Positions 1 to 22,592 of a stretch of 22,592 bases of DNA are shown piece after piece. The stretch comes from a virus: the IMG/VR virus record IMGVR_UViG_3300017760_000117, positions 1 through 22,592 of that record. One strand, given 5' to 3'. Positions within the stretch are counted from its first letter, which is position 1; every line of letters begins with the position of its first letter. The translations under genes were made by a program, and so were the position numbers. The notes beneath the pieces were generated by a model that saw only the letters and a program-made list of their open reading frames with translations, was not told where the DNA came from and made no database searches.

Positions 1-590
1 AGAGTCTTAGTTGCTGCTGTCCATTGTGGCACATTGTTAAGTGTGTTTGATGCAGGTCCAATCACATCACCTGTTCCACTTGCCGATATATCAGTTGCGA
101 TAGGATTACCTGTAGAATCAAACGCTAAAACTTTATTACTTCTATTAGCATTGCTAGGTATTTCGCTAAGAGTTGTAGCAGGTTCCGATAGAGGATATTT
201 TAAAACTAACGATCCAGAAGTTGCAGATATACCTACATCTAACTGTTGTATCATTTGTGTGTTTTTGTCTATCATATCCTCAACAGTTTGAGAATTAAAT
301 GTTCCCGTCAGAACTAAATCACTTGTCTGTGTTAGAGGAACTTGTCTGTATATTGTTAATATGTGACCTGTAGGTGGTGCTACACTTGCAGTAAAAGTTC
401 CTCCAGAATCGTTGCCAGCACCAGATAATGTATAGTTAGTGTCTAATACTAATGTTGTTACAGTGCCAGCAGTATCATCCAATTCTGCTACAATGTGAGA
501 ATTTTCAATAAATTTAAAATTAATGGCAAAAACTGTGGAAGAATTATTGCCTGTATATTGAACTCTTGATGTTGTTGTTGTTATTGCCAT
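1..590 (-). CDS. Tail fibre / receptor-binding protein, N-terminal part (cut by window edge)
   Basis: The frame is open from an ATG at 590 down to the first base, giving about 196 residues with no stop, so the C-terminal part lies outside the window. The protein begins MAITTTTSRVQYTGN and continues with a beta-rich, Thr/Ser/Gly-rich sequence including YTLSGAGND and LTIYRQVPLTQ, then TVEDMIDKNTQMIQQL. This pattern is typical of the N-terminal virion-attachment domain of T7-type tail fibres (Phage_T7_tail family): a beta-structured adaptor, then a short helical segment, then the shaft. The receptor-binding tip would be in the missing part. It is the last visible gene of the late minus-strand operon, 18 bp after the large internal virion protein, as expected for a podovirus. 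Assignment to the fibre is from N-terminal pattern and position; the receptor is unknown. Confidence 0.75.
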   Translation of the reverse strand, partial: MAITTTTSRVQYTGNNSSTVFAINFKFIENSHIVAELDDTAGTVTTLVLDTNYTLSGAGNDSGGTFTASVAPPTGHILTIYRQVPLTQTSDLVLTGTFNSQTVEDMIDKNTQMIQQLDVGISATSGSLVLKYPLSEPATTLSEIPSNANRSNKVLAFDSTGNPIATDISASGTGDVIGPASNTLNNVPQWTAATKT

Positions 591-608
591 AATCTTAACA
601 GTTATTTA

Positions 609-3600
609 TTAATCGTTATTTTTCAATGTATTATCAATTAAATTTAATAGGTCTTCAAATGTTTTAACTTCTGCTTTTCCTGTAGGAGATGCCCAATCTG
701 CCCAATATTTTTGACCCCAATTTTTTTCTAATAAGTTTTGTATTCTATTATTACGTTGTGGATCTACCAAATCGTATAGTGGATAAATGACCATGTTCTT
801 TTTAATTTGGCTTAATATAGGAAAATTACCTGTGAATTGATCTGCTGCCCTAATTGCTTTTAATGATGAACTTTTAAAATCTCCATCTTGTATATCTTTT
901 ACAAACTGTGAACCTACCCCAGCAAGATCAGATATACCATTTAAACCAGGTCCACCTAAATGAGATAATACACCGTTTTGTCCGTATTCTGAATAATCCT
1001 TAAACAAAACATCGTAAATTAACGCTAAACCTCCTGATTTTGCAATAGCAGCACCTAGTGTATCTAGGTTCCAAGGCTTTACATTTTTACCATCAATAAG
1101 CTGTTTTATCTGATCTACCATTAGCGTAACAGCAGTTGCTTTTGCAACTAAGTAAGATATTCCTATAGCTGCCATTAAAGGACTGTTTTCTTGCCATGTA
1201 GGACCAAGATGCCTAGTCATCATAGCAACAGGAAAACTTTTATACTGAAACAATAATTTAAGAAATGCGTTTTGATAAGAACCTTCTTTACTACCCCAAG
1301 ACATTATTCTGTTTTCTCTTACTCCTGGAGTTAAAATACCAGTGTCCATCTCATCTCGAATAATACTTTGTAGTTTATCTGATAATTCTTTTCTCGTTCT
1401 TTTAATCTTTATATCAGATGGGTTATTTATTTTAGAAGTATTCTTAATTAATTTTATAATTTGCTCATTGCTAATTATATCTTCATTTAAAACAGAATCC
1501 CAAGTTAGCACAGAATCTTCTGTCTTGCCTTTAAATGCGTGTGGCTTTCCATTTAAATCTTTAACATTGATTGCAGAATCTCTTATTACTTCCCATTCAT
1601 CATCAGAAATTAAACTTCTCTCTATTATTGCTACTAAAGATTTTGCATCATCACCCATTTCTCTTAATTGTGACAATGAATATTTAGAAGCTATTCCCAT
1701 TCGTCTTATTGCACCTAAATGAAAACCTTCTCTTAAAGTTCTATTATGCCAGTTCATTCCATTATAGGTAAAAGCAAAATTATTAAACTTTGAAACAGCA
1801 GTAGATAATCCTATTGTTTCTGGATCAAACCTACTAATACTTGCAGATTTAACTCCATCATATGTTGCATATGTATTTTCTAGTAAAAACTTATCTTCTC
1901 TAGTTTTTCTCCTAGTAACAATTTTTAAAAAATCACTTACACCTTGTCCTTTAATTTCTAAATTTTTAAGTGCTTTTGCAGTGTAAACAGGATCTGAAGC
2001 TGAAGTTAGTATTAAATTACCCATTTTTAAAGCAGATGTAGCAGACCTATAATTGTTTAACCATTTAACTAAAGTATGATTATCGCTTACCTGATGCCTA
2101 CCTGTCATCATTCTTAAACTTATTGGTATTTTATTTTCTACATCTCTTCTTTGTTTTTGTATTTTTAAATTACCTTGTTCAATTGTTTCGCCTAATTCTT
2201 TAATAACCATATTTAAGTTATTTTCAGCACTTGGACCTAAATGTTTAGTAGTAATTGTTTTTGTAATTAAAGATTCTAAATTATTAATTAAAGCATCTGT
2301 GCTATTTTCAGCACCCCATTTCATTTGAAAATCGTGAGCAATGTCACCATCAATAAAATTAATTTTACGTTCTGCACCAATAATAGAATTAGATACACCT
2401 AGTTCGGCTGGTGTTCCAGAAATCTTGCTTTGTTTATGATCCCATAGACCAGAAATCCAATCCCTTATATATCGTTTTGCTTCACCTGAGTTAGCGTCTA
2501 AAATTGGATCACCTTTAGGAGTAGAAATTCTATCCCATCTCACATAGTCTTTAATTTTTTTATAAACTTCATTAGCAATAACGTCTTTGTGATCTTTCAT
2601 TTCTTTATAGCTAAGAGTTTTTATATCAAACTCTGTAATAGAAATGTTAAGATTTTTTGCAATTCTATCAATTGACCAGATTTGAGGACCTGTATAATGC
2701 TCCATGTCTTGAACAACTAAGCCAACATTTCTAGCAAAACCCATTAATTCTTTATTAAGATTATCAATTTCTTTAACAGCTTTTAATGCGTCACTGTCTG
2801 GTGTCCGCATATTAACTAAAATATCTTTGTCTAAAGTTTTGTCGCTTTTATTTCTTAAATAATGTCCAGCATATGTTATTTCTTTCCAAAATGGCTTTGT
2901 GTCCCATTTTTTCTTAAACTTTTGGTTCATTTTGTTATAGAACCTATCAATATAAAATTCTTTATTATGCTTAATGTCTGCATCTAAAGTTCTTTCTATA
3001 TAATCTTTTATTGCAGTAAATCTACGTCCTTGCGGTAATTTGCTAAACCAATTAAATAATTTAATTCTAGCGTTAGCATTGGCTAGAGGTGTTAATTGCT
3101 TTAAAGTTTTTTCTAATGTTTCTTTTTCGTTATCAGATAATTTAGACGCAACTGCTACTCTGTTAATTTCTGGCAATACTTGATTATCAAAATTATCTAA
3201 TTCTAATTGGCTAGGTTTTGCTAAATTTGCTATACTTGCTTTGTATTTCTTATCTTGATCTACTTGACCTGCATCTTTTGCAAAATCTATTGCTTCTTGC
3301 TTAGACTCTTTGCTTGGAGTTTTTTTTCTAAATCTAAAATCGTTATTTTTAGTTCTGTAATCTAACCCTAGTGTTTCTAATTCGTCATACGCATTTTGTA
3401 TGTCTTTTTTATTAGATACACTTTTTAATTTAATTTTAGCTTTAGAATATCTATTTATAGCATTTGTTTGTATGTTATTTAACGCTAGTTCTTGTTTATC
3501 TAACAATTCTAAATCTTTTTTATGATTTAATAAGTTAGATTTACTGTTTTCAAAAAGTTTAATTGTATGATTTAGCTCTTTTATTTCTTCTTGTTTTTCT

Positions 3601-5729
3601 CTTATATGTTTTTCAAATTTAAGAATAACAGGAGATTTTTTACTTTTATCAGAATCAATTGCTTTATTAAGTTTTTCTTTAGTTTTATTTAACAACAATT
3701 TATTAGATAATTCATTTAACTTTAATATTTCTTTTTGATTTTTAGATTTAGTCAGTTTTAATTTAAAATCTAACTGTTCTTGAATATTTTTAACTTTATC
3801 TAAAACTCTTGGAACTATTTTGGTTCTTTCATCAGCACCTCTTTGTTGTGCTTCTTTAAATTTCTTTTCTACAAAATACCTGTTTTCAGCATCAATTATT
3901 TCTTCTTGTAGTTTTTGATTTTCAAGAATGTCTTTTCTTCTTTTATTAACAAAAAATATTTCTTCTTTTGTCCATTCGTCCACACTGCCAAACATCCCAA
4001 AACGATTAATTAACTTTTGAGTAGCCATGCCTTTCATTGATTGATAGACAGTTTCTTTAATTATTGCATCGTCTATTACTTTCATAGACTTTCCATCTAT
4101 ACCTAAAACTTGCATTGCTTTAGCATACATATAAGACGTGTATTCTTGTGCTTGAATACCTTCTGACTCAAACCTATATGCAATAACTTCCTCAATAGCA
4201 GCAGACCTTGTTGTAGCTTCTCCATCAGCTATTGATTTATCAATCTCTTGCTTGTAATGCTTTTCCATGTATTTATCAAACTTTGCTCGTTCTTTAGTAG
4301 TCATAATAGCGTCTAAACCTTTATGGGTAACTACTTCATGGAATATTAATTTACCTACTTCTTCTTTATCTATTTTTGAAGGATTAAAATAAATCTTACC
4401 ATCAGAAGGCAAATATCCAGCTTGATTGCGTTTATCTTCAAAATTCTTAATAATTGATGGATTTAACTTTGCATTATTAATATTAACTACTTCTACACCT
4501 GGAAAGAACTCAGTAACAGTATCAGAAAAAGCTTTTTCTATAACAAGTTGTTTGTCTAAATCTGATTGTGCTTTATCTATAAAATCAGCTTTAGGATCTT
4601 GTTTGTTTTCTTGTATTAAATTTGCTGTTTGTTCTTCTATTTCAACTCTATCTTTTCTTGTTTTTAAGTCTTCATTAGAAATATTATATTGGGATATTTC
4701 TTGCTTTGCGTCATTTAAAAGTTGTTCAGAATGTGTTACTAAATTTGCATCTGTTTTGCTTTCTATATTTGGAGACCTTACAGATGTATTTTTTCTTATT
4801 GGTGCTGTAGGCATTTCTTTATTAACACCATTAGATATAACTCGTTCAGCTTTTGCTCTAATAAATGCTTCTTGCTCTTTGCTTATATCCCCTTGGAATT
4901 TAGATTTTTCTATATCTACTAAAGTGTTAATTTCTTCTTTAAATGTAGACCTAATAAAATTTGCATCTTCAGTTAATATTTTAGCTGGAATGTTTTGTTC
5001 TGCATTTAACAAACCATTAACGTAAACAGCTTTTATTGTTTCTGGCTTTAACTCTATAGGAATGTCGTAATTACCTGTAGCTAATCTTATACCTCCACCT
5101 ATGCCACCTAAAACTGCACCAAAACCTAAATTAGATACAGTGTCTACAATTCCGTATTGTTCTTTATTATAGGACTTTAAAGCATAATACAAAGGTTCTA
5201 GCAATACACTTTCGGCTGCACCAAATGTTGCAGATTTTAATAATGTTCTTTTTGCTATACTTGAGTTTTTAAATAAATTCACTCCTAACCTACCAGATGC
5301 AGCAAAACCACCTGCTATAAATCCACTTCCAGCTTCAATAGGATCAAGCAAGCTACCAGTTAAACCACCTAATAACATTGCTAGATAACCATCCCATTCA
5401 TGCAATGCAGTATCTGAAAAAGTAGAGTCATCTATTTCTCTTCTGTAAGAATTGTAATTTAGTTGTGCTAAATCATAACTAACAGGTTGTTTGTATTTTT
5501 CTTTATATGGGAAATATGTATTTGCTTCATCTGGAGAAAGCATTCTACCGCTTGTTTCTTGTTGTGAACTCCACCTATTATATGCTCTTGTTCCAGTTTG
5601 TGTTATAGCACTCTTCCATGAACTAGATACAAATCCTGTAGTTTTTTCTATAAATCCTAATGAACCACTACCTTCTTCAAAAGTCGGATTGTAATTTTTA
5701 AAAGGAATATTTGGTGTAAGTAAACTCAT
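609..5729 (-). CDS. Giant internal virion protein (1706 aa) with an embedded zincin-like domain
   Basis: This is the largest gene in the window. It sits where T7 places gp16, the protein ejected ahead of the DNA to form the trans-envelope channel. Seen: Gly/Ala-rich hydrophobic stretches near residues 113-146 and 200-216; a compact domain around 390-525 with FHEVVTH (His464, Glu465, His469), followed by AIEEVIAYR (Glu513/514); a long Lys/Glu-rich probable coiled coil at about 585-770; and a C-terminal part with hydrophobic helices and the motif LFQYKSFPVAMMTRHLG. The HExxxH arrangement with a downstream EExxA resembles the metallopeptidase-like domains found inside large phage polyvalent proteins. 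No T7 gp16-type lytic transglycosylase motif was recognised, so a peptidase may replace or accompany the wall-opening activity (inference). The start ATG lies 11 bp after the 820-aa gene. Its role as an ejection protein follows from position, size and neighbours. Confidence 0.75.
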   Translation of the reverse strand: MSLLTPNIPFKNYNPTFEEGSGSLGFIEKTTGFVSSSWKSAITQTGTRAYNRWSSQQETSGRMLSPDEANTYFPYKEKYKQPVSYDLAQLNYNSYRREIDDSTFSDTALHEWDGYLAMLLGGLTGSLLDPIEAGSGFIAGGFAASGRLGVNLFKNSSIAKRTLLKSATFGAAESVLLEPLYYALKSYNKEQYGIVDTVSNLGFGAVLGGIGGGIRLATGNYDIPIELKPETIKAVYVNGLLNAEQNIPAKILTEDANFIRSTFKEEINTLVDIEKSKFQGDISKEQEAFIRAKAERVISNGVNKEMPTAPIRKNTSVRSPNIESKTDANLVTHSEQLLNDAKQEISQYNISNEDLKTRKDRVEIEEQTANLIQENKQDPKADFIDKAQSDLDKQLVIEKAFSDTVTEFFPGVEVVNINNAKLNPSIIKNFEDKRNQAGYLPSDGKIYFNPSKIDKEEVGKLIFHEVVTHKGLDAIMTTKERAKFDKYMEKHYKQEIDKSIADGEATTRSAAIEEVIAYRFESEGIQAQEYTSYMYAKAMQVLGIDGKSMKVIDDAIIKETVYQSMKGMATQKLINRFGMFGSVDEWTKEEIFFVNKRRKDILENQKLQEEIIDAENRYFVEKKFKEAQQRGADERTKIVPRVLDKVKNIQEQLDFKLKLTKSKNQKEILKLNELSNKLLLNKTKEKLNKAIDSDKSKKSPVILKFEKHIREKQEEIKELNHTIKLFENSKSNLLNHKKDLELLDKQELALNNIQTNAINRYSKAKIKLKSVSNKKDIQNAYDELETLGLDYRTKNNDFRFRKKTPSKESKQEAIDFAKDAGQVDQDKKYKASIANLAKPSQLELDNFDNQVLPEINRVAVASKLSDNEKETLEKTLKQLTPLANANARIKLFNWFSKLPQGRRFTAIKDYIERTLDADIKHNKEFYIDRFYNKMNQKFKKKWDTKPFWKEITYAGHYLRNKSDKTLDKDILVNMRTPDSDALKAVKEIDNLNKELMGFARNVGLVVQDMEHYTGPQIWSIDRIAKNLNISITEFDIKTLSYKEMKDHKDVIANEVYKKIKDYVRWDRISTPKGDPILDANSGEAKRYIRDWISGLWDHKQSKISGTPAELGVSNSIIGAERKINFIDGDIAHDFQMKWGAENSTDALINNLESLITKTITTKHLGPSAENNLNMVIKELGETIEQGNLKIQKQRRDVENKIPISLRMMTGRHQVSDNHTLVKWLNNYRSATSALKMGNLILTSASDPVYTAKALKNLEIKGQGVSDFLKIVTRRKTREDKFLLENTYATYDGVKSASISRFDPETIGLSTAVSKFNNFAFTYNGMNWHNRTLREGFHLGAIRRMGIASKYSLSQLREMGDDAKSLVAIIERSLISDDEWEVIRDSAINVKDLNGKPHAFKGKTEDSVLTWDSVLNEDIISNEQIIKLIKNTSKINNPSDIKIKRTRKELSDKLQSIIRDEMDTGILTPGVRENRIMSWGSKEGSYQNAFLKLLFQYKSFPVAMMTRHLGPTWQENSPLMAAIGISYLVAKATAVTLMVDQIKQLIDGKNVKPWNLDTLGAAIAKSGGLALIYDVLFKDYSEYGQNGVLSHLGGPGLNGISDLAGVGSQFVKDIQDGDFKSSSLKAIRAADQFTGNFPILSQIKKNMVIYPLYDLVDPQRNNRIQNLLEKNWGQKYWADWASPTGKAEVKTFEDLLNLIDNTLKNND

Positions 5730-5740
5730 GTATATATAAA

Positions 5741-8203
5741 TTAGTAAGTAGTTTTAGTCATCGCTCTTTCAAAAAATGTTTCTAATGTAGAAAACAATCT
5801 TGAATCTTCTTCTGGTCCTATTAATTCATTTATGTCAATTTCTTGTAACAAAAACCTAGAACCATCTGAGCCTTTAGCAAAAACATTCATTGTATTGTCT
5901 CCTGGATCAAATTGCGTAAAAACATTGTCATAATCTAATATTTTTGCAATTTCTTCTCTTGCTTTTGTTTTTTTAGCAGAACCATGTCTCCAAGCATCTA
6001 AATAAGGATAATTATTAATTCCTAATTCATTTACTTTTTTCATATCTGCAAACCCTTCATTAGTTAATGGAGGTGTAGGAATACCTACTGCATTTGCTAA
6101 AACATTAAAATCATCCACTACACTTAAAGGACCGTTAAAATCATATTGCTTAAAAAAATAATCGCCAAACGAATCATCGTAAACACTTAACAATTTATTC
6201 ATTCGATTTTCTACTAAATCAGAATCTATATTTATTTTTTGTCCTTGCTTATTAATGTAAAAAACAGGGATTGTTGAAATACTAGAATGCCCTATAGATG
6301 GTAAGCTTATTGGTTGCTCATTAAATACCATTTTCATAGCTGTTTTTGCAGCTTCTTTGTCTCCACCTAAATAATTATATATTTCTTTTGCAACCTGCAT
6401 ACTTTCCGTTCTTAAAGTAGTAAATGATGGTATTGCTATAGAATGACTATCGTTTTTAAAGCTTGTTGTTATTTCTGTTTTTTCACCATTAGATAATTGT
6501 GTGTAATTGCTTTGTGACCCAATAAGTATGCTTGAAGCATTTGGGTTATCATAATTATTAGCGTAAGCTATTATTCTTGCAGTAAGTTGTGAATTACTGC
6601 CTTTTAAAGATTTAGCTATTTCATCTATACCACCTAATATTCTATCAGAAGGCAAATATTCTACTAAATGTGCAACTACTTGTTGTATTTCTTCTGGCTT
6701 ATTAGGAGATAGTTTTTCTATTACACTCTTATATTGGTTGATTTCATTTTCATCTAAAACTTGCTTTGTTACGTTTCCAATATTAAGCAATTCTTGTTGT
6801 TTATGAATTTTTGCTAATGATAATTGTCTGGGATCTTCAAAAGAAGAATTAAAGGCAAATGTTTTTTCATTAAATGTAGATGGATCTATTCTCTGACTTG
6901 TGTTTCCAACATTGTCTTTACTGTAATCTTTAAAAAACTTATCATATGCTTTTTCTCCAGATTCTCCAAAGGTATATTGCATATAAGGCAAAATAGTATC
7001 AAAAGAAACCTTGCCCCCAATAGATTCATTAAACTTATTAGATAAATCATTATTAATAATTACGTTAAGTTCTTTTTTAAAATTAGATTTTAAGTAATTT
7101 GATAAATTTTTAATTTTTTCTTTATCTTGTGGATAATTATTAATTAATCTATTTGTTACAAGATTTACATTATCATTATATTGTTCTTCATCTGCTGTAA
7201 TTGGTATTTCTAAAAACGAGTTATTAAAAAATTCAATATTTGCTTTTTCTTCTACAGTTTTACCTAAAATTTCAGTAGCTTCATCTCCATATAAATTCCT
7301 ATAAGCATTTACTAATGTATTTAAATTATCGGGATTATTTGAAATTAATATTTCTTTTTCCAATATTTTTTTAGTTTCTGAAAATTTACTTGTATTAACA
7401 TTAGATAAATTCTTGGAGTTTATATCTAATAATTTTTTTAAGTCTAAATATTGTGTTTCAGTTATATCTTGATTTCTCAATTGCTCTTCAATGATATTAC
7501 CAGACTCAGCTAACTCTAAAAAACTTTCTGAACTTTGAATTTTACCATAAGTGCTAATTTTATTGAAATTTTGCAAAGCATTTTTAGAAATGTTTTTAGC
7601 TGTGTCTTGATCTATATAACCTAATGTAACTTGTTCCTGTAAAGATTTATTAACAGGTGTTAAAGCATCTTCAGGTGTAATTTCATTTTTTCTAATTAGT
7701 TCATTTTTTTGAGTTATTAAACTTTTAAAATTTTTAGAAACAACATTTTTAGCTTCGTTTTGTGCAATAATAATAGAGTTATTAACAGTTTGTAATTCTT
7801 TAAATCTAAGCTCTTTTTTTAGTATATCTGAAACATACTTACTACTTCCTTTTGTAAAATTATCTCTATTTTTATTAAAGAAATTAGCAGCATCTAATTC
7901 AGAGTTTATACTAGGATTGTTTTGTTGATTATTTGTAAAAGCATTAATTTGTGAGTTTACAATATTTCTAGTTTCGTCCAACTCGGCTTGTTGCTTTTGA
8001 ACTTTCAACTTATTAGCTAATTGACCAACACCTTGTATTGCACTAGCAAAAGCTTGATCTCCAGCAGATTGATAAAAATCACTAGCTTGGACATTAGCTG
8101 ATTTTCTAAAAGCAGTAGTCATTGACCTCTGCACTGGATTCATTTGGACTGCCCCTCCTGATCCGCTAATTTTTTTAGATTGAAATGTAGGTAGTTTTGC
8201 CAT
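5741..8203 (-). CDS. Internal virion protein (820 aa, gp15-like position)
   Basis: No family motif was recognised with certainty. The N-terminus (MAKLPTFQSKKISGSGGAVQ, then MNPVQRSMTTAFRK) is low in hydrophobics and is followed by a long helical, Gln/Asn/Lys-rich body. At about residues 60-100 there is a charged helix (QGVGQLANKLKVQKQQAELDE), an arrangement common in the middle-sized internal core protein of T7-like and related podoviruses. The gene lies 2 bp after the 227-aa protein and 11 bp before the 1706-aa protein. The gene trio small, medium and very large matches the gp14/gp15/gp16 ejection-protein set, so the likely job is assembly into the internal core and passage into the host envelope during infection. 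There is no signal peptide and no clear enzyme motif. The TTGGATAAC sequence before the ATG is only a weak ribosome-binding site, so translation may be coupled to the upstream gene. Function is inferred from position. Confidence 0.65.
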   Translation of the reverse strand: MAKLPTFQSKKISGSGGAVQMNPVQRSMTTAFRKSANVQASDFYQSAGDQAFASAIQGVGQLANKLKVQKQQAELDETRNIVNSQINAFTNNQQNNPSINSELDAANFFNKNRDNFTKGSSKYVSDILKKELRFKELQTVNNSIIIAQNEAKNVVSKNFKSLITQKNELIRKNEITPEDALTPVNKSLQEQVTLGYIDQDTAKNISKNALQNFNKISTYGKIQSSESFLELAESGNIIEEQLRNQDITETQYLDLKKLLDINSKNLSNVNTSKFSETKKILEKEILISNNPDNLNTLVNAYRNLYGDEATEILGKTVEEKANIEFFNNSFLEIPITADEEQYNDNVNLVTNRLINNYPQDKEKIKNLSNYLKSNFKKELNVIINNDLSNKFNESIGGKVSFDTILPYMQYTFGESGEKAYDKFFKDYSKDNVGNTSQRIDPSTFNEKTFAFNSSFEDPRQLSLAKIHKQQELLNIGNVTKQVLDENEINQYKSVIEKLSPNKPEEIQQVVAHLVEYLPSDRILGGIDEIAKSLKGSNSQLTARIIAYANNYDNPNASSILIGSQSNYTQLSNGEKTEITTSFKNDSHSIAIPSFTTLRTESMQVAKEIYNYLGGDKEAAKTAMKMVFNEQPISLPSIGHSSISTIPVFYINKQGQKINIDSDLVENRMNKLLSVYDDSFGDYFFKQYDFNGPLSVVDDFNVLANAVGIPTPPLTNEGFADMKKVNELGINNYPYLDAWRHGSAKKTKAREEIAKILDYDNVFTQFDPGDNTMNVFAKGSDGSRFLLQEIDINELIGPEEDSRLFSTLETFFERAMTKTTY

Positions 8204-8205
8204 TG

Positions 8206-8889
8206 TTATCCAAGTTTATATGTTCCGTATGCAGAAGTAGCAGAATTAAGAAGACTAGCGTAACCTTGCATTTTAGAAGCACTAGCTGCTGCTTGACCAC
8301 CCATTTCGGCAATCTTGCCTTGCCATCTTAAATCTTTAGCTTCTAAAGCTCCCATTCTTTTTGCTTCTGATCGTTTAAAAGATAAATTAAATGCGTCTAC
8401 TTCTGCTTGGTATTTTAAAATGTCTGCTTGTGCTGTTAATTTATCAGCCATACGCAACCCATTATAGACTTCTGATTGTATTTCAAATTCTGTTTCAATT
8501 TCAGAATCTCGCATAACATCTGTCATAGATCCTCCAGAAGCAATTCCGCTTGCAGACATTGACACACGCTGAGAACCAACCATTCTTCGCTTAGCTCTTC
8601 TCGATAAAGATTCGTTATGTGCAGTTCTCCATCTTTGTTCTGCTGCTTCTTTTCTTATTTGTTTCTCGTTAAAATCAGCAGAGTATTTAGTAGAATCAAT
8701 GTTAAATGCAAAAGCTTTGTCATTAATCTCTGTTGCTCTTTCAACTTCACTAGCATTCCAATCTAACCTTTTTTTATTTTCTCTACCTGATCTTAATTGA
8801 GCTTTAGCTTGATCGTCAGATGATGATAGTCCTAAAAAGCCAGTGAATAAATCTGCCCCTGTTGCTAACTTTTTAAATAAACTACTCAT
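8206..8889 (-). CDS. Small internal virion protein (gp14-like)
   Basis: A 227-aa, mostly helical, Ala/Lys/Arg-rich protein. It opens with a short Gly-rich hydrophobic patch (GADLFTGFLGLSSSDDQ), followed by long charged helices. The central motif GSQRVSMSASGIASGGS is the recognisable part: a Gln/Arg-rich helix ending in SxSGIxxxxGS is typical of the small internal virion protein family of podoviruses. The C-terminal tail is Ala/Ser/Gly-rich (GGQAAASASKMQGYASLL). The gene starts at an ATG whose first base overlaps the stop codon of the nozzle gene and is preceded by a good Shine-Dalgarno sequence (AAGGAGTAAT). In T7 the gp14 homologue sits in the outer membrane after ejection; the same is assumed here by position only. 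Confidence 0.7.
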   Translation of the reverse strand: MSSLFKKLATGADLFTGFLGLSSSDDQAKAQLRSGRENKKRLDWNASEVERATEINDKAFAFNIDSTKYSADFNEKQIRKEAAEQRWRTAHNESLSRRAKRRMVGSQRVSMSASGIASGGSMTDVMRDSEIETEFEIQSEVYNGLRMADKLTAQADILKYQAEVDAFNLSFKRSEAKRMGALEAKDLRWQGKIAEMGGQAAASASKMQGYASLLNSATSAYGTYKLG

Positions 8890-11321
8890 TATAAATTACT
8901 CCTTACTTCAGTTGTTATAAATAAAACATTACAAGGGAAGGGTTTATCCTGTCGTATGTAAAAACCAGCTTCTGAGTTATAATCCATGTTTAATAATATG
9001 TTTTTATCTCCTGTGTATAGTGGTGGGGATATATCCATTCTATCTAATGACGATCTAAAAACAATATCGTCTAATTTATCTAATGATTGACCAACTTGTA
9101 AACCTAAACTATTCCAGAATCTTGCAATTATTTTACTAATTCTTTTTGTAGATCCTTGAGACGAACCAATATCTCCTTGCACATCCACAGGTAATGTTTT
9201 GCAACTAGCAGCATAGTTATATCCTATTTTAATTTTAGTTGCAGGTGCTTGTAATGTAATAGCACCATTTGTTACAACTCGATCTGGATGTGACCCATTG
9301 TTTGCAACTATAGAAACTGTTTCGCCTTCTAAATGACTCAGACCTGATACAGTAGATATTGCACCACCGCTATAATCTAAACCGCAATCCACAAAAAACA
9401 AATTGTCTTTGTCTTGATCGTGATTAGCCCAATCGTCATCCTCTAAATACTCAATGTATTGTCTTGTTTGTCCGTTAATAGTTCTTTTAACTACTAAGTA
9501 TGTAATATCTGTCTGTTCTAGTGCCGATGGGATAGTTGTAATTGCTTTGACTTGTGCAATCGTAACTTTAGCTAGTGATCCACTACCCCAGGTAGGACTA
9601 ATATCTGTAGCCGTAAAAGTGTTTCCTACTGTATTGCTACTAGCTCCAATTGTAGTAAAATCTGCACTACCAGCTATTGATTTAATCCTATATGTCTCAC
9701 CTTCAATGACATATCCAGAATTTACAGTTTCAGACTCATAGGTTCCACCAATATCATGGTTGTGGAATGCAATAATATTCTGTTCCTTTAAATACGTCAT
9801 GCCTACTAATCTGCCAGATTCCAAAACATACCAAATAATATTATCTGGTGCTTGTCTGTAAGATGTATATATTGCCCTAACTCCTTGTCTAAGAATATGA
9901 TTTGCAATTACTGATATTTCTTTAGAATCGTAAACATCATTGTCATAATTGTAACCCATCTCCATTATTTTACGTGTTGTTCGATCTGTGTAAATTAATG
10001 AGTTACTAATTAGATGTGGTTCAACAATACTAGAGCCATAACCGTTCTGCCTAATTACATTAATATCACTAGGTGTAATACTAGCTCCTGATGATCTAAT
10101 TGCATACTGACCACCCTTAGTTCCAATAAAGAATTGCTGTGCTGATCGCATCCACTGAATAGAATTTGTTTCTTCACTAGCAATCTGAAACCTTAAACCA
10201 TTGTCATCGGAAACAACTGCATCACTTGGATTGTTCGGTTCAAAGTTTTCGTAATCATCTGTTTTACTTGCCCAGAAAGTATTTGGTTCTGTCGATGTTC
10301 CACCAAACCATAATCTATTTTGATGAAATGTAACCGTTCCAGAGTAACCTGTAGATTCTGACCATGCACCGAGTCTCCATAATTCAGTTGCTGAACTAGA
10401 ACCTAAGTTACTAGATAAAGATACGCTAATATTACTAGCATCCGTAAATGTTTTAATATACCCATACCCAGCCAACGGAGAAGATCCATCATGTGCTATT
10501 CTTATTACTCTTCCAACATCTGTAGATGAAAACAAACTAACAGAAGCAACTACGTTTATAACTCCAGTTGTTCCTGATGGGTTTAATGTTGCATCGGTTA
10601 AATTCTCAGCTTGATAAGGACCATCTAAGTTTGCTACTGCTTCGATAGTCCAAGAAATATTATTAGTTCTGCTAACTTTTCTAGGTTGATGTGATTCACT
10701 TGCAATAAATAAAACATCGTTAGACTGTGCAAAACTTAATCCTTCTAAATCGTCCTCTGTGTATGGTGTATCAATAATTATATGCTTATTTGCTACACCA
10801 CCAGATGCGTATGCTGTAAATGCTGTGGAATCTATGTTATTCCCAAGCATATCAGTTAGTTCAAATGTATTTGTTGTTTTGTTGCTTACTTTATAGTCTT
10901 TATTATTTAGCTGAGACATTCCGACAACATTACTAATAGTAAGAACATCACCATTAGAAAAACCATGAGCATTACTCGTAACAACCACAACGCTTGCCTG
11001 TGTTGCCCCTGTAATAGCGACATCATTATCTGTAACAAATCCTTCATTCTTTAATACTCTTATTTTTAGTGGAGAAAATTCTAATGTGTAGGATTGCTCA
11101 TTATTATAAACAAACTTTTGCAACCTTACTTTTTTAAGTTGATCTACAATCTCACCAATAAACTTAGTTCCTGGACGTTTACTAATACCCCCTTGTTGAC
11201 GTATAAGGAAATTATTCATTTCCTCTACACCATCTGCATACTGTTGTATATCAGTCCTACCTCGTAGTAATGGACTAATTTCTCCGCTTGAGAAAGAGTT
11301 TTTAGTAACTTTTATTCTCAT
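8889..11321 (-). CDS. Tail nozzle protein (tail tubular protein B, gp12-like) with two inserted modules
   Basis: An 810-aa beta-rich protein. The N-terminus contains FSSGEISPLLRGRTDIQQYA followed by NNFLIRQQGGISKRPGTKFI, a strong signature of podoviral nozzle proteins (G.x.SP.L.GR.D...Y and GG..KRPGT). It would form the lower tail tube that attaches to the adaptor ring and fibres. Residues about 100-178 (SNAHGFSNGDVLTISN, then NNKDYKVSNKTTNTFEL and a closing YASGG) match the small beta module that database searches usually label E1_FCCH-like. Residues about 541-587 (ETYRIKSIAGSADFTTIGAS, then NTVGNTFTAT) match another short module recurrent in marine phage structural proteins. Both look like insertions into the nozzle core. 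The start ATG overlaps the adaptor stop by 4 bp (ATGA), which implies coupled translation. Confidence 0.88.
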   Translation of the reverse strand: MRIKVTKNSFSSGEISPLLRGRTDIQQYADGVEEMNNFLIRQQGGISKRPGTKFIGEIVDQLKKVRLQKFVYNNEQSYTLEFSPLKIRVLKNEGFVTDNDVAITGATQASVVVVTSNAHGFSNGDVLTISNVVGMSQLNNKDYKVSNKTTNTFELTDMLGNNIDSTAFTAYASGGVANKHIIIDTPYTEDDLEGLSFAQSNDVLFIASESHQPRKVSRTNNISWTIEAVANLDGPYQAENLTDATLNPSGTTGVINVVASVSLFSSTDVGRVIRIAHDGSSPLAGYGYIKTFTDASNISVSLSSNLGSSSATELWRLGAWSESTGYSGTVTFHQNRLWFGGTSTEPNTFWASKTDDYENFEPNNPSDAVVSDDNGLRFQIASEETNSIQWMRSAQQFFIGTKGGQYAIRSSGASITPSDINVIRQNGYGSSIVEPHLISNSLIYTDRTTRKIMEMGYNYDNDVYDSKEISVIANHILRQGVRAIYTSYRQAPDNIIWYVLESGRLVGMTYLKEQNIIAFHNHDIGGTYESETVNSGYVIEGETYRIKSIAGSADFTTIGASSNTVGNTFTATDISPTWGSGSLAKVTIAQVKAITTIPSALEQTDITYLVVKRTINGQTRQYIEYLEDDDWANHDQDKDNLFFVDCGLDYSGGAISTVSGLSHLEGETVSIVANNGSHPDRVVTNGAITLQAPATKIKIGYNYAASCKTLPVDVQGDIGSSQGSTKRISKIIARFWNSLGLQVGQSLDKLDDIVFRSSLDRMDISPPLYTGDKNILLNMDYNSEAGFYIRQDKPFPCNVLFITTEVRSNL

Positions 11322-11923
11322 GTTGTAGGTTTAGGATAAGTAGTTGCGTAACCACCAATTAATCTAGCATTTAAAAAGTCTGTTGCCTCAAAACCTTGTC
11401 TGCGTCTTTGTCTGTTATTCGCAGAAATAGCTTTTTGCATTGTTCTTTCATACAACAGTTGCATCCTTTCTGACGTTTGATTGTCATTAGTAATTAAATA
11501 AGCAATGTCGTAAGCTAAACAAGCTGAGATAGCTTCGTTGACCAATGGGTCCAATAAATTAAAATCTGTGATGTTAGAAACATATATTATCTCTAACTCT
11601 GTTCCATCAAACAAAATCTTACCACCTTCTAAGCTGTAAAAAGTGTCTTTGTTTTCTGGATCTACTGTTACCAATTTTAGACAATCTGTTGGTAACTGAA
11701 ATTCGTTGCTAAATTTAAAAGCTGGAACTGTTGTTAATGCAGCTAATTTAGTTCTTTTAATAGAGCCATGAAAGTAGCTCGTGTTTAAGACTATCTCTTT
11801 ACAATTATTTATACGCTCATTACATATACGAGCAGCCTTATTGTTTGTGTCAGTAATGCTAGTTATCAGGTCTTGTCCTAATTTAACTAACGCTGCGTTT
11901 GCAATACTTGTCTTGCTTGCCAT
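11318..11923 (-). CDS. Tail adaptor protein (tail tubular protein A, gp11-like)
   Basis: A 201-aa protein that starts MASKTSIANAALVKLGQDLI, the classic opening of the gp11-type head-tail adaptor (I.N.AL..LG...I.S). It also has the expected KAARICNERINNCKEIVL helix, a middle segment with FQLPTDCLKLVTVD, and the late helical segment PLVNEAISACLAYDIAYLIT. In the T7 family this protein forms a dodecameric ring below the portal and binds the nozzle. The order adaptor then nozzle, with a 4-bp overlap, supports this. It is the first gene after an intrinsic terminator (11939-11978), so its mRNA must come from read-through or from an unseen promoter in the 83-bp gap. Upstream of the ATG there is only a weak TAGGT ribosome-binding site. 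Confidence 0.88.
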   Translation of the reverse strand: MASKTSIANAALVKLGQDLITSITDTNNKAARICNERINNCKEIVLNTSYFHGSIKRTKLAALTTVPAFKFSNEFQLPTDCLKLVTVDPENKDTFYSLEGGKILFDGTELEIIYVSNITDFNLLDPLVNEAISACLAYDIAYLITNDNQTSERMQLLYERTMQKAISANNRQRRRQGFEATDFLNARLIGGYATTYPKPTT

Positions 11924-11938
11924 AATTTATAACCTACA

Positions 11939-11978
11939 TAAAAAAAGGGAAGAGACAAATTTAATCTCTCCCCCTTTA
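11939..11978 (-). terminator. Intrinsic terminator between head and tail genes
   Basis: On the minus strand, AAAGGGGGAGAGA pairs with TCTCTTCCCTTT across a short loop (one wobble and one bulge), followed by an unbroken run of T. It lies directly after the putative decoration gene and before the tail adaptor, the same relative place as the T7 late terminator T-phi, which trims transcription after the capsid gene. Confidence 0.8.
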
Positions 11979-12006
11979 ACATTAATATGAGCTTTCTCGA
12001 AAGAAA

Positions 12007-12549
12007 TTATTCTTCTGTATACTCAACAATAATTGAAACATCGCCAGCAGAATCACTTGATACTGTAGCGGTTTGTGTAATTGCAATACGCAAGTTAGTT
12101 GCTGGATCTTCTGGTAGACCTGCATCTTCCCAAACATAATTGCTTACTTTGTTAATATCTCTTGCTTCAAACGCATATTCAGTGAAACCAGTAGCAGATT
12201 GGAAACCTGTTACTAATGTCGCATAAGCGTCTTCGTCAATTACTGCATCAGCAGAGTATGTTACAGCACCAGAAGTAGTAAATGTTTGTTTTGCATTATA
12301 CAATCCAACATTAACAACACTGTCTGTACCTCCATCTAAGTCATCATTAGCAATTTTGATAGATACGATTTTAGAATTACTTGGCACTTCTGCCAAATAA
12401 ACTACATCTCCATCTGCATCAAAATCACCATCTGCGACTGCTGCTGTATCCCGAAACACTCGTGATTTAGCATTGATTGTTCCTCGCTCTAAACGCTGTC
12501 TTGGTTCTGCGTCTAGTAGAGTTACGATTGCACCTTTTGTAGTAGCCAT
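12007..12549 (-). CDS. Putative head decoration / capsid-associated protein
   Basis: A 180-aa acidic, beta-rich protein (for example AAVADGDFDADGDVVYLAEV, FTTSGAVTYSADAVIDEDA, and a final strand VSIIVEYTEE). It has no Cys, no membrane segment and no signal peptide. I do not recognise a named family. It lies 13 bp after the major capsid gene, has one of the best ribosome-binding sites in the window (AAGGAGATATAAAAAATG), and shares with the capsid gene a unit bounded by terminators on both sides. Strong translation signal, acidity, beta content and location next to the capsid fit an abundant head protein such as a decoration or stabilising protein. It could instead be an unrelated structural protein; function is inferred from context. 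Confidence 0.6.
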   Translation of the reverse strand: MATTKGAIVTLLDAEPRQRLERGTINAKSRVFRDTAAVADGDFDADGDVVYLAEVPSNSKIVSIKIANDDLDGGTDSVVNVGLYNAKQTFTTSGAVTYSADAVIDEDAYATLVTGFQSATGFTEYAFEARDINKVSNYVWEDAGLPEDPATNLRIAITQTATVSSDSAGDVSIIVEYTEE

Positions 12550-12562
12550 TTTTTATATCTCC

Positions 12563-13456
12563 TTATTTAGTTGGATCACATTTAATTTCTACAACCTTTT
12601 CCTCATACATACGCACTGCACCAGCAGACATTTCTGCCAAAATCTGGAAGTTGTGAAATTTATGAGGGATTGGATCAACCTTTGCAGAGATGTCAGAAGC
12701 AACTGCCATTTTAATAGCACTCTTTGGCATTACTACAACTCGACTGTTTCCGCTTGCATCCTTGCGAACTAACTCAGTTCTGCAAAATTCAAGACCCATA
12801 AAAGTATTGATTTCGCCATTAACTAAAGCTTTAACTGTGTTAAAATCAGCACTGGTAACTTCAGTAGTTCTCAGCAATGAATTTTCAGCAGCAGCGTTAA
12901 TAATACAAACTGGAGTTTCACCATCTTTAATAGCTTCAGCTTCACGAAGTTTTAAGATGGCTTGTCTAAGCTTTCCAATTGTAAGATTACTGTCTGTTGC
13001 TCCACCAGATTCAACAAAATTTACTGCAATTTGTTGTGATGCTGGAAAAGAAACAGATGTGCTTCCAGTTTTACCAGTGTAAGCAGTGCCTAAAGCAGCA
13101 TCTAGGATGATTTCATCCATTTGTCTACCTAAAGCATATACAGCAGTAGTTACATACTCAGAAGTAGGATCAATAATCATTCTGAGTTTATCTTCTTTAT
13201 CAATCATGTCTGCTGAGTAGAAATCCTCGAAAGAAACTCTACGTCTGCTTTGTGGTGTGTCGCTATATTGCACATCACCATGACGTGATCCTTTTAGTTT
13301 CGCATTAACCGCACCTACACGATCAAAGTATTTGTATTCCGCACCCATTGGATCTTCAGTCACGTATGGACGTAATCTTGATCCTTCTTGTTGGAATATT
13401 AGGTCTACGTTTGCACTGTATTGCTGTGCAAAAGCTGTAGTCACTTGATTTGACAT
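12563..13456 (-). CDS. Major capsid protein
   Basis: A 297-aa protein starting MSNQVTTAFAQQYSANVDLI. The chosen ATG at 13456 has AGGATATAAA in front of it. The open frame extends 39 codons further upstream, but that part is structured leader with poor protein character. Features: an early LIFQQEGSRLRPYV segment, then RRRVSFEDFYSADMIDKEDK, MDEIILDAALGTAYTG in the middle, and a C-terminal MKMAVASD-like beta segment (IKMAVASDISAKVDPIPH). The pattern fits HK97-fold capsid proteins of marine podoviruses: an extended N-arm, a spine helix with DEIILDAALG, and P- and A-domains. Placement between scaffold and tail adaptor is the canonical one. It forms the icosahedral shell with the scaffold protein and the portal. 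The gene is isolated by an upstream terminator and probably has its own promoter. Confidence 0.88.
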   Translation of the reverse strand: MSNQVTTAFAQQYSANVDLIFQQEGSRLRPYVTEDPMGAEYKYFDRVGAVNAKLKGSRHGDVQYSDTPQSRRRVSFEDFYSADMIDKEDKLRMIIDPTSEYVTTAVYALGRQMDEIILDAALGTAYTGKTGSTSVSFPASQQIAVNFVESGGATDSNLTIGKLRQAILKLREAEAIKDGETPVCIINAAAENSLLRTTEVTSADFNTVKALVNGEINTFMGLEFCRTELVRKDASGNSRVVVMPKSAIKMAVASDISAKVDPIPHKFHNFQILAEMSAGAVRMYEEKVVEIKCDPTK

Positions 13457-13495
13457 TTTATATCCTGTTTTAAAATTAAAATTGGTTTGATGTCT

Positions 13496-13522
13496 GCTAT
13501 CCTCGATTAACTCTAAGATAGC
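13496..13522 (-). other. Hairpin in the capsid mRNA leader
   Basis: GCTATC and GATAGC form a perfect 6-bp stem around a 15-nt loop, ending about 40 nt upstream of the capsid start codon. There is no T-run, so it is not a terminator. It may protect the 5' end of an abundant mRNA, as T7 late messages do through RNase III hairpins; that role is inference. Confidence 0.4.
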
Positions 13523-13553
13523 TACCCCAAAAACAGGACAATCTGACAATGAG

Positions 13554-13576
13554 CCTTCACATAGTGAGGACAAACT
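13554..13576 (-). promoter_or_regulatory. Candidate T7-type phage promoter for the capsid unit
   Basis: The minus strand reads CCTCACTATGTGAAGG. The eight bases CTCACTAT are identical to positions -9 to -2 of the T7 class III promoter, which places +1 at about 13559, just over 100 nt before the capsid ATG and just after a terminator. The upstream half (T7 TAATACGA) does not match, and an 8-mer alone can occur by chance in this much sequence. A host-type alternative lies close by: TTGACA at 13607-13612, with only a weak -10. No RNA polymerase gene is in the window. Confidence 0.35.
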
Positions 13577-13613
13577 TAAATTAACATTTATTCATAACTA
13601 TATATCTGTCAAT

Positions 13614-13645
13614 AAAAAAGCCTTATCAAATTAATGACAAGGCTT
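13614..13645 (-). terminator. Intrinsic terminator between scaffold and capsid genes
   Basis: On the minus strand, AAGCCTTGTCA pairs with TGATAAGGCTT (11 bp with one G-U pair) around a TTAATT loop, followed directly by a T-run. It sits 25 bp after the scaffold stop codon and ends the packaging/portal/scaffold transcript before the capsid leader. Confidence 0.88.
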
Positions 13646-13669
13646 ATGAATTATAACTTATTTAGACAA

Positions 13670-14554
13670 TTAACTAGCTGCAACTCTATGTAACTCAGTC
13701 CATTTTTCTAAAGCAAACTTATGACCTGGATCTGTTTTGTTTGTTAATTGTGATGTAAAAACTGGATCAGACCTTAACTGATCTAATTCTGATTTAGCAG
13801 CAACAGGACTTGTCCATGAGCTAGATTGTAGTGTTCCTTTAAACTCTGTATCGTCCATTAATGATTTACCTGCATTTGCTAACAATTGAATTAGATTTGG
13901 ATCGTTTCCGTATCTTTCTTGCACTTGTTCTGCAACATCATTAGGCAACAACTTGTTTAAAGCTGCATTACTAAGTTTTAAATTAGTCTCGAAATCATCA
14001 CCCCATTCTTTTTGTAACACTTCTCTAGCGTTTGTTTCGTTAGCGATGAATTTGTCTTCGACACTTTGAGATAAGTTTGCTTCCCTCTCAGCAATACTCG
14101 TAAAAACTGCACTTGCTTGTTGTTGGCTGAGTCCAGCTTTATAAAACGATTCTGCAAGTTTGTTTTTATCACTATCCTCAAATTTAATATGCTCAGAATT
14201 ATAACTTAAATCATAACCATCTATTGTTTCTGGTCTGCCTGTTTTATTGTAAAACTCATTCCAATCTGATTCTTGCCAGTTTTCCTGTGGTAAAGAAACT
14301 TTAGGTTTACCTAATACTTTCTCTAAGTTTACAACTTGTTTAGCAATATCATTAATGTTTTTAGCATTACTAATAGAAGGAGTTGATCTAAACTCTTCGC
14401 TTATATCGTTTAACCAATCTTTTTCAGCAGATGCAATTGTTGCACCCTCGTTCAATAGATTAGTTTGCGGTTGTTCTGTTGTTGTTTCAGCTACTGTATC
14501 AGTCGGTGAAGACTGTGTAGCTACTGCTGATTCCATCGTTTGTTCTTCGCTCAT
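13670..14554 (-). CDS. Capsid scaffold protein
   Basis: A 294-aa, strongly acidic, helical protein with a low-complexity Thr/Gln/Ser-rich N-terminus. Then comes EKDWLNDISEEFRSTPSI with a helical segment, SLPQENWQESDWNEFYNKTG leading into RPETIDGYDL, and a long Glu/Gln/Ala helix region (EKWTELHRVAAS at the very end). The motif P.t.DgYdl after W.eFYnktGrP is characteristic of scaffold proteins of podoviruses related to T7 and the marine relatives. A short basic or amphipathic C-terminus usually binds the coat protein. It sits between portal-side genes and the capsid gene, as expected. The assigned ATG overlaps the preceding small gene by 56 bp; a later ATG (14536, MESAVATQ) would shorten the overlap slightly. 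Confidence 0.85.
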   Translation of the reverse strand: MSEEQTMESAVATQSSPTDTVAETTTEQPQTNLLNEGATIASAEKDWLNDISEEFRSTPSISNAKNINDIAKQVVNLEKVLGKPKVSLPQENWQESDWNEFYNKTGRPETIDGYDLSYNSEHIKFEDSDKNKLAESFYKAGLSQQQASAVFTSIAEREANLSQSVEDKFIANETNAREVLQKEWGDDFETNLKLSNAALNKLLPNDVAEQVQERYGNDPNLIQLLANAGKSLMDDTEFKGTLQSSSWTSPVAAKSELDQLRSDPVFTSQLTNKTDPGHKFALEKWTELHRVAAS

Positions 14555-14834
14555 GTCTTAATGTTTTGATTTTTGCTTCGGATCTACGCTCAAACTCACT
14601 GTCTGGTGTAGATATAAAATCCTTTATTTTAAGCAATGTATTCCGAACACCTTCATTTAAAGCAGTGCCTTGTGGATCTCCTTTTACGTATGTAGAAGTA
14701 TTGTAATAACACAAACTTTCTAACATTGTCATTGCTAGTTTTCCGTTCCTACCTCGGAATATTTTTTTAAATGATTTTTTCTGTAACTCTATCTCTCTAA
14801 TCTTTTGTACTTTGTCTTCTATTACTTTGCTCAT
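14499..14834 (-). CDS. Small Bbp19-like phage protein
   Basis: A 111-aa basic helical protein. The core reads FKKIFRGRNGKLAMTMLESL, then DPQGTALNEGVRNTLLKIKDFI. A phenylalanine-rich start, G(R/K)..L..L, and then D....A.xEGxR.xxxxI matches the Bbp19-like phage domain often found between portal and scaffold genes of podoviruses; the family role is unknown. The start ATG overlaps the portal stop by 4 bp (ATGA). The 3' end overlaps the scaffold gene by 56 bp, which is unusually long for this phage, and the final Ser/Thr-rich residues look less conserved. It is probably translated coupled to the portal. The family assignment is by eye and moderately sure. Confidence 0.6.
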   Translation of the reverse strand: MSKVIEDKVQKIREIELQKKSFKKIFRGRNGKLAMTMLESLCYYNTSTYVKGDPQGTALNEGVRNTLLKIKDFISTPDSEFERRSEAKIKTLRHERRTNDGISSSYTVFTD

Positions 14835-16447
14835 ATGTTTTGTTCCATACTTCTAGCTTGAGCTAAGTCTTTAACAGCAGATGCCTCTAGTGGTGCATTA
14901 TTTACCGCCATTTGTCTGGCTTCATTTTCTGCTTTAGCTTGTCTCAACTCTTGTATTTCTTCTGGTGTTCTTGTGGTTTTAGTTGAAATGTCAGACCACT
15001 GTGCCATTGCGAGTGAAAGTGCATCAGTATCAATAACATCAATTACATTAGGATCTAATTGTGCTAGTAAAGATAACTCTTCTATATATCGTCTTGAGTT
15101 TTGAGATTTAACTGAAAACTGTGCTTTTGCTGCTGGAGATGTGTATTTTATCTCTAGTCTTCCTAATTCTACATCAGGTTCAGCAAATTTACCTTGTTCT
15201 GCCATAAGATTATAAGACCGCTGTATCAATGGACCAAACAACTCAACTTGCAATCTTCCAAGCATAGGAGACATCATTCTTAACTTCTCGTCTCTTTCGT
15301 CTGCTACTTCAAATGCTGTTTGACGTTCATTCTTTCTTTGACGCAATAACCAGTCTACATGGAAAGCTTCATTAATCTTCTTTTCCAACCTAGACATTGT
15401 GTAATCAACCCAATCAAGTCTACCACCAGTCTCAACAGGTCTAATTTGTGCAGAACCAGGTTCTTTCCAAATAATAGATCCACTTCCAGTTGCAACATCT
15501 CCAATAATTGAATCATCTTCAATTTCTAAGCTTGGATTGATTTGTTGATCGCCTTTCATTAACACTTGTCGTTGGACTGCATTAATTACTCGTATATCAT
15601 GCAACGCTGTTCTTCCTGGACTTCTACCGTAAACTTCACCAGCTAATTTAGTCCATCTTGGAACATGATAAGGAAACTCGTCAAAACCACCTTTACTTAA
15701 AATACCACCATCTTTAGTTATGCCATCGTCTAACTTCTTACAAAACCAAAAACTTACAAAGTCTTTTGACTCAGACAACTTCTGTCCTGTTTCGTCCTGT
15801 GATGGAAAAACAGAATGAGATATTGTAAGCTTATCATGCTGCCGCATTGTTTTAAGCTTCTCATTGTTTCTAATTTTAGGAAACTTCTGTAGTATTTGCC
15901 TAACAGTCATTTCCATTTCTCTATACAAAGTATCAACCATACCAAGATGGTTTTCTCTTATATAGCAATGAGCTAGTGGTATTGTTCTAAACACTAACTG
16001 ATCTCGTTTAATATCAAACTCTTCGTATATAATAGACGTGCCTAATGCTCCAAGGTCTAAATAGCATTCGTGCATTGATTGATTAAACCCAACATTAGGT
16101 TTGCTCAGTTCCCTAAATATAGTATCGCTAACAGACTCTAACCATTCTCTTACAGACTCGTCCTCCATTAAATTAGTGTCGCTAGTAGATAAACTAAACC
16201 AACGATCAGTGGGAGATGTGTTGTATGTATGTAATCCAGATGCAAATTGTTCTAATGCCCATAAAGCAGTTCCATCATAAATCTCGTAATGCCTTGATTC
16301 ACCACGAGTTAGGTTTCTTAAAAAATCGCTTGTTCCTGGACGTATATATCTGACAACATCTTGTAAGTCTTGATTCCATAAACCTCTATCACCTTTAAGT
16401 GTTTGGAGGTCTTTATGCAAATAGTCTATTAAGCGTTCTTCGTTCAC
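14831..16447 (-). CDS. Portal protein (head-to-tail connector)
   Basis: A 538-aa protein of the podoviral head-tail connecting type. The N-terminus has the typical LWNQDLQDVVRYIRPGTSDF and then EIYDGTALWALEQFASGLHT. These are followed by the family signature around SPTDRWFSLS, the segment HECYLDLGALGTSIIYEE, and the central VPRWTKLAGEVYGRSPGRTA (the P-R-W....GE.YG.SP motif). After that come the AHVD-type region FHVDWLLRQRKNERQTAFEV and the C-terminal helical barrel region. The dodecamer forms the DNA gate in one capsid vertex and binds terminase during packaging. The gene starts with GTG, which overlaps the stop of the preceding gene (GTGA), with AGGT about 9 nt upstream. Length is normal for the family. 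Confidence 0.93.
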   Translation of the reverse strand: MNEERLIDYLHKDLQTLKGDRGLWNQDLQDVVRYIRPGTSDFLRNLTRGESRHYEIYDGTALWALEQFASGLHTYNTSPTDRWFSLSTSDTNLMEDESVREWLESVSDTIFRELSKPNVGFNQSMHECYLDLGALGTSIIYEEFDIKRDQLVFRTIPLAHCYIRENHLGMVDTLYREMEMTVRQILQKFPKIRNNEKLKTMRQHDKLTISHSVFPSQDETGQKLSESKDFVSFWFCKKLDDGITKDGGILSKGGFDEFPYHVPRWTKLAGEVYGRSPGRTALHDIRVINAVQRQVLMKGDQQINPSLEIEDDSIIGDVATGSGSIIWKEPGSAQIRPVETGGRLDWVDYTMSRLEKKINEAFHVDWLLRQRKNERQTAFEVADERDEKLRMMSPMLGRLQVELFGPLIQRSYNLMAEQGKFAEPDVELGRLEIKYTSPAAKAQFSVKSQNSRRYIEELSLLAQLDPNVIDVIDTDALSLAMAQWSDISTKTTRTPEEIQELRQAKAENEARQMAVNNAPLEASAVKDLAQARSMEQNI

Positions 16448-16926
16448 GATGCACTACCTAGCAATGTTTTTTTAGTTGTTTCACCGTAACTAGGTTTCCC
16501 TTGTCTCATTTTACTTTCTTGCTGCTTACTTCTTGACCTAGTTCTTTTTGGATTTTGCCCTTTGCTTAGTAAGGTAGATTGGAAACCTTTACGTCTTTTA
16601 TCAGATTCCCTTACCTCATTTACCGAAGATGCACTCGCAACTGTAGGTGCTGGTGGTGCAGAAGGTGCAGAATAAGTAGGTCTAGGTGTAGGAGCAGGTG
16701 CAGGTGGTGGAGTAGGATCACTCATGTATGGATCAGCCCTGAACAATTCTTGCTGAAACCTTCCAGGATCATTGTAAATACTAGTGCTGCCTCTTCTAAA
16801 ATTCCTATGACGATTAAAGTCATCCATTCCTTGTTGTCTAAAAGCAGTTTCGTCAAATACTTTACCCCTTTGATTTGCATAATCTCTAGCAAATGTCACT
16901 ACGTTTTCAAAATTTTGAGTTGCCAT
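16444..16926 (-). CDS. Unknown Pro/Ala-rich protein between terminase and portal
   Basis: A 160-aa protein, not recognised. Three parts are visible: a helical N-terminal third with VVTFARDYANQRGKVFDETA and a region rich in Arg, Asn and Asp; a proline/alanine linker around residues 70-100 (PTPPPAPAPTPRPTYSAPS); and a strongly basic C-terminal tail (KRTRSRSKQQESKMRQGK). This looks like a flexible, nucleic-acid or protein-binding adaptor rather than an enzyme. It lies 33 bp after TerL and overlaps the portal gene by 4 bp, so it is co-expressed with the packaging machinery. It could be an accessory packaging factor or a minor head protein; that is inference from position only. Confidence 0.65.
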   Translation of the reverse strand: MATQNFENVVTFARDYANQRGKVFDETAFRQQGMDDFNRHRNFRRGSTSIYNDPGRFQQELFRADPYMSDPTPPPAPAPTPRPTYSAPSAPPAPTVASASSVNEVRESDKRRKGFQSTLLSKGQNPKRTRSRSKQQESKMRQGKPSYGETTKKTLLGSAS

Positions 16927-16959
16927 AATAATTAACAGTTATTCACAAGTTATTTAAAG

Positions 16960-18288
16960 TCAATGTAGTAATTCATACACACTTTTTACTTTAGATTGTC
17001 TTTTCTTACCACCAGATTCATCTCTTACTCTACGAATACTTTGTGCTGCATACCTAAAAGCATCCGCTGCATCACTTGCCCAATCATGCACATCATGGTC
17101 TACAAATGTCCCTGCCATGTCATCCCACTGTCTATGATATGCCCTTAGACAATCTAATCCATGCTCACATTTCTTTTTGTCAAAATAACTACGATACAGC
17201 AAAGCTCTAGCCCGATCTATACCTTCGTCTTTACTCTCTCTGACCAATGGAGTCATACGTAACCCAAGATCCCTAGCCATATCAATCCTAGTTGTAGTAT
17301 GACCAGCACCTGTATCTCTACGTTGCTTTAAATCATGTGGAACGTAATGCCTATTATAAATGTATGGTTTTTCTTTTACTGCTTTGATAAAGAACGAGAT
17401 GTCTTTGTTCTTCTCCATAATAAAATCTATAAATCTAATTTCACTACCATACTGTTGATAAAACCAGATAGCTGTAAAATCATTTATACCGACATCCCAT
17501 GCAGTGTTTACCTCTAAGTTACTTTCCCAGGGAATATCTTTTATGTGGTTGTCTTTTTCTATCTTATTTAACACCTCACTATAATAACTACCCTCAATCG
17601 GTGCATCACTATCGCAATAATATTCTGACTGTATCTTTTCCTCAGTCATTCCGTTAAGACGTTCTCTACGCAATAACTCCTCTAAATCCCAACCTGTATC
17701 TGCTTTAGTGTCCTCAATAGTAAGTTTCTGTGTAAAGTAACCGTTACTTAAACCTTCACGTTCCCAAGCTTCGTATAATTTAATCGCATGATTCTTACCT
17801 CTAGGTGTAAAGATCATGCAACAACCACCACCATTCTCGTTCAACATTGGACTTAAATATTGCCAAGTGCTAGAACCCATTAATGGAAACTCAGACAATA
17901 CAACAAAGACAGGTCCAGCACCGACTAATCCATCACTATCCGCACCAACCAATCTATAGATAGAACCGTTCTTAAATTTAATCATCTTCTGTGTTTCATA
18001 GACATGATCTATTAACTCAGGAGGAAAATGATCTAAATACTTTCTACCCTCTTTAGTCTGTCCTTCCCAGATACCTTTAATAGCCTGTTCCCTACTAGGA
18101 AATATATGCCAGTAAACACCTGGACGTTCTACTATCTTAGATGCAATTAAATTAATACAGAACAAATCCTTACCTGCTCGTCTATGCCATTGGAACATAC
18201 CAAACCGACCAGACTGATTAATAAAGTAATCCCAAGCAGGTAATTGATAACCCCTAGGATGCCAATTGTAAGGAACGGTAATATCCAA
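16960..18288 (-). CDS. terL: Terminase large subunit (TerL)
   Basis: A 442-aa packaging motor with both expected domains. ATPase: an N-terminal WHPRGYQLPAWDYF motif, a Walker A-like WHRRAGKD at about 34-41, and a Walker B-like VFVVLSEF at about 127-134, where Ser stands in place of the usual Asp and the catalytic Glu is kept (also seen in other phage terminases). Then comes the coupling-type motif MIFTPRGKNHA. Nuclease (RNase H fold): TAWDVGINDFTAIWF, YVPHDLKQRRDTGAG and VHDWASDAADAFRYA supply the acidic residues. It cleaves concatemeric DNA and drives it into the prohead through the portal. The start is TTG; the next in-frame Met is residue 31, too close to Walker A. AAGG lies about 8 nt upstream. 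The preceding gene ends 1 bp before. Confidence 0.95.
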   Translation of the reverse strand: MDITVPYNWHPRGYQLPAWDYFINQSGRFGMFQWHRRAGKDLFCINLIASKIVERPGVYWHIFPSREQAIKGIWEGQTKEGRKYLDHFPPELIDHVYETQKMIKFKNGSIYRLVGADSDGLVGAGPVFVVLSEFPLMGSSTWQYLSPMLNENGGGCCMIFTPRGKNHAIKLYEAWEREGLSNGYFTQKLTIEDTKADTGWDLEELLRRERLNGMTEEKIQSEYYCDSDAPIEGSYYSEVLNKIEKDNHIKDIPWESNLEVNTAWDVGINDFTAIWFYQQYGSEIRFIDFIMEKNKDISFFIKAVKEKPYIYNRHYVPHDLKQRRDTGAGHTTTRIDMARDLGLRMTPLVRESKDEGIDRARALLYRSYFDKKKCEHGLDCLRAYHRQWDDMAGTFVDHDVHDWASDAADAFRYAAQSIRRVRDESGGKKRQSKVKSVYELLH

Positions 18289-18289
18289 A

Positions 18290-18529
18290 CTAAACCTTAC
18301 CTCTCCAACCTAATACAAAATCACGAGTCATAAATTCTTCCATAATATCCTCCATCTCACCTAAATGCTTTTCGGCAACCTCCATAAACAAACCACCACC
18401 GCCATCATTATTAAAATACATCTGGATGCTAAAGTTATCTATAATCTTCATTAAACCCTTATCCTTCTGTATATCATCAACCATAAAAACAGGACTTTGA
18501 ACATCTCGCTTAATCCTATACTTAATCAT
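18290..18529 (-). CDS. Small unknown protein upstream of TerL
   Basis: A 79-aa protein, not recognised. It starts MIKYRIKRDVQSPVFMVDDI, has a four-glycine turn (NNDGGGGLFMEV), an acidic helix with EKHLGEMEDIMEEF, and ends FVLGWRGKV. Mixed alpha/beta, no membrane segment. The start overlaps the stop of the preceding gene (GATGATTAA), and its own stop is one base before the TTG start of TerL, so TerL translation is probably coupled to it. Tight packing and same strand support a real gene. A role in packaging is possible but not shown. Confidence 0.65.
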   Translation of the reverse strand: MIKYRIKRDVQSPVFMVDDIQKDKGLMKIIDNFSIQMYFNNDGGGGLFMEVAEKHLGEMEDIMEEFMTRDFVLGWRGKV

Positions 18530-18722
18530 CTATATGTAATCTCCAACCTTGATTCTTATAACTCTCAATAACTTTACGCAACTTACGTATTTCACGATCT
18601 CTTTCAAATACCTTACCTAATACAACCGCCAACTCAGTTTCTAAAAACCGAACCTTCTTTTTTAACTCAAACCTATCTCGTAATATATTAAACACTCTTA
18701 ACAATTTCATCCTCTTCCACAT
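18522..18722 (-). CDS. Small coiled-coil protein of unknown function
   Basis: About 66 aa, basic and strongly helical. The central part (RDRFELKKKVRFLETELAVV, then ERDREIRKLRKVIESY) has heptad-like leucine and valine spacing and is probably a coiled coil. Two starts are possible: ATG at 18722 (MWKRMKLL) or ATG at 18710 (MKLLRVFN). Neither has a well-placed Shine-Dalgarno sequence; AGAGG is present but touches the second ATG. Either way the gene overlaps the 53-aa gene before it, in a different frame. It resembles small phage Rz-like or chaperone-type coiled coils only in general shape, without a lipobox or transmembrane segment, so no function is assigned. Confidence 0.5.
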   Translation of the reverse strand: MWKRMKLLRVFNILRDRFELKKKVRFLETELAVVLGKVFERDREIRKLRKVIESYKNQGWRLHIDD

Positions 18723-18849
18723 CAATACTAACTCTATTAACCTTATCCATTAAACGATACATACCTGTATCATAACAAAATACCTCAAACTCTATATTAC
18801 ATAACTCAGGATCTAACACCCATACACGATCACCTATAGCATATTTCAT
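18688..18849 (-). CDS. Small unknown protein (53 aa), short gene in the packaging operon
   Basis: The frame from ATG 18849 reads MKYAIGDRVWVLDPELCNIE, then FEVFCYDTGMYRLMDKVNRV, and ends in the acidic DVEEDEIVKSV before TAA. The start overlaps the stop of the TerS-like gene (ATGA), the arrangement used throughout this operon, and it fills a gap that would otherwise be empty. The opening YxIGDRVWVLD, followed by beta-type residues, suggests a small barrel of the SH3/KOW shape (tentative). Its 3' end overlaps the following coiled-coil gene by about 23-35 bp. No function is known. Confidence 0.6.
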   Translation of the reverse strand: MKYAIGDRVWVLDPELCNIEFEVFCYDTGMYRLMDKVNRVSIDVEEDEIVKSV

Positions 18850-19379
18850 ATATCAATAACTTTACCATTGTCATCTAAAACATAATTCTTTCGGACAACA
18901 TTAATAGTATACTCTTTGCTCTCTTTCTTCTCGATAGCTTTCTGTGATGGATGGACATACTTAATTAAATCAGAGTTTATCCTAATTAAATCCTTACCCT
19001 CTAATCCATACACATCAGGATTCTTAAACATATCCACCATATTCAACACAGGATCAAAACCCATAGCATTTAACTTATCTGCTACACTCTTAATAACCTC
19101 ACCCTTCGTTAAATGACCACGACTGGTTTCTTGTTTAGCTGGTCTGTTACTTAACAAACTATCCACACTATGATCTAATCTAGGACTCTCTTTTGCCTTC
19201 TTAACTAAATTAACCTTCTTAGGCTTCTCTGGCTTTATAGGCTTAGGATTACTACCATCCTTCTTCTTACGTCCAGATCCTTCACGTCTACCACCACTCT
19301 GCTTAACCTTAACACCTGCTAACTTAGCTAACTTATCCTCCAACTCCTTACTAGGACTAAACTCTTCGTATTCAGGCAT
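18846..19379 (-). CDS. Probable terminase small subunit (TerS-like)
   Basis: A 177-aa basic protein when started at ATG 19379 (MPEYEEFSPSKELEDKLAKL); a TTG two codons upstream is also open. Residues about 27-40 carry GGRREGSGRKKKDG, the Gly/Arg/Lys motif (GG.R.G.GRK) common at the N-terminus of phage DNA-packaging and terminase small proteins. A Pro/Lys-rich linker follows, then a helical domain (SVADKLNAMGFDPVLNMVDM and DLIRINSDLIKYVHPSQKA). The last part, KYVHPSQKAIE plus a beta tail, resembles small subunits that end with K.....P...A.E. It is the first gene of the packaging operon, with TerL three short genes downstream, and would recognise the packaging site, probably in the adjacent non-coding region. 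DNA-binding is inferred. Confidence 0.65.
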   Translation of the reverse strand: MPEYEEFSPSKELEDKLAKLAGVKVKQSGGRREGSGRKKKDGSNPKPIKPEKPKKVNLVKKAKESPRLDHSVDSLLSNRPAKQETSRGHLTKGEVIKSVADKLNAMGFDPVLNMVDMFKNPDVYGLEGKDLIRINSDLIKYVHPSQKAIEKKESKEYTINVVRKNYVLDDNGKVIDI

Positions 19380-19428
19380 ACACAATTTCTTAACAAATTG
19401 TTATAATAGACTTACTCATATAAACTTA

Positions 19429-19457
19429 TATGTAGAAGTTTTGATTAACTTTGTCAA
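19429..19457 (-). promoter_or_regulatory. Candidate host-type promoter of the packaging operon
   Basis: The minus strand has a perfect -35 TTGACA (19457-19452), a 17-bp spacer and a weak -10 TACATA (19434-19429). Transcription would start about 45 bp upstream of the TerS-like gene start. In AT-rich DNA such matches occur by chance, so this is tentative. Confidence 0.4.
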
Positions 19458-19609
19458 ATTGGTTTTGGTTTTGATTAGGTTTTCAAAATTGGTTTTGTGG
19501 GAGTTAGGGAGCGGTAGACAAGTTGCGAAAGTGCGATTCCCCCTCTACCCCCTGCTGATCTGGTAATACAAACAAGAGCAAAAAAACAGTTACGTAAACC
19601 ATTGAGAAT

Positions 19610-19666
19610 CAATCCAAGGTAATTAAAATAGACATTCTCACTACCTTGAATGTTTACCTTGAATTG
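19610..19666. repeat. ACCTTGAAT direct repeat with an inverted third copy
   Basis: ACCTTGAAT occurs twice in direct orientation (19643-19651 and 19656-19664), 13 bp apart. A third, inverted copy lies at 19610-19622: CAATCCAAGGTAA is the reverse complement, with one mismatch, of TTACCTTGAATTG at 19654-19666. Multiple short copies in mixed orientation are typical of protein binding sites. Confidence 0.6.
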
Positions 19667-19703
19667 GTGGATTAATGCATGGTTGTATCGACGTAATTAG
19701 ATC

Positions 19704-19725
19704 CATGCGGTCGGTGCCGTACATG
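19704..19725. other. GC-rich hairpin
   Basis: CATGCGGT and GCCGTACATG pair around a CGGT loop (two 4-bp stems, one G-U pair, with a TA bulge). It is followed by neither T-run nor gene start. It stands out as GC-rich in AT-rich surroundings. Confidence 0.35.
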
Positions 19726-19761
19726 AGCCATGATCACTCCACCCACCTCAAACAATCAATA

Positions 19762-19786
19762 CCCCTAACAACCTAATCCCCTAACA
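19762..19786. repeat. CCCCTAACA direct repeat
   Basis: The 9-mer CCCCTAACA occurs at 19762-19770 and 19778-19786, start-to-start distance 16 bp, with the related ACCTAAT between. On the minus strand this is a G-rich run of TTAGGGG-like units just downstream of the small regulator gene. Confidence 0.5.
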
Positions 19787-19801
19787 TATATACTAACAGC
19801 C

Positions 19802-20179
19802 TTACATATGTTTGATTGATACGATGTTCCTTTGTTTCAATATCTTGAGACTGTTATTGATTGCATGGCTAATAAGCCCACTTGTATCAAGCGACTTCTC
19901 GCAAGCTTTAAACAGTTCCAACCTAGTTAACTGCTTGTGTTTTTTAATAATACTAGCAATTTGTGTAATAGTTGCACCTTGTATTTGGTTATAAGTCATT
20001 GATTTCCAAGTAATTATAATCCTTTGAGTAATTAATGATCTTTTATCTATTCTTGGTCTAACTCCCAATTTAGCCAGGATCAAAGCCTTTTGCACGTCAT
20101 TAAGCTGATTACTACCGTTAACCGCGAACCATGATACAATATTATCAGGACTTAAATTACTTGCTCGTATCTTACTCAT
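19802..20179 (-). CDS. Small helical protein, possible winged-helix regulator
   Basis: About 125 aa from ATG 20179 (MSKIRASNLSPDNIVSWFAV); an upstream in-frame TTG adds three residues but is unlikely. The protein is basic (many Lys and Arg) and almost all helical. The C-terminal half, ITQIASIIKKHKQLTRLELF then INNSLKILKQRNIVSIKHM, has the shape of a winged helix: a helix, a turn with LTRLELF, a recognition-like helix, then two short strands RNIVSIK. No named family was recognised. It stands alone, divergently oriented to the plus-strand accessory operon across a promoter with palindromic half-sites, and is separated from the packaging operon by 422 bp with repeats. That location suits a transcriptional regulator controlling one or both directions (inference). 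There is no clear Shine-Dalgarno sequence. Confidence 0.6.
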   Translation of the reverse strand: MSKIRASNLSPDNIVSWFAVNGSNQLNDVQKALILAKLGVRPRIDKRSLITQRIIITWKSMTYNQIQGATITQIASIIKKHKQLTRLELFKACEKSLDTSGLISHAINNSLKILKQRNIVSIKHM

Positions 20180-20242
20180 AATTAACAATTTAATACTGAT
20201 TTAGATTAATACAAATAATAAAATATAAACAAAATTAAACCA

Positions 20243-20271
20243 TTGTATTGACAATACGTATTATATAAATA
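20243..20271 (+). promoter_or_regulatory. Divergent-region promoter with interleaved operator half-sites
   Basis: The sequence GTATTGACAATACGTATT (20245-20262) contains a -35-like TTGACA (20248-20253) and three half-sites GTATT / AATAC / GTATT. It includes a perfect 10-bp palindrome AATACGTATT (20253-20262) and the inverted repeat GTATTG-A-CAATAC (20245-20257). The -10 is unclear: TATAAA (20264-20269) is too close to TTGACA but is 15 bp from TTGTAT (20243-20248). It would serve the 89-aa gene on the plus strand. Overlap of half-sites with the -35 suggests repression. Confidence 0.5.
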
Positions 20272-20281
20272 GTTTATCGTT

Positions 20282-20303
20282 ATCTCGATTCCTGAGATTT
20301 TTT
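20282..20303 (+). promoter_or_regulatory. Small hairpin with T-run in the leader
   Basis: ATCTC and GAGAT form a 5-bp stem around GATTCCT, directly followed by six T's. It is a weak terminator or pause site between the promoter and the 89-aa gene, and the first of the series of hairpins in this transcript. Confidence 0.4.
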
Positions 20304-20322
20304 AACCTATTAACTTATAATT

Positions 20323-20592
20323 ATGAAACTTATTAACTACTATCCGAGCACGGGATGCCGTGTTTTTTGGAGCGAAAAGCTCCAACAAGAAATTAGTAAT
20401 CCTCATGGGGATTACTTCACTAGTTACTTTCCCTGTTGTGTGAACGGGGATCCCAAAACGGGATATACTAAATCACAAATCAAAAAAATGATCTCTCAAG
20501 AATTCCCAAAATTTTCTTTGCGTATGGGAAAGCCATTTAACTCTAGGATGGATGGTAGCCTAATCTGGCAAGCCAGAATAAACGAAAAATAG
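20323..20592 (+). CDS. Unknown 89-aa protein encoded on a hairpin-rich mRNA
   Basis: The frame gives MKLINYYPSTGCRVFWSEKL, continues with GDYFTSYFPCCVNGDPKTGY, and ends GSLIWQARINEK. It is aromatic-rich, with three Cys (one CC pair), no membrane segment, and no recognised family. It is the first plus-strand gene after the divergent promoter, where phages often keep early host-takeover or regulatory genes. The leader carries AACCTATTAACTTATAATT, a weak relative of the AAACCTA leaders further on; there is no Shine-Dalgarno sequence. The first half uses codons rich in G and C for this genome (CCG AGC ACG, CAT GGG GAT, GGG GAT CCC), and these are exactly the bases that form perfect hairpins (see the hairpin array). 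The open frame across 89 codons supports translation; the hairpins suggest the RNA also acts as structure. A purely non-coding RNA cannot be excluded. Confidence 0.6.
   Translation: MKLINYYPSTGCRVFWSEKLQQEISNPHGDYFTSYFPCCVNGDPKTGYTKSQIKKMISQEFPKFSLRMGKPFNSRMDGSLIWQARINEK
20349..20464 (+). other. Tandem array of perfect hairpins inside the 89-aa gene
   Basis: Five perfect or near-perfect stems follow each other: CACGG/CCGTG (20349-20362, loop GATG, followed by six T's); GGAGC/GCTCC (20369-20383, loop GAAAA); AGTAATCC/GGATTACT (20395-20416); TCCCTGTT/AACGGGGA (20430-20450, loop GTGTG, one G-U); ATCCC/GGGAT (20450-20464, loop AAAAC). TAACTA (20334-20339) can pair with TAGTTA (20421-20426), closing a junction around the first three. 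Weaker stems follow at 20503-20530 (TTCCCA/TGGGAA) and 20564-20577 (TCTGG/CCAGA). Confidence 0.7.
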
Positions 20593-20602
20593 ATAACAAT
20601 AA

Positions 20603-20630
20603 TTAAATGACTGGTTAAGCAGTCTATAAT
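20603..20630 (+). promoter_or_regulatory. Candidate promoter with an inverted repeat filling its spacer
   Basis: A weak -35 TTAAAT (20603-20608) and a perfect -10 TATAAT (20625-20630) are separated by 16 bp, and those 16 bp are the inverted repeat GACTG-GTTAAG-CAGTC. Transcription would begin about 20637 and run into the terminator at 20647, giving an RNA of about 60 nt. Confidence 0.35.
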
Positions 20631-20646
20631 CTCTCTTATCATAGGG

Positions 20647-20697
20647 AAAGCCTATGTTATTAATATTAATTTATTAATTTCATAGGCTTTTTTTTTT
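20647..20697 (+). terminator. Strong intrinsic terminator
   Basis: AAAGCCTATG and CATAGGCTTT form a perfect 10-bp stem around a 24-nt AT-only loop, followed by a further seven T's (ten in a row). It ends the 89-aa unit; genes from 20728 on need read-through or their own promoters. Confidence 0.9.
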
Positions 20698-20705
20698 GCG
20701 ATATT

Positions 20706-20727
20706 AAAACCTATAAAACCTATATAT
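20706..20727 (+). repeat. AAACCTA leader repeat, copy 1
   Basis: AAAACCTATAAAACCTATAT runs directly into the ATG of the 29-aa gene. Same motif as at 20816, 21569 and 21873. It contains TATAAA but no Shine-Dalgarno sequence. Confidence 0.7.
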
Positions 20728-20817
20728 ATGATACATCAAATACTTATCCATTTGCCCTGGACTTTGGTCCTTATATTTACCGTTGCATTAGCTATTAATG
20801 TAATGACCTCGAAATAA
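20728..20817 (+). CDS. Very small single-span membrane protein (29 aa)
   Basis: The ATG at 20728 opens a frame of 29 codons: MIHQILIHLPWTLVLIFTVA followed by LAINVMTSK and TAA. Residues about 5-25 are hydrophobic enough for one transmembrane helix; the C-terminal end is polar with a Lys. It is too short for a standard gene call, but it has the same AAACCTA leader as its neighbours, and its stop is immediately followed by the next copy of that leader, so the cassette structure supports a real gene. Short one-helix phage proteins include lysis regulators, holin-like proteins and superinfection-exclusion factors; nothing in the sequence decides between these. Confidence 0.55.
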   Translation: MIHQILIHLPWTLVLIFTVALAINVMTSK

Positions 20818-20846
20818 ACCTATAAACCTATAAAACCACTAAAAAT
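20816..20846 (+). repeat. AAACCTA leader repeat, copy 2
   Basis: AAACCTAT-AAACCTAT-AAAACCACT, then AAAAAT and the ATG at 20847. Three tandem units; overlaps the stop codon of the 29-aa gene. Confidence 0.7.
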
Positions 20847-21341
20847 ATGAAAACTAAAATCAAAGTAAATTATACAGCAAAAAAAAATACATACTTCTTT
20901 GGAACTCGAAAAAAAGATAAAGCTAAAATCTTTATATATATGTCACAATTTGATTGTGGCTGGTATTGGTCATTTGGTTATTTAGGCAATAATGATGAGA
21001 ATTATCATTTATATAATTATCAAAATGAACAAGTATTTCATAAAAAAGAAGATGGAAAGTATTTTAATGGAACCATTAAACGCAATAAATGCCTGTATGA
21101 TTGTTTGTTGGAAGATTACATTTTAAAGGATAACATAAAACAAAACTTATGGAAATTTTGTGAGCTTGCTTTGAGTATTTATAAAATAAAAGATTACTCA
21201 GAAATGTTACACATTGGTGGAGCACATATGACAAATAACCCATGTTCAAAAATCATCAAAAATAATGAAGAATATATTAGAATTAATGAAGTGGTGTTGC
21301 CTGCATTATTTAATGAATTTGAATTGCTATTAAGAGGATAA
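20847..21341 (+). CDS. Conserved-looking phage protein of unknown function (164 aa)
   Basis: The protein starts MKTKIKVNYTAKKNTYFFGT, then RKKDKAKIFIYMSQFDCGWY and WSFGYLGNND. The segment S.FDCGWYWSFGYLGN recalls hypothetical phage and plasmid proteins that begin with FFG.D..G.KIYL....DCGWYWSFGYL; no activity is known for them. The C-terminal half is helical (LWKFCELALSIYKIKDYSEM) with a Cys/His-containing stretch LHIGGAHMTNNPC. There is no membrane segment, and it is probably cytoplasmic. Its leader is the AAACCTA repeat, without Shine-Dalgarno. The gene is very AT-rich, more so than the 89-aa gene. It is followed after 13 bp by the 66-aa gene, the two probably forming one cassette. Confidence 0.7.
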   Translation: MKTKIKVNYTAKKNTYFFGTRKKDKAKIFIYMSQFDCGWYWSFGYLGNNDENYHLYNYQNEQVFHKKEDGKYFNGTIKRNKCLYDCLLEDYILKDNIKQNLWKFCELALSIYKIKDYSEMLHIGGAHMTNNPCSKIIKNNEEYIRINEVVLPALFNEFELLLRG

Positions 21342-21354
21342 ATAGAATTAACCA

Positions 21355-21555
21355 ATGAAAAATCAAAATACAATATTCGGATATGACTGGGATGAAATTC
21401 AAAGCATGCAACAAGGCAATGATAGCCTGAAGGTTATAAATTCTGATAAAGTTGGTGATTATGGTTGTGATCCAATTGGCAACGGTATGTTTAAAATGGT
21501 TCCCTCTGGAGATATTGTCAGTTTTGAAGAACGAACCAGAAGACTTGGACCTTAA
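21355..21555 (+). CDS. Small unknown protein (66 aa)
   Basis: It reads MKNQNTIFGYDWDEIQSMQQ, with a middle acidic/polar part and the end GMFKMVPSGDIVSFEERTRR followed by LGP. There is no recognised family; the C-terminal beta-turn-beta shape (DPIGNGMFKMVPSGDIVSF) may be a small fold. It lies 13 bp downstream of the 164-aa gene with no leader repeat of its own, so it is most likely translated from the same message. The only purine-rich sequence (AGAGGA) is about 20 nt upstream, too far for a normal ribosome-binding site. Confidence 0.6.
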   Translation: MKNQNTIFGYDWDEIQSMQQGNDSLKVINSDKVGDYGCDPIGNGMFKMVPSGDIVSFEERTRRLGP

Positions 21556-21568
21556 GACAATCAAAAAT

Positions 21569-21592
21569 AAAACCTATAAAACCTAAAAATAT
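21569..21592 (+). repeat. AAACCTA leader repeat, copy 3
   Basis: AAAACCTATAAAACCTAAAA with ATAT after it, 15 nt before the ATG at 21608; the most distant of the four copies from its start codon. Confidence 0.7.
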
Positions 21593-21607
21593 AATTATTT
21601 AAATCCT

Positions 21608-21871
21608 ATGCCAAACACATTTAACACCGTCATGCCAGAACTAACAGAGAGACAAGGGAGATTACTTTCTTTGTCTCATGATATCAACCTTATACGCAGT
21701 AGGCTAGCAACCTACAAAGAGTTGACAAATGGGTATAAGGTGGATGGATGGACTACTTATCCTTACAGCGATTACAGCGACATAATCCAAAGGATGACCG
21801 ATCAAGCAGAAAAATATGAAGAAGAATACAAACAACTAGAAAAACAAGGCGAACCAATCGCCCCACAATAA
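21608..21871 (+). CDS. Small unknown helical protein (87 aa)
   Basis: It starts MPNTFNTVMPELTERQGRLL and continues SLSHDINLIRSRLATYKELT. A Tyr-rich turn follows (VDGWTTYPYSDYSD), then a charged helix (RMTDQAEKYEEEYKQLEK) that is probably coiled-coil, and a short tail GEPIAPQ. Two helices joined by an aromatic loop suggest a small helical hairpin that dimerises. No family was recognised. It is preceded by the third leader repeat and followed at once by the fourth, so it is a self-contained cassette. Function unknown. Confidence 0.6.
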   Translation: MPNTFNTVMPELTERQGRLLSLSHDINLIRSRLATYKELTNGYKVDGWTTYPYSDYSDIIQRMTDQAEKYEEEYKQLEKQGEPIAPQ

Positions 21872-21872
21872 T

Positions 21873-21898
21873 AAAAACCTAAAAAAACCTAAAAATAT
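21873..21898 (+). repeat. AAACCTA leader repeat, copy 4
   Basis: AAAAACCTAAAAAAACCTAA followed by AAATAT runs directly into the ATG at 21899. The TATAAA found in copies 1-3 is changed to TAAAAAAA, so the shared part is AAACCTA and AAAAATAT. Confidence 0.65.
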
Positions 21899-22051
21899 AT
21901 GAAAACCAGAATTAAATTCTTCAGCCACAATAAAACCATACAAATTCTATCCTTTCACAAATGGGATATTAATACCGAAATCCATTGCAATCATATAGCG
22001 ACAAAATACAAAAATACATTAAAACAAATAATCAAATGGGAAAAAATATGA
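21899..22051 (+). CDS. Very small basic protein of unknown function (50 aa)
   Basis: The frame from ATG 21899 gives MKTRIKFFSHNKTIQILSFH, then KWDINTEIHCNHIATKYKNT and LKQIIKWEKI before TGA. It is basic (many Lys, His), with alternating hydrophobic residues near the start that suggest beta strands and a short C-terminal helix. It begins directly after a leader repeat, and its stop TGA overlaps the ATG of the next gene (ATGA), so the two are translationally coupled. Both facts support a real gene despite its size. No family or function can be named. Confidence 0.55.
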   Translation: MKTRIKFFSHNKTIQILSFHKWDINTEIHCNHIATKYKNTLKQIIKWEKI

Positions 22052-22287
22052 AACACAAAGAACAATACAAAGAAATAATAAAACAAGGAATAATACCTTG
22101 TTTTGAGACAAATTTGGGAGAGGTTTATTTTGAGCCTACAGAAATGGGATTTGCGGTTGGAACTGCTTGCAATGTAGGCTTGCTTAAAGATTTCGAGTTT
22201 ATCTATGACAATGACTTCTCATTTGACGAAAATTTAAATGAATTAAACGAGCAAATTATTGATTATTACGAGGAAGTAGAAGCATGA
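22048..22287 (+). CDS. Small acidic unknown protein (79 aa)
   Basis: The start chosen is ATG 22048 (MKHKEQYKEIIKQGIIPCFE). A longer frame from a TTG at 21985 is open but covers the 50-aa gene and lacks a ribosome-binding site, whereas TGGGAAAAAAT precedes this ATG. The protein has a short basic N-terminal helix, a middle beta-like stretch (ETNLGEVYFEPTEMGFAVGT), and a strongly acidic helical C-terminus (DENLNELNEQIIDYYEEVEA). Acidic small phage proteins can mimic DNA or bind host enzymes, but nothing specific supports that here. It overlaps both neighbours by 4 bp (ATGA on each side), a tight three-gene set with the 50-aa and ribbon-helix-helix genes. Confidence 0.65.
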   Translation: MKHKEQYKEIIKQGIIPCFETNLGEVYFEPTEMGFAVGTACNVGLLKDFEFIYDNDFSFDENLNELNEQIIDYYEEVEA

Positions 22288-22490
22288 AACCTGAATTAGA
22301 ACAATTACAGTCCCTTACAATTAACGACATCTTAAGAGATCAAAGACCTGCCAAAAGGTCTATGTTATCAATCAGGATAGATAAAGACCGTAAGGATCAC
22401 TACAAACATCACGCAAAGACTTATAGACGGTCATTAAGCGAGTTTGTTTTAATGATAATGGACAACATAACCGAATTCAAAGAAAAATAA
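22284..22490 (+). CDS. Ribbon-helix-helix DNA-binding regulator (68 aa)
   Basis: The C-terminal two thirds fit a ribbon-helix-helix (Arc/CopG/MetJ) domain: a beta strand MLSIRID at about residues 27-33 that would insert into the DNA major groove, helix A (KDRKDHYKHHAKTYRRS), then helix B (LSEFVLMIMDNITEF), with the usual turn between them and a Ser-Leu start of helix B. The first about 25 residues (MKPELEQLQSLTINDILRDQ) form an N-terminal extension. Such proteins bind DNA as dimers of dimers and commonly act as repressors or as the DNA-binding partner of toxin-antitoxin pairs. The ATG overlaps the stop of the acidic 79-aa gene. Possible targets include the palindromic half-sites at 20245-20262 or other operators in the window (inference). 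Confidence 0.65.
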   Translation: MKPELEQLQSLTINDILRDQRPAKRSMLSIRIDKDRKDHYKHHAKTYRRSLSEFVLMIMDNITEFKEK

Positions 22491-22492
22491 TT

Positions 22493-22592
22493 ATGAAAGA
22501 AATAGTAACATTTAAATACGCCAAAAAAATGGAGAGATTAGGCAAATGGACATATCAAGGGACAACCCTTGATCCCTACTTCCATGATGCTC
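22493..22592 (+). CDS. Unknown protein, N-terminal part (cut by window edge)
   Basis: An ATG two bases after the stop of the ribbon-helix-helix gene opens a frame to the end of the window: MKEIVTFKYAKKMERLGKWT, then YQGTTLDPYFHDA (33 residues). It continues the same closely packed plus-strand series. The visible part, with basic residues and YQGTTLDPYFHDA, is too short to assign a family. Confidence 0.5.
   Translation, partial: MKEIVTFKYAKKMERLGKWTYQGTTLDPYFHDA

Follow-up and report, generated by a model that had tools for sequence, protein, structure and literature searches.

A hairpin-rich, terminator-capped early unit, possibly a moron-like cassette, in a phage related to marine SAR11 phages

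Introduction

Morons are exchangeable early-gene cassettes of phages, and accessory cassettes that are transcribed first often carry host-takeover or counter-defence functions. To our knowledge, few first-transcribed accessory cassettes are understood in the group of phages associated with SAR11 bacteria. Among prophage accessory genes, dicB is an example (PMC6832061). The early mRNAs of phage T4 are controlled post-transcriptionally, mostly at translation starts (PMC3014915), and the put sites of phage HK022 are RNA elements of about 70 nt with two stem-loops, situated downstream of early promoters (PMC9378689).

Here we describe a small, self-terminated cassette that would be the first to be transcribed in its phage and in which hairpins follow one another unusually closely within an orphan frame of 89 codons. 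It resembles a moron in being a small extra gene with its own terminator, found in one phage and missing from close relatives, and differs from one in that it lies behind the early promoter of the phage, has an unusually hairpin-rich frame and encodes an orphan protein. As in the early mRNAs of T4, the folding of an early phage mRNA would bear on its translation and decay, whereas the structure here fills half of the frame and is not placed mostly at translation starts. With the put RNA of HK022 it shares hairpins in an early transcript upstream of a terminator, but there is no match in sequence or structure, and five stems within an open frame stand against the two stem-loops of put. Should the hairpins work as RNA, the unit would be a compact early phage gene whose coding sequence has been bent to RNA structure.

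Genome setting

The window, i.e. the whole stretch of DNA analysed, is a virus record of 22,592 bases with 33% GC. The late genes (portal, major capsid and terminase) are on the minus strand, and the early genes are on the plus strand from about 20.3 kb onwards. The phage is related to phages of marine SAR11 bacteria; in its major capsid protein it shares 42-46% identity with pelagiphages of the HTVC010P group, and 51% with a spring-water podovirus. Of the pelagiphages of this kind, HTVC203P likewise has its late genes on one strand and its early genes on the other; none in the phage collection has the 89-aa protein or its RNA. A search for tRNA and tmRNA genes in the window found none.

Architecture of the unit

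The features of the unit and its borders are as follows.

20248 to 20279, plus strand: early promoter region, with TTGACA at 20248; conserved in near relatives
20282 to 20298, plus strand: leader hairpin with T6 behind it; also found in relatives without the cassette
20292 to 20345, plus strand: left copy of an imperfect direct repeat of about 52 bp (early-gene leader and start region)
20323 to 20592, plus strand: open frame of 89 codons with an ATG start
20337 to 20558, plus strand: predicted RNA domain, five local hairpins enclosed by a 9-bp helix (20337-20345/20550-20558)
20346 to 20464, plus strand: run of five hairpins in the 5' half of the 89-codon frame
20346 to 20365, plus strand: stem 1, 8 bp, loop of 4, two G-U pairs
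20367 to 20385, plus strand: stem 2, 7 bp, loop of 5
20395 to 20416, plus strand: stem 3, 9 bp, loop of 4, one G-U pair
20431 to 20449, plus strand: stem 4, 7 bp, loop of 5, one G-U pair
20450 to 20464, plus strand: stem 5, 5 bp, loop of 5
20564 to 20577, plus strand: small hairpin UCUGG-CAAG-CCAGA towards the frame's 3' end
20609 to 20624, plus strand: hairpin GACUG-GUUAAG-CAGUC between frame and terminator
20640 to 20656, plus strand: alternative hairpin CATAGG/CCTATG; its 3' arm doubles as the terminator's 5' arm
20647 to 20697, plus strand: strong intrinsic terminator, long stem and T10
20697 to 20749, plus strand: right copy of the repeat, running into a 29-codon ORF

The leader hairpin, the terminator and the 89-codon ATG frame named in the original prediction were all found in the sequence, and its description of a compact segment resembling a transcription unit, with an open frame, is supported. 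Transcription would start at the promoter region, where the 60-nt block beginning at TTGACA differs at few positions between the window and the near relative L006; TTGACA is also present ahead of the early genes in the more distant L008. Promoter-like sites that could serve the unit alone were not commoner than in shuffled sequences, and the early promoter upstream is common to the relatives. The leader hairpin belongs to the phage rather than to the cassette, since relatives without the cassette have it. It lies where the early transcript presumably begins and is kept in L006 and in a second near relative, L003; ahead of the first early gene of L008 a similar stem was seen by eye (ATCTC/GAGAT versus ATCTT/AAGAT), with one pair changed on both sides.

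At the other end, the CATAGG/CCTATG hairpin has a predicted energy of -7.2 kcal/mol in truncated transcripts and is displaced by the terminator stem (-22.7 kcal/mol for 20630-20700). It is possibly a weak antiterminator, which could modulate the terminator slightly.

Probable insertion between repeated leaders

L003 and L006 lack the unit at this place, although their portal and terminase proteins are 99-100% identical. In both, the promoter and leader hairpin join directly to the conserved 29-codon ORF that in the window lies 3' of the terminator, and both ends of the unit resemble this single junction. When aligned to each other, the two copies of the flanking repeat score 41, against a mean of 18.3 (sd 3.2) for shuffles, none of 2000 being as high. 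The unit thus shows the marks of a moron-like cassette, namely presence in one phage with absence from L003 and L006, a flanking repeat, and a terminator of its own (20647-20697). Other early genes and cassettes also vary in presence from one of these phages to another; ahead of their start codons stands the motif CCTATAAAACC. Taken together, the varying early genes, the shared leader and the flanking repeat mean that the unit behaves as an exchangeable early-gene cassette, and we infer that it was gained in the window phage rather than lost twice.

The repeated leader CCTATAAAACCTA(T/A)A stands before early gene starts at 20705-20731, 21568-21590 and 21873-21900, without a Shine-Dalgarno sequence, and is likely a recombination handle for cassette exchange. 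The 29-codon ORF itself (20728-20817; MIHQILIHLPWTLVLIFTVALAINVMTSK) encodes a single hydrophobic segment and is conserved in L003 and L006.

Hairpin run and predicted RNA fold

At least five back-to-back stems of 5-8 bp within 116 nt had been described from the letters alone; five stems are indeed present, with dimensions of 5-9 bp within 119 nt, and the adjoining of neighbouring stems holds for stems 4 and 5, which abut at 20449/20450. The TAACTA/TAGTTA pairing proposed to close a junction is possible, but the minimum-energy fold instead uses the 9-bp helix 20337-20345/20550-20558, which closes a domain of 222 nt with a pairing probability of 0.98. The 5' strand of this helix falls within the left repeat copy, so the helix need not have arrived with the cassette.

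The folding energy of the segment is lower than in both dinucleotide and codon-preserving shuffles, a comparison that the original prediction had named as a check. The stretch 20270-20700, which includes the terminator, gave z -5.9 against dinucleotide shuffles. The frame alone (20323-20592) folds at -78.0 kcal/mol, compared with -58.9 +/- 4.3 in synonymous shuffles (z about -4.4, 0 of 500 as low), and stands at z -5.0 against shuffles of codon order and z -6.2 against codons drawn from genome usage (-49.3 +/- 4.6). A 120-nt scan of both strands of the whole window placed 20359-20478 on the plus strand as the most structured segment (z -5.9) apart from the terminator.

The synonymous-shuffle z of the frame in this comparison (-4.45) is the lowest among 79 coding blocks of about 90 codons, yet lies only 2.7 sd out, because coding blocks of this genome tend as a whole to fold more strongly than their synonymous shuffles (mean z -0.72, sd 1.38). 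A block of 40 codons covering the hairpins reached z -4.2 (synonymous) and -7.2 (genome usage), where the minima in 305 other blocks were -3.7 and -4.65, and of 442 such blocks from two other phages, 3 were at z -4.16 or below in synonymous shuffles. By itself, the synonymous-shuffle statistic of the frame is not extraordinary.

Where the segment clearly stands out is in its strings of local hairpins. Chained local hairpins reach 32 bp per 120 nt, the maximum of the window, whose 99.9th percentile is 24, and this value tops all of the roughly 9,800 windows of seven related sequences, where the highest was 31, in a phage of 45% GC; the hairpin excess that had been judged by eye is therefore above chance. 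The structure signal is confined to codons 5-48 or so, the second half of the frame being ordinary. The GC-rich character ascribed to the stem-forming codons was likewise borne out: CCG (3%), ACG (4%), CTC (1%), GGG (7%) and CCC (3% of the codons for their amino acid) are rare in the genome, and a CAI-like index is 0.44 in the stems versus 0.59 in the rest of the frame.

Coding status of the 89-codon frame

The evidence on whether the frame is a gene conflicts. A frame of this length is beyond chance, arising in 0.14% (with ATG) to 0.3% of dinucleotide shuffles, and its ATG is placed where the leader repeat sets the start codon of the next ORF. Its codon composition, by contrast, departs from that of the genome's genes, and few of the tested frames look less like a gene. 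At -0.11 per codon, and -0.23 over the hairpin half, the coding score falls below zero, GC by codon position is flat (0.37/0.39/0.41 versus 0.44/0.37/0.20 in late genes), and the frame has the fewest purines at codon position 1 among 38 frames compared. These statistics are compatible with three readings: constraint on the frame from RNA structure, foreign origin of the gene, or a frame that arose by chance in a non-coding RNA. The only other frames with a coding score below zero were a conserved frame of 128 codons on the minus strand (-0.02) and the 50-codon frame at 21899 (-0.23). The latter (21899-22051) is probably a real gene in spite of its score, since a similar start (MKTKIKF.. NKTLQILSF) is found at the end of L006.

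Searches of IMG/VR, GTDB genomes, phage and plasmid collections and the virus records of near relatives found no relative of the 89-aa protein in these collections, from which very close records may be missing. Comparison with known families gave a best PHROG E value of 0.04, a best PDB E value of 0.45 and no Pfam match. A single-sequence AlphaFold model (pLDDT 60) had no significant fold match and was discarded as too poor a guide. At the nucleic acid level, Rfam gave no match at the gathering score and chance matches only down to E 10; blastn of the unit against phages returned only a weak match, to the terminator end; and a scan for the leader repeat recovered the known relative and one chance match. 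A stem-pattern scan of IMG/VR produced one match, in an ordinary 310-codon frame of a 51% GC contig, which was aligned and judged to be chance. As a single copy without relatives, the unit offers no comparative proof of the role of its structure.

Interpretation

We consider the unit best explained as a moron-like, exchangeable early-gene cassette whose mRNA is structured and capped by a terminator, an account to which we give about an even chance. A unit of about 400 bp with its own terminator would have been inserted between the early promoter with its leader hairpin and the remaining early operon, by recombination at the repeated early-gene leader; presence and absence are seen by comparison, and the direction and mechanism are our reading of it. 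Judging from promoter and terminator, the cassette would be transcribed first after infection, as a terminator-capped mRNA of about 415 nt that is likely translated into a small orphan protein. The statistics support RNA-level shaping of the 5' half of the frame into five stable hairpins by means of rare GC-rich codons. Their most likely role would be to slow translation and to protect the first-made mRNA from nucleases, and the terminator may set the amount of transcription that reaches the later early genes. This reading is favoured because the unit is absent from L003 and L006 and flanked by the repeat of about 52 bp while other cassettes also come and go, and because the frame is longer than chance, the hairpin density maximal and the rare codons concentrated in the hairpin half. 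The orphan protein, the negative coding score and the flat GC over codon positions count against it, as does the terminator, which, unless it leaks, would have a polar effect on every early gene downstream.

The main competing reading of the transcript is an RNA that has a dual function or is largely non-coding. A stand-alone, self-terminated regulatory RNA of about 415 nt, directed at a host or phage RNA or protein and carrying a fortuitous or vestigial frame, is a tentative possibility: it would account for the codon statistics that are not gene-like, for the 222-nt domain with its probable closing helix and for a hairpin density that tops all windows, but has to contend with the rarity of such a long frame in shuffles, with an ATG where the leader repeat puts the start codon of the neighbouring ORF, and with the lack of any Rfam match. 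More doubtful is a mobile dual-function early transcript of an unreported class, in which a multibranched RNA domain of about 220 nt would overlap an orphan frame that is also translated, the terminator-capped RNA being released at the onset of infection and acting on the host. It is rather unlikely that the hairpins are a functionless statistical tail, left by the codon use of a gene recently acquired from a higher-GC genome. The distance of only 2.7 sd from the mean of the coding blocks and the equally extreme blocks in two other phages would allow this, but high GC and the rarest codons cluster in the hairpin half, and the hairpin density exceeds every control window, including those of the 45% GC phage.

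Among possible roles, the original prediction had named a cis-acting antitermination element of the put type, which would carry polymerase through the terminator that follows and on to the early genes. The order of promoter, RNA hairpins, terminator and early genes recalls lambdoid early operons, and putR of HK022 lies about 270 nt from its start site (PMC9378689). The put sites were located in the HK022 record by their mutual similarity on opposite strands and then modelled; the resulting covariance model, a weak one of two sequences and ten base pairs, matched the two HK022 source sites only and nothing in the window, which somewhat lowers the case for put-like action. Moreover, put has two stem-loops in about 70 nt, the five stems here lie inside a frame whose ribosomes would unfold them if it is translated, and the relatives live without the element and also without the terminator. 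Altogether, the proposal is not supported and is very improbable. Equally remote is a DNA-level element, whose single-stranded hairpins would serve as an origin, primase or recombination site. The stems are mostly Watson-Crick, and single-stranded DNA folds of 20337-20466 (z -5.7 for the plus strand, -4.9 for the minus strand) are as exceptional as the RNA folds, so thermodynamics alone does not separate the two roles. The RNA structure of the plus strand (z -4.7) is nonetheless stronger than that of the minus strand (z -3.3), four G-U pairs weakly favour RNA, and the unit ends in a transcription terminator; the RNA level is favoured because the hairpins sit in a transcription unit and because near relatives, which should replicate in the same way, lack them.

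Other features of the early region

Divergent from the early promoter, the minus strand at 19802-20188 encodes a conserved protein of about 124 aa, 60-63% identical in near relatives and 27% in L008, which is a candidate regulator. It matched no known family, and its use as a query for further early regions brought up no new phage. Between this ORF and the gene upstream of terminase, a candidate for the small subunit, lies a non-coding stretch (19400-19740) that is strongly conserved in L002, L003 and L006, with a 60-nt core (19587-19646) that is 87% identical even in L008. It contains inverted repeats around CCAAGGTAAT/ACTACCTTG and is possibly a packaging or regulatory site.
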